Assembly (NCBI RefSeq): GCF_000218875.1
Contig: NC_015709.1
Coordinates: 186,001 to 250,000 of the forward strand
Source: Zymomonas mobilis subsp. pomaceae ATCC 29192
GTDB taxonomy: Bacteria; Pseudomonadota; Alphaproteobacteria; Sphingomonadales; Sphingomonadaceae
DNA length: 64,000 nt
Direction of reading: 5' to 3'
The position numbers and the translations under genes were made by a program. Positions 1-64,000 of this stretch are shown piece after piece; positions within the stretch are counted from its first letter, which is position 1; each line of letters opens with the position of its first letter. The notes under the pieces were generated by a model. That model saw nothing but the letters and a program-made list of their open reading frames with translations, made no database searches and was not told where the DNA came from.

Positions 1-722
1 CTTTTTGTAATGTAAAAACGGGTCTACCTGACAAAGTTGACCCCATGGAGCCAGGACATGTCGCGGATATTGCCGCTGAAATGAAATTGGAACATATTGT
101 TATTACTTCGGTAGATCGGGATGATCTGGAAGATGGGGGCGCGTCTCAATTTGTAAAAGTAATCGAAGCCGTAAAAGCGCGTACACCAGAAACAACCATC
201 GAGATATTAACCCCTGATTTTCGGAACAAACCGGAAGCGGCACTGGATGCTATTGTAAAAGCACATCCTGATGTTTTTAATCACAATCTTGAAACGGTTC
301 CTCGTCTTTACCCCACTATTCGTCCCGGTGCCCGATACTACACTTCATTACGTCTATTAGAGAAGGTTAAGGAACGAGACCCTTCTATTTTTACAAAATC
401 AGGATTGATGCTGGGTTTGGGTGAAGCGCGTTTAGAAGTCCATCAGGTAATGGATGATATGCGACAAGCCGATATCGATTTTCTTACTTTAGGGCAGTAT
501 TTACGGCCAACGCCCAATCACGTCGAAGTCAGCGAATTTGTACCCCCTGAGAATTTCAAGGCTTATGCAGCGACTGCACGGGCAAAGGGCTTTTCCATGG
601 TAGCCGCATCGCCTTTAACCCGCTCCAGCTATTATGCAGGGGCGGATTTTAGGCGTCTTAAAGAAGCTCGAATGAAAAAATTAGCGAATAATGCTGAAAA
701 AATACAGGGAGAGGCTTTTTAA
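1..722 (+). CDS. lipA: Lipoyl synthase, 3' part (5' end outside window)
   Basis: Radical-SAM enzyme that inserts two sulfurs into octanoyl groups on E2 subunits and the glycine cleavage H protein. The frame is already open at base 3 and reads [14 protein letters not shown], so the first Met at base 45 is internal and the N-terminus is cut off by the window edge. The Cys of FCN is the last cysteine of the CxxxCxxC radical-SAM cluster motif. Near the C-terminus [10 protein letters not shown] carries the conserved R-S-S, whose serine ligates the auxiliary 4Fe-4S cluster. VTSVDRDD-type and LGLGE motifs of the family are present. The TAA stop overlaps the ATG of the next gene by one base, which implies co-transcription. 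Identification is firm; only the 5' end is missing. Confidence 0.96.
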
Positions 723-1177
723 TGCCCCATTATGCAGAATCTAAAATCCTGCCCTACACGCCGGAACAGCTTTTCGATTTGGTTGCAGACGTCAAACAAT
801 ATCCCGAATTTTTACCATGGATTATAGCCGTTCGTGTGCGTTCCAGTAATGAGAAGTCAATGTTAGCAGATTTAATCGTAGGTTTTAAAGCCTTACGAGA
901 AAGTTTTACTTCTCATATTATACTGGATTCCCCTCATCATTTAAAAGTTGACTATATAGAAGGTCCCTTATCGCATTTGCATAATGAATGGCATTTTATC
1001 CCCGATCCGTCGGGGGGAACCCGACTGGATTTTATGGTAGATTTCTCTTTTAAATCACGGATATTTGAAGCCATTGCAGGACAATTTTTTGATCGTGCTG
1101 TTCAACGAATGGCTACAGCTTTTGAAGATCGCGCCAATAATCTTTATGGGCAAAAAACTGATCCAGCAGTGTCCTGA
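722..1177 (+). CDS. RatA/Coq10-type START-domain protein
   Basis: A 151-residue single-domain protein of the polyketide cyclase/Coq10 family (SRPBCC fold). It begins with the family hallmark: tyrosine near the N-terminus, an EQLFDLVADVKQYPEFLPW segment, and later a GPLSHLHNEWHF stretch. In bacteria this family is annotated as RatA or as a ubiquinone-binding Coq10 homologue. Its role is therefore likely hydrophobic-ligand (quinone) binding; the toxin role described for E. coli RatA should not be transferred without test. The start overlaps the lipA stop by one base (TAATG). The lipA-ratA pairing is common in alphaproteobacteria as I know it. Convergent with the pncC/cinA-like gene six bases further on. 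Confidence 0.85.
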   Translation: MPHYAESKILPYTPEQLFDLVADVKQYPEFLPWIIAVRVRSSNEKSMLADLIVGFKALRESFTSHIILDSPHHLKVDYIEGPLSHLHNEWHFIPDPSGGTRLDFMVDFSFKSRIFEAIAGQFFDRAVQRMATAFEDRANNLYGQKTDPAVS

Positions 1178-1183
1178 TCCTAT

Positions 1184-1849
1184 TTAGTGAGAAATAGAAG
1201 CATCAGGCATCAAAAGATTAAGCGCGCTTAAAGCCGCCTGTAAGCGTATTTCTGAACGGCCAAGATTACCAAAAAACTTTTGCTCTGCGACGACTTCATT
1301 AGGGTCAGCATCCCGTCTAGCACGAGCAAAGACGACGGTTCCAACAGGTTTTCTTTCGTCACCCCCAGTAGGTCCGGCAATACCGGTGATAGCGACGGCA
1401 ATGTCTGCATTGCTTTTTTCAACAGCATTGCGGGCCATTGCCCAAGCAACCGCCAGTGAAACTGAACCAAAGGTTTCCAAAACGTCCTGACTGATATTCA
1501 AGAGATCTATTTTTGCTTCATTAGCATAGGTAACAAACCCTGCTTCGAAAACATCAGAAGCACCGGCAACTTCCGTTAAGGCTGCCATGACCAAACCACC
1601 CGTGCAGCTTTCAGCGACAGCTATACGCTGTCCGGCCGCACGATTAGCATCAATGACCAGACTAGCGCGAGTAACCAGTTCAATCGGAAGATTAAAGTGA
1701 TTTTTTTCAGCAGTCTGGTTTTCTTCGATATGCTTAATTTCCTCTTCCATCTTTTCAGAAGCTTCAGAAGAAGGTGTCGGAGATTCTTTATGTGGATCAG
1801 AAGACACAGGAGGGACTGCACCATTGGTCTGATTATCGTCCATAGTCAT
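1184..1849 (-). CDS. pncC: CinA C-terminal-family nicotinamide-nucleotide amidase
   Basis: Residues from about 65 to the end form a CinA C-terminal domain, which deamidates NMN to nicotinate mononucleotide in pyridine nucleotide salvage. Visible motifs are AESCTGG, with the catalytic serine, FVTYANEAK, and AITGIAGPTGG. The N-terminal 60 residues are Ser/Glu-rich, low in complexity and probably disordered, so the protein is longer than the usual domain of about 165 residues. The molybdopterin-binding half of full-length CinA is absent. I place the start at the ATG at 1849 (MTMDDNQ), because GGAG lies nine bases upstream. The more upstream ATG at 1876 would overlap the preceding gene by 23 bases. 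Likely co-transcribed with ispDF and the hypothetical gene upstream. Confidence 0.85.
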   Translation of the reverse strand: MTMDDNQTNGAVPPVSSDPHKESPTPSSEASEKMEEEIKHIEENQTAEKNHFNLPIELVTRASLVIDANRAAGQRIAVAESCTGGLVMAALTEVAGASDVFEAGFVTYANEAKIDLLNISQDVLETFGSVSLAVAWAMARNAVEKSNADIAVAITGIAGPTGGDERKPVGTVVFARARRDADPNEVVAEQKFFGNLGRSEIRLQAALSALNLLMPDASISH

Positions 1850-1853
1850 CGAT

Positions 1854-2387
1854 TTAATCTCCAGAACAAATATCAAATGGTAAAATAGGCCCTACTTTGC
1901 CTACTTTTTTTACTAAAGTGAAAGCTAATACAGATATATCACTGATGCGGTTGGCAGATTGATCCGCAATTGAAGGCAATAGACTATTGATAAGCCCACA
2001 GGATTGTGGCTTCATCTTTTGACTAACTGTTTCAGCAACCATAGATTCAATGGCTGTTCTTTTCCCGTCATCCCCCATATCAGCAACAGCATTGCCCGCC
2101 AGCCGATCAAGTGCCAGTTTGGCCTTGGGCCAGTCGGGGGCACTTTCTCGGCGGAAGCGTTCACTTAGAACCGCTTCCTGTTTTACCATATAGGCCTGTT
2201 CTCCTAAAACAGAAGAACATTGCATATTAGCCCCATGCAGCAACCCCGGAAGCGCTGTTTCCATCAAGGCTTGTGCCTCAGCATGGGTCATACATTGGTT
2301 TTCAGCAGCAATAGCCTCGGTCGTGGTCGCCCCTATACCGAAAAGGCAGGCGGTAAGCGCTAAATAATAGCGAGTGACAGGCTTCAT
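1854..2387 (-). CDS. Secreted hypothetical protein
   Basis: I do not recognise this protein. From the ATG at 2387 it has a clear Sec signal peptide: basic MKPVTRYY, a hydrophobic LALTACLFGIGATT core, and cleavage probable near AIAA-EN. The mature part, about 145 residues, is acidic to neutral and contains several cysteines (QCM, MQCSS, QSCG, FDICSGD), compatible with periplasmic disulfides. A GTG at 2405 in the same frame would overlap the ispDF stop by seven bases; I prefer the ATG because it begins directly with the signal peptide, although neither start has a good ribosome binding site. It sits between ispDF and the pncC-like gene on the same strand and is probably in their operon. Envelope location is inferred; function is unknown. 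Confidence 0.7.
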   Translation of the reverse strand: MKPVTRYYLALTACLFGIGATTTEAIAAENQCMTHAEAQALMETALPGLLHGANMQCSSVLGEQAYMVKQEAVLSERFRRESAPDWPKAKLALDRLAGNAVADMGDDGKRTAIESMVAETVSQKMKPQSCGLINSLLPSIADQSANRISDISVLAFTLVKKVGKVGPILPFDICSGD

Positions 2388-2398
2388 AATAAACGTAT

Positions 2399-3574
2399 TT
2401 AGCACAAAATCAGGGGTAAGCGAATACTGGTAACAGCTTGCGCTGCAATTCCTTCACCCCGACCCGTGAAACCCAATTTTTCGGTCGTGGTCGCCTTAAT
2501 ACTTACTCTTTGTTCAGGCAAACCGACAACCGATGCAATATGTTGGCGAATAGCCGGGCGATGCGGGCCTATTTTGGGCGCTTCGCAGATAACGGTCACA
2601 TCAACATGATCAATGATGCCTCCCGCTTTTTTAACTAGACTGACAGCATGTTCAAGAAACTGTGTGGAATCAGCCCCTTTCCAGCGTGGATCACTAGGCG
2701 GAAAATGGGTGCCAATATCGCCATCAGCGATGGCACCTAATAAGGCATCGGTCAGAGCATGAAGCGCCACATCAGCATCCGAATGACCCGCCAGACCCTG
2801 ATTATGTGGTATTTTTAGGCCACCCAGCATAATATGATCACCGGATTTGAACGCATGCACATCAAAACCTGATCCACAAACAGATATCATTTTTTCAGTC
2901 ATCTGAGTCTCTGCTGCTAAAAAATCCGCTGGATAAGTAAGCTTTTCCAGCATTTTATCCCCTGTCACTAAGGCAACTTCTTGATGATAAGCTCTGATAA
3001 CCTGAGCATCATCAGTGGGTTCTCTGCTCCCTGACCAAGCCTGATGTGCGGCTAATATCGTCTCAAGGTCAAAAGCCTGCGGCGTTTGCACGCGATGAAA
3101 CAGCGCGCGGTCAACGGCAGCGCCTTTTAGATCGATAAGGGTATCAACCACTGGCAATACCGGTATAGCTGCCTTGTTATCTTTTAAAGCATTCAATAAA
3201 CGATCAATGACTGAAAGCGGTAAAAAAGGCCGTGCAGCATCATGGATGAATACCTGCCTATACCCCATATTTTGGGCAGCGATCAAACCATTGATCACAG
3301 AATCACGTCTAAAAACACCACCGATAACGGGCGCAGGTAAACGACGATTGCCAATGGCTTCTTTATATAAATCCTCATGACCGCTTGCGATAACAACCTG
3401 CACAGTATCAATTTCAGGATGGGCTAAAAGCGCATCAATCGCATGGGCCAAAATGGTTTTACCCGCAATTTTCCGGTATTGTTTGGGAAGGCCTTCTCCG
3501 GCTCTTTTCCCCTGTCCGGCTGCAACAATAAGCGCAATATTTTTTGTATTTTTCATAGTCACATAGCGAGCCAT
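2399..3574 (-). CDS. ispDF: Bifunctional IspD/IspF (MEP pathway)
   Basis: One polypeptide joins two non-consecutive steps of the MEP isoprenoid pathway. Residues about 10-225 are IspD, the CTP-dependent cytidylyltransferase, with [11 protein letters not shown] and LPKQY and the HDAARPF motif. Residues about 232-390 are IspF, 2-C-methyl-D-erythritol 2,4-cyclodiphosphate synthase, with GFDVHAF (zinc ligands D and H), GHSDADV and [15 protein letters not shown]. The fused form is typical of alpha- and epsilonproteobacteria. Three starts are possible: ATG 3574, GTG 3559 and ATG 3556. The last gives the conventional [14 protein letters not shown] beginning, but no start has a convincing ribosome binding site, so I keep the longest. 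Divergent from dusB across a 170-bp region. Confidence 0.95.
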
Positions 3575-3744
3575 AAGCTTTTTCGGTTCACTTGCAAATA
3601 TAGTTCTATACGCTTCCCTTTAAGCGAATTTTTTCAATGACCTCACCTTTTAAACACGGTTTTTTATGTCAGATATGTTTATATTAATCCAAATATCCAA
3701 GGCGGTGCTTGTTTGAAGAATAAAAGCAATATATCGCTTTTATT

Positions 3745-4770
3745 ATGACCAACAGTGAAGACAAGGCAGCCCCTATCCGGCTTTTACCAATCAATATTGG
3801 TTCGGTCAGGATAGATAATCCGGTTATTCTGGCACCGATGACGGGCGTTACTGATTTGCCCTTCCGAAGTATAGTACGTCGCTATGGTTCTGGGCTGAAT
3901 GTCACGGAAATGATTGCCAGTCAGGCTATGATTCGGGAAACGCGTCAGTCCTTACAGAAATCGACATGGGATCCCGAAGAAGAACCCATCTCCGTTCAGT
4001 TGGTCGGCTGTGCGGCAGAAGATATGGCTGAATCTGCCAAGCTTAATCAGGATCGGGGTGCCGCCATTATTGATATCAACATGGGGTGTCCGGTACGAAA
4101 AGTCGTCAGTGGGGATGCTGGTTCAGCTTTGATGCGTGATCTAAAACTGGCGGCTTCTATTATTGAAGCCACGGTTAAGGCGGTGTCTTTACCCGTTACG
4201 TTAAAAATGCGGATGGGATGGGATCTTAACAGTCTTAACGCACCGGAATTAGCCAGAATCGCCGAAGATATCGGTATAAAGATGATTACCGTCCATGGCC
4301 GCACACGTAACCAGTTATATAAAGGGCATGCGGATTGGGCTTTTGTTAAGAAAGTCAAAGATGCGGTGTCTATCCCCGTCATCGTTAATGGCGATATTTG
4401 TAATCTCGATGATGCTGTGTCTGCGCTTTCTCAATCCCATGCCGATGGCATCATGGTGGGACGGGGTGCCTATGGTAAGCCTTGGCTTTTGGCACAATTG
4501 ATGAAGGGTTTACAGGGGGCGACTGAAATGGAAACACCTTCAATTGATGCTCAATATCAAACGATTAAAGAGCATTACGAACGAATGCTTGATTATTATG
4601 GCATAACAACCGGCGTTAATATCGCCCGAAAGCATATCGGATGGTACACGAAAGGGCTGCCCGCTTCGGCAGAATTTCGTAATAAAATCAATCGTGAAGA
4701 AGATCCTGTGATTGTCAAAAAAATGTTAGCCGAATTTTATCGCCCATGGCTGTCACAGATAGCCGCTTAA
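3745..4770 (+). CDS. dusB: tRNA-dihydrouridine synthase, DusB/NifR3 type
   Basis: An FMN-dependent enzyme that reduces uridine to dihydrouridine in the tRNA D-loop; 341 residues, normal for the family. It shows the TIM-barrel start PVILAPMTGVTDLPFR, the active-site segment NMGCPVRKV with the catalytic cysteine and GDAGSALM, and the FMN-phosphate region GDICN...DGIMVGRGAYGKPWL. This is the gene historically called nifR3 because it sits in front of ntrBC in many alphaproteobacteria. Here it is followed 11 bases later by a short NtrC-derived gene and then by ntrYX, so the old nifR3-ntrBC-ntrYX order is only partly kept. The 170-bp divergent spacer with ispDF should hold its promoter. Confidence 0.95.
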   Translation: MTNSEDKAAPIRLLPINIGSVRIDNPVILAPMTGVTDLPFRSIVRRYGSGLNVTEMIASQAMIRETRQSLQKSTWDPEEEPISVQLVGCAAEDMAESAKLNQDRGAAIIDINMGCPVRKVVSGDAGSALMRDLKLAASIIEATVKAVSLPVTLKMRMGWDLNSLNAPELARIAEDIGIKMITVHGRTRNQLYKGHADWAFVKKVKDAVSIPVIVNGDICNLDDAVSALSQSHADGIMVGRGAYGKPWLLAQLMKGLQGATEMETPSIDAQYQTIKEHYERMLDYYGITTGVNIARKHIGWYTKGLPASAEFRNKINREEDPVIVKKMLAEFYRPWLSQIAA

Positions 4771-4781
4771 AGGGTTATCGC

Positions 4782-5096
4782 ATGGATCATTATAAAGAAA
4801 CCCAGTTTGTCACTTTGCCACCGCATCTGGGAGAAGGCAGAGTTGCTATCCCCAAAGAAGGTCTAGCCGAGGCAATCGAATCCCATCTGCTTTATTATTT
4901 TGCCGTTTTTGGTGAGAATTTACCTCCAGACGGGTTATTGGAACATATTCTGGCTGAAGTAGAACGACCTTTATTAAAGGTTGTTTTAAAGGCTGTCGGG
5001 GGTAACCGGATAAGAGCCGCTAAATTATTAGGTATCAATCGGAATACTTTACGTCAGAAATGCGTTAATCGTCATGTCGATCCAGATAAGATTTAA
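4782..5096 (+). CDS. Stand-alone NtrC C-terminal (Fis-type HTH) protein
   Basis: A 104-residue protein. Residues 54-95 form a Fis-type helix-turn-helix with ILAEVERPLLK, GGNRIRAAKLLGINRNTLRQK; this matches the DNA-binding end of NtrC-family nitrogen regulators. Residues 27-53 (GLAEAIESHLLYYF...LPPDG) resemble the linker that in NtrC follows the AAA+ domain, so the similarity reaches beyond the HTH. The receiver and the sigma-54 AAA+ domain are absent, and no ntrB lies nearby. The ATG at 4782 is chosen because TAAAGGG lies about seven bases upstream; it begins 11 bases after the dusB stop. It could work as a small Fis-like DNA-binding protein or be a decaying ntrC relic. The reading frame is intact and starts cleanly, which favours an expressed protein. 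Confidence 0.75.
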   Translation: MDHYKETQFVTLPPHLGEGRVAIPKEGLAEAIESHLLYYFAVFGENLPPDGLLEHILAEVERPLLKVVLKAVGGNRIRAAKLLGINRNTLRQKCVNRHVDPDKI

Positions 5097-5124
5097 AAAC
5101 TATTTTTGAATAGTTCGCTAAATG

Positions 5125-5211
5125 GATGTAATCACCTGCCAAAAGGCAGTCATTCTGTAATTTTGAGTAAAAAATGCGTCGAATTGAAGTCCATTGTGTT
5201 TTGATTACATC
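5125..5211. promoter_or_regulatory. Widely spaced inverted repeat before ntrY
   Basis: Two perfect 10-bp inverted copies, GATGTAATCA at 5125-5134 and TGATTACATC at 5202-5211, flank 67 bases in the 138-bp gap ahead of ntrY. A partial third copy of the core (TGTAATT) lies near 5156. A short CTGCC-AAAA-GGCAG hairpin sits between them without a T tract. Paired operator half-sites for a regulator of ntrYX, possibly NtrX itself, are an inference; the repeats themselves are read directly. Confidence 0.4.
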
Positions 5212-5234
5212 GTCTTTGTAGTATCATTGCAACG

Positions 5235-7538
5235 ATGGTGGAGGAACAACCCATAAAAACCCCCGAGATAAATGACACTCAAACTTTGATTGCAAAACGT
5301 CATTTTTCTAAACGGCGGCTTTATTATTTTATTTATCGCCGTTTCCCGGCATTAGCTGAAGCCTTTACTTTTGTGTGCTGTTTGATGATAGCCTTTATAA
5401 GCTATCGCTTGGTTATGTACCATGGCACACCCTCAAAGCCCCTAAGCCCTCTGGTTATTGCCTCTTTATTAGTTGCTAATCTTATGCCTGCCATGGTTTT
5501 GATGGCGTTGCTGGCGCGTCGTCTGGCATTAAGACGTGCTGCAAGATCTCTACTTGGCGGGAGAGGGCGACTTCATGTTCGGTTAGTGGCTATTTTTTCG
5601 GTCGTTGCCGCCGTTCCGACCTTGCTGGTTGTTATTTTTGCATCGTTACTTTTTCAGTACGGCGTATCCTTTTGGTTTTCGGATAGTGCACGTACGATTC
5701 TTACTAATGCAGATCGGGTTGCGCAATCTTATGTTAAGGAGAATACCGACCGTATCATTGGTGACATCAATGCCATGCCGAACGACTTTCATGCAGCCTT
5801 AGCACAAGCCCCGATTGAAGATCCTCGTTGGAGCCGATTCATTTTTATGCAGCTCATCAATCGGGGATTAAATGAAGTGGCTTTATTACAAATGCCCCCA
5901 TCTGATACGGGCACGCCTATCATGTTAGCCGGTGCCTTAACGGATACAAGGCCTTTAGAAAGCCGATTGTCCGCTAAAATGCTTCCTGCTCTTCGAAATG
6001 GGCAAGTAAGAACCGATATTGCGTCCGGTGATCGTATCGAAGCGACTATTCAGCTTGATCCAAAAGCCCGTCTTTATATCTATGTTTCACGTCAATTAGA
6101 CCCTGTGGTTCTCTTGCAAGCCTCTCGTGCAAGAACGGCACTGGGTGATTATAATAGATTAGTAGAAAGTTCACGTGTTTTACAGATCCGCTTTAACACT
6201 GCGTTATTAGTGGTCTCCTTGCTGATTGTCGCTATTGCGATTTACATCGCCTTTATGGTTGCGGATCGTATTGTCCGCCCCCTTTCTAATATGGTCGAAG
6301 CAGTCAGACGTATCGGATCAGGCGATTTAGCAGCACGGACAGAATTGAAGCATAATCATGATGAAATAGGTACCCTTGGTTTAGCCTTTAATCGGATGGC
6401 CAATAAGCTTGAAGAACAAACAGGGGCCCTGATGTCGGCTAATCACTTGTTAGATAGCCGCCGTGCTTTTACCGAGGCTGTTCTCTCGGGTGTTTCGGCA
6501 GGTGTTTTATCCGTAGATAGTCACCATGCTATCCAGCTAGTCAATCTTTCAGCGCAGCATTTGTTAAAAGCTGATGAAAAAACGTTAATTGGTGAATCTT
6601 TAGACAATATTGCGCCCGAATTGGATAGTTTGTTAGATCAGAAAACCGGTGACAGTATTGTTCATATCTTGATTGATAACGAACCGCGCACCTTTGCGGT
6701 AAGAGTGGTAAAGGCTGAAGACAATCACGTCTTAACTTTTGATGATATTACACAACAGTTAGCTGATCAACGCTCAGCAGCATGGGCTGACGTTGCCCGT
6801 CGTATTGCTCACGAGATTAAAAATCCACTTACCCCTATCCAATTAGCAGCCGAACGTCTGCAAAGGCGCTATGGCCGTCAGATAACCTCTGATGAAGAGA
6901 CTTTTAGTCGTCTGACTAGTACTATTGTCAGGCAAGTGGGTGATCTGCGGCGTATGGTAGATGAATTTTCTTCCTTTGCCCGTATGCCTAAACCTGTATT
7001 CCAAAAAGAAACCATTACCGATATTGGTCGTCATGCTTTATTTTTACATGAGGTAGCACATCCTCAAATTACCTTTATATTTGAGACAGAAGAAGATCTT
7101 CCGCTTATGGTCTGTGACCGGCGGCAATTAGGTCGGGCTTTAACTAATCTTGTCAAGAATGCCGTGGAAGCCATTGAAGAATGTGATCGTGGCGGAATCG
7201 GACATGTCTGGATGACCTTAAAACGTGAAGGCGGCTATTTGATTATTGATGTCGCAGATGATGGTATTGGTTTACCAAAAGAGCGGGAAAGACTGACAGA
7301 ACCTTATATGACCACCCGTGTCAGAGGAACGGGTCTTGGCCTTGCTATTGTGAAAAAGATTGTTGAGGAACATGCCGGAACAATAGCTTTTCTAGACCGC
7401 GAAGGCGGTGGAACTATCGTGCGTCTTTCTTTTGATCTGGTAGCGCTTGCTCCAGTGACGGTAGAAAACGCAGCAGAAAAGGGAATACGTAATCAGGAAC
7501 CCGCTATTCCCGGACTTACCCGATCAAGGAGCGAATAA
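5235..7538 (+). CDS. ntrY: Nitrogen-regulation sensor histidine kinase NtrY
   Basis: A 767-residue membrane-bound sensor kinase, partner of NtrX in nitrogen and redox-related control. Three hydrophobic segments lie at about residues 38-62, 72-100 and 112-140. An extracytoplasmic region follows, then a fourth transmembrane segment near 325-348 leading into a HAMP domain (ADRIVRPLSNMVEAV). A PAS domain lies around 405-500. The HisKA domain has RIAHEIKNPLTPIQ with phospho-acceptor His526. The ATPase domain has its N-box NLVKNAVEAIEE, DVADDGIGLP and GTGLGLAI, so the catalytic motifs look intact. The TAATG at its end overlaps the start of ntrX by one base. Translation starts at the ATG at 5235, but no strong ribosome binding site is seen. 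Confidence 0.93.
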   Translation: MVEEQPIKTPEINDTQTLIAKRHFSKRRLYYFIYRRFPALAEAFTFVCCLMIAFISYRLVMYHGTPSKPLSPLVIASLLVANLMPAMVLMALLARRLALRRAARSLLGGRGRLHVRLVAIFSVVAAVPTLLVVIFASLLFQYGVSFWFSDSARTILTNADRVAQSYVKENTDRIIGDINAMPNDFHAALAQAPIEDPRWSRFIFMQLINRGLNEVALLQMPPSDTGTPIMLAGALTDTRPLESRLSAKMLPALRNGQVRTDIASGDRIEATIQLDPKARLYIYVSRQLDPVVLLQASRARTALGDYNRLVESSRVLQIRFNTALLVVSLLIVAIAIYIAFMVADRIVRPLSNMVEAVRRIGSGDLAARTELKHNHDEIGTLGLAFNRMANKLEEQTGALMSANHLLDSRRAFTEAVLSGVSAGVLSVDSHHAIQLVNLSAQHLLKADEKTLIGESLDNIAPELDSLLDQKTGDSIVHILIDNEPRTFAVRVVKAEDNHVLTFDDITQQLADQRSAAWADVARRIAHEIKNPLTPIQLAAERLQRRYGRQITSDEETFSRLTSTIVRQVGDLRRMVDEFSSFARMPKPVFQKETITDIGRHALFLHEVAHPQITFIFETEEDLPLMVCDRRQLGRALTNLVKNAVEAIEECDRGGIGHVWMTLKREGGYLIIDVADDGIGLPKERERLTEPYMTTRVRGTGLGLAIVKKIVEEHAGTIAFLDREGGGTIVRLSFDLVALAPVTVENAAEKGIRNQEPAIPGLTRSRSE

Positions 7539-8938
7539 TGGCGCTAGAAATTCTGGTCGTTGATGATGAAATGGACATTCGTGAACTGGTAGCGGGGGTT
7601 CTTGATGATGAAGGCTATGCCACAAGAACGGCTGCAGACAGTGATGCGACCTTACAGGCGTTAGCCGAACGACGACCCTCTCTGGTTCTACTAGATGTAT
7701 GGTTGAAAGGGTCAAAACTTGATGGTCTTGAATTACTCGACGAGATAAAAAAACGTGACCCTACTTTGCCGGTATTGGTGATTTCGGGGCATGGCAATAT
7801 CGATACAGCGGTCACAGCTATTCGACAGGGTGCGGTTGATTTTATCGAAAAACCCTTTGAAGCAGAACGCCTTTTGCTGCTGGTAGAACGCGCCACTGAA
7901 ACCGAGCGGTTAAGACAGGAATATGCTTCCTTAAAGGCTAAGATTGGCCATACGGAAGAATTGACCGGTAATTCAAGCGCGATCAATCATGTTCGCGCCA
8001 CCTTAAAAAGAGTAGCGGGCACCGGCAGCCGTGTCTTGATCACAGGGCCTGCTGGCGTGGGTAAGGAAGTCGCGGCACGCTTGCTTCATATGTGGAGTCC
8101 GCGTTCAGCCGCACCCTTTATTGTTGTGTCAGCCGCTTGGATGGAACCTGAACGCGTCGAAGAAGAGCTATTCGGTATGGAAGACGCGCATGGTGTCGTT
8201 CGTCCGGGTTTACTTGAAAAGGCGCATGGCGGCACTCTGTTTCTTGACGAAATTGCCGATATGCCGATTCCTACCCAAGCCAAAATTTTGCGCGTCTTAA
8301 CTGACCAAAGCTTTATTCGCGTTGGGGGCGAAAGAACGGTTAAGGTAGATGTTCGGGTCGTTTCTGCAACGGCACGCGACTTAGCCCGTGAAATTGCCGA
8401 GGGTCGGTTTCGTGAAGATCTTTATTACCGATTAAATGTCGTTCCTGTGCATTTACCCGCATTGGCAGATCGGCGAGAAGATATTCCTGTCCTGATAGAC
8501 CATTTTGTTGCTCATTACGCGACCGAAAGGCGTGTCGCAGCGCCTCAAGTCTCTGAAGAGGCACTTGCTGCCTTACAAGCCTATGATTGGCCCGGAAATG
8601 TGCGCCAGCTTCGCAATGTGGTTGAGCGCACAATCATTCTAGCGCCCGGTGATCGCCTTAGCCGTATTGATGTCGATATGTTGCCTGCGGAAGTCTTGGG
8701 TGATCAAAATAGCCTGACGGCAGAGGGACAATCCACGCGTTCTATTATTGGTACCCCTCTAAGAGAAGCACGGGAAACTTTTGAACGAGAATATCTGAGA
8801 GTCCAAATTCGACGGTTTTCGGGTAATATTTCGCGTACAGCTTCTTTTATCGGTATGGAGCGTTCCGCGTTGCATCGAAAATTAAAAAGTCTGGGGCTGG
8901 CGGAACCGCGGAATAATAGTGGCGATAATAATAGCTAA
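7538..8938 (+). CDS. ntrX: Response regulator NtrX (AAA+ type, no GAFTGA loop)
   Basis: 466 residues. A receiver domain spans 1-120, with acidic pocket D9/D10, phospho-acceptor D53 and IEKPF carrying the conserved lysine. An AAA+ domain spans about 140-370, with Walker A GPAGVGKE at 170-177 and Walker B LFLDEIAD at 234-241. A Fis-type HTH closes the protein (RTASFIGMERSALHRKLKSL). In sigma-54 activators ELFGHE is followed by a GAFTGA loop that touches sigma-54; here ELFGMEDAHGVVRPG runs straight into LLEKAHGG, so that loop is missing. As in other alphaproteobacterial NtrX proteins, action independent of sigma-54 is likely. The start overlaps ntrY by one base. A strong terminator follows. Confidence 0.92.
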   Translation: MALEILVVDDEMDIRELVAGVLDDEGYATRTAADSDATLQALAERRPSLVLLDVWLKGSKLDGLELLDEIKKRDPTLPVLVISGHGNIDTAVTAIRQGAVDFIEKPFEAERLLLLVERATETERLRQEYASLKAKIGHTEELTGNSSAINHVRATLKRVAGTGSRVLITGPAGVGKEVAARLLHMWSPRSAAPFIVVSAAWMEPERVEEELFGMEDAHGVVRPGLLEKAHGGTLFLDEIADMPIPTQAKILRVLTDQSFIRVGGERTVKVDVRVVSATARDLAREIAEGRFREDLYYRLNVVPVHLPALADRREDIPVLIDHFVAHYATERRVAAPQVSEEALAALQAYDWPGNVRQLRNVVERTIILAPGDRLSRIDVDMLPAEVLGDQNSLTAEGQSTRSIIGTPLREARETFEREYLRVQIRRFSGNISRTASFIGMERSALHRKLKSLGLAEPRNNSGDNNS

Positions 8939-8965
8939 AACGCCGTTATTAAGAAACCTTGTAAG

Positions 8966-9003
8966 AAACCCCTGCATTTTTAATATTTGTAGGGGTTTTT
9001 TTA
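8966..9003 (+). terminator. Rho-independent terminator of ntrYX
   Basis: Stem AAACCCCTGCA (8966-8976) pairs with TGTAGGGGTTT (8988-8998), allowing one G-U pair, around an 11-base loop, and is followed by a run of T. It lies 28 bases past the ntrX stop. Confidence 0.9.
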
Positions 9004-9173
9004 TAAAGTTACGGAAAATCTGAATTTTATGACACCGGTCAAAAGGAGGCCTGGTGTTAGTGGTCAGGACTCAATAAAAAAGGAGACTTTTTAGGCGCTT
9101 ACTCAACAAAGCTGCTACTAAATCTCTTAATTTAACGGGAAAGCGGTAACTGTATGAAGTTACCTTCATTCGA

Positions 9174-9200
9174 TCAAAAGATAGTACCAAAAACTATCTT
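9174..9200 (-). terminator. Probable terminator of tRNA-Leu(GAG)
   Basis: On the minus strand, AAGATAGT and ACTATCTT (9193-9200 and 9178-9185) form an 8-bp stem with a 7-base loop, followed by a short T-rich stretch. It lies seven bases beyond the 3' end of the tRNA. The T tract is short, so confidence is moderate. Between this and the ntrX terminator (9004-9173) I recognise nothing beyond a small GGTAAC/GTTACC hairpin near 9146-9165. Confidence 0.6.
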
Positions 9201-9206
9201 GAAAAT

Positions 9207-9293
9207 TGGTGCGGTCGAGAAGACTCGAACTTCCACGGCCTTTCGGCCACAACGACCTCAACGTTGCGCGTCTACCAGTTCCGCCACGACCGC
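9207..9293 (-). tRNA. tRNA-Leu (anticodon GAG)
   Basis: Minus-strand sequence begins GCGGTCGTGGCGGAA and ends in CGACCGCA plus an encoded CCA. The anticodon stem CAACG/CGTTG encloses TTGAGGT, giving anticodon GAG (reads CTC/CTT). A long variable arm (TGGCCGAAAGGCCG) is the class II hallmark of leucine tRNAs, and the T-loop reads TTCGAGT. Length is 87 with CCA. Confidence 0.97.
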
Positions 9294-9584
9294 ACTCTAT
9301 GTAAAGCCATTTCAGAGCGTTAGCTCTTCCATGTGGGTAGGGGCTCGCCTTTAGCAGGGCTTTTTTAACCTTGCAACCATTTTGCGTCATTTTTTGTTTA
9401 TTTTTTGTATTTTTATCTTTTTTTTGAGGGTTGGGCGTTTATTACAGGCTATCCCGATCCTTAATAAAATTATACTTTATGATAAATAAAAGCCGAGAAT
9501 AAATAATTAAAATCACCTACTTGCTTTGATAGCTTATGAGTGCATATCTTCGTTTTAAAATAAACGCATTAAACCGGACAGAGC
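9294..9584. other. Non-coding spacer between tRNA-Leu(GAG) and ihfA
   Basis: A 291-bp AT-rich spacer separating divergent genes, so it must hold promoters for the tRNA (minus) and ihfA (plus). T-rich tracts occur near 9390-9425 and A/T-rich sequence near 9460-9510. I cannot point to a specific promoter box with confidence and see no coding potential. Confidence 0.6.
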
Positions 9585-9887
9585 ATGCAAGCTGATATCC
9601 CTACTTTAACCCGCGCTGATATTACCGACATGCTTTATCATGAAGTCGGTTTGTCCCGTGCGGACTCTGCGCAAATGATTGAACAACTGCTTTCTCATAT
9701 TACGGAGGCATTGATAAAAGGTGAAAATGTCAAAATATCAGGTTTCGGCAGTTTTATTCTTCGTGATAAAAATGAACGTGTAGGGCGTAATCCCAAAACA
9801 GGCGTAGAGGTTCCGATTGCGCCACGTCGGGTTTTAACCTTCCGCGCAAGTCAGATAATGCGTCAACGGATTATAAAGGGAGCCTGA
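9585..9887 (+). CDS. ihfA: Integration host factor subunit alpha
   Basis: A 100-residue DNA-bending protein of the HU/IHF family that forms a heterodimer with IhfB. It shows [21 protein letters not shown], the central [12 protein letters not shown], and the DNA-intercalating arm [14 protein letters not shown] with the conserved proline in NPKTG. The C-terminal [11 protein letters not shown] is typical. Assignment to the alpha rather than the beta subunit or HU rests on the length, the extended N-terminus and the MerR-type gene directly downstream, an arrangement common for ihfA. The next gene starts one base after its stop, so the two are co-transcribed. Confidence 0.93.
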
Positions 9888-9888
9888 C

Positions 9889-10359
9889 TTGTCTGAACGC
9901 CCTGTATCTGATGCCAACGCCTCTCCCAAAGTAGATAAATCAAAAAGGCAACTCAAGAGAAGAGACCACGCCTCTCATCCACGGCAAAAAATAAGAACCA
10001 AGGGCGATCAGGCTTTATTAACGATTAGTGAGCTGGCAGAAGAATTAGGCGTTGGCTCTCATATTTTACGTTATTGGGAAAACCATTTTCCCGCGTTACG
10101 GCCCTTACAAAGGGCGGGTAATCGGCGTTATTATCGGCCAGATGATGTTGCTTTAGCCCATCAGATTAATCACCTTCTGAAAAAAGAAGGCTATACGGTT
10201 AGAGGGGCTGTTAAATTTTTATCTTCTGAAACACAAAAACGCACGCCGATACCTGTATCTATTGTAACGCCTTCCCATCAGACTTTAATGCCAGAAAAAT
10301 GGGTGGAAGAACTACGCTACATTAGTGAAATGCTTTCCAGCGCTTTGATGGTAGAATAA
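9889..10359 (+). CDS. MerR-family transcriptional regulator
   Basis: A 156-residue protein. Residues about 43-110 form a MerR winged helix: LTISELAEELGVGSHILRYWENHFPALRP, then RRYYRPDDVALAHQINHLL and a KKEGYTVRGAVKFL helix. The N-terminal 40 residues are basic and probably disordered. There is no long dimerisation coiled coil and no cysteine metal site, so it is not a classic metal sensor. It belongs to the short MerR-like group found downstream of ihfA. The start is a TTG at 9889, supported by AAGGGAG six bases upstream and by tight spacing to ihfA; no in-frame ATG lies near the domain start. Its regulon is unknown. Confidence 0.85.
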   Translation: MSERPVSDANASPKVDKSKRQLKRRDHASHPRQKIRTKGDQALLTISELAEELGVGSHILRYWENHFPALRPLQRAGNRRYYRPDDVALAHQINHLLKKEGYTVRGAVKFLSSETQKRTPIPVSIVTPSHQTLMPEKWVEELRYISEMLSSALMVE

Positions 10360-10375
10360 TTTTATAACCCTAAAA

Positions 10376-11047
10376 TTAAAAATCAGGCTGATCATAATGA
10401 TCAGGGGGAAGAATAACTTCCATACGTTCAGAAAGGAGCGGCTGGAAAGTCGGTCGAGATTTCATTGCCGCATACCATTCCCGACTATTTTCGTGCCCGC
10501 GCCAATCAACACCCCCTAAATAATCCGATACAGAAATTTGAGCCGCAGCGGCAAAATCAGCCAAGCTTAACATGGGGCCTGCAACCCAACGACGATGATC
10601 CAATAACCAGTCGATATAATCGAGATGGGCATTGGCATTTTTCATCGCACTGCGCAAAATTCCGGCATCCGGTGCCTGACGATGCACCAGCCTTTTAAGC
10701 ATCCTTTCATGCATCAAGGGTGCTGTGACTTCAAAATAAAGCTTATCATCAAACCAAGACACTAATCGCCTGATTTCGGCGCGATTAGTGGCTGTGCCGC
10801 TGATCATTGGGGCACGATCTATGGTTTCTTCAAGATATTCGCAAATAGCTTGAGAATCGATAAGAATTATAGGCGCGGTGCTATCGACCATTACCGGCGT
10901 CTGGCAAGCCGGATTCATATCGATAAATTCATCTCTTCGTAGCCAAGGTGATTCTCGGATTAACTCATAACCGATGGCTTTCTCGCCTAGAAGAAGCCGC
11001 ACCTTTCTTGAGAAAGGACAAAGAGGAAACTGATAGAGCTGCCACAT
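10376..11047 (-). CDS. GST-fold protein, FzlA-like
   Basis: A glutathione S-transferase-fold protein of 223 residues from the chosen ATG. The thioredoxin-like N-domain shows LYQFPLCPFSRKVRLLLGEK, and PVMVD plus DSQAICEYLE form the usual GSH-site region. An all-helical C-domain follows. The C-terminus, ILPPDHYDQPDF, resembles the conserved PPxHYxxxDF tail that I associate with the alphaproteobacterial FzlA group. FzlA proteins bind FtsZ and control division rather than act as GSTs. The FzlA assignment is by pattern recall and needs a tree. The ATG at 11047 gives the family-like start MWQLYQFPLCPFS. An upstream in-frame ATG at 11080 lies inside a decayed tnpB tail and is probably fortuitous. 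Confidence 0.7.
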   Translation of the reverse strand: MWQLYQFPLCPFSRKVRLLLGEKAIGYELIRESPWLRRDEFIDMNPACQTPVMVDSTAPIILIDSQAICEYLEETIDRAPMISGTATNRAEIRRLVSWFDDKLYFEVTAPLMHERMLKRLVHRQAPDAGILRSAMKNANAHLDYIDWLLDHRRWVAGPMLSLADFAAAAQISVSDYLGGVDWRGHENSREWYAAMKSRPTFQPLLSERMEVILPPDHYDQPDF

Positions 11048-11059
11048 TGACTTAACTAT

Positions 11060-11275
11060 AGATAAATCCTTCCTTGACATCCACCCCGACCTAAAAGGCA
11101 GAGATTCCTCCAGTGAAACGGTCTACCTGACCGCGAGAATATTTCATGCTGCGTTTATATCACGGTCATGAACCGCCTCGCAATGACTACACGTTCATTC
11201 TCTTACTCCCGGATTATCTACAGCTTTTGGACTGTTGTCGGGTATTTCCTTACAAAGAACAACGATAGAAATTTA
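11060..11275 (-). pseudogene. Decayed 3' end of an IS200/IS605-type tnpB
   Basis: On the minus strand one frame reads ISIVVLCKEIPDNSPK, then VDNPGVRE-stop-TCSHCEAVHDRDINAA-stop-NILAV. This is the zinc-ribbon C-terminus of TnpB/OrfB transposon proteins (REWTC..C..HDRDxNAAxNIL). Three in-frame stops break it: TGA at 11196-11198 where Trp is expected, TGA at 11145-11147, and TAG at 11124-11126. Nothing upstream of about 11280 matches the rest of TnpB, and the gltB terminator follows at once, so only the 3' tail remains. It lies directly before the FzlA-like gene and may have replaced its original upstream region. Confidence 0.7.
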
Positions 11276-11288
11276 TAAGCCTCAATAA

Positions 11289-11320
11289 AGAAAAGCGGCC
11301 ATTAAGCCGCTTTTCTCTTA
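11289..11320 (-). terminator. Terminator of gltD-gltB
   Basis: AGAAAAGCGGC (11289-11299) and GCCGCTTTTCT (11306-11316) form a perfect 11-bp stem with a 6-base loop, with T-rich DNA on both sides. It begins about 17 bases past the gltB stop and could also stop transcription from the opposite strand. Confidence 0.9.
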
Positions 11321-11336
11321 AATAAAACCAAAATCT

Positions 11337-14300
11337 TTATTCTGCAGCAACAAGATCAGTTTCACTCTCTTTGAGGGGGAATTCAAGGCGCGTTAGCATC
11401 TCTTTTGGACAGACCTGCCAGAATTTTTCACGCCAGATATCCCATTCATCCAAAACACGATGGGCCCAACGGCTATCAGTTTTGACAGCATGATCCGCAA
11501 TCATAGAACGGAGCACGCTTTCCCAATGATGAGATTCAAGCTTTTGCCAGACGATACTATCGGGATTGGCATGACGTACAAAGCTATCATCTTCATCGAG
11601 AATAAAGGCCATACCGCCTGTCATACCGGCCCCGAAATTGGGCCCAACCGGCCCCAATATAACGGCCATACCGCCTGTCATATATTCGCATCCATTGGCA
11701 CCACAGCCTTCAATGACAGCTTCGGCCCCAGAATTGCGAACAGCAAAACGCTCACCCGCTTTACCGGCTGCAAAAAGTTTACCCGCCGTAGCGCCATAGA
11801 GCACGGTATTACCAATAATTGTATTGGTATGACCATCAATCGGCGTGGAAACCGTAGGACGGACAATAACCGTAGCACCAGATAAACCTTTACCGACATA
11901 GTCATTGGCATCACCAAAGACCTCTAGGGTCAATCCTTTGACACTAAATGCCCCCAATGACTGACCGGCAGACCCGCGTAAGCGAACATGGACATGACCG
12001 TCAGCTAATTTATCCATCCCGAAATTACGGGTGATTTCAGCCGAAAAACGTGTCCCGATAGCCCGATGGGTATTTCTGACAGAATAGGTAAGCTGGGTTT
12101 TTTCACGGCGTGTAAAGACAGCCTGAGCATCATGAAGCATCTGAGCATCAAGACTATCTGGCACCGGATTACGGAATCCTTCAATCTGGAAGTAACGTGC
12201 TTCGGACGAGGCATCCACTTTCGCCAAGATCGGATTAAGATCGAGATCATCAAGATGATCTGCACCTCGGTTGACCTGACTAAGTAAATCGGTCTGACCA
12301 ATAATATCCTTTAGAGACCGAACCCCTAATTTTGCCAGAATTTCACGGACTTCTTCAGCAATAAAGGTCATCAGATTGATGACTCTTTCGGGCGTGCCAA
12401 TAAATTTCTGACGCATGGCTTTATCCTGCGTGCAGATACCGACCGGACATTTATTAGAATGGCACTGACGCACCATTAAACAGCCCATCGCAATAAGCGA
12501 AAGCGTTCCGATACCAAATTCTTCTGCGCCAAGAATAGCCGCGATAACAATATCACGACCTGTTTTCAAACCACCATCCGTGCGTAGTTTTACGCGATGC
12601 CGCAGGCCATTTAAGGTTAAGACCTGATTGGCTTCTGATAAGCCCATTTCCCAAGGCGTGCCCGCATATTTGATCGAGGTGAGGGGAGACGCGCCGGTTC
12701 CGCCAACGTTCCCCGAAATCAAGATCGAATCCGCATGGGCTTTTGCAACCCCTGCGGCCACTGTTCCGATACCCGCCGAAGAGACCAGTTTTACACCGAC
12801 ACGGGCGCGTGGATTAATCTGTTTCAGATCGTAAATGAGCTGGGCCAGATCCTCGATCGAATAAATATCATGATGAGGCGGCGGTGAAATGAGCGTGACA
12901 CCGGGGGTCGAATGGCGCAGCTTGGCAATCATATCCGTGACTTTAAAGCCCGGTAATTGTCCCCCTTCACCGGGTTTAGCCCCTTGCGCCACCTTAATTT
13001 CTATTTCTTCACAGGCTCCCAGATAAGCGGCGGTTACACCAAAACGCCCTGAGGCTACCTGCTTAATCGGTGAGTTTGCATTATCGCCATTCTCATAAGG
13101 ATGAAAACGTTCTGGCGCTTCTCCCCCTTCGCCTGAAACGGATTTGGCACCGATCCGATTCATCGCAATAGAAAGGGTCTCATGGGCTTCTGGTGACAGC
13201 GCCCCTAAAGACATTCCCGGCGTAATGAAGCGCCGCCGAATTTCTGTAATGGGCTCCACTTCTTCAATAGCAATAGGCGTTTTCGACCAATTAAATCCTA
13301 ACAGGTCACGTAAATAAACGGGGGGAAGACTATACACCTCACGGGCATATTCAAGATAGGTCGTATAGCTATCACTCGCGACCGCTTTTTGTAATTTCCC
13401 CATCAATTGCGCGGTATAGGCATGGCTGTCGCCGCTGGCACGCTGGCGATAAAAGCCGCCGACATCCAAGGTCTTTTTATTCTTCGAAAAGGCGTTTTGA
13501 TGCCGCAAAATAGCTGAACGCTGAAGAGAAGCATACCCTTCGCCGGAAATCTTTGCTGTCATACCGGGGAATAAATCATTGACCAAGGCGCGTGATAGAC
13601 CCACCGCTTCAAAGTTATAGGCACCCCGATAGCTGGAAACGACGGCAATACCCATCTTGGCCATGATCTTTAAAAGACCATTGCAGATAGCATGATGGTG
13701 ATTTTCAAGGCATTGTTCGAGCGTTAATTCACTGAATAAACCCTGACGATGCCGTTCTGCTATAGCGGCTTCTGCCAGATAGGCGTTAACCGTGGTCGCC
13801 CCGACGCCAATTAAAACCGCAACATAATGGGGATCAAGACATTCAGAAGCACGGACGTTAATAGAAGCGTAAGAGCGCAAACCTTTACGAATAAGGTGGG
13901 TATGAACCGCAGCCGTTGCTAAAATCATAGCCACTGCAACCCGATCAGGGCCGATATGCTCATCAGTTAAGAATAGTTCACTGCGTCCCGAACGAACCGC
14001 ATTTTCAGCCTGAACCCTTAAATTGGCAATCGCATGACGCAAGGCATCTGGGCCATCTTCGGGAGAGAAGGTGCAATCTATTTCAACTGCCTGCTTCCCG
14101 AAATGATCTTTTAATTGTGACCATTCAGAGGTTTTCAAATAAGGCGTATCTAACGTCAGTATCTGCTTTTGTTTACTCTCGGTATCAAGAATATTGCCAA
14201 GATTACCAAAACGGGTGGTTAACGCCATAACCTGCGTTTCACGCAGAGAATCGATAGGCGGATTAGTTACCTGACTAAAGTTCTGACGGAAGAAATGACT

Positions 14301-15890
14301 AGTAAGGCGCGGTCTTTCGGTCAAAACCGCAAGAGGCGTATCATCACCCATAGAACCCATGGCTTCTTTACCGGTTTCAGCCTGTGGAGCCAAAACCAGA
14401 TCCATATCCTCTAGGGTTAAACCTGCCGAAACCTGCCGCGTGATCAGTTCATCGCGATTATATTCAACAACTGGCGCATAGTCTTTTAGTTTCAGATCGC
14501 TTAATTTACGGAAATCTTTAATCCATTCTCCATAAGGACGCTCGCTTGCGACAAGGTCTTTTAATGGACGATCTTCATAAAAACGACCTTCATCAAGGTT
14601 AACGGCAATCATCTGACCAGGGCCAAGCTGACCTTTCGCAAGAACATCGCTTTCTGGAACAACCACCATACCGGCTTCAGAACCGACAATCAGCAGATTA
14701 TCCTTAGTGCGTATAGTGCGAAGCGGACGTAAAGCATTCCGATCGACACCGGCTACAGCCCATGAACCATCTGTGATCGCAAGGGCGGCTGGGCCGTCCC
14801 ATGGCTCCATTACAGACGCAAGATAATTATACATATTCCGATGAGTCTGCGGCATATCGGGGTTATGTTGCCATGCTTCAGGAATAAGCATTAATTTTGC
14901 CGCAGGCGCGTGACGTCCTGCGCGACAAATGGTTTCAAATACCGCATCAAGGGCCGCCGTATCCGAAGCACCGGCAGGGATTAAAGGTTTGATGTCTTCT
15001 GAATGTTCACCAAAAGCAAGGCTAGCCATTTTGATTTCATGGCTTTTCATCCAATTACGGTTACCGCTGATGGTGTTGATTTCACCGTTATGCGCTAACA
15101 TTCTGAAAGGTTGTGCCAGCCACCATTGCGGAAACGTATTGGTAGAATAACGCTGATGGAAAACAGCAACACGGCTGATAAAGCGCTCATCCTGAAGATC
15201 AGGATAAAAAATTGATAAGGCTTCTGCTAAAAATAAGCCTTTATAAACGATAGAACGGCAGGAAAGGGAGCAGACATAGAAATCGTTAATCTGGGCTGCG
15301 ATCACCTTCTTTTCGATACGACGCCGGATAAGATACAGATTTTTTTCAAATTCGGCGGCGCTCATTTCGTCAGGATGCGGCCCCGCAATCATGATTTGCT
15401 CAATTTCTGGGCGCGTCCGCATGGCTTTTTCGCCGATAACGGAAATATCTACCGGAACTTGCCGCCAGCCGTAAATTTTATAACCGAAATCAATAATCTC
15501 GGATTCAACGATCGTACGGCAAGTTTCCTGAGCCGAAAGATCAGTTCGAGGTAAAAAGACCATACCGACCGCCAAACGGTTAGGTAACGGCGCATGTCCG
15601 GCATGAGCGATTGCATCATCAAAGAAGCTGGCCGGTAAATCGACATGGATACCCGCACCATCGCCCGTTTTACCATCCGCATCAACGGCACCTCGATGCC
15701 ACACGGCCTTTAAAGCATCAATTGCCGCCGTTACGACGCGACGTGACGCTTTCCCATCCGTTGCCGCGACTAAACCGACACCGCAAGCGTCTGTTTCGAA
15801 TTCAGGGCGATACATGCCTTCTTTAGCCAAACGTTCCCGTTCAGCAAAAACATCAAAAGAATCGGCGGGCGATTTGTTTTCCATAGTCAT
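11337..15890 (-). CDS. gltB: Glutamate synthase (NADPH) large subunit
   Basis: A 1517-residue enzyme that makes two glutamates from glutamine and 2-oxoglutarate. The N-terminal class II amidotransferase begins at Cys36 (FETDA-CGVGLVA), so about 35 residues form a propeptide removed to expose the nucleophile. Next come the central domain, the FMN-binding synthase domain (GEGGEAPERF, GAKPGEGGQLPG), the 3Fe-4S cysteines in MGCLMVRQCHSNKCPVGIC, and a C-terminal right-handed beta-helix with repeated G-x-x-G turns. Length is normal. The start region reads ATGACTATGGAA, giving two possible Met starts two codons apart. gltD lies upstream on the same strand, the reverse of the usual gltB-gltD order. 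Confidence 0.97.
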   Translation of the reverse strand: MTMENKSPADSFDVFAERERLAKEGMYRPEFETDACGVGLVAATDGKASRRVVTAAIDALKAVWHRGAVDADGKTGDGAGIHVDLPASFFDDAIAHAGHAPLPNRLAVGMVFLPRTDLSAQETCRTIVESEIIDFGYKIYGWRQVPVDISVIGEKAMRTRPEIEQIMIAGPHPDEMSAAEFEKNLYLIRRRIEKKVIAAQINDFYVCSLSCRSIVYKGLFLAEALSIFYPDLQDERFISRVAVFHQRYSTNTFPQWWLAQPFRMLAHNGEINTISGNRNWMKSHEIKMASLAFGEHSEDIKPLIPAGASDTAALDAVFETICRAGRHAPAAKLMLIPEAWQHNPDMPQTHRNMYNYLASVMEPWDGPAALAITDGSWAVAGVDRNALRPLRTIRTKDNLLIVGSEAGMVVVPESDVLAKGQLGPGQMIAVNLDEGRFYEDRPLKDLVASERPYGEWIKDFRKLSDLKLKDYAPVVEYNRDELITRQVSAGLTLEDMDLVLAPQAETGKEAMGSMGDDTPLAVLTERPRLTSHFFRQNFSQVTNPPIDSLRETQVMALTTRFGNLGNILDTESKQKQILTLDTPYLKTSEWSQLKDHFGKQAVEIDCTFSPEDGPDALRHAIANLRVQAENAVRSGRSELFLTDEHIGPDRVAVAMILATAAVHTHLIRKGLRSYASINVRASECLDPHYVAVLIGVGATTVNAYLAEAAIAERHRQGLFSELTLEQCLENHHHAICNGLLKIMAKMGIAVVSSYRGAYNFEAVGLSRALVNDLFPGMTAKISGEGYASLQRSAILRHQNAFSKNKKTLDVGGFYRQRASGDSHAYTAQLMGKLQKAVASDSYTTYLEYAREVYSLPPVYLRDLLGFNWSKTPIAIEEVEPITEIRRRFITPGMSLGALSPEAHETLSIAMNRIGAKSVSGEGGEAPERFHPYENGDNANSPIKQVASGRFGVTAAYLGACEEIEIKVAQGAKPGEGGQLPGFKVTDMIAKLRHSTPGVTLISPPPHHDIYSIEDLAQLIYDLKQINPRARVGVKLVSSAGIGTVAAGVAKAHADSILISGNVGGTGASPLTSIKYAGTPWEMGLSEANQVLTLNGLRHRVKLRTDGGLKTGRDIVIAAILGAEEFGIGTLSLIAMGCLMVRQCHSNKCPVGICTQDKAMRQKFIGTPERVINLMTFIAEEVREILAKLGVRSLKDIIGQTDLLSQVNRGADHLDDLDLNPILAKVDASSEARYFQIEGFRNPVPDSLDAQMLHDAQAVFTRREKTQLTYSVRNTHRAIGTRFSAEITRNFGMDKLADGHVHVRLRGSAGQSLGAFSVKGLTLEVFGDANDYVGKGLSGATVIVRPTVSTPIDGHTNTIIGNTVLYGATAGKLFAAGKAGERFAVRNSGAEAVIEGCGANGCEYMTGGMAVILGPVGPNFGAGMTGGMAFILDEDDSFVRHANPDSIVWQKLESHHWESVLRSMIADHAVKTDSRWAHRVLDEWDIWREKFWQVCPKEMLTRLEFPLKESETDLVAAE

Positions 15891-15906
15891 GGCTTGCTTA
15901 TTTCCA

Positions 15907-15925
15907 AAGCGGCAGCAGGCCGCTT
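15907..15925. promoter_or_regulatory. Hairpin just upstream of gltB
   Basis: AAGCGGC (15907-15913) and GCCGCTT (15919-15925) form a perfect 7-bp GC-rich stem with a 5-base loop, about 17 bases before the gltB start on the minus strand. The T run after it is too short for a convincing terminator. In the gltD-gltB transcript it could be a partial terminator or a translation-control hairpin; this is inference. Confidence 0.4.
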
Positions 15926-16040
15926 ATTATGAGTTCACATCGTAGGCCGGTTTTAGCCTGCCGTTTTCAAACCTTGGAAAGAGAAAAAATTTTTTAAGCT
16001 TTTTCTCTATACGCTCAGGTAAGATAGTAAGACAAAATGA

Positions 16041-17516
16041 TCAGGCCGGAACTTTGGGTTTCATCTTAGCCTTTTTAGGGGCGGTTTTTTCACTTTTGGG
16101 CTGTTCTTGTAACCAATTATGCATCTTGTCACTGACTTCCAACCCATCGCGGATAGCCCAAACGACTAAACTGGCACCTCTGACAATATCACCGGCGGCG
16201 AATACGCCTTCCATGCTGGTTTGCATAGTGATCGGATCGATTTCTACCGTACCCCAAGGGGAGACCGTCAATTCCGGTGCATTAAAGAGAGTAGGCAGAT
16301 CTTCAGGTGAAAAACCCAAGGCGCAAATAACAAGATCTGCTTCCATATCAAAAGACTGGGCTGGATCAGGTTCAGGGGAACGGCGTCCTGAGGAATCCGG
16401 CGTCCCAAGACGCATTCCACGCACTTTTACAGCCTTGACATGGGTTTCCCCTGTAAAAGATTCAGGTGCGGACAGCCAGACAAATTCAGCACCTTCATCT
16501 TCTGCATTTTTTACTTCGCGTGCAGAACCGGGCATGTTGACACGATCGCGCCGATAAAGACAGCGAACGGATTCGGCGCCTTGGCGAATAGCCGTACGGA
16601 CGCAGTCCATAGCGGTATCGCCCCCACCAATAACAACGACCTTTTTACCCGCAGCGTTCAAGGTGCCATTATCAAAGGCTTCGACGCTATCGCCAAAGGA
16701 TTTCCGATTAGAACAGATCAGAAAATCAAGAGCATCAACGATACCTGTCAAATCTTTTCCGGGTGTCGCTAAATTCCGCGCTTTATAAACCCCAGTCGCA
16801 ATAAGAATAGCAGCATGACGCGCCCGCAAATCTTGAAGACTGGCATCTTTACCAACATGGAAATTAGTATGGAAAGAAACACCGCCGTCAGCGAGCCTTT
16901 TGACCCGACGTGCGACAATGTCTTTTTCAAGCTTAAAACCTGGAATTCCATAGGTCAGCAGACCACCTGCTCGATCGTGGCGGTCATAAACATGCACATC
17001 ATAGCCAAGACGGCATAATTTTTCAGCAGCCGTCAAACCCGCCGGGCCAGAACCGATAATGCCAACGGAAAGACCAAGATTAGCTTCGGGCACTAAAGCC
17101 TCAACCCAACCTTCTTTCCATGCGGTATCGGTTATAAATTTTTCGACAGAACCAATGGTTACCGAACCATGTCCTGCATTTTCAATAACGCAGTTACCTT
17201 CACAAAGGCGATCTTGGGGACAGATACGACCACAAATTTCAGGCATACTGGAAGTAGCGCTTGAAAGACTATACGCCTCTTGCAGACGGTTTTCAGCCGT
17301 CATTTTCAGCCAGTCGGGAATATTATTATGTAATGGGCAATAGGCTGAACAATAGGGTACACCACATTGCGAACAGCGTGATGCCTGTGTCTCTGCCTCA
17401 TCATGAGAAAAAGAGGTATAAATCTCGTTAAAATCTTTGTCCCGTTCATTCGCGGCTCGCTTAGCTGGATAAGCTTGTTGCAGATGAACGAAGGACAGCA
17501 TTTTATTTTGCGCCAT
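16041..17516 (-). CDS. gltD: Glutamate synthase small subunit
   Basis: A 491-residue FAD/NADPH-dependent subunit that feeds electrons to GltB. N-terminal cysteine clusters for 4Fe-4S centres are visible: CSQCGVPYCSAYCPLHNNIP and CGRICPQDRLCEGNC. The FAD-binding Rossmann motif is VGIIGSGPAGLTAA near residue 150, and the NADPH motif is KVVVIGGGDTAMDC. A C-terminal GVFAAGDIVRGASLVVWAI completes the FAD site. A Lys/Pro-rich tail of about 20 residues (KKAKMKPKVPA) is an extension on the usual fold. Transcribed ahead of gltB, with a 150-bp gap that contains a hairpin. The start at 17516 gives MAQNKMLSFVHL. Confidence 0.96.
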   Translation of the reverse strand: MAQNKMLSFVHLQQAYPAKRAANERDKDFNEIYTSFSHDEAETQASRCSQCGVPYCSAYCPLHNNIPDWLKMTAENRLQEAYSLSSATSSMPEICGRICPQDRLCEGNCVIENAGHGSVTIGSVEKFITDTAWKEGWVEALVPEANLGLSVGIIGSGPAGLTAAEKLCRLGYDVHVYDRHDRAGGLLTYGIPGFKLEKDIVARRVKRLADGGVSFHTNFHVGKDASLQDLRARHAAILIATGVYKARNLATPGKDLTGIVDALDFLICSNRKSFGDSVEAFDNGTLNAAGKKVVVIGGGDTAMDCVRTAIRQGAESVRCLYRRDRVNMPGSAREVKNAEDEGAEFVWLSAPESFTGETHVKAVKVRGMRLGTPDSSGRRSPEPDPAQSFDMEADLVICALGFSPEDLPTLFNAPELTVSPWGTVEIDPITMQTSMEGVFAAGDIVRGASLVVWAIRDGLEVSDKMHNWLQEQPKSEKTAPKKAKMKPKVPA

Positions 17517-17716
17517 AATTAATTTTCCTTCGTATCACGCGACATAATTATTTTTTAGCCCTAAGTCACGTACAAAAATACATATAGGACAATATTGCTG
17601 CCCTATTTTTATCTAAAAAAAGCAAATTCAACGTTTTTATTAAAAATAAAAAGATAAATGGTTCCGTATCGGCCATTTTTATAGAACTAAGACTATTTTT
17701 GGGAATCACTTCTCTT

Positions 17717-18523
17717 TTAGGGCGCTATCAAAAGAAGGATCATTGCGGCAAAGCCAATAATAATTCGGTACCATGCAAAAGGTCCAAAGCCGCGGCGTGT
17801 TACAATTTCCAAAAATAATTTGATAACGATCAAGGCCACAAAAAAGGAAATAGCAAATCCTAAACTGATTTCCCCCAAATCAGCCGAACTTAAGCTATGC
17901 CGTTGTTCCCATAATTCTTTAACTGTCGCCGCTAACATAACGGGAATAGCTAAAAAGAAACTATATTCAGTCGCTGTTTTTCGATCAACGCCCAGACATA
18001 AAGCGCCCATGATGGTAGCACCCGAGCGACTGATACCCGGAATCATGGCCAGACATTGCGCCAAGCCGACGAGTAAGGCTTTATAAGGAGGGATAGATTG
18101 TACTGTTTTACTTTCAACAGGTGGCTGCATTCGTTCGATGACAAGCATCACAATACCGCCCACCCATAAGGCAACAGCCACAACCATCGGTTTTTCAAGA
18201 AGCGCTTTTACCCCATGATAGGCAAGCGCACCGATAACAAGGGCAGGGAGGAAACCTAGAAAAACATTTCTCGTAAAATGCCACGCTGAAGGCGAACGAT
18301 GAAAAAGCCCTTTAATAATATTCCAGAAACGATCAGCGTAAAAAACGAGAACAGCAAGAATGGCTCCAAGTTGAATAATAATATCAAAACTGGCGGAATT
18401 AGCGCCATGGGCCCCTAATAGCCGTTCGGCTAAAATAAGATGCCCCGTTGAAGAAACAGGAATAAATTCGGTCAGACCCTCTAAAAGACCTAACAAAATA
18501 ATCGTCAATAAGGAATCATGCAT
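17717..18523 (-). CDS. uppP: Undecaprenyl-diphosphatase
   Basis: A 268-residue integral membrane phosphatase (BacA type) that recycles undecaprenyl diphosphate for cell-wall synthesis and confers bacitracin tolerance when abundant. Motif 1 reads [19 protein letters not shown] with the catalytic glutamates and SSTGH; motif 2 reads [11 protein letters not shown] with the conserved arginine. Several hydrophobic helices span the rest, with both ends membrane-embedded. The length is standard. It is transcribed away from the tRNA-Leu gene. The downstream gap to gltD (17517-17716) is AT-rich and I see no clear terminator in it. Confidence 0.95.
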
Positions 18524-18647
18524 AAAAAGCGTAATCCATTTATGGAAGGAACTCTAAAAGCGCGAAAAATAAAAATTTTTTCCTGCTTTCACATAAAAGA
18601 TTGACATATACCAGAAATGTCTTTTAAAGCCGCGCCACACCCCTAAT

Positions 18648-18734
<87 letters not shown>

Positions 18735-18816
18735 GCATTATTTTAAATGCAGGTGAAAATTATTTTTTCCAAAAAATTTCGTATCTAACCCGTTTTTTGG
18801 TTGCATTTCAGTTTTA

Positions 18817-19425
18817 CTATTCGGATTTTTCCAGGAAATCTTTAGCCATTTTTAGATCACTCTGAATAGCGTGATAGGCTTTTTCGCGGCCTTCTTCCGT
18901 AGGTTGTCGGAGAACATAAGAAGGATGATAGGTTACGATAAAAGGGGCCACATCTTTTAGCATAAGAATACGTCCCCTTAGGGAAGAAAGCGTCTGTTTT
19001 TTTCCTGTTAAAGAAAGAACGGCAGTTGCCCCCAAAGCTACGGTTAAACGGGGTCTTAACAAACGCCATTCGGCTTTGAGCCAAATCCGGCAACTATCCA
19101 CTTCTTCAACATCGGGTGTCTGGTGAATGCGACGGCGGCCACGCATCTGGTATTTAAAATGTTTAACAGCATTCGTTAGATAAATTTCCTCGCGGGGCCA
19201 TTCAAGGGATGCAAGAATTTCATCGAATACTTTACCCGCAGGGCCAACAAAAGGCCGACCGGCTAAATCTTCTTGATCTCCGGGCTGTTCCCCCACAAAT
19301 ATAACGGGACTATCTTTCCGACCTTCGCCACCAACAACTTGAGTTGCCTTTTGATAAAGAGTGCAACACGTGCAATGTTGCAAGGAATCTTTTAATTGTC
19401 CCCAAGAATTATCTGACATGGTCAT
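18817..19425 (-). CDS. udgX: UdgX-type uracil-DNA glycosylase
   Basis: A 202-residue member of the family 4/5 uracil-DNA glycosylase fold. Motif A is GEQPGDQED at 45-53, with Q where family 4 enzymes usually have A, followed by LAGRPFVGPAG. The stretch NAVKHFKY is followed by RGRRRIH (His101), matching the KRRIH loop that defines UdgX. In mycobacterial UdgX the His of this loop makes a covalent bond with the abasic sugar after uracil removal. Motif HPSYVLR lies near the C-terminus. Cysteines at 18-21 and in DSCRIW can ligate an Fe-S cluster. Tandem ATG codons (ATGACCATG) make the start uncertain by two residues. It lies alone between a tRNA gene and ndh. Confidence 0.85.
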   Translation of the reverse strand: MTMSDNSWGQLKDSLQHCTCCTLYQKATQVVGGEGRKDSPVIFVGEQPGDQEDLAGRPFVGPAGKVFDEILASLEWPREEIYLTNAVKHFKYQMRGRRRIHQTPDVEEVDSCRIWLKAEWRLLRPRLTVALGATAVLSLTGKKQTLSSLRGRILMLKDVAPFIVTYHPSYVLRQPTEEGREKAYHAIQSDLKMAKDFLEKSE

Positions 19426-19507
19426 TTATCCTTTAGGGCCGTTTTAGGAATAAAAGGTTACTTCATCAACCTTGATTATTTGGGAAATTACGGGATAGGG
19501 CTTATAA

Positions 19508-19560
19508 AAATTTATCTTATTCCGAAACAGATAGAATCCGCATCGAAATAAGATAAATTT
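19508..19560 (-). terminator. Long inverted repeat after ndh, probable terminator
   Basis: AAATTTATCTTATT (19508-19521) and AATAAGATAAATTT (19547-19560) are perfect 14-bp inverted copies separated by 25 bases, 12 bases past the ndh stop. The arms are AT-rich and end in TTTATAAG on the minus strand. A terminator for ndh is the simplest reading, but the loop is larger than usual. Confidence 0.5.
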
Positions 19561-19571
19561 AAGACAAAAAC

Positions 19572-20903
19572 TTAGTAAAGTTTGATTTTTGGGCGGAGCA
19601 TACTGTGCGTCATAGCCGAAGCCAGGATAGCTGAACCTTTAACCCATCCATGAATAGCCAATAAATGGAGACGATAAAGCGAGTTATAGAAGAAACGAGC
19701 AATACGGCCTTTCACAACGCGTTTACCAACATCTTTTTTACCGCTTAAGCTAAGATCACCAATAGCGGCAAAACGACTGAGGGAAATTAACGTCCCATAA
19801 TCGCGATAAACGAAATCAGTAAGCGGCTGACCTTTCCGCAAACGGGAAATATTTTCTAAAACTGTATCGGCCATCTGATGTGCGGCTTGTGCACGAGGCG
19901 GGACAGGCCGCTCTGCATCGGGTAATTTGCAAGAACAACAATCTCCCATAGCAAAAATATGGTCATCCGTTGTTGTTTGCAAAGTTGGCTTTACAATGAT
20001 CTGATTATTACGGGCTACTTCCAAGCCTTCTATTTTGGAAAGAAAATCTGGAGCTTTGACACCAGCAGCCCAAAGCTGAATATCACTTTCGATTTTTGAA
20101 CCGTCTTTGGTTTTTATATATCCTTCCCCGGCTTCAACAACCATAGTGTTGGTTTTTATATCAACACCCAGACGTTGCAGCACCGTATGGGCATCTTCAG
20201 CCATAAATTCAGGTAAAGGCGGGAGAATGCGGGGCATTGCCTCAACCAACGTTACCTTCATACAGTTAGCACCGAATTTTTCTAATCCGAAATCACCCAG
20301 TTCACTCGCGGTATTATAGAGTTCGGCGGCCAGTTCGACTCCCGTAGCGCCTGCACCAATGATCGTTACTCTAACCGGCTTTTCTGTCCCCGGTTGGGCG
20401 ATCATAGTTCTTGATGCACTGGCGCAAGCATCAAATAAATGTTCCCGAAAACGGTCTGCTTGGGCGCGGCTATCAAGAAACAGACAATGTTCTTTAACAC
20501 CGGGTGTATTAAAATCATTGGCAATAGAACCTAATGCCAAGACAAGATAATCATACCGCAGACGTTCCTGACCACTTATCTCATGGCCTTCTTCATCAAT
20601 TAAAGGGGCAAGAATAATTTCTCGATTTTTACGGTCAATATCTTCTAGCGTCCCCCGAACATAATGGTAACCCCAGTGTTTACCATGATAGCGGTAGCTT
20701 ACTTCATCAAGATCAGCATTAAGGGCACCGGTGGCAACTTCGTGAAAAAGAGGTTTCCAGACATGGGTTGCGCTCTGGTCAACAAGAATGACCTCGGCTT
20801 CTTTCCCGTAGCGTTCCCCTAGCGCACGAACGAGCTGTAATCCCCCTGCGCCACCGCCCACAACGATAATGCGATCAGGTCTACCATTATTAGACATTAA
20901 CAA
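19572..20903 (-). CDS. ndh: Type II NADH dehydrogenase
   Basis: A 443-residue peripheral membrane flavoprotein that oxidises NADH and reduces quinone without pumping protons. The N-terminal FAD motif is RIIVVGGGAGGLQLVRAL and the NADH-binding motif is VTIIGAGATGVELAAELY near residue 170. The FAD-contact GDCCSCKL appears near residue 320 and the AQAAHQMAD quinone-region motif follows. The C-terminal ~70 residues include hydrophobic and basic segments suited to membrane attachment. In Zymomonas the respiratory chain relies heavily on this enzyme type, as I know it. The region from 20904 to 21160, divergent to the yciB homologue, should carry its promoter. Confidence 0.94.
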   Translation of the reverse strand: MLMSNNGRPDRIIVVGGGAGGLQLVRALGERYGKEAEVILVDQSATHVWKPLFHEVATGALNADLDEVSYRYHGKHWGYHYVRGTLEDIDRKNREIILAPLIDEEGHEISGQERLRYDYLVLALGSIANDFNTPGVKEHCLFLDSRAQADRFREHLFDACASASRTMIAQPGTEKPVRVTIIGAGATGVELAAELYNTASELGDFGLEKFGANCMKVTLVEAMPRILPPLPEFMAEDAHTVLQRLGVDIKTNTMVVEAGEGYIKTKDGSKIESDIQLWAAGVKAPDFLSKIEGLEVARNNQIIVKPTLQTTTDDHIFAMGDCCSCKLPDAERPVPPRAQAAHQMADTVLENISRLRKGQPLTDFVYRDYGTLISLSRFAAIGDLSLSGKKDVGKRVVKGRIARFFYNSLYRLHLLAIHGWVKGSAILASAMTHSMLRPKIKLY

Positions 20904-21160
20904 CCTCTTAAATCACTAAGGTGCCCACCATTCAGCTCGATAGTGTGCAACCTAAATAAAATGTTATTCTGGGATAATTAACGAATAATCCTTCAATCTG
21001 TTTCACATAAATTATAATTCAGAGTAAAAGTTTTTATCTGTTATTATAAAATAATCAGATTTTAGCTTAATAAGGGCCCGAAGAGTTAAAGTTACTATTT
21101 TTTTCAATAAGGCGAATAAGGGTAATTGACGCTTCTCTATTTTTTTCGTCAAAAGAAATT

Positions 21161-21757
21161 ATGGAAAATCAATCTGACGGAAAATCCGGCGCAACCCTTA
21201 AATCATCCTCTTCAACGATAAAAATGATGCTTGATTATGGGCCGCTTATTATCTTTTTTGTTTTTTATAAATTGACCGGCTTTTTCGTCGGCACCTTTGT
21301 TTTTATGATTGCGATGATCGCGGCTATTTTTGTTTCCCGTTTTAAACTAGGCCATGTTTCACCAACCTTATGGCTTTCTTTTATCTTGATCATGTTTTTC
21401 GGCGGCTTAACACTTTGGTTTCATGATCCGCATTTCATCCAACTAAAACCAACTATTATCTATATCTTTTTTGCGGCTTTATTATTTGGTGGCCTGCTCT
21501 TTAAAAAACCGATGTTAAAATATATCATAGGAGACGCTTTCGAAGGCGTATCAGAAAGAGGCTGGCGGCTATTATCTTTTAATTGGGCCTGTTTTTTTGC
21601 GGTGATGGCTATTTTAAATGAGTATTTAAGAACGCATTTTAGCTTTGATGTCTGGCTGACAGTAAAAATCTGGGGCGCTATGATTTTATCTGCCCTGTTT
21701 GGTATAGCGAATATGCCTCTTTTATTACGACATGGTTTAAAAACCGGACAGGATTAA
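21161..21757 (+). CDS. yciB: Septation protein A family (YciB/IspZ) membrane protein
   Basis: A 198-residue inner-membrane protein with five or six hydrophobic helices. Family signatures are LDYGPLIIFFVFYKL at the start, KPTIIYIFFAALLFGGLLF in the middle, RGWRLLSFNWACFFAVMAILNEYL and the conserved WxxxKxW region (DVWLTVKIWG). The family is needed for normal septation and envelope integrity in Shigella and E. coli; the molecular activity is not settled. An extra 25-residue polar N-terminus precedes the first helix. It converges with the MFS gene through a shared terminator. Confidence 0.93.
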   Translation: MENQSDGKSGATLKSSSSTIKMMLDYGPLIIFFVFYKLTGFFVGTFVFMIAMIAAIFVSRFKLGHVSPTLWLSFILIMFFGGLTLWFHDPHFIQLKPTIIYIFFAALLFGGLLFKKPMLKYIIGDAFEGVSERGWRLLSFNWACFFAVMAILNEYLRTHFSFDVWLTVKIWGAMILSALFGIANMPLLLRHGLKTGQD

Positions 21758-21772
21758 ATCGTATGAAGAATG

Positions 21773-21802
21773 AAGGTCGGTTCTACGTGACCGACCTTTT
21801 TT
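21773..21802 (+). terminator. Terminator after yciB homologue
   Basis: AAGGTCGGT (21773-21781) and ACCGACCTT (21790-21798) form a perfect 9-bp stem with an 8-base loop, followed by TTTT. It lies 15 bases after the stop and four bases before the end of the converging MFS gene. Confidence 0.92.
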
Positions 21803-21805
21803 AGT

Positions 21806-23068
21806 CTATTTCTCTATTGTCAGATAATAACCTTCTACTTTTTTTAATTTGAAACCTGTCCATAAAAGCGGAAGCGCACTGGCAGAAAGAAAGAGAAAGG
21901 CGAATAACCAGTTGTTATGAAATTGGTGCAAAACCCCCACGATCAAAGGGCTGGAGGAAGCAAAAATATATCCGACCCCTTGAACGATAGATGAAATACG
22001 GCGATTGTCATCCAAATTATGGGCAAATTGAATAACCATTGTAAAAATAATGGTGAAACCACCGCCTGAGGCAAAACCCCCTAAAACAAGCCATAACACC
22101 CATAATTGGGGCATAAAGAGCAGTCCAACTGGGGTAACAAGCCAACATAACGCGATAGTTTGAATTAAAAATGCCCCTGAGAAATGCTTTCCCAATAAAG
22201 GAATCCCAAAAGAACCTAAAAGTGCCAATATTTGAAAAAGGGCGGCGGCACCTCCAGCAGCAGAAGCATCCATTTTATTCACTTGGCGTAAGAAACTGGG
22301 AATCCATGCGGTTAAACCATAATAAACACAAAGATGCGCAGCAAAAGAAATAACCAGAAGCTGTACTAGCTGACGATGAAAAAGTTGTTTCGTTTTGTTG
22401 TCGGAAAGCAAAATCTTGGAGGTCGCTTTTTGGGTGTCGCTATCAGAGGGTATTTCCGTTTGCGGAGGTAATTTTTTTTCAAATAAAAAGACAACAGACC
22501 ATAACCCTAGGGCTAATAATGCCAAATCTACCCATGATATTAAGGCCAGCTGCCATCCCCAGTAATGCGCAAGAATCGGGGTTAATGCTGAACTTAGCAT
22601 CGTGCCAATATTAAGGGCCGAAGTATAGATACCCGTTATAATATGCGATTTGCGCGGAAAATCGCGTGCGATGATTAAAAGGCTGACGATATTTCCGATA
22701 GTAAGGGCAATACCAATAATAAAAGTGCCACTTAACAAACCTGCAAAACTACCCGATGCGCGGATTAAAATCCCCAAAATGCATCCCAGAAGTGTCAAAA
22801 CAATTGAAAACTTCAGAGAAGTGCGGTTGATTAACAAAGACGCAAGCGGCGTAAGAAGGCCAAAGCATAAGATCGGGATACTAGTCAGTAATCCCGCCGT
22901 GGCGGCACTTAGGTGAAGCGCCACGCGAATTTCATTCACGATTGGGGGGATAGCCGTTAATGGACTACGTAGATTGAAAGCAAGCGCAACAAGGGCGCTT
23001 ATCAGCCAAAAAGAAAAGGCATTGTTGGAAAAAAAAGACCGTTTTGTCATTAAGGTGTCCATTGTCAC
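21806..23068 (-). CDS. MFS transporter, CynX/NimT-like
   Basis: A 420-residue protein with about twelve hydrophobic helices. Features of the CynX/NimT branch of the major facilitator superfamily are visible: FNLRSPLTAIPPIVNEIR in helix 1, TAGLLTSIPILCFGLLTP in helix 2, and a second-half repeat beginning after a long polar central loop near residues 200-225. Relatives transport cyanate or nitroimidazoles, but the substrate here cannot be told from sequence. Three starts are possible (GTG 23068, ATG 23062, ATG 23050). AGGGA lies nine bases upstream of the GTG, which I therefore keep. Divergent from the repeat-protein gene across an unusual 361-bp spacer. Confidence 0.85.
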   Translation of the reverse strand: MTMDTLMTKRSFFSNNAFSFWLISALVALAFNLRSPLTAIPPIVNEIRVALHLSAATAGLLTSIPILCFGLLTPLASLLINRTSLKFSIVLTLLGCILGILIRASGSFAGLLSGTFIIGIALTIGNIVSLLIIARDFPRKSHIITGIYTSALNIGTMLSSALTPILAHYWGWQLALISWVDLALLALGLWSVVFLFEKKLPPQTEIPSDSDTQKATSKILLSDNKTKQLFHRQLVQLLVISFAAHLCVYYGLTAWIPSFLRQVNKMDASAAGGAAALFQILALLGSFGIPLLGKHFSGAFLIQTIALCWLVTPVGLLFMPQLWVLWLVLGGFASGGGFTIIFTMVIQFAHNLDDNRRISSIVQGVGYIFASSSPLIVGVLHQFHNNWLFAFLFLSASALPLLWTGFKLKKVEGYYLTIEK

Positions 23069-23429
23069 TGGATATTATCCCTAATATCCAAATTTTATAG
23101 ACGCCCTTAAGGCAATAGACATATTTTTCTAGTATGAATTTTATCAACAAAAATCAGGAGTCTAATTTTCGATGTGTTTTCACTATATTGAAATTTTTGT
23201 TGATAAAAATTTTATAAATAGATGAAATCTATAGAAATAATTATACATAAAATTAAATATATTTAGTCTTGCTTTAGTAAAAACAAATATATTTAGTTGG
23301 TACCTGAACCGACAAAAATTATAGATATATTATAAATTGTTTTAATAGCCGTTTGCAGGTTGTTTTCTAGAAGTCTCTTCCTGAAAGACCCGATCAGTCT
23401 GTAAATAATTTTACCGGGAGATTTAACGC
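23069..23429. promoter_or_regulatory. AT-rich divergent promoter region with repeats
   Basis: A 361-bp non-coding spacer between the divergent MFS and secreted repeat-protein genes. It holds a perfect 16-bp inverted repeat (TTTTATCAACAAAAAT at 23139-23154 with its complement at 23193-23208). It also holds a 13-bp direct repeat AAATATATTTAGT at 23255-23267 and 23285-23297, 30 bases apart. The repeats are certain; a role in controlling the two flanking genes is inference. ACCGGGAG about eight bases before 23430 is the ribosome binding site of the plus-strand gene. Confidence 0.6.
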
Positions 23430-24713
23430 ATGAAATTAGCTTCAAAGATAGCTGTCACTCTAACCCTGACTTTAAGTGGGGCATCGGTTCTTGCTTTACA
23501 GCCTGCCTTGGCAAAACCGAAATCGGCACCTGAACAAACGCAAGCCCCTGCTAATCCAGCACAAGATTATATATTAACCCCCGCTGTCCGTGAAGCTGCC
23601 GCTGCTGTTCAAACCGCTTTGAAGACGAATGACTTTACAACAGCAAGTGCTAAACTTGCAGAGGCTAAAGCCGCTATTGCGACGGATGATGATAAATATA
23701 TCGTGGGTTCTCTTGGCTATGAGTTAGGCTCTTCCCGACAAGATAAAGCCTTACAGGGGCAATCCGTCGATTTGATCTTAAGTAGCGGCAAGGCCAGCCA
23801 GCATATGTCCTCTGATATGATCTGGCAGCTTTATGTCGAACAGGCACAAAGTGCCTATGAGGCTAATCAATTCCAAAAGGCTGAAGCGGGTCTGGAACAG
23901 GCCCTTAAAATTGCTAGCCCCAATAATATTCAGCTTTATCCCATGTTGGTTGAGACCAAAGTGAAGCTTGGGAAAACGCCAGAAGCCATCGCCGTTTTGG
24001 AATCAGCTATTCCCAAAATGCAAGCTGCCAACCAAACGATACCCGAAGCTTGGTTAAAGCGTGGTGTTGCTATTGCGTATAATGCCAAGCTTCAACCGGA
24101 AACGCTGCGCCTATGTAAACAGTGGATTTCTGCCTATCCTTCAAATGACTCTTGGCATACTTCTTTAAGTATCTATCGTGATTTTAATCGTAATCTTGAT
24201 GGCGATGCCACGCTGGACATCTTGCGCTTAACGCGTGCTGTGGGGGCCTTGAGTGGTGAAAGCGAATATCTGCTTTATGCTCAGCCCCTTTATATCGGTT
24301 ATCCGATCGAAGCAGAATCAGTGTTAAAGGAAGGTATTCAAAAAGGCGTTATCAGCGCATCTGATACAACGGTCAGCAAATGGTTAGCAACCGCTAGACT
24401 CAAAGTTCCTGCGGCCAAAGCTGATCTGGCAAAAGCCGTCGTCCGTGACAGTAAAGCCGCTACGGGAAAAGAAGCCTTTATTGATGGTACGTTGGCCTTG
24501 GGTGCTGGTGATTATCCCTTGGCGATTAATCTTTATACGATTGCTAAGGGTAAGACCGGTGTCGATGCCGAGCTTCTGTCATTACGGCTTGGTATGGCAC
24601 AGGCTTTAGCAGGGCAGAAGGATGCAGCCAAAGCTACCTTAGCAAATGTAACGGGTAGCCGTTCCGAAATTGCTCAATTGTGGTCGATTTATGCTGATAA
24701 GCATGGTGCTTAA
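23430..24713 (+). CDS. Secreted TPR-like repeat protein of unknown function
   Basis: 427 residues. A signal peptide (MKLASKIAVTLTLTLSGASVLA, cleavage likely near ALA-KP) leads into an Ala/Lys-rich helical protein. Helical pairs resembling tetratricopeptide repeats recur, for example QSAYEANQFQKAEAGLEQALKI, VETKVKLGKTPEAIAVLESAI, DYPLAINLYTIAKG and LRLGMAQALAGQKDAAKATL. I do not recognise the family. The ribosome binding site GGGAG is good and codon use looks highly expressed (many GCT/AAA/CGT codons), suggesting an abundant periplasmic protein. It stands alone, with its own promoter region and a strong terminator. A scaffold or assembly role in the envelope is only a guess from the fold. Confidence 0.8.
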   Translation: MKLASKIAVTLTLTLSGASVLALQPALAKPKSAPEQTQAPANPAQDYILTPAVREAAAAVQTALKTNDFTTASAKLAEAKAAIATDDDKYIVGSLGYELGSSRQDKALQGQSVDLILSSGKASQHMSSDMIWQLYVEQAQSAYEANQFQKAEAGLEQALKIASPNNIQLYPMLVETKVKLGKTPEAIAVLESAIPKMQAANQTIPEAWLKRGVAIAYNAKLQPETLRLCKQWISAYPSNDSWHTSLSIYRDFNRNLDGDATLDILRLTRAVGALSGESEYLLYAQPLYIGYPIEAESVLKEGIQKGVISASDTTVSKWLATARLKVPAAKADLAKAVVRDSKAATGKEAFIDGTLALGAGDYPLAINLYTIAKGKTGVDAELLSLRLGMAQALAGQKDAAKATLANVTGSRSEIAQLWSIYADKHGA

Positions 24714-24745
24714 GCTTTTAGTCTAAGCCCTATAATTTTTTTACT

Positions 24746-24780
24746 AAAAAACGGACTGGATAATACCCAGTCCGTTTTTT
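24746..24780 (+). terminator. Strong terminator of the repeat-protein gene
   Basis: AAAAAACGGACTGG (24746-24759) and CCAGTCCGTTTTTT (24767-24780) form a perfect 14-bp stem with a 7-base loop. The T tract is built into the 3' arm. Confidence 0.95.
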
Positions 24781-24785
24781 ATGTC

Positions 24786-24811
24786 AAAAAAAGCAGCGAT
24801 ATTGCTGCCTT
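24786..24811 (-). terminator. Probable terminator of the Lrp-type gene
   Basis: On the minus strand AGGCAGC and GCTGCTT form a 7-bp stem (one G-U pair) with a 6-base loop, followed by seven T. It lies about 170 bases past the Lrp-type stop, so it serves that gene or blocks read-through from it. The DNA between (24812-24979) shows no gene I can recognise. Confidence 0.65.
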
Positions 24812-24979
24812 AGAAATAACTATTTAAATTAAAAAATATCTAATGGGCGCGAGGGCGACCTTAATATTTACTCTAATCAGAGTTAAAGTTAGAATAAACA
24901 GCGATCGCCACCGCCAGAACCCAATTCTAAAAGAAAAGATTTATGCTAATCTTTACTATTAGATAGATGATTCTTTTGT

Positions 24980-25462
24980 TTATTCCTTGGTATCAACCGG
25001 AACACCCGGTAAATCCTTTGAAGTACGGATAATCAGAGAAGTTTTAACACTAGTGACATTGGGAGCAGATGTCAGCTTAGAGGTTAATAAATGCTGAAAA
25101 GCCTGAAGGTCATGCGCTACGATTTTAAGAACGAAGTCAATTTCACCATTTAACATATGGCATTCCCGCACTTCTGGCAGAGTCGCAATATGATCTTCAA
25201 ATTGGCGCAAATCTTCTTCGGCCTGACTCTTCAGGCTAACCATAGCGAATACCATAATGCCATAGCCAAGAGCATTGGCATTAAGCTGGGCATGATAGCC
25301 TTCTATGATACCGGCTTCTTCAAGAGCCCGCACGCGGCGCAAGCAGGGAGGCGCCGTAAGACCTGCCTTGCGGGCGAGGTCAACATTCGTAATACGTCCG
25401 TCTTCTTGAAGGTTTTCAAGGATAAGGCGATCAATTGAATCAAGTGGGTAATTAGCCGTCAC
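24980..25462 (-). CDS. Lrp/AsnC-family transcriptional regulator
   Basis: 160 residues from the chosen start. An N-terminal winged helix-turn-helix reads LDSIDRLILENLQEDGRITNVDLARKAGLTAPPCLRRVRALEEAGII. The C-terminal RAM domain, for amino-acid effector binding and octamer assembly, includes VRECHMLNGEIDFVLKIVAHD. The true start is most likely the GTG at 25462: AAGGA lies eight bases upstream and the resulting length is typical. An ATG at 25534 would add 24 atypical residues. The gene is divergent from the histidine kinase across about 300 bp of very AT-rich DNA (25463-25758). The specific target and ligand cannot be read from sequence; it could be Lrp itself or a paralogue. Confidence 0.9.
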   Translation of the reverse strand: MTANYPLDSIDRLILENLQEDGRITNVDLARKAGLTAPPCLRRVRALEEAGIIEGYHAQLNANALGYGIMVFAMVSLKSQAEEDLRQFEDHIATLPEVRECHMLNGEIDFVLKIVAHDLQAFQHLLTSKLTSAPNVTSVKTSLIIRTSKDLPGVPVDTKE

Positions 25463-25758
25463 GGACTTAGTCCTTCTATTTAATCTTCGGGCTAGATAAT
25501 AAAGTTGCCGAAAAATACAACTTAACTTATGCACGATTATGTAAAAAAATTATCAATTCGGTGAGTTGATAATTAAATAGGGTAAATTTCGATAAAAAAA
25601 ATGGCAAACTAGAAAAAAAATAATAAATTACCCTATGTAAAAAATATTTTTTAATATTTTTGTATTTATTCTCCAAATTAGCCAAATGGCAGGTATATGT
25701 TAACCAGTTGCCTTTACCGATGATGAACAGATCATTCATTTGAAATCGGGAATCAGGC

Positions 25759-28005
25759 GTGCGTTTCGACGATATGCTACAAACTATTATGGACCAGCCG
25801 TTAAATAACACGGCAGAAAAGACAGCTGTCTGGCGGCAATTGGTGGATTGCATTGCTCAGGATAAAGGGCAACATGCGCCCGACTTGCTAAAGAAAGCCT
25901 ATCACCGTCTTATCTTCCTTAATAGGGATGTGCCTTCTAATATCCGTCTTGAAACCGTTCTTAGTTTAACAGGACAACATCTTCCACCTTTATTAGTAAA
26001 ATATTTTTCCTGCGATATCAGCATGATTGCAGCACCCTTGATAAGCTCTGTCCAGTTAAGCCCCAAAGAGTGGATGATGATTATTCCGGCTTTACGTCAG
26101 CCTATCAGGCATATCCTGCGACAGCGGCCTGACCTCGATCCGCAAATAATACAGGCTTTAGACAGTTTAGGTAATGATCAGGCGGTTTTAGAAAAACCTG
26201 TATTAAAAACAGAAAATAAAACTGATTATGATATTGATAATCATTTAAATATAGAAGAACCTTCAGATGAAGAGAATAATCTCGACGAGACAAACTCGAT
26301 TTTGAAAGAAGAGAAGGGTATTTCATCTGATATAAAAGCGTATGATCTCTATAGAAAAGAATTTTTTAAGCGCCCTATTATAAAAACGGATAATTTTACT
26401 TCTCAAAAAGAAAATATTAAAAAGGATACCCCAAAAGACAGTATCCCAAAATCTTTTGCAGATACTATCCGCTCTGATATTTTAGGGCAAAAAGACCCCG
26501 AGGCAGCGTCTCATTATAGACCTTTTTCTTCTAATCATATTTCCGATGATAAAAATGATGAGGACAGTAAAGAGACAAAAAACATACCTGCTTTTGATAA
26601 AGATAACGATTCACCTCGTTTTTCACCTTTTTCTGACAGATGGCAAACCCGCGTTACCCCTGTGACAGAAGATAACGAAGATGACCCTATCCCAAAAAAC
26701 TCAAAGGATAATTTAGACGAAGCTGAGTCTTTCGATACGCACAAGGATGAGATAGAAAAGGCAAAAGCGCAGAAAAGCGAAGATCTAGAATGGTTTCCTA
26801 CCCCTAAAAGGCGGACTCATGGGACAATTAGAAAACTTAAATCTAATCCGTTTGCGGGACACCCCAAAAATGGCCGCGCATCTGATGAAAATGATGAAAC
26901 GCAAATTCGCCATTTACTAGAAAGAATCGATGCCTTTAAGCGCAGTCTGGAATCTAGAGCAGAACAGTTTAACTTTGAGACGAATCCTGAAGGATTCGTG
27001 ACCTATGTAAAGGGAATCTCGTCTACTGTATTAGTCGGTATTTCCTTAAGCACGTCTGCTTTTCAAAATGGTTATGGTGTGGATGGCCAAGTGGTTGGAG
27101 CGTTTGGTCGGCGTGCGCCTATTCGACATGCGCGATTATCAATACCGGGGAATGGGGCAGCTTCTGGTGAATGGCGTATATCGGCTGCACCTTTTTTTAA
27201 CCCTGAAACAGGTCACTTTTCTGGATATCGTGGAACGGCCCGCCGCCCAAGAATAGAAGAAACAGCCCAACCCTTTGTTGAAATCGCTACCCCACGGCCT
27301 AGTGTTCTCGAAATTGACAGGGATTCCTTACGGCAATTAGTCCATGAATTAAGAAATCCGTTGAATGCTATTGTTGGCTTTTCAGAAATGATCAGCAACC
27401 AAATGCTAGGCCCTGTCAATAAAGCTTATCGCTCTTATGCCGAAGATATTACCCGCCAAGGCGAACGCCTTTTACAAGCGGTAGAAGATTTGAATTCAGC
27501 CGCTGATATTGATGCGCCCTTAGCCACTTCGCTTAAAACTGATGGTTTGGTGAATGTAACGAAAATTGTCTCGGCTTTGCACAAACATTACCAGTCCGCC
27601 GCCAGCCGGCATAATGGTGACATTTTATTCCGGATCGCCACAGGATTACCTTTAGTAAAAGCAGATCCTGTTGCTGTAGAGCGTCTTTTCTCTCGTCTCT
27701 TAACGATGGTTATTGGCCTAATCGAAACGAATGAAAAGATAGAAGTTATTGTCAACCGTCAGGATTCTTTTGTCGGTTTCATGGTCAAACGGCCTCTGGC
27801 GCTACAAGGTTATGATGAACAGGCTTTGCTTGATCCTGGTTTTAACCTGAAGGGTGAATGGCCCCATGCGCCTGTATTAGGGCTTGGATTTGCTTTACGC
27901 TTGATCCGGAATTTAGCGGCGGCAGCGCAAGGACAGTTCGAAATTAAAGGGGATTCTTTTACGATTTTATTGCCGATAGAAGAAATTCGTTCAGAAGCAT
28001 GCTAG
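25759..28005 (+). CDS. PAS-containing histidine kinase with degenerate ATPase domain
   Basis: 748 residues, no transmembrane segment, so cytoplasmic. Residues 1-150 form a helical domain I do not recognise (RQLVDCIAQ, LRQPIRHILRQRPDLDP). Residues about 150-370 are Asp/Glu/Lys/Ser-rich and probably disordered. A PAS-like domain (about 400-500) ends in TGHFSGYRGTARRP. HisKA reads RQLVHELRNPLNAIVGFSEM with phospho-acceptor His529. The ATPase domain is unusual: the N-box (ERLFSRLLTMVIGLIE) lacks the Mg-binding Asn and no DxGxG motif is seen, while GLGFALRLIRNLA recalls the G2 box. Kinase activity is therefore doubtful; phosphatase or scaffold roles are possible. The start is a GTG at 25759; an ATG five codons in is an alternative. 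Confidence 0.8.
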   Translation: MRFDDMLQTIMDQPLNNTAEKTAVWRQLVDCIAQDKGQHAPDLLKKAYHRLIFLNRDVPSNIRLETVLSLTGQHLPPLLVKYFSCDISMIAAPLISSVQLSPKEWMMIIPALRQPIRHILRQRPDLDPQIIQALDSLGNDQAVLEKPVLKTENKTDYDIDNHLNIEEPSDEENNLDETNSILKEEKGISSDIKAYDLYRKEFFKRPIIKTDNFTSQKENIKKDTPKDSIPKSFADTIRSDILGQKDPEAASHYRPFSSNHISDDKNDEDSKETKNIPAFDKDNDSPRFSPFSDRWQTRVTPVTEDNEDDPIPKNSKDNLDEAESFDTHKDEIEKAKAQKSEDLEWFPTPKRRTHGTIRKLKSNPFAGHPKNGRASDENDETQIRHLLERIDAFKRSLESRAEQFNFETNPEGFVTYVKGISSTVLVGISLSTSAFQNGYGVDGQVVGAFGRRAPIRHARLSIPGNGAASGEWRISAAPFFNPETGHFSGYRGTARRPRIEETAQPFVEIATPRPSVLEIDRDSLRQLVHELRNPLNAIVGFSEMISNQMLGPVNKAYRSYAEDITRQGERLLQAVEDLNSAADIDAPLATSLKTDGLVNVTKIVSALHKHYQSAASRHNGDILFRIATGLPLVKADPVAVERLFSRLLTMVIGLIETNEKIEVIVNRQDSFVGFMVKRPLALQGYDEQALLDPGFNLKGEWPHAPVLGLGFALRLIRNLAAAAQGQFEIKGDSFTILLPIEEIRSEAC

Positions 28006-28078
28006 AAAAATAAAAATTCTTGGTAATGACATCTTGTCAGAAGGGGATGATTTCGGCTATCGAGCATCCTTAAAGGTG

Positions 28079-28154
28079 GGGCCTGTAGCTCAACGGTTAG
28101 AGCTGGCCGCTCATAACGGCTAGGTTGCGGGTTCGATTCCTGCCGGGCCCACCA
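28079..28154 (+). tRNA. tRNA with CAT anticodon, probably Ile2 (lysidine type)
   Basis: A 76-base tRNA with encoded CCA. The acceptor stem GGGCCTG/CGGGCCC pairs fully with one G-U. The anticodon loop CTCATAA sits on stem GGCCG/CGGCT, giving CAT. That anticodon fits elongator Met, initiator Met or the Ile2 tRNA modified by TilS. A short D-loop (AACGGTTA) and the G-rich start resemble Ile2, and the initiator features (mismatch at 1-72, GGG/CCC anticodon stem) are absent. Confidence 0.8.
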
Positions 28155-28438
28155 AATCTTCTTTAAGTAAAGGTTGCCTCCAGCCTTTTTTCTTTTAAGT
28201 TATTTTCCCTTTCATCATGAAAATAACTACCTTGTCTTTGATCACTCCTTCTCAATTTGCTAAGAAAATTTATAGTAAATAGGCCGTAGTAAGCGTGCTT
28301 ATGCTCTACGGATTTGCCTTTTTTATAGAGTAAATGGCTTCATCTTCATGATTTTTTGTGAAATATATTTCAAATTCAATAAAACATAAAAAACATAATA
28401 CGAAAATTTTTTCTTATCGAATAAGAGAACGGCCAATA

Positions 28439-30859
28439 ATGGATGAAGGTGGTTTTTATATTTCTTGGATAGTCGTAGCGATACTGATTATCATCCTTAC
28501 ATTTTTGTGGGGTATTACCTTTGCAATTGTTACTATTACCTTAATAAAAATGAAAAAGGCCCAAGCTGTTCTTCAAAACACAAAGCCTTTTCAGGAGATT
28601 TACAGGACAGCCCCTATTCACGGTTTTTTGATCAATCAGGATCATATACTGCCGATCAATCCAACCTCTGCCTCTTGGTTAGGCATTCCCAAGATACCGG
28701 ATTTTCTCAAAGATTTTCTAAAAATATGGCTTACGCCTTTATCGGCAAATCATTTTAACCGACATTTTATGCAATTGGTTAAAACAGGAAAGGGATTCAC
28801 TGAAAAGGTAGAGAGCCAGATTGATAACCGTTTATTTCGTGTCGTGGGTTATCCGTTTATATCTTCTTCAAAATTTTTGAACAAGCAACCGAACATTCTA
28901 ATCTGGGTTTCAGATATTACTGAGGATGAAGATGTAAAGACAGAATTAAAAGCCCAACAAGATCAGGCCTATCAGGCGTTACAGGCTTTATCATCTCTTT
29001 TTGAAGTGATGCCTTTTCCTATTTGGTATCGAGCAAAATCTTTAAAACTTTTATTAGTGAACAGTGCTTATGTCTCGGCAGTAGAAGCCAAAACCGGTTC
29101 AGAGGTTATTACCTATAATATTGAATTATTAGAGCGAAACGGTGCCGAAAAACCGCTTTCCTTCGCCGAAAAAGCCGTGCGTGAGCAAAAATTACAAAAT
29201 CGCTTGTCTCCTGTAATTACAGGAGGCGCGCGTCGTATGATGCGCCTTACGGATATTCCACTACCTTCAGGCGCGGTTGCTGGCTACGCTATGGATGTAG
29301 AGGAATTAGAAGAGGCTAAAGCCGAGATGGGACGCTTCTTACAAGCCCAACGCCATATCTTGGATCAGCTTTCAGCAGGGGTCGCGCAATTTAACGCTGA
29401 ACAAAACCTTATTTTTTCCAATCAGCCTTTTCGACATTTATTTGCTTTAAAACCAGAATGGCTCGTCGATCGCCCCGAATTTGATCGGGTCTTAGAACGC
29501 ATGCGAGAAGCGGGGCGATTACCCGCAGCCCATGACTTTCCCGCATGGAAAGCGGAGAGGCGGCAATGGTTTTTAGCCCATAGCGAAGCTTTAGAAGAAA
29601 ATTGGCTTTTATCAGACGGGTCCCATCTTCGTGTTATAACGCAACCGACGCCAGATGGTGGTTTGTTACTGATTTTTGAAGATCGAACGGAACAGGTCCG
29701 TTTGACTTCCGCCCATGATATTATGCTTCGTGTCAGAACAGCAAGTTTTGATAAATTATTTGAAGCGATTAGTGTCTTTTCATCGGATGGGCGGCTTAAT
29801 CTGTGGAACACCCGTTTTACCGATGTTTGGCAAATTGATGAAAAGCTTTTATCTCTTCATCCGCGCGTTGATGAACTTGCTAAGCTTATAAGTGCGCGTC
29901 TGACAGATAAAAATCAGCCTATAAAAATCAGCGAAGCTATCCGCATGACGACGGTTGAACGCCAGTCTAATCATGGCCATTTATCTTTTGCCGATGGGCA
30001 ATATTTTAACTTTTCGACCGTTCCTCTTCCTGATGGTAATGTTCTATTTACTATGCTGGATGTAACAGATAGTTGGCATATAGAACGCGCCTTGCGTGAT
30101 CGGAATGAAGCGTTAGAAGCCGCCGATCGCCTTAAGACCGATTTCGTTGCCAATATGAGTTATGAATTAAGAACGCCCTTAACTTCCATCAGCGGTTTTG
30201 CCGAAATGTTAGCGCAAGGCTACTGTGGCGATCTTTCTAAGACAGCGACAGATTATGTTACCGCCATCTTGGATGCAGTCGCTCGTCTCAGCGCCTTAAT
30301 CGATGATATTTTAGATCTGACCCTCTTGGAATCGGGTAATCTAGAATTAAACCAGCAAAACTTAATTTTAAAACCTCTGTTAGCTAATTTGGGAAAAGAG
30401 GTCTCAGAACGGGCTTCTGAATTAGGTGTCACCCTTGAAATTGTTATTGATGATAATCTAGGCGAAATTGAAAGCGACCCTAAACGTTTGCAGCGAACGA
30501 TTACCCATATGCTTTTAATAGCTTTGGCAAGAAATCCCCGCGGTGGAACAGTTATTTTTAAAGCATCGGGAGAGGCTGAAAAAGTGACGATAATGATTAT
30601 CGACGAAGGGGATGTTTTTTATATGCCGAATAAAGAAGACGTTTTTGCCTCTGGGGATCAGGATATAGGTATAAAGCTTTCTGACCATTTTTCTGCCTAT
30701 GGGCAAGCCGTCCATGATGGAAGAGGCAGCGCTGCCATTGCAATTCCCCTTATAAGACGCTTTATCGCCTTACATGGTGGCACCATTAGAATTGATTCTA
30801 CTGAGAATCAGAAAACACATTTTATTATTACGTTGCCACGCCACGTGCCTGTTTTGTAA
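28439..30859 (+). CDS. divL: DivL-like kinase homologue with tyrosine at the H-box
   Basis: About 806 residues. One transmembrane helix near the N-terminus (WIVVAILIIILTFLWGITFA) is followed by several PAS-like domains. The H-box then reads MSYELRTPLTSISGF, with Tyr575 where histidine kinases have His. This substitution is the hallmark of Caulobacter DivL, which controls CckA and so CtrA in cell-cycle regulation. The ATPase domain is also weak: the N-box has no clear Asn and G1 reads IIDEGDVFY. Gene order divL-tsaE-murU-addB-addA-trxA matches the Caulobacter neighbourhood as I know it, which supports the call. The start is uncertain: a GTG at 28358 in the same frame would add 27 residues; neither start has a strong ribosome binding site. 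Confidence 0.85.
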   Translation: MDEGGFYISWIVVAILIIILTFLWGITFAIVTITLIKMKKAQAVLQNTKPFQEIYRTAPIHGFLINQDHILPINPTSASWLGIPKIPDFLKDFLKIWLTPLSANHFNRHFMQLVKTGKGFTEKVESQIDNRLFRVVGYPFISSSKFLNKQPNILIWVSDITEDEDVKTELKAQQDQAYQALQALSSLFEVMPFPIWYRAKSLKLLLVNSAYVSAVEAKTGSEVITYNIELLERNGAEKPLSFAEKAVREQKLQNRLSPVITGGARRMMRLTDIPLPSGAVAGYAMDVEELEEAKAEMGRFLQAQRHILDQLSAGVAQFNAEQNLIFSNQPFRHLFALKPEWLVDRPEFDRVLERMREAGRLPAAHDFPAWKAERRQWFLAHSEALEENWLLSDGSHLRVITQPTPDGGLLLIFEDRTEQVRLTSAHDIMLRVRTASFDKLFEAISVFSSDGRLNLWNTRFTDVWQIDEKLLSLHPRVDELAKLISARLTDKNQPIKISEAIRMTTVERQSNHGHLSFADGQYFNFSTVPLPDGNVLFTMLDVTDSWHIERALRDRNEALEAADRLKTDFVANMSYELRTPLTSISGFAEMLAQGYCGDLSKTATDYVTAILDAVARLSALIDDILDLTLLESGNLELNQQNLILKPLLANLGKEVSERASELGVTLEIVIDDNLGEIESDPKRLQRTITHMLLIALARNPRGGTVIFKASGEAEKVTIMIIDEGDVFYMPNKEDVFASGDQDIGIKLSDHFSAYGQAVHDGRGSAAIAIPLIRRFIALHGGTIRIDSTENQKTHFIITLPRHVPVL

Positions 30860-30894
30860 AAAATCGGTAGCATTTTTATCGGATAAATGAGGAT

Positions 30895-31362
30895 ATGATC
30901 GAACAGGAAATAATTTTGAAAGATGCTGTTGAGACAGAACAGGTTGGACATTATCTCGGGCAACAATTGAAAATCGGTGATGTTATTACCCTATCAGGCG
31001 ATTTAGGATCTGGGAAAACCAGTCTAGCCCGAGGTGTATTGGCTGAATTAGGTTTGGAAGAAGAAGCCCCTTCTCCCAGTTTTGCTTTGATGATTGCCTA
31101 TGAACCGCCGGAAATCATCCTACCTGTAGCCCATGTTGATTTATACCGTTTGGATAATGCAGCAGATATTCGAGAATTAGGGCTCGATGAGTTTGGTATG
31201 GAGGGCATCTTGCTTATTGAATGGCCGGAAAGGTTAGGAGATACGCTCGAACACTTATGGCCCCAAAGTTTACGGTTACATTTCGATATTCTGGAAAATA
31301 ATATGCGCCGCCTGACATGGCAGGCCCCCCATGACTGGGAAAAAAGATGGCCACCTTTATAA
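30895..31362 (+). CDS. tsaE: tRNA t6A biosynthesis ATPase TsaE
   Basis: A 155-residue P-loop ATPase needed with TsaB and TsaD to form N6-threonylcarbamoyladenosine at position 37 of ANN-decoding tRNAs. Walker A reads SGDLGSGKTSLARGVL, followed by the family motifs PSPSFALMIAYE and HVDLYRLD, and then LLIEWPERLGD. Length is normal. It begins 35 bases after divL and is followed by murU; this placement is typical for alphaproteobacteria. Confidence 0.95.
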   Translation: MIEQEIILKDAVETEQVGHYLGQQLKIGDVITLSGDLGSGKTSLARGVLAELGLEEEAPSPSFALMIAYEPPEIILPVAHVDLYRLDNAADIRELGLDEFGMEGILLIEWPERLGDTLEHLWPQSLRLHFDILENNMRRLTWQAPHDWEKRWPPL

Positions 31363-31442
31363 TTTAAATGAAATGATTTTCTGATTATCGCCCCTTTGCT
31401 AGAAGCCTGACAGTTTCATAGAGCAGGGGCAGGAGTGAAATA

Positions 31443-32204
31443 ATGAATAATTCTTCAATGTCGGTCGTGAACGAAGCACAAAACCCACAGACTTTAATTA
31501 AAACAGCGATCATTTTGGCGGCAGGTTTTGGTAAACGGATGCGTCCCTTGACCGCGACCCGCCCTAAACCTTTGGTTGAAGTCGGCGGAAAGCCATTGAT
31601 TGATCATGCGTTATCCCATTTAAAAGAAAGCGGGATTAAACATGTTATCGTCAATACGCATTATATGAGTGATCAACTAGAAGCCCATCTTGCGCATTCT
31701 GCTAAAGATTTTGATCTCCAGATTTCACGTGAAAAAGAACAACCTCTCGAAACGGGCGGCGGCATAAAACAAGCTTTACCGCTTGTGAAAGAGGATTTAT
31801 TTCTAGTCATAAGTAGTGATAATTTCTGGTTAGACGGCACAGCCAACTCCATCGATCTTCTGACTCGTCATTGGGATGATAATCTGATGGATGCTTTATT
31901 ATTACTTGTGCCGCTTTCTCATGCCTGTTGCTATTCCGGACAGGGGGATTTTCACATGAATGGTACAGGGCAGATTAAATCACGGGTAGAAGGTCGTGTA
32001 GCGCCTTTCGTATTCAGTGGTATTCAACTTATGTCCAAACGTTTTTTAGACAATACACCAGATGGCCCTTTTCGCAGTAAACTTATCCGTGATCAGGCTA
32101 TTGCGCGTGGTCGGCTCTATGGTCTTGTCCATGATGGTGTTTGGTTTGACGTCAGTACGCCAAAGGCAGTCAAGATAACGGACAATATCTTGAGACGTGG
32201 TTAA
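31443..32204 (+). CDS. murU: Sugar-phosphate nucleotidyltransferase, MurU-like
   Basis: A 253-residue GT-A-fold nucleotidyltransferase. The signature AIILAAGFGKRMRPLTATRPKPLVEVGGKPLIDHAL gives the nucleotide-binding loop and conserved lysine, and SSDNFWLDG is the metal-binding acidic site. The best match by context is MurU, N-acetylmuramate-1-phosphate uridylyltransferase of the peptidoglycan recycling route. In relatives murU is preceded by amgK, the kinase that makes its substrate; here only 80 non-coding bases separate it from tsaE and amgK is absent. It may therefore depend on a kinase elsewhere or use a different sugar phosphate. Family is certain; substrate is inferred. Confidence 0.8.
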   Translation: MNNSSMSVVNEAQNPQTLIKTAIILAAGFGKRMRPLTATRPKPLVEVGGKPLIDHALSHLKESGIKHVIVNTHYMSDQLEAHLAHSAKDFDLQISREKEQPLETGGGIKQALPLVKEDLFLVISSDNFWLDGTANSIDLLTRHWDDNLMDALLLLVPLSHACCYSGQGDFHMNGTGQIKSRVEGRVAPFVFSGIQLMSKRFLDNTPDGPFRSKLIRDQAIARGRLYGLVHDGVWFDVSTPKAVKITDNILRRG

Positions 32205-32210
32205 TCAATC

Positions 32211-35183
32211 ATGGCGGATATATCCCGAATTTTTACGATTCCCTTTCATCAGGCTTTTGCAGATTCTCTGGTAGCGGGTCTTATCGACCGTTATAAACCG
32301 ATGGAATTAGCACGTGGCTTGATCTTGTTACCCAACAATCGTTCAGTACGGGCGATTACCGAAGCCTTTGTCCGCCGATCTTCTTCCGGTTTACTCTTGC
32401 CGCGGATGGTGCCTGTGGGTGATCCGTTTTTAGATGAGCGTTTGGGTGCATTTTTAGATCCTGTTGACCTTACTGATCCGTTTCCTCCGGCGATTACACC
32501 CTTAGATCGGCATTTCCGCCTGACCCGTCTTGTTAAAAAAGCAATGAAGCAGCAGGGGAAAGAGATTTCTCCTTCTGAATCCCATCGCTTGGCTGAAGAC
32601 TTAGGCTTGACCTTAGATCAATTGATTGCCGCAGAAATTGATCCCGCAGCTTTATCCACCTTGATTGATCCTTTGGCCGAAGAAGAGTTAGCAAAGCACT
32701 GGCAGTCATCTTTAAATTTATTAGAATGTATTATTACCGACTGGCCTCAAGAACTGGCTAATACTGGTCAAATTGAAATGCAGGATCGGCGAAATAAGCT
32801 ATTAGATCGCTTGACTGAACGTTGGCAAAAACAACCACCTAAAGGACCTGTTATTGCAGCCGGTGCCATTACGGGATCGCCTGTTTCAGCGCGTTTGTTA
32901 CGCGTAATATCGGTGTTAGAAAGTGGGTTAATTGTTTTACCCGGTCTTGATCTGACTATGTCAGAAGAAGAATGGGCATTACTCGGCCCGCATGAAAGGG
33001 ATCCCGATACCGGCATCAAACAGCCTTCCTTAGAGAGTCATCCTCAATTCCAGCTAAAATTATTGCTAGAGCGTATGGGGATCGCTCGAAATGAAGTAGC
33101 CCTTTGGCCTTATGAAAATAAAAAAATGGTTCATAAGGAACGGAGCCTTGCGATTAGTCATGCGATGGCACCGGCACGCTACACTAATCAATGGCTGAAT
33201 TTATCGGAACAGGAACGCTCTTTTCCGGATGTTTCTATTGTTGAGGCGGCGCATCCTGAAGAAGAAGCACAGATTATTGCTATTGCTTTACGACAGGCTA
33301 TCGAAAAACCGGGGGTAACGGCGGCGCTTGTAACGCCTGATCGGACTTTAGCTATAAGGGTTTCTGCCCTATTGACGCGTTTTGGTATTCAGGCCGATGA
33401 TAGTGCAGGGCGTCCTTTATCTCTAACACCCCCCGGTATGCTCTTATTGGATATTATTTCGGCGGCCGCGGATCATTTTTCTGCCGTAAGTTTTCTGGTC
33501 GTTGCCAAGCATCCTTTCGTTGCTTTCAGCGAAGAACGGGCCTTGTGGCGGGAGCATATCCGTGCTTTGGATATGGTTTTAAGAGGGCCACAATTAAAAA
33601 TCGGTCTGGCAGGTATTTCTCAAAAAATAGCCCAAGAAATTGATAAAAAACGTGCCGATCCAAATTTATTATCGTGGTGGGAAAGCGTAAAGACGGCTTT
33701 CTTGGCTTTGGACAACCGACATCAAGAGATCCTTCCCTTAGCTGAACTGATCCGTTTACTGCGGGAAACGGGACAAACCCTTGCCGGTGATAAATTATGG
33801 TCAGGGCCAGATGGCCGAATGGCCGCTGATTTAATTACCGAACTCGAACAATTAGCTATACATCACAAAGAATTAATGAGTTTTGCAGATTTCGGGCGTA
33901 TTCTTCGGCAATTGATGGATAAACAGGCGGTTAGGCCTGTTTCGGGGGGGCATCCTCGTATTTTTATCTGGGGTTTGATTGAAGCGCGGTTGCAGCATGC
34001 CGACTTGATGATTGCGGCTAGTCTAAACGAAGGTATTTGGCCGCCGATCAGTGACGCCGATCCATGGTTAGCGCCTAGAATCCGCTCTGAATTAGGATTA
34101 CCTGGATTAGATTTACGTATTGGTATTGCGGCGCATGATTTTGCCTCTATTCTAGGAGCAGGCAGAATTTTGCTTACCCGGGCCAGACGGGATGCTCGTG
34201 CACCGACTATTGCATCACGGTTTTGGCTTAGACTGGAAGCTATGACAGGGGGGTTACCCAAAGCCGCAGAACTTCCTTATTACGCAAAAATGCTGGATGA
34301 ACCCAAAATCTTTAAGCCAGCCTTGCGACCAGCTCCAAAACCGCCAGTTCCAGATAGACCAAAACGCATTGCTGTTACTCGTTTTGATAGCTTGCAAGCC
34401 GATCCTTATAGCTATTATGCCAGCAATATTTTACGTTTGAGGCGGCTTGATCCAGTGGACGCCGCACCAACAGTCGCTTGGCGTGGTAGCTTGATCCATA
34501 GTATTCTTGAAGATTGGGTAAAAAAAGATAACGCTGATCCTAAAAAATTACAAACACGGGCGCTCAATATTTGGGGCGATATTAATAGCCATATCATTCA
34601 AAAAATATTGGGCACGCCTCGTTTGCTGCAAGCGATTAATTGGATTGAGCAGCAAATACAACAAATGACGGAAGAAGGTCGATCTATTGTTAAGGTCGAA
34701 CAATATGGGAAATGTTTGATCGAAGGCATCGAATTATTCGGCTGGGTTGATCGGATTGATCGTCTATCAGATGGTTCATTGGCTCTTGTTGATTACAAGA
34801 CGGGTCAACCCCCTAGCAGTAAATCGGTTACGAGTGGTGATAACCTACAATTAGGTTTGCTTGCACTGATTATCGAACAGGGCGGTATCCCTTCCATAGA
34901 AGGTCATGTTCAGGCTTTTGAATACTGGTCGATGGCACAAAACAAGAATAAACAAGCGGGTTATAAAATTTCTGTATTAGGAGGTAAACAGGCTATTTCG
35001 CCTGAGGCTTTCCTCAATTTTACAGAAAAGCGTTTTTCTGAAGTTATACAATCCTATTTGTTAGGAAATGCTGCTTTTACGGCCCGTCCATATCGGGGGA
35101 AAAAGCTTTATGATGATTATGTTCAGTTGATGCGATTTGATGAATGGCGCGCCAATCCACAGCATAAAGTGATTGGTAGTTAA
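32211..35183 (+). CDS. addB: Double-strand break repair protein AddB
   Basis: A 990-residue subunit of the AddAB helicase-nuclease, the alphaproteobacterial counterpart of RecBCD. The N-terminal two-thirds is a degenerate helicase-like region without a clear Walker A lysine, as in other alphaproteobacterial AddB proteins. The C-terminal PD-(D/E)XK nuclease domain is visible: AVTRFDSLQADPYSYYA, WRGSLIHSILEDWV, and GWVDRIDRLSDGSLALVDYKTGQ with catalytic D and DYK. It starts six bases after murU and ends nine bases before addA, so all are one operon. Length is normal for this group. Confidence 0.95.
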   Translation: MADISRIFTIPFHQAFADSLVAGLIDRYKPMELARGLILLPNNRSVRAITEAFVRRSSSGLLLPRMVPVGDPFLDERLGAFLDPVDLTDPFPPAITPLDRHFRLTRLVKKAMKQQGKEISPSESHRLAEDLGLTLDQLIAAEIDPAALSTLIDPLAEEELAKHWQSSLNLLECIITDWPQELANTGQIEMQDRRNKLLDRLTERWQKQPPKGPVIAAGAITGSPVSARLLRVISVLESGLIVLPGLDLTMSEEEWALLGPHERDPDTGIKQPSLESHPQFQLKLLLERMGIARNEVALWPYENKKMVHKERSLAISHAMAPARYTNQWLNLSEQERSFPDVSIVEAAHPEEEAQIIAIALRQAIEKPGVTAALVTPDRTLAIRVSALLTRFGIQADDSAGRPLSLTPPGMLLLDIISAAADHFSAVSFLVVAKHPFVAFSEERALWREHIRALDMVLRGPQLKIGLAGISQKIAQEIDKKRADPNLLSWWESVKTAFLALDNRHQEILPLAELIRLLRETGQTLAGDKLWSGPDGRMAADLITELEQLAIHHKELMSFADFGRILRQLMDKQAVRPVSGGHPRIFIWGLIEARLQHADLMIAASLNEGIWPPISDADPWLAPRIRSELGLPGLDLRIGIAAHDFASILGAGRILLTRARRDARAPTIASRFWLRLEAMTGGLPKAAELPYYAKMLDEPKIFKPALRPAPKPPVPDRPKRIAVTRFDSLQADPYSYYASNILRLRRLDPVDAAPTVAWRGSLIHSILEDWVKKDNADPKKLQTRALNIWGDINSHIIQKILGTPRLLQAINWIEQQIQQMTEEGRSIVKVEQYGKCLIEGIELFGWVDRIDRLSDGSLALVDYKTGQPPSSKSVTSGDNLQLGLLALIIEQGGIPSIEGHVQAFEYWSMAQNKNKQAGYKISVLGGKQAISPEAFLNFTEKRFSEVIQSYLLGNAAFTARPYRGKKLYDDYVQLMRFDEWRANPQHKVIGS

Positions 35184-35192
35184 GGAATTTTT

Positions 35193-38100
35193 ATGGTTCA
35201 GCTGACAAATCTACAGCCTTTAAAAGAAGAACAACGTCAGGCTTCTGATCCGATTAGCAATATCTGGCTATCTGCATCAGCCGGTACTGGAAAAACGCAT
35301 GTTTTAACAGCACGGGTATTACGGATTCTACTGAATAAGGCCGCTCCTGAAAGTATATTATGCCTTACTTTTACCAAGGCAGGGGCGGCGGAAATGGCTG
35401 AACGTATTCATCAGCGTTTGGCTTCATGGGTTCAATTAGAAGATGAGCGATTAAGAGAAGAATTGATCGCTATAGGTGAAAGATACGATCATAAAGCCTT
35501 AGCCTTTGCTCGGACTCTTTTTGCCCGTGTTCTTGATGCCCCTGGTGGTTTGCGGATTCAGACCATTCATAGCTTTTGTCAGTCATTGCTAACGGCTTTT
35601 CCGGTAGAGGCCGGTTTAACACCCGGATTTCGGTTAATTGAAGGACGAGAGGAAGTCAGCTTAGCCAAAAGAACGCTGGCAGAATTATTAGAGCAAGCTA
35701 GTCAGGATAATGCTCACAGGCTGTTAGATAATATCAACCAGCTATCCGACCGCCTAGGAGAGCAAGGTGTTCAAGATTATCTCTATGAATGCCGCTTTTA
35801 TAATCATGGTTTCATCGCTTTGGGGCAGGGGATTGAAGTAAAGGTAAGGCAGGCTTTAAATTTACCCTTGTCTGATATTACTATGATTTTGTCAGAAGCT
35901 TGCGATGACAATCATTTTGATTTTGCGCTTTTACGTAATATGGCGGCGGCTAATGAAAAATGGGGTACGGATACTGCCAAGAAAAATCTGGCGTGGATCG
36001 ACTTATTTGTAAAGGCCTCTCCGCAACAGCGGATCGATTATCTATCTGACCTCAAAAATATAGTGTTAAAGGCCGATGGTGACTTACGTGCGCCGCCTAA
36101 GGGTATCACGAAACTGACACCAGAATACGCATCGTGGATGCCGTTGTTGGCAGAACAGATTCATCGGATAGTGGCTTTACAAAAATGCTATGATTTTTCT
36201 GTTTTTGTGACTGCCGCACTGAAAGCGGGTCAAAGCTATTGTGAGGCTTGGCACAAAGCCAAACAAAAATCGGGGCTAGTCGATTTTAAAGATATGATTG
36301 ATGCCAGTGTCCTTTTACTCCGCACGCCGGGTATTGGGGAATGGGTCCGCTATAAATTAGACCGGATAACCGATCATATTCTTGTTGATGAAGCCCAAGA
36401 TACGAATATTTTACAATGGGCTATTATTACGGCCTTAACAGAAGATTTCTTCTCAGGTGACAGCGCAAAGTCTAGTTATACTCGTCGAAGCATTTTTACG
36501 GTCGGTGATTTTAAGCAAGCTATCTATGGTTTTCAGGGTACAAATCCTCAGGCATTCTTAGACGCACGCGATTATTTTATAGATAAAGCGAAAGATAGCG
36601 GTCGAGATATTCTCGATTTATCCCTTAACCGCTCTTTTCGTTCGACGCCGCCTATTCTTACGATTGTCGATTATCTTTTGAAGGATATTCAAACAACAGA
36701 AGACGGCATTGGAATTGAGGCGGCAATGCTAAAACCGCATTACTCGGCACGATCAGGTCTAGGGGGTTCTGTCAGATTATGGCAACCAACCTGCGATTAT
36801 AAAGAAGAAGGCGAAGAAACAGAAAGCACTGTTGACGAAGATGAAAGTCAGCTTGAAAATAGCGAGTTAGAATTTGCTATCAAATTGGCGCGACAAATCA
36901 AAGCATGGCTTGATCCGAAAACCCCCTTCTATCTTGAGGGGTTAGGGCGAAATCTTGAACCTCAAGATATTTTGATTTTAGTGCGTAATCGGGGTAAATT
37001 GGCTTCGCTCATTGTGGGTTGTCTTCACACTGAAAAAATACCGGTGGCGGGTTTAGATCGCTTATCTTTAACCACACCCTTGGCGGTCTGCGATCTATTG
37101 TCGGCCATTCGCTTTGTTTTGCAACCTGATGATGATCTGACGCTTGCTTGTCTGCTTGTCTCACCGTTGATTGGATGGGATCAAGATCGGCTTTATCGCC
37201 TTGCAGTTAATCGTGCCCCTAGAGAAACGTTATTTGATCGACTTCGTAAAAGCGAACAAGAACAAGAAACATGGGATATTGTGCGGGATTGGTTAGAAAA
37301 AGCTGATTTTATAACGCCTTATCGTTTTCTTGAAATGCTACTAAGTGGCCCCTTAAAAGGACGGCAAAAACTGTTTGAGCGTCTGGGGGAAGAAGCGCGA
37401 GATCCTATAAATGAGCTGCTTAATTCTGCATTGTTGTTGGAAAGTGAGACTATCCCTTCTTTTCAGCGCTTTTTAGATTGGTTTGATAGCGGAGATGTCG
37501 AAATCAAGCGAGATCCTTCGACACAACAAAACACAGTGCGGATTATGACGGTGCATGGCGCTAAGGGGTTGCAGGCACCCCTCGTGATTTTAGCGGATGC
37601 CACCCGAGACCCCCATCAATCTAACGGTTTTCAAATCAATACGATGCAATGGGACTTATTAAAAAATAATCTACCCGTAATCATTCCACAACCGAATAAA
37701 AATGAGCTGGAATATTTACCGATAAAAGCCAATGTAGTCCAAATTGAAAAAGAGGCATTACAAGAACATTGGCGTTTACTCTATGTTGCCGCGACAAGAG
37801 CGGAAGAATGCCTTGTTATTACAGGTAATTTAGGAAAACGTTCAAAAGCTATTCCTCCAATAGATAGTTGGTATGCTTGTTCAATCCGTGCAATGAATTA
37901 TGCAGCACAGGCTATGAAGGGGCAGGAAATGACTGTCTGGCAAGAGGATGTGTTATGGGGTAAAAAGGCTGTTTATCATCAACCTACGGTTGAGCCTCCC
38001 GTAACAGCTTCTTTAGTTAAGACTATTTCTCCTAAATGGGATTTACCGTTATGGTTGGATAAATCCGTGATTTCCGAACCCCGACCTTCTTATCCTTTGA

Positions 38101-38663
38101 CGCCTTCCTCTTTGGGAAACGACGATATCGCGAACCCGCCGCCCGATGCTTCTTCATTAGACGCCGCGAGACGGGGTAGTCTGCTCCATGCTTTATTCGA
38201 GCGTTTGCCGATGCTGCCCGTAGAAGACCGAGAAAAAGCGGGACTTAATTGGTTGGAATATGTTGCGGCGATAAAAGACCCTGCACAGCGGCAGGCCTTA
38301 ATAAGCGATGCTTGCCGTATTATGGATGACCCCCAATTTGCGATTATTTTTTCGGATAAGGCCTTAGCAGAAGCCCCCATCGCAGCACAGGTCGGGGTCC
38401 ATGTTATTTCAGGAACGGTCGATCGTTTGTGGAGTGATGAAAAACATGTCTGGGTCATTGATTTCAAAACAGGACGACGGGTGCCTTCTTCAGCAGATAG
38501 GGTTATATTGCCGCATTTAAAGCAAATGGCTGCCTATGTTGCTGCCTTAGAAAAAATTTTCCCGGATCATATAATTCATTCGGCGTTGCTTTATACGACT
38601 GGCCCTAAATTGATCTCTTTTGAACGCGATTTTTTACGGCCTTATTTTGATGCTGAACTATAA
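35193..38663 (+). CDS. addA: Double-strand break repair helicase AddA
   Basis: A 1156-residue UvrD/RecB-type helicase-nuclease. Walker A is SASAGTGKTHVL (K34), motif Ia-like LCLTFTKAGAAEMAERI follows, motif II is ILVDEAQDTN near residue 395, motif III reads FTVGDFKQAIYGFQG, and motif V/VI regions read TVHGAKGLQAPLVIL and RLLYVAATRAEE. The C-terminal nuclease domain carries RRGSLLHALFERLP and GTVDRLW...VIDFKTGR. With AddB it resects double-strand ends for RecA loading. Both nuclease and helicase motifs look intact. Confidence 0.96.
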   Translation: MVQLTNLQPLKEEQRQASDPISNIWLSASAGTGKTHVLTARVLRILLNKAAPESILCLTFTKAGAAEMAERIHQRLASWVQLEDERLREELIAIGERYDHKALAFARTLFARVLDAPGGLRIQTIHSFCQSLLTAFPVEAGLTPGFRLIEGREEVSLAKRTLAELLEQASQDNAHRLLDNINQLSDRLGEQGVQDYLYECRFYNHGFIALGQGIEVKVRQALNLPLSDITMILSEACDDNHFDFALLRNMAAANEKWGTDTAKKNLAWIDLFVKASPQQRIDYLSDLKNIVLKADGDLRAPPKGITKLTPEYASWMPLLAEQIHRIVALQKCYDFSVFVTAALKAGQSYCEAWHKAKQKSGLVDFKDMIDASVLLLRTPGIGEWVRYKLDRITDHILVDEAQDTNILQWAIITALTEDFFSGDSAKSSYTRRSIFTVGDFKQAIYGFQGTNPQAFLDARDYFIDKAKDSGRDILDLSLNRSFRSTPPILTIVDYLLKDIQTTEDGIGIEAAMLKPHYSARSGLGGSVRLWQPTCDYKEEGEETESTVDEDESQLENSELEFAIKLARQIKAWLDPKTPFYLEGLGRNLEPQDILILVRNRGKLASLIVGCLHTEKIPVAGLDRLSLTTPLAVCDLLSAIRFVLQPDDDLTLACLLVSPLIGWDQDRLYRLAVNRAPRETLFDRLRKSEQEQETWDIVRDWLEKADFITPYRFLEMLLSGPLKGRQKLFERLGEEARDPINELLNSALLLESETIPSFQRFLDWFDSGDVEIKRDPSTQQNTVRIMTVHGAKGLQAPLVILADATRDPHQSNGFQINTMQWDLLKNNLPVIIPQPNKNELEYLPIKANVVQIEKEALQEHWRLLYVAATRAEECLVITGNLGKRSKAIPPIDSWYACSIRAMNYAAQAMKGQEMTVWQEDVLWGKKAVYHQPTVEPPVTASLVKTISPKWDLPLWLDKSVISEPRPSYPLTPSSLGNDDIANPPPDASSLDAARRGSLLHALFERLPMLPVEDREKAGLNWLEYVAAIKDPAQRQALISDACRIMDDPQFAIIFSDKALAEAPIAAQVGVHVISGTVDRLWSDEKHVWVIDFKTGRRVPSSADRVILPHLKQMAAYVAALEKIFPDHIIHSALLYTTGPKLISFERDFLRPYFDAEL

Positions 38664-38786
38664 ATTGAGCCAATAACAGTCAGTTAAATAACTTTTAAAA
38701 TGATCGCCTTTTCGTCATTGCATGAAACGCTATTCCTATTAGATCATAAATACCTATATTAACAAAGATTCCTCAGGAGAGATAAA

Positions 38787-39107
38787 ATGGGCGTGAAAAG
38801 CGTAACAGATGCCAGCTTTGAAGCAGATGTTCTGAAATCTCAGGAACCGGTTGTGGTTGATTTCTGGGCAGAATGGTGTGGCCCTTGCCGTCAGATTGCT
38901 CCGGCGTTGTCTGAAATTGCGAGCGAGCTGGAAGGTAAAATGACCTTAGCGAAGCTAGACGTTGATGGTAATGTTGAAACCGCCAGCCAATATGGTATCC
39001 GCAATATTCCTACTTTGATGATTTTCAAGAATGGCGAAGTTGTTGCTACCCGCGCGGGAGGCGCTCCCAAAAGCCAGTTAAAAGCATGGATTGAACAATC
39101 TATCTAA
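38787..39107 (+). CDS. trxA: Thioredoxin
   Basis: A 106-residue thioredoxin, the general cytosolic disulfide reductant. The redox site is FWAEWCGPCRQIAP, with the conserved cis-proline in RNIPTLMIFKNGE. It has a strong ribosome binding site (CAGGAGAGATAAA before the ATG), suggesting high expression. The 123-bp gap after addA probably holds its own promoter. The addA-trxA neighbourhood is common in alphaproteobacteria. Confidence 0.97.
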   Translation: MGVKSVTDASFEADVLKSQEPVVVDFWAEWCGPCRQIAPALSEIASELEGKMTLAKLDVDGNVETASQYGIRNIPTLMIFKNGEVVATRAGGAPKSQLKAWIEQSI

Positions 39108-39212
39108 ATCTTTCCTTAAAAAGGGGGATTGGCCTGATAAGATTTCAGCCTGTTTATACCTGTGTCTGAATTGAATTTTATCTTTTTATAAAAAGGCCTT
39201 ATTATCCCCCTT

Positions 39213-41501
39213 ATGACCCGTGCATATAAAAAATCCTCGATAAATGAACTGCCTTCTCAAAAGCAGATTCTTGACTTTATAGCCTCTTCGCCACAGGCCG
39301 CTGGAAAACGGGAAATCGCCCGTGCCTTTGGATTGAAAGGGCAGGCCAAAATCGGATTAAAAGCGTTACTGAAAGATATGGCGGATGAAGGCTTGATTGA
39401 TTCTTCACCCGGACGGGCTTTCCATCTGATGGGGGGATTGCCCAAAGTTACTATTTTAAAAATTATAGATAGTGATGAGGACGGATATGCCATTGGGGAA
39501 CCCGAAAATTGGCAAGCAGAAGATAGGCCAAGACCAAGGGTTCGTCTGATCGAGCAGAAAAGAAAAGGCGCACTTGGTAGTGGGGATCGCGTTTTAGCAC
39601 GGACAGAACAAATCGATCAGCGCTGGCAAGCCCATATTTTAAGAAAGCTAGCCCCGGCCGAAGCGGGCATGTTAGGCATCGTTCGTGTTGAAGATGATAA
39701 ATTGTGGTTACAATCGGTTGATAAAAAAGTTAAAAAAACATGGCCAATATCTGATGTGGGTGATGCGCATATCGGCGATTTGGTTTTGGCCGAAAAAGCG
39801 GGCAGGGCACCCCGCATAACGGCGCGCGTTACCCAAAGGCTAGGTGATCCCTTTCAGCCGAAAAGCTTCAGCCTGATTGCTATTCATAAATATAATATTC
39901 CAGATCGTTTTTCCAAAGATATCTTGGATGAAGCGGAAAAAGTAGCCCATTTGGAATTGGGAGACCGTGAAGATCTAACCCATCTACCTATTATTGCTAT
40001 TGATCCGGCCGATGCGCGTGATCATGATGATGCCGTCTGGGCGACACCAGACCCCGATCCTTCCAACCAGGGCGGTTATCAAGCTGTAGTAGCGATTGCT
40101 GATGTCTCCTTTTATGTTCGCCCGGGATCATCCTTGGATAAAGAAGCCCGCAAACGCGGGAATAGCGTGTATTTCCCCGATCAAGTGGTGCCGATGTTAC
40201 CGGAAAGGCTTTCGGGCGATGTTTGTTCTTTAAAAGAAAAAGTAGATCGGGCAGCCTTGGTTTGTCATTTGGTGATCGGGCCAGAAGGTAAATTGAAATC
40301 ATGGCGTTTCACCCGTGCAAAAGTACGGCTGGCGGCAAATATTTCTTATGAGGATGCCCAAGCTGCTATTGATGGCCGTCTTGAAAATCCCTTAACCGAA
40401 ACAGCTTTAAAACCCTTATGGGATTGTTGGCAGGTCTTGAACAAGGCGCGCAATAAGCGACAACCACTAGGATTAGATTTACCCGAAAGAAGGGTGATTT
40501 TGGGGGATGATGGGCAAATTCTTTCTGTCGCTGTCCGCGAAAGGCTAGAGGCGCATCAACTGATTGAAGATTTCATGATCGCGGCCAATATTGCTGCTGC
40601 CAAAGCTTTGGAGGCTAAAAAAGCCCCGGTGATGTATCGTGTCCATGAACCTCCCAGTCGTGAAAAACTGGTGGCTTTACGGGACTATCTCAAAAGTTTT
40701 GCGATACCTTTTGCCTTGGGACAAGTCATTAAACCGGAAGTGTTTAATCATCTGATCAATCGCCTAGAAGTTGATGAAGAATCTCGTGCCCGTATCATGG
40801 AACAGATTTTACGCAGCCAGACCCAAGCCTACTATTCTCCAGCTAATATGGGGCATTTTGGTTTAGCCTTGGGTAGCTATGCGCATTTTACGAGCCCTAT
40901 TCGGCGTTATGCTGATTTATTGGTGCACCGTGCCTTGGTCGGGGCTTATGGCTTGGAAAAAGGCAAACCAAAATTAAAAACAGAACAGTCTGCATCCGCT
41001 ATTCCAACGGTAACCGCATTACCGTTACAGGATGCCGAAAATATGCCTGTCATCGGTGAAAAAATAAGCCACGCTGAAAGAAGGGCAATGGAGGCCGAAC
41101 GGGAAACCGTAGATCGTTACATTGCGGCTTATTTTTCAAAATATATTGGCGAAATCATGCCAACCCGCATCACAGGCGTGCGTGAATTTGGATTTTTTGC
41201 GACTATTCCTTCTTTGGGAGGGGATGGGTTAGTACCGGTTTCAACATTGGGCTTGGAATATTTTCGTTATGAAGAAGTCAGCCAAAGTCTGGAAGGTGAG
41301 CAAAGTGGCACGCGCTATGAAATCGGTCAAAAAATCGATCTGCGTTTGATGGAAGCTGACCCCATCAGCGGCGCTCTCCGCTTTGAACTTCCAGAGGCGA
41401 TAAAACCGGTAAAAATGTCACGACGGGGTAAAGGACGGGGTGGTATTGATCCTCGCCTTGTAAAAAAGCGGGGCAGGCCGGCTAATATTCGTCATCGTTA
41501 G
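39213..41501 (+). CDS. rnr: Ribonuclease R
   Basis: A 762-residue 3'-5' exoribonuclease of the RNB family. An N-terminal winged-helix region (QKQILDFIASSPQAAGKREIARAFGL) leads into cold-shock-like domains. The RNB catalytic domain carries IDPADARDHDDAVWA with the metal-binding aspartates, and YFPDQVVPMLPERLSGDVCSL. The S1 domain (GEIMPTRITGVREFGFFATIP) and a basic C-terminal tail (SRRGKGRGG...KKRGRP) follow. This domain order separates it from RNase II, which lacks the N-terminal HTH and basic tail. It ends at a bidirectional terminator shared with mazG. Confidence 0.95.
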   Translation: MTRAYKKSSINELPSQKQILDFIASSPQAAGKREIARAFGLKGQAKIGLKALLKDMADEGLIDSSPGRAFHLMGGLPKVTILKIIDSDEDGYAIGEPENWQAEDRPRPRVRLIEQKRKGALGSGDRVLARTEQIDQRWQAHILRKLAPAEAGMLGIVRVEDDKLWLQSVDKKVKKTWPISDVGDAHIGDLVLAEKAGRAPRITARVTQRLGDPFQPKSFSLIAIHKYNIPDRFSKDILDEAEKVAHLELGDREDLTHLPIIAIDPADARDHDDAVWATPDPDPSNQGGYQAVVAIADVSFYVRPGSSLDKEARKRGNSVYFPDQVVPMLPERLSGDVCSLKEKVDRAALVCHLVIGPEGKLKSWRFTRAKVRLAANISYEDAQAAIDGRLENPLTETALKPLWDCWQVLNKARNKRQPLGLDLPERRVILGDDGQILSVAVRERLEAHQLIEDFMIAANIAAAKALEAKKAPVMYRVHEPPSREKLVALRDYLKSFAIPFALGQVIKPEVFNHLINRLEVDEESRARIMEQILRSQTQAYYSPANMGHFGLALGSYAHFTSPIRRYADLLVHRALVGAYGLEKGKPKLKTEQSASAIPTVTALPLQDAENMPVIGEKISHAERRAMEAERETVDRYIAAYFSKYIGEIMPTRITGVREFGFFATIPSLGGDGLVPVSTLGLEYFRYEEVSQSLEGEQSGTRYEIGQKIDLRLMEADPISGALRFELPEAIKPVKMSRRGKGRGGIDPRLVKKRGRPANIRHR

Positions 41502-41519
41502 AGTGTGAATCTAAAAAGG

Positions 41520-41560
41520 GATTTTTCTGTTCATAAAAACTGAAATGAACAGAAAAAATC
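41520..41560. terminator. Bidirectional terminator between rnr and mazG
   Basis: GATTTTTCTGTTCAT (41520-41534) pairs with ATGAACAGAAAAAATC (41545-41560), with one unpaired A, around a 10-base loop. A- and T-runs lie in the arms, so it can serve both converging genes. Confidence 0.85.
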
Positions 41561-41569
41561 TTCCTATAT

Positions 41570-42415
41570 CTATTTGTTTTTTAACGATTTTTCATGATAT
41601 TTTGCTTTTTGCCACAGAGCTTCTTTTTCTGCCAAGGGTAGGGGGGTGATGTCGCCCTTAGCTATTTCTTCCATATGACGAAACCTGCTTTCAAATTTAG
41701 CATTGGCTTGTTTTAAAGCTTGTTCTGCATCAATTCCATGATGACGAGCAAAGGTTGTGACCGTAAACAAGACGTCGCCGATCTCTTCGATCAAATTTTC
41801 GTGATCTGTCGCATTATCGACCTCATCTAATTCTTCGTCAATTTTAGCACGGGGGCCTGCTGTATCTGACCAGTCAAATCCGGTACGCGCAGCCCGTTCC
41901 TGAATCTTCTTTGCGCGCGTCAAAGCAGGGAGCGCTTTCGCAATACCCGATAAAGCGCCAGAGGCTGATTTATCTTTATCAGCGCGTTCGGTCGCTTTGA
42001 TTTTTTCCCAGCTATCAGAATTCATAGTGGGTTTATCATGCGTGTTCTTATTAAAAACATGCGGATGACGTCTAATCATTTTGTTACAAACAGTTTCAAC
42101 AACATCATCAAAGTTAAACAGATTTTGTTCAGAAGCCATCTGTGCATGAAAAATGACCTGCAATAACAAATCACCTAATTCATTTTTTAATTCGTCCATA
42201 TCCTGTTGTTCAATAGCATCGACAACTTCATAGGCTTCTTCAATCGCAAAAGGAGCGATACTAGCAAAATTTTGTTTTAAATCCCATGGACAACCCTGAT
42301 CAGGATCACGCAATAGAGTCATGATTGTTCGTAATTTATCAATGGGAGACAATTCTGTATTTTTTAAAAAATCTTGTATGTTTTCAGGCTTTTTAGACAT
42401 GGGGGCACTCTTCAT
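41570..42415 (-). CDS. mazG: Nucleoside triphosphate pyrophosphohydrolase MazG
   Basis: A 281-residue all-alpha NTP pyrophosphohydrolase that removes (d)NTPs, including ppGpp precursors or damaged nucleotides. Two MazG domains are seen: the first with CPWDLKQNFASIAPFAIEEAYEVVDAI and ELGDLLLQVIFHA (EExxE and D metal ligands), and the second with KIDEELDEVD and NLIEEIGDVLFTV. The start at 42415 (MKSAPMSKK) is uncertain, since an ATG five codons in is equally usable. It converges with rnr. Confidence 0.94.
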   Translation of the reverse strand: MKSAPMSKKPENIQDFLKNTELSPIDKLRTIMTLLRDPDQGCPWDLKQNFASIAPFAIEEAYEVVDAIEQQDMDELKNELGDLLLQVIFHAQMASEQNLFNFDDVVETVCNKMIRRHPHVFNKNTHDKPTMNSDSWEKIKATERADKDKSASGALSGIAKALPALTRAKKIQERAARTGFDWSDTAGPRAKIDEELDEVDNATDHENLIEEIGDVLFTVTTFARHHGIDAEQALKQANAKFESRFRHMEEIAKGDITPLPLAEKEALWQKAKYHEKSLKNK

Positions 42416-42721
42416 CGGTTAGTCTGATAATATATATTATGTTAAATAATAAATAATTTATCATAAACATTACATAGGATGATTCCGCTTTTTAAAGAAT
42501 CCCCTTCTCCGTCGATCAGCCATCATCTTTGCAAAGATCACTATTATTTTTCCCAATTTTCACGACTGTTCTTCAGTGAACAGATTTAAACGGTTTCATT
42601 AGAAAAAAATTGATCGGAAAAGAAAATCAAAAAAATTAACAAGAGTATGGGGCAAGAAAAAAGGACTTGAACGGAAAAAAATATCCTTTTGAAATTACCC
42701 CTACCCGCTTTTAAATTTTTA
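42416..42721. other. Non-coding spacer upstream of mazG
   Basis: 306 bp of AT-rich DNA between the end of the MBL hydrolase gene and the start of mazG, both on the minus strand. It contains a small CTGTTC/GAACAG hairpin near 42566-42583 without a T tract. I see no ORF or RNA; it probably holds the mazG promoter. Confidence 0.5.
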
Positions 42722-43495
42722 CTACTCTAATGCGGAATCCCATGTCCAACCATCATAACCAACTTCCATATTATCCGGTAATATTCTGGATAAGGTAGCG
42801 TAATCCATCGAGTGATCCATATGGCATGTGACCGCCCTTTTCACTTTTAGCTTTTTGACCCAACTTACAATCATAGCCAGATGTGGATGGGATGGATGGG
42901 GTTTCTCTCTCAAGGTATCAACAACCCAAAGATCTACCCCTTGATAAAGTTCAGCCATTTCTTCCGTGATGTGATTAAAGTCCGTGGCATACCCCACACG
43001 AAAACCATTATGTTCAAAACAAAAACCTGCCGAAGTCGCCCGGGCATGGGGTTGATCGACGACTTTAATATGAATATCCCCGATTGTCAGATGATCAGGC
43101 AAGTAATGACCTTTTACGGTTGGTCTATATTCTCCAAAACCCTCGAAGACATAGGCAAAACGTCGGCGTAAGCCATCTAATGTTTCTGGACGGGCAAATC
43201 CCGGTATTGGATGACCCTTAGCATGAAAAATTTGACGTAAATCATCAATACCATGACAATGATCGGCATGATCATGCGTCCAGAGCACAGCGTCCAAGGT
43301 CGAAATATCTGCCTTTAATAGCTGTTCTCGCATATCCGGCGAGGTATCAACCAACAGATTCATATTGGGGGTTTCAACATAAAGCGACGCACGGCTGCGC
43401 CTGTTTTTAGACTCTTTAGGGTCACATTCACCCCAATTATTCCCGATTCGTGGCACACCGGATGATGTGCCTGAGCCGAGAAGACGGAGTTTCAT
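42722..43495 (-). CDS. Metallo-beta-lactamase-fold hydrolase, PhnP-like
   Basis: 257 residues of the MBL fold. The metal site reads WTHDHADHCHG (HxHxDH), with further ligands in DQPHARATS, YATDFNHI and TCHMDHS. The N-terminus LRLLGSGTSSGVPRIG...CDPKE is typical of the PhnP/RNase Z-like branch that includes cyclic phosphodiesterases. The substrate is not known; the lack of other phn genes argues against a phosphonate role here. It overlaps tatD by four bases and is the last gene of the tmk-holB-metG-tatD cluster, a common alphaproteobacterial order. Confidence 0.87.
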   Translation of the reverse strand: MKLRLLGSGTSSGVPRIGNNWGECDPKESKNRRSRASLYVETPNMNLLVDTSPDMREQLLKADISTLDAVLWTHDHADHCHGIDDLRQIFHAKGHPIPGFARPETLDGLRRRFAYVFEGFGEYRPTVKGHYLPDHLTIGDIHIKVVDQPHARATSAGFCFEHNGFRVGYATDFNHITEEMAELYQGVDLWVVDTLREKPHPSHPHLAMIVSWVKKLKVKRAVTCHMDHSMDYATLSRILPDNMEVGYDGWTWDSALE

Positions 43496-44268
43496 AATTT
43501 TACCTTATCAAATAATTTCAAAAAGTTATGACTGGTTATCTCGGTAAAGGCTTCATAACGCATACCGAAAAGCTGGCTTAAAAAATGGGCTGTATCTGCG
43601 ACAAAGGCGGGTTCCCCTTTTTTGCCGCGATAAGGGACCGGGGCTAAAAAAGGGGAATCTGTTTCAACCATAAGCCGATCAAGGGGTAGATTTTGTATGG
43701 TATCCCGTAAATCTTCGGCATTTTTAAAGGTGACGATGCCTGAAATGGAAATATAAAATCCAATTTTTAGCATACGTTCTGCAAAATCTGCACTTGCCGT
43801 GAAACAATGAATAAGCCCTTTGAAAGGAGCTTTTTTCATTTCCTCTTCCAGAATGTTTGCCGTATCGTCTTCTGCATTACGCATATGAACAATAAGCGGT
43901 AATCCAGTCTCACGAGCGGCTATGATATGTTCCCGAAAACCTGCTTTTTGTTGGTCGAAATCATTTTCGCCATAAAAATAATCAAGCCCGCTTTCGCCAA
44001 TAGCGACTACTCTAGGATGATTGGCGGCCTTGATAAGTGTACTACTATCAATAGCGGGATGGGCGGCGGCTTCATTGGGATGGATGCCGACACTCGCCCA
44101 GACATCCTTCTCCCGTTCTGCGGTTGCGATAATCGCATTCCATTCGGATTCTTTGGTCGCCACATTCACCATGCCCGTTACACCGGCCTGACGGGCATGT
44201 TCCAAAATTTCAGCTTGGCGTTCAAATAAACCCGGATAGTTAAGATGACAGTGACTATCAATCAGCAT
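43492..44268 (-). CDS. tatD: TatD-family metal-dependent DNase/hydrolase
   Basis: 258 residues, TIM-barrel hydrolase. Metal ligands are visible in LIDSHCHLNYP, GESGLDY, LPLIVHMRNAEDD, GLIHCFTAS and METDSPFLAP. TatD proteins act as 3'-5' exonucleases or in oxidative DNA repair; despite the name they do not take part in Tat export. It overlaps the metG stop by one base and the next gene by four, so translation is probably coupled. Confidence 0.93.
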   Translation of the reverse strand: MLIDSHCHLNYPGLFERQAEILEHARQAGVTGMVNVATKESEWNAIIATAEREKDVWASVGIHPNEAAAHPAIDSSTLIKAANHPRVVAIGESGLDYFYGENDFDQQKAGFREHIIAARETGLPLIVHMRNAEDDTANILEEEMKKAPFKGLIHCFTASADFAERMLKIGFYISISGIVTFKNAEDLRDTIQNLPLDRLMVETDSPFLAPVPYRGKKGEPAFVADTAHFLSQLFGMRYEAFTEITSHNFLKLFDKVKL

Positions 44269-45848
44269 TAGGCTTTATCCTTAGCTGTTTTTTTAGCGTT
44301 TTTCTTGTCAGATGAGACTTTATCTTCATCTATAAAACGGGGAAAAACACCTTGTGGCGCAGGTAGTGCCAAGGAAGGCACCAACGGCGATGATAAAGCC
44401 GCGAAATCTCGCTGATCTGCCCCCTGCCCTAATTGATCTAATAAAGCATCACTACTGTTCGGAATAGCCCACCGACTTAAAATGGCGAGCTGACGAACTG
44501 CCTCGGCTGTCCAATAAAGAATGGTATCTGCACGTTCAGGATCGGTTTTTCTGACCGTCCACGGAGCTTGTTCTGAAATATAAAGATTAGCTTCAGCAAC
44601 ACCACGCCAGATAGCATCCAAGGCCTGATTAGGCGCGATATTATTCATAGCTGTGGCCACCTGATGAGGGATACCCGCCAGTTTGGTCATCAAGGTTTCG
44701 TCAGCCGCCGTCGTCTTATAAGGCGTTGGAACTTTTGCGCCATTCTTTGCGATCATTGATAATGATCGTTGGGCTAGATTGCCGAAATCATTCGCCAAGT
44801 CGGCATTAATACGATTAACAATTGCTTCATGACTATAGCTGCCATCCTGACCAAAAGTCACTTCTCGTAACAGGAAATAGCGAAGCTGGTCTACGCCATA
44901 AAGTTTAGCCATATCTATTGGATCGACAACATTTCCAACAGATTTAGACATTTTTTCTCCTTTATTAAGGAGAAATCCGTGACCAAAAACGGCCTTTGGT
45001 AAAGGAATATTCGCTGCCATTAAAAAAGCAGGCCAGTAAACAGCATGAAAACGGATAATATCTTTACCGATAATATGAATGTCCGCTGGCCAATAGTGTT
45101 CAAGTCTGGCTTGATTATCAGGATACCCTGCCCCTGTCAGATAATTCGTTAACGCATCAATCCAGACATACATGACATGTCCTGGCGCATCCGGTACAGG
45201 AATGCCCCAATCAAAGCTGCTCCGTGAAATAGAAAGATCAGACAAGCCAGATTTTACAAAACTGATAACTTCATTCCGCCGGGCTTCCGGTTGAATAAAT
45301 TTAGGGTGCGCTTCATAATAAGCTAGCAATTTATCTTGAAAGTCAGAAAGTCTAAAGAACCAGCTTTCTTCTACATTCCATTCAACGGGTGTCCCTTGCG
45401 GGGATAATTTATTACCAGCTGCGTCAGTAATCAGCTCATCTTCTTTATAAAAGGCTTCGTCTCGGACAGAATACCATCCTTCATAGCGTCCCAGATAAAT
45501 ATGCCCTGCATCGGCTAAAGTTTTCCACAAGGCTTGACTTGCCTTATAATGTTCAGCTTCTGTGGTCCTAATAAAGCGATCATAAGAAATATTATAAAGA
45601 TCATCCATAGCTTTAAAATGAGAAGACATCTCATCTGCAAGGGTAATCGGTTTAACATCACGGTTACGCGCCGCCTGATCCATTTTTAGACCATGTTCAT
45701 CAGTACCCGTTTGGAAATAGACATCCTGTCCTAAAAGACGATGATAGCGGGCAAGCGCATCAGCCGCGATAGCTTCATAAGCGTGACCAATATGGGGTTT
45801 GCCATTGGGATAGCTAATAGCAGTCGTAATATAAAAAGATTGAGACAT
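44268..45848 (-). CDS. metG: Methionyl-tRNA synthetase
   Basis: A 526-residue class I aminoacyl-tRNA synthetase. The HIGH motif appears as NGKPHIGHAYEAIAAD and the KMSKS motif as NKGEKMSKSVGNVVDP. The connective peptide and the anticodon-binding helical domain (EANLYISEQAPW) are present. The C-terminal tRNA-binding/dimerisation domain of the E. coli enzyme is missing, as is usual in alphaproteobacteria; a Lys-rich tail replaces it. It starts five bases past holB. Confidence 0.96.
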   Translation of the reverse strand: MSQSFYITTAISYPNGKPHIGHAYEAIAADALARYHRLLGQDVYFQTGTDEHGLKMDQAARNRDVKPITLADEMSSHFKAMDDLYNISYDRFIRTTEAEHYKASQALWKTLADAGHIYLGRYEGWYSVRDEAFYKEDELITDAAGNKLSPQGTPVEWNVEESWFFRLSDFQDKLLAYYEAHPKFIQPEARRNEVISFVKSGLSDLSISRSSFDWGIPVPDAPGHVMYVWIDALTNYLTGAGYPDNQARLEHYWPADIHIIGKDIIRFHAVYWPAFLMAANIPLPKAVFGHGFLLNKGEKMSKSVGNVVDPIDMAKLYGVDQLRYFLLREVTFGQDGSYSHEAIVNRINADLANDFGNLAQRSLSMIAKNGAKVPTPYKTTAADETLMTKLAGIPHQVATAMNNIAPNQALDAIWRGVAEANLYISEQAPWTVRKTDPERADTILYWTAEAVRQLAILSRWAIPNSSDALLDQLGQGADQRDFAALSSPLVPSLALPAPQGVFPRFIDEDKVSSDKKNAKKTAKDKA

Positions 45849-45853
45849 AGCGT

Positions 45854-46858
45854 TTAACGTTTACCGAACCTATCTGTTGGAGCTAATCTGGCCAGCAATC
45901 CGGCCAGAGTGAAAACCGTTGCCTGTGGATCGAGTGATAATGATATAGCTTCATTAGCTAACTGGCGTGCCTTTTCCCACAAATGAATGGCGCGTGCCAA
46001 TCTTTCTCCCGTTAGATGATGGGCTTCTGCGGCGATACGTGCAGGAGCCTGTTCCAAAAAGGCTTCATATCGTCCTTGTGCGGATTTAAGCGCAAGGCTT
46101 TGTGCAAGCTGGCTACGCAAGGAAAGATCGGAATCGCCTTTTTTAATCAGATCATTCATACTACGATCAAGAGTGGCTATATCAAGACCAGAAAATTTTA
46201 ATCCGTATCCTGGGGCACCCTGACTAATTTTTACCAGACTAACTAATTCTTCTTCGTTAGCTTCAGGTAAATTCTGTCTTAGAGCTTTAAGAACATCAGA
46301 ATCGTCTAACGCCTGAAAACGAAGTATCCGGCAACGTGACCGGATAGTGGGTAAAAGACGGGTTACCGCATGGCTGATTAGAAGAAATATTGTACCCGCA
46401 GGGGGCTCTTCAAGATTTTTTAACAGCGCATTAGCGGCTGCCCGTTCCAGATCATCAATGGAATCAATAATAACAATACGCCGGAAGGAAAGTGCTGGCG
46501 TAGTTGAAAATAACCGTTGAATGCCTCTTACTTGATCGACAGTGATATTTCTTGCCCGCTCTTGCTCTTTACTGTCACGAAATAATCGTTCTAATCGCAA
46601 TAAATCTGGATGACTTCCGGCTTTTATAAGCGAAAGGGTAGGATGATGATCAGGAACAGCAATATTATTAACAGGTGCATTTTTTCTGAAGTCAGAATTG
46701 ACCGCACTCGCTAAAAGCCATGCGGCCACCTTATCCGCCCATAACCGTTTGCCGATCCCACGCGGCCCCGCCAGCAACCAAGCATGGTGCAGCCTTCCAC
46801 TCTTTTCTGCATGGTAAAGGGTTTTTACTGTCTGATCATGGCCGAATAATTCTGACAT
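45854..46858 (-). CDS. holB: DNA polymerase III delta prime subunit
   Basis: A 334-residue clamp-loader subunit. The AAA+-like fold is visible with LLAGPRGIGKRLWADKVA, IIDSIDDLERAAANALLKNLEEPP and the SRC motif in PTIRSRCRILRF. The partial loss of canonical ATPase residues is consistent with delta prime acting without ATP hydrolysis. The stretch between tmk and metG is its usual position. It overlaps the tmk stop by one base. Confidence 0.93.
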   Translation of the reverse strand: MSELFGHDQTVKTLYHAEKSGRLHHAWLLAGPRGIGKRLWADKVAAWLLASAVNSDFRKNAPVNNIAVPDHHPTLSLIKAGSHPDLLRLERLFRDSKEQERARNITVDQVRGIQRLFSTTPALSFRRIVIIDSIDDLERAAANALLKNLEEPPAGTIFLLISHAVTRLLPTIRSRCRILRFQALDDSDVLKALRQNLPEANEEELVSLVKISQGAPGYGLKFSGLDIATLDRSMNDLIKKGDSDLSLRSQLAQSLALKSAQGRYEAFLEQAPARIAAEAHHLTGERLARAIHLWEKARQLANEAISLSLDPQATVFTLAGLLARLAPTDRFGKR

Positions 46859-47493
46859 TAAGATAAAAGATCATCTATTGAATGCATGATACGCTTATGA
46901 ACCATTTCGGCGGTGCCACTGGCGTCAATAATACGAAAACGTTCAGGATTTTCGAGAGCTAATTTATGAAAAGCCTCATTGACCTTCTTGTGATAGTCAA
47001 GATCGCGTTTTTCAAAACGGTTACCTTGGTTACCATCGCGAATTTTAGCCCGTTCAACCCCTTCCCCATTAGGCAGCACCAAAAGAAGCGTGCGATGCGG
47101 CATTAATCCCTGACTACCGATATAATGAAGCTTGCGGATATTGTCTTCGCCAATACCACTAGCATCGCCTTGGTAGGCTAAAGAACTATCAATATAGCGA
47201 TCACACAGAACCCATTGCCCTTTGTCCAAAGCCGGACGTATAACACGGGTAACATGTTCAGAACGGGCCGCGGCAAAAAGCAAGGCTTCCGTTGCATTCG
47301 TCCAGCGGTGAATATCCCCTTCCAGCAATAAATGACGAATAGCGTTTCCCCCCGGACAGCCGCCGGGTTCACGCGTCTCAATAATATCGAAACCTTTTTC
47401 TTTTAAATCAGCACCAAGAAGGCGGATCTGTGTTGATTTTCCAACACCTTCACCGCCTTCTAAACTAATAAAATATCCCTGTTTATTAATCAC
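46858..47493 (-). CDS. tmk: Thymidylate kinase
   Basis: 211 residues from the chosen start. It phosphorylates dTMP to dTDP. The P-loop is SLEGGEGVGKSTQ, the DR(Y/H) motif is CDRYIDSSLAYQG, and the lid contains the Arg-rich NRFEKRD. I choose the GTG at 47493, which overlaps the dacC stop as GTGA, has AGGA about five bases upstream and gives the usual short lead before the P-loop. An ATG six codons upstream (47511) would overlap dacC by 22 bases. Confidence 0.94.
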   Translation of the reverse strand: MINKQGYFISLEGGEGVGKSTQIRLLGADLKEKGFDIIETREPGGCPGGNAIRHLLLEGDIHRWTNATEALLFAAARSEHVTRVIRPALDKGQWVLCDRYIDSSLAYQGDASGIGEDNIRKLHYIGSQGLMPHRTLLLVLPNGEGVERAKIRDGNQGNRFEKRDLDYHKKVNEAFHKLALENPERFRIIDASGTAEMVHKRIMHSIDDLLS

Positions 47494-48668
47494 ATCCGTC
47501 CTAAAAGCCAACGCACGCCTTCCTTTATCCGCCCGAAAAAACCAGCGGATGCAACTGCTTTTTCTGCGACAAGAGGCGTTATTTGAGGTGGAGTATCAGA
47601 GGTAAATACTACAAGATTTGCAATATGTTGCCCTTCCGCAATAGGCGCCTTTATAGGCCCTTGATAGGTCACTTTTACCTTAATTTGATCAGAGGCTGTA
47701 ATCGGTAACGTTACCGCCAGATCGCGCGGTGCCACTAAACCGACTGAAGATGCACTGCCACCCTGTACTTCCGCTGTCTGAACTCTTACGCCTTTTCTGA
47801 CGACAGGTTTCGATTTCCATGCCCGGAAACCCCAATTCATAAAGGCTATGGATTGTTCACGACGTGCAGATCCTGACGGTAATCCCGCCATGACCATCAC
47901 CAGCCGCCGCCCTTTTTGTTCGGCAGATCCTGTGAAACCATAACCGGCTTCATCCGTATGGCCTGTTTTAAGACCATCTGCGCCTTCGATAACCCCTAGC
48001 AAAGGATCTCTGTTTGATTGTGTTATGTCTTTACCTGAACCGAGGGTTTTTCCCCATGTAAATTCGCGCTGTCCATAGAACTGGCGATAAAGATCAGGAA
48101 AATCACGGATAGTGGCTTCAGCCAAGGTTTCGAGATCATGGGCGGTAACATAGGTAACACCCCCATCAGGCCAACCATTAGCGGTTCCGAAATGAGAATT
48201 GGTAAGACCGATCCTTTGTGCGGTTTCGTTCATAAGCGAAACAAAAGCAGGCTCAGTTCCCGCAATACCTTCGGATAAAACGACACACGCATCATTACCG
48301 GATAAAGTAACGATACCATGTAACAGGTTAGCGACACTGACCTGTTCATTGGGCGAAAGAAACATCGTCGAGCCAGCCGCCGGTCCATGCCATTTTTTCC
48401 ATGTTTCCGGTTGTACTGTTATCGGTTGATCCAGCTTTAATTGCCCTTTTTTGATCAGGTCAAAGGCAATATAAACGGTCATCATTTTTGCCATTGATGC
48501 AGGCGGCATCCTTCGGTCTGCGTCTTTTGAATAAAGCACAGCGCCAGAGGATAAATCCTTCATATAGGCAATGGGGGCAATAGTCTCAAAAGGCGGTGCC
48601 GCCGCATAGAGAGAGGCTGTGGTAAGCCATGCTGTTATAGAAACAGAAATAAAGAAAGCTGGCTTCAT
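47490..48668 (-). CDS. dacC: D-alanyl-D-alanine carboxypeptidase (PBP5/6 type)
   Basis: A 392-residue periplasmic penicillin-binding protein that trims the terminal D-Ala from peptidoglycan stem peptides. A signal peptide (AWLTTASLYAAAPPF) precedes the catalytic domain. The three motifs are SMAK at 58-61, SGN in VTLSGNDACV and KTG in DGLKTGHTDEAG. The PBP5 C-terminal beta domain follows, and the last residues (AGFFGRIKEGVRWLLGRM) form an amphipathic membrane anchor. Whether it is dacA, dacC or dacF cannot be settled by sequence. It sits upstream of tmk, with GTGA overlap. Confidence 0.9.
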   Translation of the reverse strand: MKPAFFISVSITAWLTTASLYAAAPPFETIAPIAYMKDLSSGAVLYSKDADRRMPPASMAKMMTVYIAFDLIKKGQLKLDQPITVQPETWKKWHGPAAGSTMFLSPNEQVSVANLLHGIVTLSGNDACVVLSEGIAGTEPAFVSLMNETAQRIGLTNSHFGTANGWPDGGVTYVTAHDLETLAEATIRDFPDLYRQFYGQREFTWGKTLGSGKDITQSNRDPLLGVIEGADGLKTGHTDEAGYGFTGSAEQKGRRLVMVMAGLPSGSARREQSIAFMNWGFRAWKSKPVVRKGVRVQTAEVQGGSASSVGLVAPRDLAVTLPITASDQIKVKVTYQGPIKAPIAEGQHIANLVVFTSDTPPQITPLVAEKAVASAGFFGRIKEGVRWLLGRM

Positions 48669-48770
48669 TGAATCACCAATATCCCAAAAGGCGTGGTCAT
48701 TAAGATATTTTATCCTGATAACCTTGCGACAGCTAATAACAATGTCAAAATGACAAAGTAAAATTAAAAG

Positions 48771-49238
48771 CTAGAGGCGTTTTACGCGCACTCTTGCTGT
48801 TCCCTTTTTCTCAATACCTAATGCGCGTGCTGCTCCTCTTGATAAATCTATTATTCTCCCTTGCACAAAAGGCCCCCGATCATTCACTCTAACGACCAAA
48901 TGGCGCCCTGTTTCAAGGTTGGTCACCTCAACATAGCAGGGTAACGGTAAAGTTTTATGGGCTGCACTAATCCCATTTGGAGAAAATTTCTCCCCGATAG
49001 CCGTTGGGTGACCCGCAAAGTCATCCCCATACCATGAAGCATAGCCTACTTCATTATAATGGGGATCATCTTTGGGTACATAGGTAACCCCCCCCACATT
49101 ATAGGGTCGGTTAGTGCCGCCGCCGGCATGACTGACATGACCATAATGGGTTTGCGGCCCGGCACAGGCCGCAACAAATAACATAGAAAGAACCGCGCCT
49201 AAACGAAGCGAAGATGTGAAATCAGCCCGTAATCGCAT
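48771..49238 (-). CDS. rlpA: RlpA-like septal-ring lipoprotein
   Basis: 155 residues from the chosen ATG. A lipoprotein signal (LGAVLSMLFVAACAG) carries a lipobox with cysteine after VAA. The double-psi beta-barrel RlpA domain follows, with EVGYASWYGDDFAGHPTAIGEKF, LPCYVEVTNLETGRHLVVRVNDRGPF and IDLSRGAARALG. RlpA relatives are lytic transglycosylases that act on denuded glycan at the septum. There is no C-terminal SPOR domain. An ATG at 49349 would add 37 residues by overlapping the mltB gene for 128 bases; the ATG at 49238 gives a proper lipoprotein signal and a 17-base overlap. Confidence 0.88.
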   Translation of the reverse strand: MRLRADFTSSLRLGAVLSMLFVAACAGPQTHYGHVSHAGGGTNRPYNVGGVTYVPKDDPHYNEVGYASWYGDDFAGHPTAIGEKFSPNGISAAHKTLPLPCYVEVTNLETGRHLVVRVNDRGPFVQGRIIDLSRGAARALGIEKKGTARVRVKRL

Positions 49239-50307
49239 CAGCCAGTAACCCCACAGATAAAGCATAGAAATTAGAACAATTGTAATCAAGAATAGAGCGA
49301 TAATTAGAAGAAACGAGCCATGCCGTCGCCCCAGAACCATCTGGTTCAATTAAGGCCATGGGTTCTGTTTCGGATGGTACATGGCTTCCCATAAAAGCAA
49401 TTCCTAATTTTCGCCATTCAGATACTGGTTGCCAACGGCTTAACCGTGCATAAACGCGCGGACATGTTGGTGAGGCGGTCGTCGATTGGATAAAGCTACG
49501 ATCTAAACTTATCGGTACTCTTACCGCAACACCCCATGGGACATCAGCGCGCCAGCCCGCTAATTTCAAATAATTGGCAATGGAGGCCAAAGCATCTATT
49601 TCATCTGACCAGATATTCTTGCGCCCATCCTGATTGCCATCCATAGCAGCGCGTAGATAAACACTCGGTAAAAATTGAGGAAATCCGGTAGCCCCTGCCC
49701 AGCTGCCTTTTAACAAATTACGGTCAATACCCGAATCCAGTATTTGCAAAGCCGCAATATATTCCCGTGTAAATAAATCACGCCGCCGCCCGTCATAGGC
49801 TAAGGTAGCCAAAGACTGTAACAAATCAAAATTACCTGAAAATTGCCCATAACCGCTTTCATGGCCATAAATCGCTAGCATGATACCAGCAGGCACACCG
49901 GTTTTTTGTTCAATCGAAGCTAATGCATCCTTTAAAGCCTGATATTTTTTTTGCCCCAATGCAATTCGGATAGCATCTACGTGACTAGCCGCATAAGGTG
50001 CAAAGGGGGGAATAGGCGCACCGGCTTTAGGTGATTCTGGTTGATTCTGATCCAGTTCAATGACACGGGCATTAGGGGTCAAACCCAAAGCCACATTATC
50101 AAAGGTTTCCGGCTTCACCCCGCTTGCCAAAGCTTGCGGACGAATAGACGCAAGAAATGCTTGAAAATCCTTATTGTCTGTTGATATCCCCCCGCTATTT
50201 TGGGTGTTGCCAGAAACAGAGATGGCGGTATTTGATAAAAGCTGTGAAGAGGCTGGATAAGCCATACCGCTTAATAAAACAGCTATTATCAGGGGATATA
50301 AACGCAT
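49222..50307 (-). CDS. mltB: Lytic murein transglycosylase, MltB family
   Basis: 361 residues with a signal peptide (YPLIIAVLLSGMAYPASS). The lysozyme-like catalytic domain shows GIMLAIYGHESGYGQFSG with the catalytic glutamate, GATGFPQFLPSVYL, and DEIDALASIANYL. It cleaves the glycan backbone to 1,6-anhydro-MurNAc ends. It is a soluble or periplasmic form, since no lipobox is visible. It overlaps the rlpA start, suggesting coupled expression of two peptidoglycan-cleaving proteins. Confidence 0.9.
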   Translation of the reverse strand: MRLYPLIIAVLLSGMAYPASSQLLSNTAISVSGNTQNSGGISTDNKDFQAFLASIRPQALASGVKPETFDNVALGLTPNARVIELDQNQPESPKAGAPIPPFAPYAASHVDAIRIALGQKKYQALKDALASIEQKTGVPAGIMLAIYGHESGYGQFSGNFDLLQSLATLAYDGRRRDLFTREYIAALQILDSGIDRNLLKGSWAGATGFPQFLPSVYLRAAMDGNQDGRKNIWSDEIDALASIANYLKLAGWRADVPWGVAVRVPISLDRSFIQSTTASPTCPRVYARLSRWQPVSEWRKLGIAFMGSHVPSETEPMALIEPDGSGATAWLVSSNYRSILDYNCSNFYALSVGLLADAITG

Positions 50308-50393
50308 AATCGCCCAAATCCTCTTGGAATGAAAAGTGATAGAAATGATTATCTATGCTTATTTCAAGAATTTAGACAACATTAACCGTGATA

Positions 50394-51431
50394 TTAACGC
50401 AAATGAGGCCTTTCTTCATGGGCTATTTCAGCAAGCGCTAACAGAGCAGCAGAATAATAATCATCTTGTTCGGTTATTTTCGAGGTAATCGGTTTATTCA
50501 GCATCAAATGAACAATAGCCATACCGCCTGTTGAAAGCGGATAAGGCGCAATCGCCTGCGTATTAAGATCAATCCATGCCGGTATTGGTTGGTTATGGGT
50601 GAGATAACTATTCCAATAGACAGCAAAAGGCACTGCTAACGCGTCTTCTCCACCCCAAATTAAGTAAAGCGGGATACGGATGGCATCAAAACCAAAATAG
50701 GGCTGTTTATCAGCGGCAGGCGCTAAACTGCCATCATTTTTAAAATCAACCCAGTCTGTCGGTAATTGAGGTAATCCAAAACGAGCACGGGATAGCAATT
50801 TTTTGCCACTTTCAATAACCGTACGCCACATACCGTTATCTACCTGATCGAACGCTTTTAAGGCTGGCCAAATATAATAAGAAAAATTCAACGTCACATG
50901 ATCTGTGCCGACAAAACCCTGTAATCCGGGTAAAAGAATAGTTTCGCCCCCACCCGAAAGAACTAATTTTTTACCAATAGCCTGCCTGATAGCGGCGGAT
51001 GCCGCACCATACCCCTTACCCGGCCAGCGGGATTCTGCCCGTAACAGGGCCCATGCAATCAGAATATCACCGTCAGTAGCATTGTTAAGATCAGAGATCG
51101 GATTTTGCTGTGATCCATCATAGCGCCATGCAAACAGTGCCATATCTGAACGCATTAAATGCGTTTTTGTCCATTGCCATAGAGCATCGAAGTTAGCGCG
51201 ATCATGGGCCGCTTCAGCTTGTAGCAGGCCATATCCCTGCCCTTCACTATGACTAATACCACCGTTACCGCTATCGACAATACGGCCTTCTTTTAAGAAC
51301 CGATTGCAAAATAACTTCCAATTACTTTGATCTGTTGCATGAGCCTTACTACAAGCTGTTATCAACGGAATAGTCATTAAGCTGGCAAGTATAAAACGGC
51401 GGTTATATATCATAACTGAAGATTGTTTCAC
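50394..51431 (-). CDS. bcsZ: Cellulose operon endoglucanase BcsZ (GH8)
   Basis: 345 residues. The N-terminal segment (FILASLMTIPLITACSKA) is a signal peptide with a possible lipobox. The glycoside hydrolase family 8 domain shows RIVDSGNGGISHSEGQGYGLLQAEAAHD, with the catalytic-acid glutamate in SEGQGYG, and WRYDG. BcsZ trims or edits nascent cellulose and is required for correct export in many cellulose producers. It lies 74 bases after bcsC and is probably co-transcribed. An ATG at 51413 is an alternative start. Confidence 0.92.
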   Translation of the reverse strand: MKQSSVMIYNRRFILASLMTIPLITACSKAHATDQSNWKLFCNRFLKEGRIVDSGNGGISHSEGQGYGLLQAEAAHDRANFDALWQWTKTHLMRSDMALFAWRYDGSQQNPISDLNNATDGDILIAWALLRAESRWPGKGYGAASAAIRQAIGKKLVLSGGGETILLPGLQGFVGTDHVTLNFSYYIWPALKAFDQVDNGMWRTVIESGKKLLSRARFGLPQLPTDWVDFKNDGSLAPAADKQPYFGFDAIRIPLYLIWGGEDALAVPFAVYWNSYLTHNQPIPAWIDLNTQAIAPYPLSTGGMAIVHLMLNKPITSKITEQDDYYSAALLALAEIAHEERPHLR

Positions 51432-51505
51432 TACTGCCTACCTTTTGACAAGGGTTTTTATCCCATAAATCCTTTTGAAATTCTTATTTTAAAGAAAATT
51501 TCTAT

Positions 51506-54500
51506 TTAGTGATTACCGTAATTCTCTGCATCCAGTGCATAATGGAGCGAAAGCAATTCTCGATATTCGCTATAAGGACCGAAGGTTGTTGCTCTGATTT
51601 CTCCCCCCAGTACCGCAGATCGACTTAAACGATAGCTAACCGAAAGACGACCTTCATACCCCGCACCGCTATGATGTTGACCCGAAAAACGATTAGCAAG
51701 CGCATTGTTAGCAAGATGAAACGCATTCATTTGGTTTTGTAAATCATGTTCATTGCCAAATATATAATTACTTCTTTCATAGAAGTTTTGATAACCTGGC
51801 GCCACCTCAGCATTAAGCTTCCAACGATCCAGCGTTCCCGTATAGCGAAGCGGGAAGGCAACACTGATGAAATGATTGGGGCTGAAATACCCCCCTTGAC
51901 TGAAGGTAAAGAAATATTGGTTGTGGAGATAATGTTGATAATTAACATTTACCCCGATACTGAAATTGGCTGCTTGGCTATGTAATAAGGAATAATAACC
52001 GCCGACATTGGCTTCAACTGCGTGGTTGTTCTGAACTCGTGTGCCTCGATAAATACGGTAATTACCTTGTGCATAGAGTCCGCTACCATCGACATCATAA
52101 GATAAACCGGCGCCGCCGCCCGTTTTCATAACTTGTCCCCAATAAAGTCCTGTAACCGGATCGACGGTACCAGCATAGGCCACTAAACTATCCATAACAG
52201 GCCGTCTTTCCATGAAAAGATGGCCCGTTAAATGGTCGGTAATGGACGGCGACCAACCGATGCCGCCTTGAATATTGGTCTTTTTAAATCCAAGCGGGGT
52301 AGTACCAATATCTAAACTGAGATTACCGCGTTTAATACCTGCATCAAGCGCAACACCTGAGGCTGACTGGTTTTTGACGGATCGAATAAGGGCGGTGCCA
52401 CCATGGGCAACACTAGACGTTGCTACCAGCGGATTAGCCCCAAATACAGCAGCACCATATATATCCGGCTGCCCTGCCGTCACATAAAGCGGGGTTGCCG
52501 AGAAAAAGCCGCGGATTTTGCTGCCAAGATCGGTTGTTACCTTTGCATGAAAACCATATTCATTAAGGCGACTTAATCCGACCTGTCCAGAATGTTCTCT
52601 AAATTCCGGTGTGCCTTCTAAAACCGTGCCCGTATTTAAAGAAAGATGATCAATACCGTCATTAATATCCCGCATTAAAGGATCATTGCTACCCCCATGA
52701 AAGCGGGCTGCTGCGGGATAATTGATAGGATCGGCAACGGCTATACTGGTGTAAGACGGCGCTTCCAGCATAGTCCCTTGGCCAAAAGCACTCCCCGGCG
52801 CAAAGACATTCCAACTATCATATTTTTTCTGTTGTTTTTGATCTTCCTTAATTTTCATCTGCGCTTCATCATCATCTTCAAAATCACGTGAAGATTGATT
52901 GAAAGGCTGGCCAAACATCCGGTTACCAGACATCCCATTGTTGAGGCCCCGCCCGGATTGGCTTGGGAAAGGTAGCGCTTGATCCTGCATTGCAAAATCA
53001 TTGGCCGTTGTCGGTTTTGACTGCGTTACGGGTAATGCGTTGGTAGTCCCAGTGGAATTATTACGTAAAGATGGACGAGGAGCACTTCTTGTCTGAGACT
53101 TATAGGGTGCTGATCTTACAGGGATTTCATCGTTATTTTCTGAATCAGCAAAAAGTGGCTTTGCTTTAAAACCAGAGGACGCAACGTTAACAGATGCACC
53201 AGAGCGCCCGTTATTAGGCATATAGCTAGCATGATCGAAAGATTGTGAGTGATTGGAAGCTGTCGAACGAAAACTATTTGTAAAGCGGCGGCCACCAAAA
53301 TCATCATCGTCATCATCGCGATTATAGGCGTAACTATCCTCTTCCCCAAAGCGATCTTCATCGGAAGAGGCCATTTCAATCTGGCTTTGCTTTTGTAATT
53401 TACGCCAATCATTTTCATTGAGAGCAAAGGGATTATAATGATCTTCTATCGGCATCTGCGTCGCATCATCAGCGGCACCTGTAGGTAGATCCGCCGATAA
53501 TCCCCGTCTAATCATATGTTGATAGACAGCATGGGCCCGTTTTAAATCCTTTAAGGCTTTTTCATCGTTATCTTTTGTTTTTTCAAGCCGTGCCGCTGCC
53601 AGATAAACATAAGGATTACCCGGGGCAATTTTTTTTAGCTGTCTAAGGGCTCGTTCAGCGCGCTCGTCATTGCCTTCTTTTTGAGAAATTGTCAGGCTGT
53701 TCAGAAGCGCCGAGGCATCTTGGGGGTGATTTCTAAGCATATAATGATAAAGTGACTGAGCCTTATCATTAAGCCCTGTATCTTGATAAATTCTGGCGAG
53801 AACAGGTAATATATCGCTGCTGCCGCCGGATTCATCCCAAGCTTGGTGTAAAACGTCAAAGGCGGGCATGTAGAGTTTTTTTTGCCGCATCATATCAGCG
53901 CGCGCAATAGCCAATGTCCGATTAAGCATACGATACCCATTCTGGTCATGCTTAGACATTTCAGGCGTAATCTGACTGACAAAGCTGTTGGCTGTATTAT
54001 AATTTCCAGTTCGGATTAAAACCGACAAGCTTGCTTGATAATCGTTTGCTGATCCCAAAGGTAAGGAAAGGCTGTGTTCAGCCAAAAAAGCAGCATCTTC
54101 AACATCGTTTAACTGTAAAAGCGCATCGGCAATTGTACCAAGTTGCGCAATGCTACGGTTAGGATCATTGGCCAGTGAGCGCAATAAACCAATGGCATCT
54201 CCCCGCCGTCCATAGAGACTCATGCGTTTGGCTTGCGCTAAAGCGACATTCAAATCCGCATTTTCGGCAATAGTATTGATTAAAGCTGTTCGTTGTTCTT
54301 CAGGTATCCGTTCAACCAACGCAATGACGTGTCGATTATCGCCTACTTCTTGCCAGAAGAGACTGGCCGCATAAATGGCTTCTTCAGAAGACGCCTGATC
54401 TTCTAAAGGGCGAATAAGGCTGACAGCCTCAGGGCGATGGCCCCGTTTTAATAAAAGTCGGGCATAATCCAGCCGTAGCCAAGGATTGGCAATATCATTT

Positions 54501-55474
54501 GCGATAGCCATCCGGAAATATTGCTCGGCATGGACATAATCCCCCTGTGACAAGGCCTTTCTAGCCTTGATGCCGTTTTCCTGACTTTTTAGTCGGGCAA
54601 CAGCTACCGCATCAGCCGAGGAACCTAATTTATCATAAATGGCGGTTGCCTTATCAAATTGTCCCTGACGGGCGTAAATATCAGCCAAGAGAGAATCAGA
54701 CACATTCTGGTCACCCCCTTGCTGTCCTTGAAGCTGTTCAAGGATTGACTGGGCTTTGTCTAATTGATTTGCACGACTAGCGACTTGTGCCTCTTCAAAT
54801 CGGCCATAAAAACGGGCAGAGGATAAAGCAGAGGCCCACCGCCATCCTTCTTTATCTGATGAAGCTTCCTCTAAAAGACGGATGGCTTCCGAATAATTAT
54901 GCTGTTTTAGACGAATAATCCCGAGACCGCCTAATGCGTCTTTATCATGAGGATAAAGGGCTAAAGCACGGCGAAAGCGTTGTTCGGCCAGATCCAACTG
55001 ATTATTCTTAAAAGCATTAAAACCTTCTAACCGAATTCTACCCGCGCGCGCTGAAGGCGTTAATCCAGTAGGAAACGATCGACCGCCCTTACCCGTTACA
55101 ATAACATTTTTAGGCGCATTCGACGCCGTATTGGAAGGACTTTCAGAATTTTCAATAGGGGCTGCGACAAAGGTAGATTGTTGGATAGCTTCCTTTGCCA
55201 TACGGTTATTAGGATCTATTTCTAATAACCGCTGCCAGGCATTAGCGGCTAAATCGGGACGACCTCTATTTTTTCAGAAGATAGCTTGATTACGCAAAAG
55301 CTGAATAGCACCCCCACTTCCAACAGCTTTACCCGAAGAAGGCGCGTTACTATCCGTAGAAATTGATTTTTTATTGCCTGTTGTCGGGCTGGCGACTGCA
55401 TTGATCGTCAACGAACCCAAAACCATCGCACCTGCTAATGAAGAGGCTAATGTAATTCCTGTTATCCGTTTCAT
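51506..55474 (-). pseudogene. bcsC: Cellulose synthase subunit BcsC, interrupted by an in-frame TGA
   Basis: The frame runs from ATG 55474 (overlapping the bcsAB stop as ATGA) to 51506, 1322 codons, with a single internal TGA at codon 67 (55276-55274). The first 66 codons give a signal peptide (ITLASSLAGAMVLGSLTINAVA) and the start of the first repeat (LLRNQAIF). After the TGA the same frame reads KNRGRPDLAANAWQRLLEID, the rest of a TPR. Trp would fit the stop position, so TGG to TGA is the simplest event. TPRs continue to about residue 620, a disordered Ser/Asn/Asp-rich linker follows, and a BcsC C-terminal outer-membrane barrel fills about 930-1322. A product starting at ATG 55201 (1231 residues) would lack a signal peptide and a ribosome binding site. 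Confidence 0.85.
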
Positions 55475-58400
55475 GCTTCAGACTCATCATTATTCTCTGG
55501 TGCGTTCTCTTCGGTGGCATGCTCAAGACGGCGTTGTTGCTGAATTCTAAGCAAGGTGCCGATGGGTACAGCCAACAAAAGGGCGATGAATAATGTTATC
55601 ACAATCATTACTAACGGATGGTTACTAGCCCAGTAACCCATCCACAGCCACCAAGGCACAGAACCTCGCCAATAAAGAGGCCCAACTTGGAAACTGCGAA
55701 TACCGTTAATAGTATTAAGGGCGAGATCGCCTTTGATCTGGCCATCGTTTTGTTTCTTATCAAAAGATAACACGAAATCGGGAAGCTTTGTCTGATCAAG
55801 GGCTAGCAACGCTACAGCATCATGACGGCTATCAAAGGGTGACCGCCAAGCCATTAAACCTTGAAATTGGGAAGAAGAGATAGTCGCGGCGACATCTTGA
55901 TCAGGATAAGACGGGACCTCAGGCGAAGTCATGTGGAAAAATCGGCTAAAGAAACTGACAAAAGGTCTTTCTTTTAACGTCAAATGTTGCCCGTCCCAAC
56001 GAACCGGCGCATTTTCCAATAAATTATTATTTTCAGAAAGCGCAGGGCCGCCGATTATCAAAACATCCTTACCCTTCAAGCGATCTGGATTAATTCCTTC
56101 CTGAACTGAGAGTCTGGTAACGGCGGCGCCGGTTGTGTTGCCAAAGCGTGCCATAATGCCCAGATAAGCCTGAATAGCGCCCATTGTCGGATGGTCTTCC
56201 ATCAAGACGACACTGTCACCTAAATCAGGAACGCGGGTAAAGGGATAACCTGCCCCTGCAAATAAGGCTAAGCTAGGTAAACGGGCTAAATGATGGGCAT
56301 TCATCAGGTTGATGGTGCTTATAGGATCAATCGAAGAGCGCACATTATTGGGCAATACCGCCTGACAACGCCCTTTATCGGCTAGCTGTAAGTCATAGAA
56401 GAAACTAAGATAGTTATTAGGTGCCATCATGTATCCGGGAATGGCCCGTTTCCCTTGGTTTCGGATGCCAACGGCACCATCACGCCCCAGTAAGCGATCA
56501 ATCCATGTTTTTTGGCCGATAGGTAACGTAGAGACATATTGCGAATTAAGCGATATATCCAATCGTGAACGCTTCCTATCCAGCCAACTTCCATAAGGAT
56601 AACGATAACTGACATTCATTCTTGGGCCTGACCATGGCCAAAAGAATAAATCGGGGGCTGCTTTGAAATTGACGTCTAACGGCCCCGGCATAATGCTGTT
56701 ACCGATTAAATCTTGTGGTGACTGAACCAATTCTGCTAGTTTGATAGCTCGGTCAGTTCTTATCCATCGCGGCGCTTCATATTCTTTATAACTAGGGATT
56801 TTGATGTCATCGACGACTACACGTGCCCCTTCAAGCGCTGCACTTCTTGAAGCAAGAACCGCCGCCGCCTGTTTTAATTCTTCTCCATTCCGGCCCATAA
56901 TGACCAGAATCAAGCTAGAAGGATCAGAAGGATTTTTAACAATCTCAATAGTCGGCCCACTGATATGATCATCACCAAGACCAGCAATCGGATTTTTGCC
57001 CGTTGTAAATAGAATCGCATTTCCCGTCGGAATGCTACCTGTCATCGGGACAAAAGAAGCGCCTCGAAAACCGCGAGAACTCCCGATCCATGAAGCCACA
57101 TAACCTGCAGATTCAAGCATGTCTTCATCAGGCATGGAACTAAAAACAAAAGGTAACGAAAGTCTTCCTGTATCAAACCGGTCAAAGAAGGGCGCTGGTA
57201 ACCTTTCGAGATTAGCCTCGATAGGCGTTTTAACCATAGCCAGATCAAGAAAAGAACGTTTATTGGAAATATTCATCCAAAGCGAACTATGGACAGGATC
57301 TTCGCACTCTCGAGTATAGTGACCAATAAAACGAAGATTAATGCGATTTTCACCGGGTAAGAAAAGGGCTGGTTCGACGGGTATGGTAATATCCAGTCCA
57401 TTCGCATTTTCTCGCAAAAGCGGAATAGAGCGAACAACTTCGTTATTGACCAAAACAACCAAATGGCTGAGATCGCTTAACAAGGATGGTGAGTAACTTA
57501 AGCTTAGTTTTAAATTGGCACGGGCGACCGTCTCATCACTTCTAAGACCAAAGGGAATACCCATTTCCCCTAAAACACCCACCAAATGAATAGTCTGACC
57601 TATCCCCATATTTTCAAAGGAGATATGGCCTTGCTGTGCGGTAGAAGGCACGGCGATTGTAACTTCATCTGATGATAGGGTGGTTTTTGATGAGGAAACC
57701 GTTGTTTTGGCGGATGCCTGATGATTATAAAAACCGGCTACAGTTAAAAATATCAGGCCGGCCGCCGTTGCTTTTACAGTAGCCACTTTTTTAATAACCT
57801 CTTGCTTTATGGCGGCTTTTTTATCCACGCGTTTTTTTGGACGGTAGTGCAGCAAGCCAAAGATAATTTTTAGAATATGGCGCATAGAGGCTATGGTTGA
57901 GATTGGTTTTTCATCGGCTCCATAATTTAACCAAGCGTCAGCCTGCCCCATAAGAGCAGCCACAAGTTTTTTTTGAACATCAAGGGACAGTACTTCGAAT
58001 TGTAATCGAACCAGAGAGCCGCTCTGATTGATTAATTTTACAGGTAAAGCGAAATCTCGGCCATCTAACGTCATCGTAACATCGGTTATTGGATGCTCTT
58101 TTAAGTCATATCCTTTCGGCAACGAAATCGCGAGTCCGCCTAAAGAGATGTTATCTGTAATACTATCCAGCACGCGCCCATTCTCAAAATAAAGAGAGAT
58201 CGGAATATGGAAAGGAAAACGGACCGTGTTCCGAATTTGTCGGCTTTCATGCGCAACAGCGACCGAGGCCAAGAGAATAATTAAATTAAAACCCGCCCAT
58301 GCCATATTTAAGAATAAAACAGAGGCTTGGATATGAAATATATTCGGAAAGAAAAGCTTTATTGAACCAACAATAAGACCCAGAAAAAGAAAGGCTGCTG

Positions 58401-59943
58401 TAATAAGATGAGGTCGAACAGACTGAACATCAAAATAATCATCTTCCATCCGTTCTCCCTTATCGGTTACATTGAATTTTCCTTTATCTGGATTAAAAAA
58501 GGTCACCAAGGTGGGTTTAATAAGATGGAAGGCTAAAAGGGTTTCATTGATTTCACCCCAAAAAGGTTGACGGCGGCCACTACTAAGCCGTTCATGTGCC
58601 CAAAGAGATAAAAATAGATGCGGTATGGCATACGCAAAAACCATCACGGCAGAAGCATGGATAATGCTGGAATTGAACAGCATGAAGGCCAAGGGAGAAA
58701 TCAAAAATATGACCCGTGGCAAAGCAAATTGATAATGTAACAGCGCATTCATATAACAAAGACGCTGCGCTATCGTTAAACCACCACCAAATAGAGGATT
58801 ATCAATTCTTAAAATTTGTGTCATGCCGCGCGCCCAACGCGCCCGTTGTTTGATATGGGCTAATAAAGTATCCGTAGCGAGACCAGCCGAAAGACGGATA
58901 TTAATATAGGCTGTATCCCAACCCCGACGTTGAAGTCGAAGCGCTGTATGGGCATCTTCGGTTACCGTTTCACCTGAAAATCCGTTATTTTCGTTTAAGG
59001 CCTCGCGTCGCAGAATGGCACAGGAACCACAAAAAAATGTGGCATCCCAAAGATCATTACCGCATTGGACAGAACCATAAAATAATTCGTTATCGCCCGG
59101 TAATTCATCGCCACCGGGCACATTTCTTTGAACAGGATCAGGGGAATAAAAAAAGTGAGGTGTCTGGACCAAAGCAAGGTTAGGCTCTTTTTGAAGCCAA
59201 CCTATGGTCATTTGCAAGAAGGCCCGTGTCGGAACATGATCACAATCAAAAATACAAACAAAATCGCCATCAGTCCGCTTTAAAGCAGCATTAAGATTAC
59301 CGGCTTTAGCGTTGTGGTTATCGCTACGCGTTAAATAATGGCATCCGACATCCTGAGCAAAAATTCTGAATTCTTCACGATTACCGTCATCAAGCAAATA
59401 TACTTTAAAACGATCAGGCGGATAATCCATCCCCATCGCAGCAAAAACGGTATTACGGACGATTTCCATACTTTCATTATACGTTGGAATTAAAACATCA
59501 ACGGTGGGTAAATCCTTGTCAGGCCCTTTAATTTTTACGACAGGCCGCTTTAAAGGCCACAATATCTGAAAAAGGCCAAGAACTAAAATAATCCATGCAT
59601 AAAGCTCTGCCATAAAAAGGACGCCACCAAAGATAGCATCCATAATATGCTCAAAACGGAGCGTCTGAGTTATGCGCCAGAAAATATAACGAGAGGAGGT
59701 TAAGGTTGAGAAGAGACAGATAACAACCGAGGCATAATGGGAAGGGCTACGATCTATTAAGAGGGTAGTGCCCATTAAAGACAAACCATAAACCCACTGG
59801 TAATCTAGGGGTAGCGGCACCGCGATGACAATAATAGCGGCTAGTATAATCAAGATAATCAAAGGCCATTGTAATGAAGAGGCCCAAGCCTGTTCTGTCA
59901 GTCGTTTCATTTCAGACTTATTAAGGCGGAATTTATGAAACAT
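55471..59943 (-). CDS. bcsAB: Fused cellulose synthase BcsA-BcsB
   Basis: About 1490 residues. The BcsA half has multiple membrane helices and a family 2 glycosyltransferase core: DDG 185-187, DCD 233-235, TED 328-330 and QRARW 366-370, the D,D,D,QxxRW set for UDP-glucose polymerisation. A PilZ domain follows, with RNTVR at 571-575 and NISLGG at 598-603, the cyclic di-GMP-binding residues. From about residue 750, the periplasmic BcsB half begins after a membrane segment (TVKATAAGLIFLTVAGF), and a C-terminal anchor helix ends the protein. The ATG at 59943 has AAGG nine bases upstream; a TTG at 59982 would be 13 codons longer. The fused form is like Komagataeibacter AcsAB. Confidence 0.94.
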   Translation of the reverse strand: MFHKFRLNKSEMKRLTEQAWASSLQWPLIILIILAAIIVIAVPLPLDYQWVYGLSLMGTTLLIDRSPSHYASVVICLFSTLTSSRYIFWRITQTLRFEHIMDAIFGGVLFMAELYAWIILVLGLFQILWPLKRPVVKIKGPDKDLPTVDVLIPTYNESMEIVRNTVFAAMGMDYPPDRFKVYLLDDGNREEFRIFAQDVGCHYLTRSDNHNAKAGNLNAALKRTDGDFVCIFDCDHVPTRAFLQMTIGWLQKEPNLALVQTPHFFYSPDPVQRNVPGGDELPGDNELFYGSVQCGNDLWDATFFCGSCAILRREALNENNGFSGETVTEDAHTALRLQRRGWDTAYINIRLSAGLATDTLLAHIKQRARWARGMTQILRIDNPLFGGGLTIAQRLCYMNALLHYQFALPRVIFLISPLAFMLFNSSIIHASAVMVFAYAIPHLFLSLWAHERLSSGRRQPFWGEINETLLAFHLIKPTLVTFFNPDKGKFNVTDKGERMEDDYFDVQSVRPHLITAAFLFLGLIVGSIKLFFPNIFHIQASVLFLNMAWAGFNLIILLASVAVAHESRQIRNTVRFPFHIPISLYFENGRVLDSITDNISLGGLAISLPKGYDLKEHPITDVTMTLDGRDFALPVKLINQSGSLVRLQFEVLSLDVQKKLVAALMGQADAWLNYGADEKPISTIASMRHILKIIFGLLHYRPKKRVDKKAAIKQEVIKKVATVKATAAGLIFLTVAGFYNHQASAKTTVSSSKTTLSSDEVTIAVPSTAQQGHISFENMGIGQTIHLVGVLGEMGIPFGLRSDETVARANLKLSLSYSPSLLSDLSHLVVLVNNEVVRSIPLLRENANGLDITIPVEPALFLPGENRINLRFIGHYTRECEDPVHSSLWMNISNKRSFLDLAMVKTPIEANLERLPAPFFDRFDTGRLSLPFVFSSMPDEDMLESAGYVASWIGSSRGFRGASFVPMTGSIPTGNAILFTTGKNPIAGLGDDHISGPTIEIVKNPSDPSSLILVIMGRNGEELKQAAAVLASRSAALEGARVVVDDIKIPSYKEYEAPRWIRTDRAIKLAELVQSPQDLIGNSIMPGPLDVNFKAAPDLFFWPWSGPRMNVSYRYPYGSWLDRKRSRLDISLNSQYVSTLPIGQKTWIDRLLGRDGAVGIRNQGKRAIPGYMMAPNNYLSFFYDLQLADKGRCQAVLPNNVRSSIDPISTINLMNAHHLARLPSLALFAGAGYPFTRVPDLGDSVVLMEDHPTMGAIQAYLGIMARFGNTTGAAVTRLSVQEGINPDRLKGKDVLIIGGPALSENNNLLENAPVRWDGQHLTLKERPFVSFFSRFFHMTSPEVPSYPDQDVAATISSSQFQGLMAWRSPFDSRHDAVALLALDQTKLPDFVLSFDKKQNDGQIKGDLALNTINGIRSFQVGPLYWRGSVPWWLWMGYWASNHPLVMIVITLFIALLLAVPIGTLLRIQQQRRLEHATEENAPENNDESEA

Positions 59944-60610
59944 GGGCTGAGGCCTTAGGCTTAACCATTGTCTGCCTTCCAAGCATCAGAAGAATCTGTT
60001 GGGCGATACTGTCAAAATCATTTAAGGCGGCACTAGCAGGAGCGTAAATATTCAAACGTTCAAGTTTACCTAGCGCCTCATTAAGCGCTTCATCTCGGCG
60101 GATAGTACCGATTAAATTATCCTCGGCCATATCTTGAACAAACTGTGCCGCGGCTCTTTGAAAATCATAACGGGGTTCGACAGCATTTAAAATATAACAA
60201 TGGGTTTTATCAAAAGCTTCGGGTAATAAAGCCATACATCCTGCATTGGGAGCCAGAATAGTTATTACTAAGGCTTGATTGTTCTCATTAAGCACCTCTA
60301 ATAACTCTAGATTTTCAGTACCTAAATCAACCAAGATAAAACCATTATCTTCGTCTATTTCTTTAGAAAAACTTAATAATTCTTCAATGGAAGAGGCTGA
60401 TAAAAGCGGGATATCTATATCAGCTATTGTGTCGACTTTTGCGGAATCAGAAGTATTTTCTTCTGTTCCCAAGTGAAAAGTTAAAGATTGTTGGCCTGTT
60501 AAGTCAGCAAGCGCTACTTGCTGTTCAAAGCGGGATAAAGCCATAGCCAGATTGGCTACGACTGTAGTGACCCCTACCCCTCCCTTGAATGAATGAAACA
60601 ATACCAACAT
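59933..60610 (-). CDS. bcsQ: BcsQ-like ParA/MinD-family ATPase
   Basis: A 225-residue P-loop protein. The deviant Walker A is FKGGVGVTTVVANLAMAL (K9, with V14 where many MinD proteins have K), Walker A' is VALADLTGQQSL, and ILVDLGTEN is Walker B-like. BcsQ/YhjQ proteins help localise cellulose synthase at the pole. It precedes and overlaps bcsAB by 11 bases. The C-terminus ends SAHVS. The start at 60610 (MLVLFHSFKGGVG) is normal for the family. The bcsQ assignment is by context; a general MinD-like role is possible. Confidence 0.82.
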   Translation of the reverse strand: MLVLFHSFKGGVGVTTVVANLAMALSRFEQQVALADLTGQQSLTFHLGTEENTSDSAKVDTIADIDIPLLSASSIEELLSFSKEIDEDNGFILVDLGTENLELLEVLNENNQALVITILAPNAGCMALLPEAFDKTHCYILNAVEPRYDFQRAAAQFVQDMAEDNLIGTIRRDEALNEALGKLERLNIYAPASAALNDFDSIAQQILLMLGRQTMVKPKASAHVS

Positions 60611-60728
60611 ATAAAGTCTTTCTTAATAAAAATAGACAGTTTTTATAAAATACCCCTCGTGATATTTATTAGATATTTAAAATTTTCTGTCTTTTTGTAA
60701 TAGTGATTAAGTAAAATTAAGGTTAATA

Positions 60729-60938
60729 TTATGGATTTATAATCATTTCGGATTTTTCTAATGACTTGTTATGAGTAATCTTCCAAGAAATATATTGCGC
60801 AGCCTTTTCTAATAATGGCCAGTGATGCCATTCTGCCGCATTTCTGTTATCGTAAACACGATAAGGTAAATTATCTTGGTCAATATCTTTCAAGAGATTA
60901 TCTACATCTTGAGGCAGAGCTTTTTTAGCGTGTGACAT
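60729..60938 (-). CDS. Small BcsR-like protein heading the bcs operon
   Basis: A 69-residue polar protein with an excellent ribosome binding site (AGGAG, about six bases before the ATG at 60938). It reads DVDNLLKDIDQDNLPYRVYDN and then AAEWHHWPLLEKAAQYISWK. The pattern of an N-terminal acidic helix, a YR/YxDI-like middle and WPLL(A/E)xxA near residues 40-47 recalls BcsR (YhjR), a 62-residue activator of E. coli cellulose synthesis whose C-terminus also contains WPLLAEFAQ. It is located directly upstream of the bcsQ-like gene (118 bp gap), as bcsR is. This is a motif-level similarity by recall, not an alignment; alternatively it is an unrelated small protein. Confidence 0.6.
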   Translation of the reverse strand: MSHAKKALPQDVDNLLKDIDQDNLPYRVYDNRNAAEWHHWPLLEKAAQYISWKITHNKSLEKSEMIINP

Positions 60939-61020
60939 AAATTTCTCCTGAAATGAAAAATTTTACCTTCTATTTTTATCTGATTTAAAAAGACAATATC
61001 CGAGAAGCGTAAACTATAGG

Positions 61021-61066
61021 TTAAGAAAAAAAATAAGGACGCCGACTACTGTCGACGTCCTTTATT
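61021..61066 (-). terminator. Terminator of the rpsP-rimM-trmD-rplS operon
   Basis: On the minus strand AATAAAGGACGTCGAC pairs with GTCGGCGTCCTTATTT with one mismatch, followed by a run of eight T. It lies about 37 bases past the rplS stop. Confidence 0.92.
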
Positions 61067-61102
61067 GAATTGAAAATCAGGATTTTAGAAAAAAACGCTT
61101 GA

Positions 61103-61480
61103 TTAGTTTTTACCAACCCGATTGTCACGACGTTCCGCAATACGTGCAGCCTTACCTGTACGACCACGAAGATAATAAAGTTTTGCACGACGGACAACAC
61201 CGCGACGGACAACTTCAATTGAATCAACATTGGGCGAATACAGTGGAAAAACGCGTTCTACGCCTTCACCAAAAGACATCTTACGAACCGTAAAAGAAGA
61301 ACCGATAGCCTTATTTGAACGTGCGATGCAGACGCCTTCATAAAACTGAATACGGATACGTTCACCTTCAACAACGCGAACACCGATTTTTAAGGTATCA
61401 CCCGCACGGAAATCTGGAATAGACTTTTTTTCCTGCAGTTTGGCGATCTGTTCTGCTTCCAGAGTCTGAATAAGATTCAT
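61103..61480 (-). CDS. rplS: Ribosomal protein bL19
   Basis: A 125-residue 50S subunit protein at the 30S/50S interface. Typical stretches are [54 protein letters not shown] and [25 protein letters not shown]. It overlaps the trmD stop as ATGA and has AGGA upstream. Last gene of the operon, before a strong terminator. Confidence 0.98.
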
Positions 61481-62226
61481 TTTTCATTCCTGTCTTTTTT
61501 GCCACGCGCCAGAGGGCGACTGACCTGAACACTCCGATAGTGTTCCCAAAGATCTGGCCGCCTTAGCCTTGTATCGCGTTCTGACATAGCTTGCCGCCAT
61601 GCTTTAATATGCGCGTGATTCCCAGATCGTAGCACTTCGGGAATCGATAACCCTTCCCATTCAACAGGACGGGTATATTGGGGATATTCCAGCAAGCCGG
61701 ATTCAAAGCTTTCCTCATCCCCGCTTGTGGTTCCGCCCATTACGCCAGGTAACAATCGGATGCAAGCATCTAACAATGTAAAGGCCGCCGTTTCGCCACC
61801 GGACAAAATATAATCCCCAATGGAAATAGGCTCAATGGATCGGGCTTCGAACAGCCGTTCATCAATGCCTTCAAAACGACCGCAAAGAATGATAGCTCCG
61901 GGGCCGGAAGCTAGTTGTCTTACCTTAGACTGTGTCAAAGGATAGCCTCGTGGCGTCATAGCTAACACCGGAAGTTGTGGTTTTTGTTGACACGCATAAT
62001 CCAGCGAACGCGCTAAAATATCAGCACGCATAACCATTCCGGCACCGCCACCTGAGGGGGTATCATCCACAGTATGATGACGGTCAGTAGCAAAATCACG
62101 GATAGGAATAGTATCCAGTGACCAGATACCTTCCTTTAAGGCTCTGCCGGCTAAACTATAGCCAAGGGGCCCAGGGAATATTTCGGGATAAAGCGTAAGA
62201 ACGGACGCTGAGAAAGAGGGGGTCAT
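61477..62226 (-). CDS. trmD: tRNA (guanine-37-N1)-methyltransferase
   Basis: A 249-residue SPOUT methyltransferase that makes m1G37, which prevents frameshifting. The trefoil-knot SAM site is visible: [28 protein letters not shown], and LLPGVMG. The N-terminal [21 protein letters not shown] and [14 protein letters not shown] are conserved family motifs. It overlaps rimM and rplS by four bases each. Confidence 0.97.
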
Positions 62227-62711
62227 TCAATAAAATCGGCGGCAATCACAAGATGATCATCTTGAAAAGTAACGGCTTGAGCAATCGGTACCATAAACCG
62301 TTTTTGATCCGCTTTTTCTATTTCAAGAATGTCGCCCGCACCATAATTTTCGACAGCGACGGAAATACCAATTTTATTACCCGTCTCATCAAGGCAAGGC
62401 AAATCAATTAAATCAACATGGTAATATTCATCAGCCGGTAAATCCGGTAAAGCCTTACGGGGTACTGTTAAAGCAGTTCCCCGTAAAGCTTCGGCCTGAT
62501 TACGATCCGTTATTTCTAAAAAACGAACAACCCAACCTTTGGTATCAGGTCGTAATTTTTTCAGCGTTAACGATGACCCGTTCGCCTCAAATACACCATA
62601 GGCTTTAAATTGAGCCGTATCCTCGGTGAAAGGCTTTAGCCGCACCTCTCCTGTTACGCCATGGGCGCCTGTTACGACTGCAAGCGTAATGGGACGATCG
62701 GCGGCTATCAT
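62223..62711 (-). CDS. rimM: Ribosome maturation factor RimM
   Basis: A 162-residue 16S rRNA processing factor acting on the 30S head with uS19. An N-terminal RimM domain ([18 protein letters not shown]) and a PRC-barrel domain ([18 protein letters not shown], then [16 protein letters not shown]) are present. It lies four bases past rpsP and overlaps trmD. Confidence 0.95.
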
Positions 62712-62715
62712 AAAA

Positions 62716-63141
62716 TTAAGCCTCGGTTGCAGGCGCAGCTGCTTCTTCTGCTACAGCGGGTTCAGCAGGCGCTTCGCTGGCAGCCTTGGCAGCTTCAGCA
62801 GCATCAGCTGCTTTTTGAGCGCGTTCTTCAGCCCGTTCCTTAGCCTTTTCACCCGGTTCTGCTTTTTTCGGGTTATTACGAGCAGCGCGTTCTAACAGAC
62901 CTGCTGCATCAAAGAAGCGAGCAACGCGATCGGTAGGTTGTGCCCCCACAGATAACCAATGACGAGCGCGGTCAAGGTCTACGATGACGCGATTTTCATC
63001 TTCTTTGGAAAGCTGAGGATTGTAGCTACCAATCTTTTCGATGAAAGAGCCATCGCGCGGGCTGCGAGAATTAGCAACAACGATACGATAATACGGACGG
63101 CGCTTAGCACCACCACGAGAAAGACGAATTGAAACGGCCAT
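62716..63141 (-). CDS. rpsP: Ribosomal protein bS16
   Basis: 141 residues. The bS16 core (about 1-85) is clear: [40 protein letters not shown] and [19 protein letters not shown]-terminal Ala/Glu-rich extension of about 50 residues ([19 protein letters not shown]) is present, as in other alphaproteobacteria, and is probably disordered. It begins 44 bases after ffh. Confidence 0.97.
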
Positions 63142-63185
63142 TATATTTTCCTTTCACCAAAAAACTAGAAATATTTGTTATTAAA

Positions 63186-64000
63186 TTACTTACGGCCAAA
63201 GCCACCAAAACCGGGAGGAAGTCCCGGCATACCCCCCGCAGGCGGCATAGGCGGGCCACCCCCGTCCAAGCCACCCCCGCCCAGCATTTTCATCAAGCCT
63301 TTGATGCCACCCAGTTTCTTCAGACGTTTCATCGCTGAAGACATTTCCTGATGCATTTTTAAAAGCCGATTTATTTCCTGAACGGTTGTACCGGATCCTT
63401 TGGCAATACGAATTTTGCGTTTGGCATTGATGAGTTCCGGACGCGTTCTTTCCTTGGGCGTCATGGAATCAATCATGGCTTCCATTTTAATCAGAATCCG
63501 GTCATCAACCTGACCATTTGCCATCGCATTTTTGATCTGCTTGACACCGGGCAACATCGAGGCAAGTGCCCCGACCCCACCCATACGGCGCATTTGACCA
63601 AATTGTTTCTTGAGATCATTAAAATCGAAACGCCCTTTGGCCATTTTGGCTGCCAAGGCTTCTGCTTCGTCCTTTTCAATCGTTTCGCTGGCCTTTTCGA
63701 CCAAGGAAACAATATCCCCCATACCAAGAATACGGTTCGCCACCCGATCAGGATGGAAAGGCGAAAGACCATCAAGCTTTTCACTGGTTCCGACAAATTT
63801 AATCGGCTTACCTGTGACTGCACGCATGGAAAGCGCTGCACCACCGCGGGCATCCCCATCCATACGCGTTAATATAACGCCGGTAAGATCTACCTGCTCT
63901 GAAAAACTACGGGCGACATTGACGGCATCTTGACCCGACAGCGCATCAACAACCAATAGAGTTTCAATAGGCTGAGTGCTGTCTGCAACAGCCTTCATTT
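63186..64000 (-). CDS. ffh: Signal recognition particle protein Ffh, C-terminal part
   Basis: The 5' end is outside the window, so only the C-terminal ~270 residues are seen. The GTPase G4/G5 region appears in LTRMDGDARGGAALS and TGKPIKFVGTSEKLDGL. The Met-rich M domain, which binds 4.5S RNA and signal peptides, runs from about residue 130 (FGQMRRMGGVGALASMLPG, MEAMIDSMTPKER, SGTTVQEINRLLKMHQ). The tail is Gly/Pro/Met-rich (GGLDGGGPPMPPAGGMPG). The gene heads the rpsP-rimM-trmD-rplS cluster, an established bacterial order. Confidence 0.95.
   Translation of the reverse strand, partial: MKAVADSTQPIETLLVVDALSGQDAVNVARSFSEQVDLTGVILTRMDGDARGGAALSMRAVTGKPIKFVGTSEKLDGLSPFHPDRVANRILGMGDIVSLVEKASETIEKDEAEALAAKMAKGRFDFNDLKKQFGQMRRMGGVGALASMLPGVKQIKNAMANGQVDDRILIKMEAMIDSMTPKERTRPELINAKRKIRIAKGSGTTVQEINRLLKMHQEMSSAMKRLKKLGGIKGLMKMLGGGGLDGGGPPMPPAGGMPGLPPGFGGFGRK

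Follow-up and report, generated by a model that had tools for sequence, protein, structure and literature searches.

Organization of the bcs operon

We analysed a stretch of 64,000 nucleotides from Zymomonas mobilis subsp. pomaceae ATCC 29192 (contig NC_015709.1, positions 186,001 to 250,000), referred to below as the window. Its minus strand carries a bcs operon with a BcsQ-like gene, bcsA and bcsB in a single frame, bcsC and bcsZ. The features are listed in Table 1. For comparison we used three other Zymomonas genomes (G001, G002 and G003) together with a larger set of genomes from the same family.

Table 1. Features of the bcs operon, in positions of the window
Feature	Position	Strand	Remarks
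69-aa open frame upstream of bcsQ	60729..60938	-	conserved in two relatives
BcsQ-like ATPase	59933..60610	-	intact frame
bcsA-bcsB fused open frame	55471..59943	-	1490 aa from ATG 59943; stop overlaps the bcsC ATG (ATGA)
GTG aligned with the relatives' bcsB ATG start	57784..57786	-	AAGAGG upstream; probable retained internal bcsB start (predicted use)
bcsC frame	51506..55474	-	1323 codons including the final stop; signal-peptide-like N-terminus, TPR region, BCSC_C outer-membrane barrel domain
Premature TGA, codon 67 of bcsC	55274..55276	-	TGG in three other Zymomonas genomes and 17 other family loci
Open frame remaining after the stop	51506..55201	-	1231 aa from the first ATG/GTG/TTG (ATG)
bcsZ, family 8 glycosyl hydrolase	50394..51431	-	intact frame

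In the window bcsA and bcsB form one frame, whereas they are separate and overlapping in G001, G002 and G003 (bcsA of G003 is cut by a contig end). A net 5-nt deletion, by comparison with these three genomes, places the two genes in one frame; the junction is near position 57786, and the gap falls shortly before the bcsA stop. The ATGA overlap between bcsA and bcsB of the relatives reads GTGG in the window. BcsB may still start separately, from this GTG with its Shine-Dalgarno-like AAGAGG. Both halves of the fusion keep near-full-length profile matches; the synthase model TIGR03030 scores above its cut-off, and the best BcsB equivalog stays under its own (1469.3 versus 1658 bits). A fused AcsAB occurs in Komagataeibacter. 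The first-pass annotation of this DNA had described the rest of the operon as functional-looking. This holds insofar as the neighbouring bcs frames are stop-free, but what had been named bcsAB is a fused frame unlike the genes of the relatives, a difference that had gone unremarked. An earlier study gives bcsA as 'not annotated' in pomaceae and notes that the lengths of the Bcs proteins vary in pomaceae and francensis (PMC8088579). The fusion probably explains the missing annotation.

The 69-aa frame shares 66–68% identity with its counterparts in G001 and G002 and has no match in Pfam or NCBIfam. Judged by its position, it is probably ZMO1080 of strain ZM4. Its WPLLEKAA stretch may resemble E. 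coli BcsR. Conservation across the five bcs products compared is lowest in the BcsQ-like protein, with 53% identity to G001 in the BLAST match, compared with 73–80% for BcsA, BcsB, BcsC and BcsZ.

BcsC provides both the channel for cellulose in the outer membrane and its scaffold in the periplasm (PMC8088579). The bcsC frame of the window lies in an operon with bcsA, bcsB and bcsZ, and its product is 73–76% identical to BcsC of the three other Zymomonas genomes. The signal peptide was called by eye. The N-terminal TPR repeats are matched by TPR_19 (E = 1.8e-29) and by other TPR families, and the relatives align across the premature stop. The portion downstream of the stop contains the BCSC_C barrel (Pfam PF05420, E = 4.4e-99). 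The window protein remains under the cut-off of the NCBIfam BcsC equivalog (204.6 versus 858 bits). Two structures entitled 'Cellulose synthase operon protein C', 9b8a and 6tzk, match the C-terminal barrel by sequence (E = 4.5e-30 and 7.4e-24); we take both to be E. coli-type BcsC. The resemblance lies in this homologous barrel, whereas the N-terminal TPR region differs in having no BcsC match in the PDB: the first 330 residues of a relative's BcsC matched general TPR and PPR proteins only.

A premature TGA codon in bcsC

The first-pass annotation had reported a single in-frame TGA in bcsC and had read it as a point substitution rather than a frameshift. Both statements are confirmed. The minus-strand codon read from 55276 to 55274 is TGA, and the frame is open to either side of it: starting at the ATG at 55474, stops occur at codons 67 and 1323 only, so that 66 residues are read before the TGA and the frame is open afterwards until the stop ending at 51506. 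A search of the window genome with the BcsC of a relative gave a match that covers the 1326-residue query and contains one TGA. The codon context is TTC TGA AAA AAT AGA in the window and TTC TGG AAA AAT AGA in all three other Zymomonas genomes. The lesion is thus one G-to-A change that leaves the length unaltered and is the sole difference from the relatives in this 15-nt stretch. We regard the TGA as a well-defined nonsense allele.

Restart of translation downstream of the stop was rated a weak candidate. The first remaining start (ATG, 55201) gives a protein that lacks the signal peptide and that, if translated, would stay unexported.

Conservation of the tryptophan

A BcsC match is present in 29 of 397 family genomes, and a stop inside a match occurs in the window genome only; where a genome has two matches, the count is blind to the interval separating them, for example to frameshifts there. 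Because just one of the 29 genomes has such a stop, we do not regard chance as the cause of the TGA. In the other family genomes both BcsC matches report equal frame lengths, with the exception of G048.

We re-aligned the 29 loci, of which nine gave no N-terminal alignment and 20 were aligned, the window among them. The query, from G002, also has tryptophan and was left uncounted. The residue at the position of codon 67 is tryptophan in 19 of the 19 other alignable N-termini and is coded TGG in each, in agreement with the earlier expectation of a TPR tryptophan at this place. Placed by hand against the TPR consensus, with the proline of IDPNN as the reference point for the numbering, the residue is presumably the aromatic position 11 in helix A of the first TPR repeat.

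In G048 (locus L112, contig C18) the TPR part (1033806–1035611) and the barrel part (1031587–1032762) lie in different frames of 816 and 794 aa, respectively. The bcsC of this genome is probably frameshifted, or else its assembly contains an error. Besides the window genome, the family thus includes one or more genomes with an apparently broken bcsC, reached by a different route.

Use of TGA elsewhere in the genome

We compared 400 kb of the chromosome, approximately a fifth, with 400 kb of G001. The comparison involved 337 non-overlapping G001 ORFs and yielded 283 orthologue-like pairs (ORFs of at least 100 aa, at least 70% coverage, at least 50% identity; stops within the first 25 or last 15 residues ignored). 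The unfiltered list holds many more ORFs with internal stops, which we took to be mostly overlaps of longer ORFs. Of 1318 aligned tryptophan positions, the window genome has TGG at 1252 and TGA at one, namely the bcsC codon. The reverse comparison (330 ORFs, 282 pairs, 1302 tryptophan positions) yielded zero TGA. No long gene other than bcsC has an internal stop among the 283 pairs. Four further ORFs of the window-genome sample contain internal stops, all at non-tryptophan residues. In B353 the start had been mis-called, and an intact 328-aa frame runs from a later start; B158 is antisense to a 141-aa ribosomal-protein-like frame; for B371 (128 aa) and B408 (102 aa) the window genome lacks a corresponding frame of at least 100 aa, so that each is a broken gene or no gene at all. 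The reverse comparison gave one short ORF with an internal stop in G001 (A87, 109 aa). Two frame changes were flagged, one being the bcsA-bcsB fusion and the other a repeated match.

With one TGA in 1318 tryptophan positions of the 400-kb sample, we reject a genome-wide reassignment of TGA to tryptophan. Selenocysteine is rejected as well; the two matches to the tRNA-Sec model that exceed its cut-off are the genes of tRNA-Ser(tga) and tRNA-Ser(cga). The 42 tRNA genes found, an incomplete survey with no tRNA-Ile among them, include one tRNA-Trp(CCA) and none with a UCA anticodon. The tRNA-Trp is identical at 78 of 78 bases in all four Zymomonas genomes, by which a suppressor change in this tRNA is ruled out. 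Its anticodon stem has 5 bp and not the 4 bp described for tRNA-Trp that reads UGA (PMC13092985). Release factor RF2 is intact in the window genome. Stop-codon recoding would be marked by a dedicated tRNA or by repeated use of TGA, and the window genome displays neither. The earlier suggestion that the stop may be suppressed finds no specific support in these results.

Age of the stop codon

No second nonsense change is found in the other 1321 codons ahead of the final stop of bcsC. For a neutrally evolving bcsC, the probability of this drops to 0.05 at 0.018–0.022 substitutions per site, indels ignored. The ratio of pN between window and G001 to pN between G001 and G002 is approximately 2.2 for bcsC, compared with 2.1 for bcsA, 2.1 for bcsB, 2.2 for bcsQ and 3.7 for bcsZ; for other genes it is 3.1 (mltB), 2.8 (trmD), 2.0 (rimM) and 1.3 (rplS). 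The protein change of bcsC is not accelerated by this measure, which a brief recent acceleration would escape. Between the window and the relatives bcsC has reached saturation at its synonymous sites (pS 0.74–0.80), which makes dN/dS unusable on this branch.

As there is no second lesion and the protein changes no faster than its neighbours, we reject an old pseudogene, and a null allele, if this is what the stop has created, must be young, at less than roughly 2% neutral divergence. Either the stop is recent or some BcsC is still produced. The locus has the appearance of a recent nonsense pseudogene, with one disabling change in a gene that is intact in all three other Zymomonas genomes. Selection on the remaining bcsC is also expected of a gene that is leaky and still used.

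Proposed effect on cellulose export

Based on these results we propose that bcsC carries a recent single-base nonsense mutation that probably abolishes cellulose export, nearly or wholly, in the sequenced strain. Ribosomes would halt after 66 residues, a stretch that takes in little more than the signal peptide and a linker and ends early in the first TPR helix. Beyond rare misreading, neither the TPR scaffold nor the outer-membrane channel would be produced. The BcsA/BcsB synthase is intact as a sequence and may keep making glucan. Because the 66-residue product contains neither channel nor scaffold, passage of cellulose through the outer membrane should fail. In addition, approximately 3.8 kb of untranslated message should lower bcsZ through polarity. 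A recent loss of export had been suggested in the first-pass annotation, and with a conserved tryptophan hit in an otherwise intact frame beside stop-free bcs neighbours we also consider it probable; the accompanying idea of a suppressed or readily reverting stop is not borne out.

The other bcs genes are open and the four GGDEF domains of the window genome all lie in stop-free frames. The pathway is otherwise kept, which counts against a null allele. The same four frames make c-di-GMP control, studied for cellulose in strain ZM401 (PMC12900916), a better candidate than codon 67 for reversible regulation. In G001 one GGDEF match (locus L008, G001:C7:430767-431237) lies in a frame of 334 aa, compared with 1012–1030 aa in the window genome (G000), G002 and G003. 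With counterparts paired by score, this diguanylate cyclase of G001 is possibly broken.

UGA is the stop codon most readily misread by tRNA-Trp. Occasional reading of codon 67 by this near-cognate tRNA would put back exactly the conserved residue and could supply some working BcsC, in a small quantity that is perhaps enough, and the intact, unaccelerated frame beyond the stop is consistent with such leakage. An identical frame, however, is predicted by a recent null mutation, and the tRNA-Trp is the same as in relatives that have TGG, with an ordinary 5-bp anticodon stem. Taken with the intact RF2 and with bcsC as the only case of TGA among the sampled tryptophan positions, this leaves a leaky stop rather unlikely. 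We think it quite improbable that the UGA is a tolerated leaky codon through which each cell obtains a small number of BcsC channels by basal misreading; export would then be low and nonzero, and selection would guard the other 1321 codons.

An error of sequencing or assembly, with the strain actually carrying an intact codon, is also unlikely. The position is flanked by a pair of G and a run of A (TGGAAAAAT in the relatives), a context in which a shift in calling the homopolymer might look like a substitution. In favour of an error, the analysis drew on one sequence of this genome, the relatives differ from it at exactly one base in the 15-nt stretch, and bcsC stands alone among the long genes of the 283 pairs in having an internal stop. 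An error would nevertheless have to consist of a wrong base or of two miscalls that compensate each other, in a genome that is 99.96% complete (3 contigs, 2,061,413 bases), and the small number of internal stops in the two-way comparison makes the sequence quality look high.

We give hardly any credence to the 'simple switch' of the first-pass annotation, according to which mutation at codon 67 turns export reversibly on and off: Zymomonas strains do differ in flocculation driven by cellulose, and other bcs lesions exist, one of them (bcsA of ZM4) within a run of T (PMC8088579), but the change at codon 67 is a base substitution and not a change in repeat length, as slippage in the adjacent A run would cause, bcsC occurs at one place only in its genome, and reversion would run at the ordinary rate of point mutation. 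Phase-variable contingency would call for a length-variable repeat or invertible DNA, neither of which was found at the site; direct or inverted repeats of at least 12 bases are absent within 54900–55650, single-base runs lying outside the coverage of the tool.

Relation to known bcs lesions and flocculation

The recent nonsense mutation that we favour amounts to ordinary gene loss, new in its detail and of a kind already known. In E. coli K-12, a laboratory lineage, bcsQ has an early single-base nonsense change (TTG to TAG), the rest of the bcs operon being complete; W3110 produced cellulose once this codon had been repaired, and a polar effect was suggested for that case too (PMC5944007). 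That case differs in affecting bcsQ and not the exporter gene bcsC, in the TAG stop and in being proven by repair, whereas ours is read from sequence. E. coli ST95 offers a second parallel, with independent null mutations, nonsense included, in cellulose genes and convergent loss; those are pathogenic lineages for which a selective account is given (PMC10881479).

Within Zymomonas, lesions of the same operon are described for ZM4 (a T insertion in bcsA), B-12526 (a bcsB pseudogene) and PROIMI A1 (a bcsA/bcsB deletion) (PMC8088579). They concern other genes than in the window, and the frameshift of ZM4 and the deletion of PROIMI A1 differ from a bcsC substitution. The flocculation of these three strains is reported to be at least weak or condition-dependent (PMC8088579). 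Titles and abstract openings in the literature on Zymomonas bcsC, cellulose, flocculation, pomaceae and ZMO1082 make no mention of the bcsC stop; the supplementary BcsC alignment of PMC8088579 may show it.

Flocs are lost in aerobic growth when bcs genes carry Tn5 insertions or when the whole operon is deleted (PMC8088579). The natural flocculators that this study identified are CP1, B-1960 and francensis; pomaceae was grown in the study and is not named among them. Its absence agrees weakly with a null bcsC, three of the 15 phenotyped strains being so named. The link to flocculation drawn in the first-pass annotation is only indirect.

If confirmed, the bcsC stop would give a simple reason for this lineage not forming cellulose flocs, and the exporter would join the bcs genes known to be altered in Zymomonas strains. 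Flocculation is relevant to Zymomonas fermentations and to genetic work with these bacteria. Cross-strain comparisons of flocculation that include this strain should account for both the bcsC stop and the bcsA-bcsB fusion.
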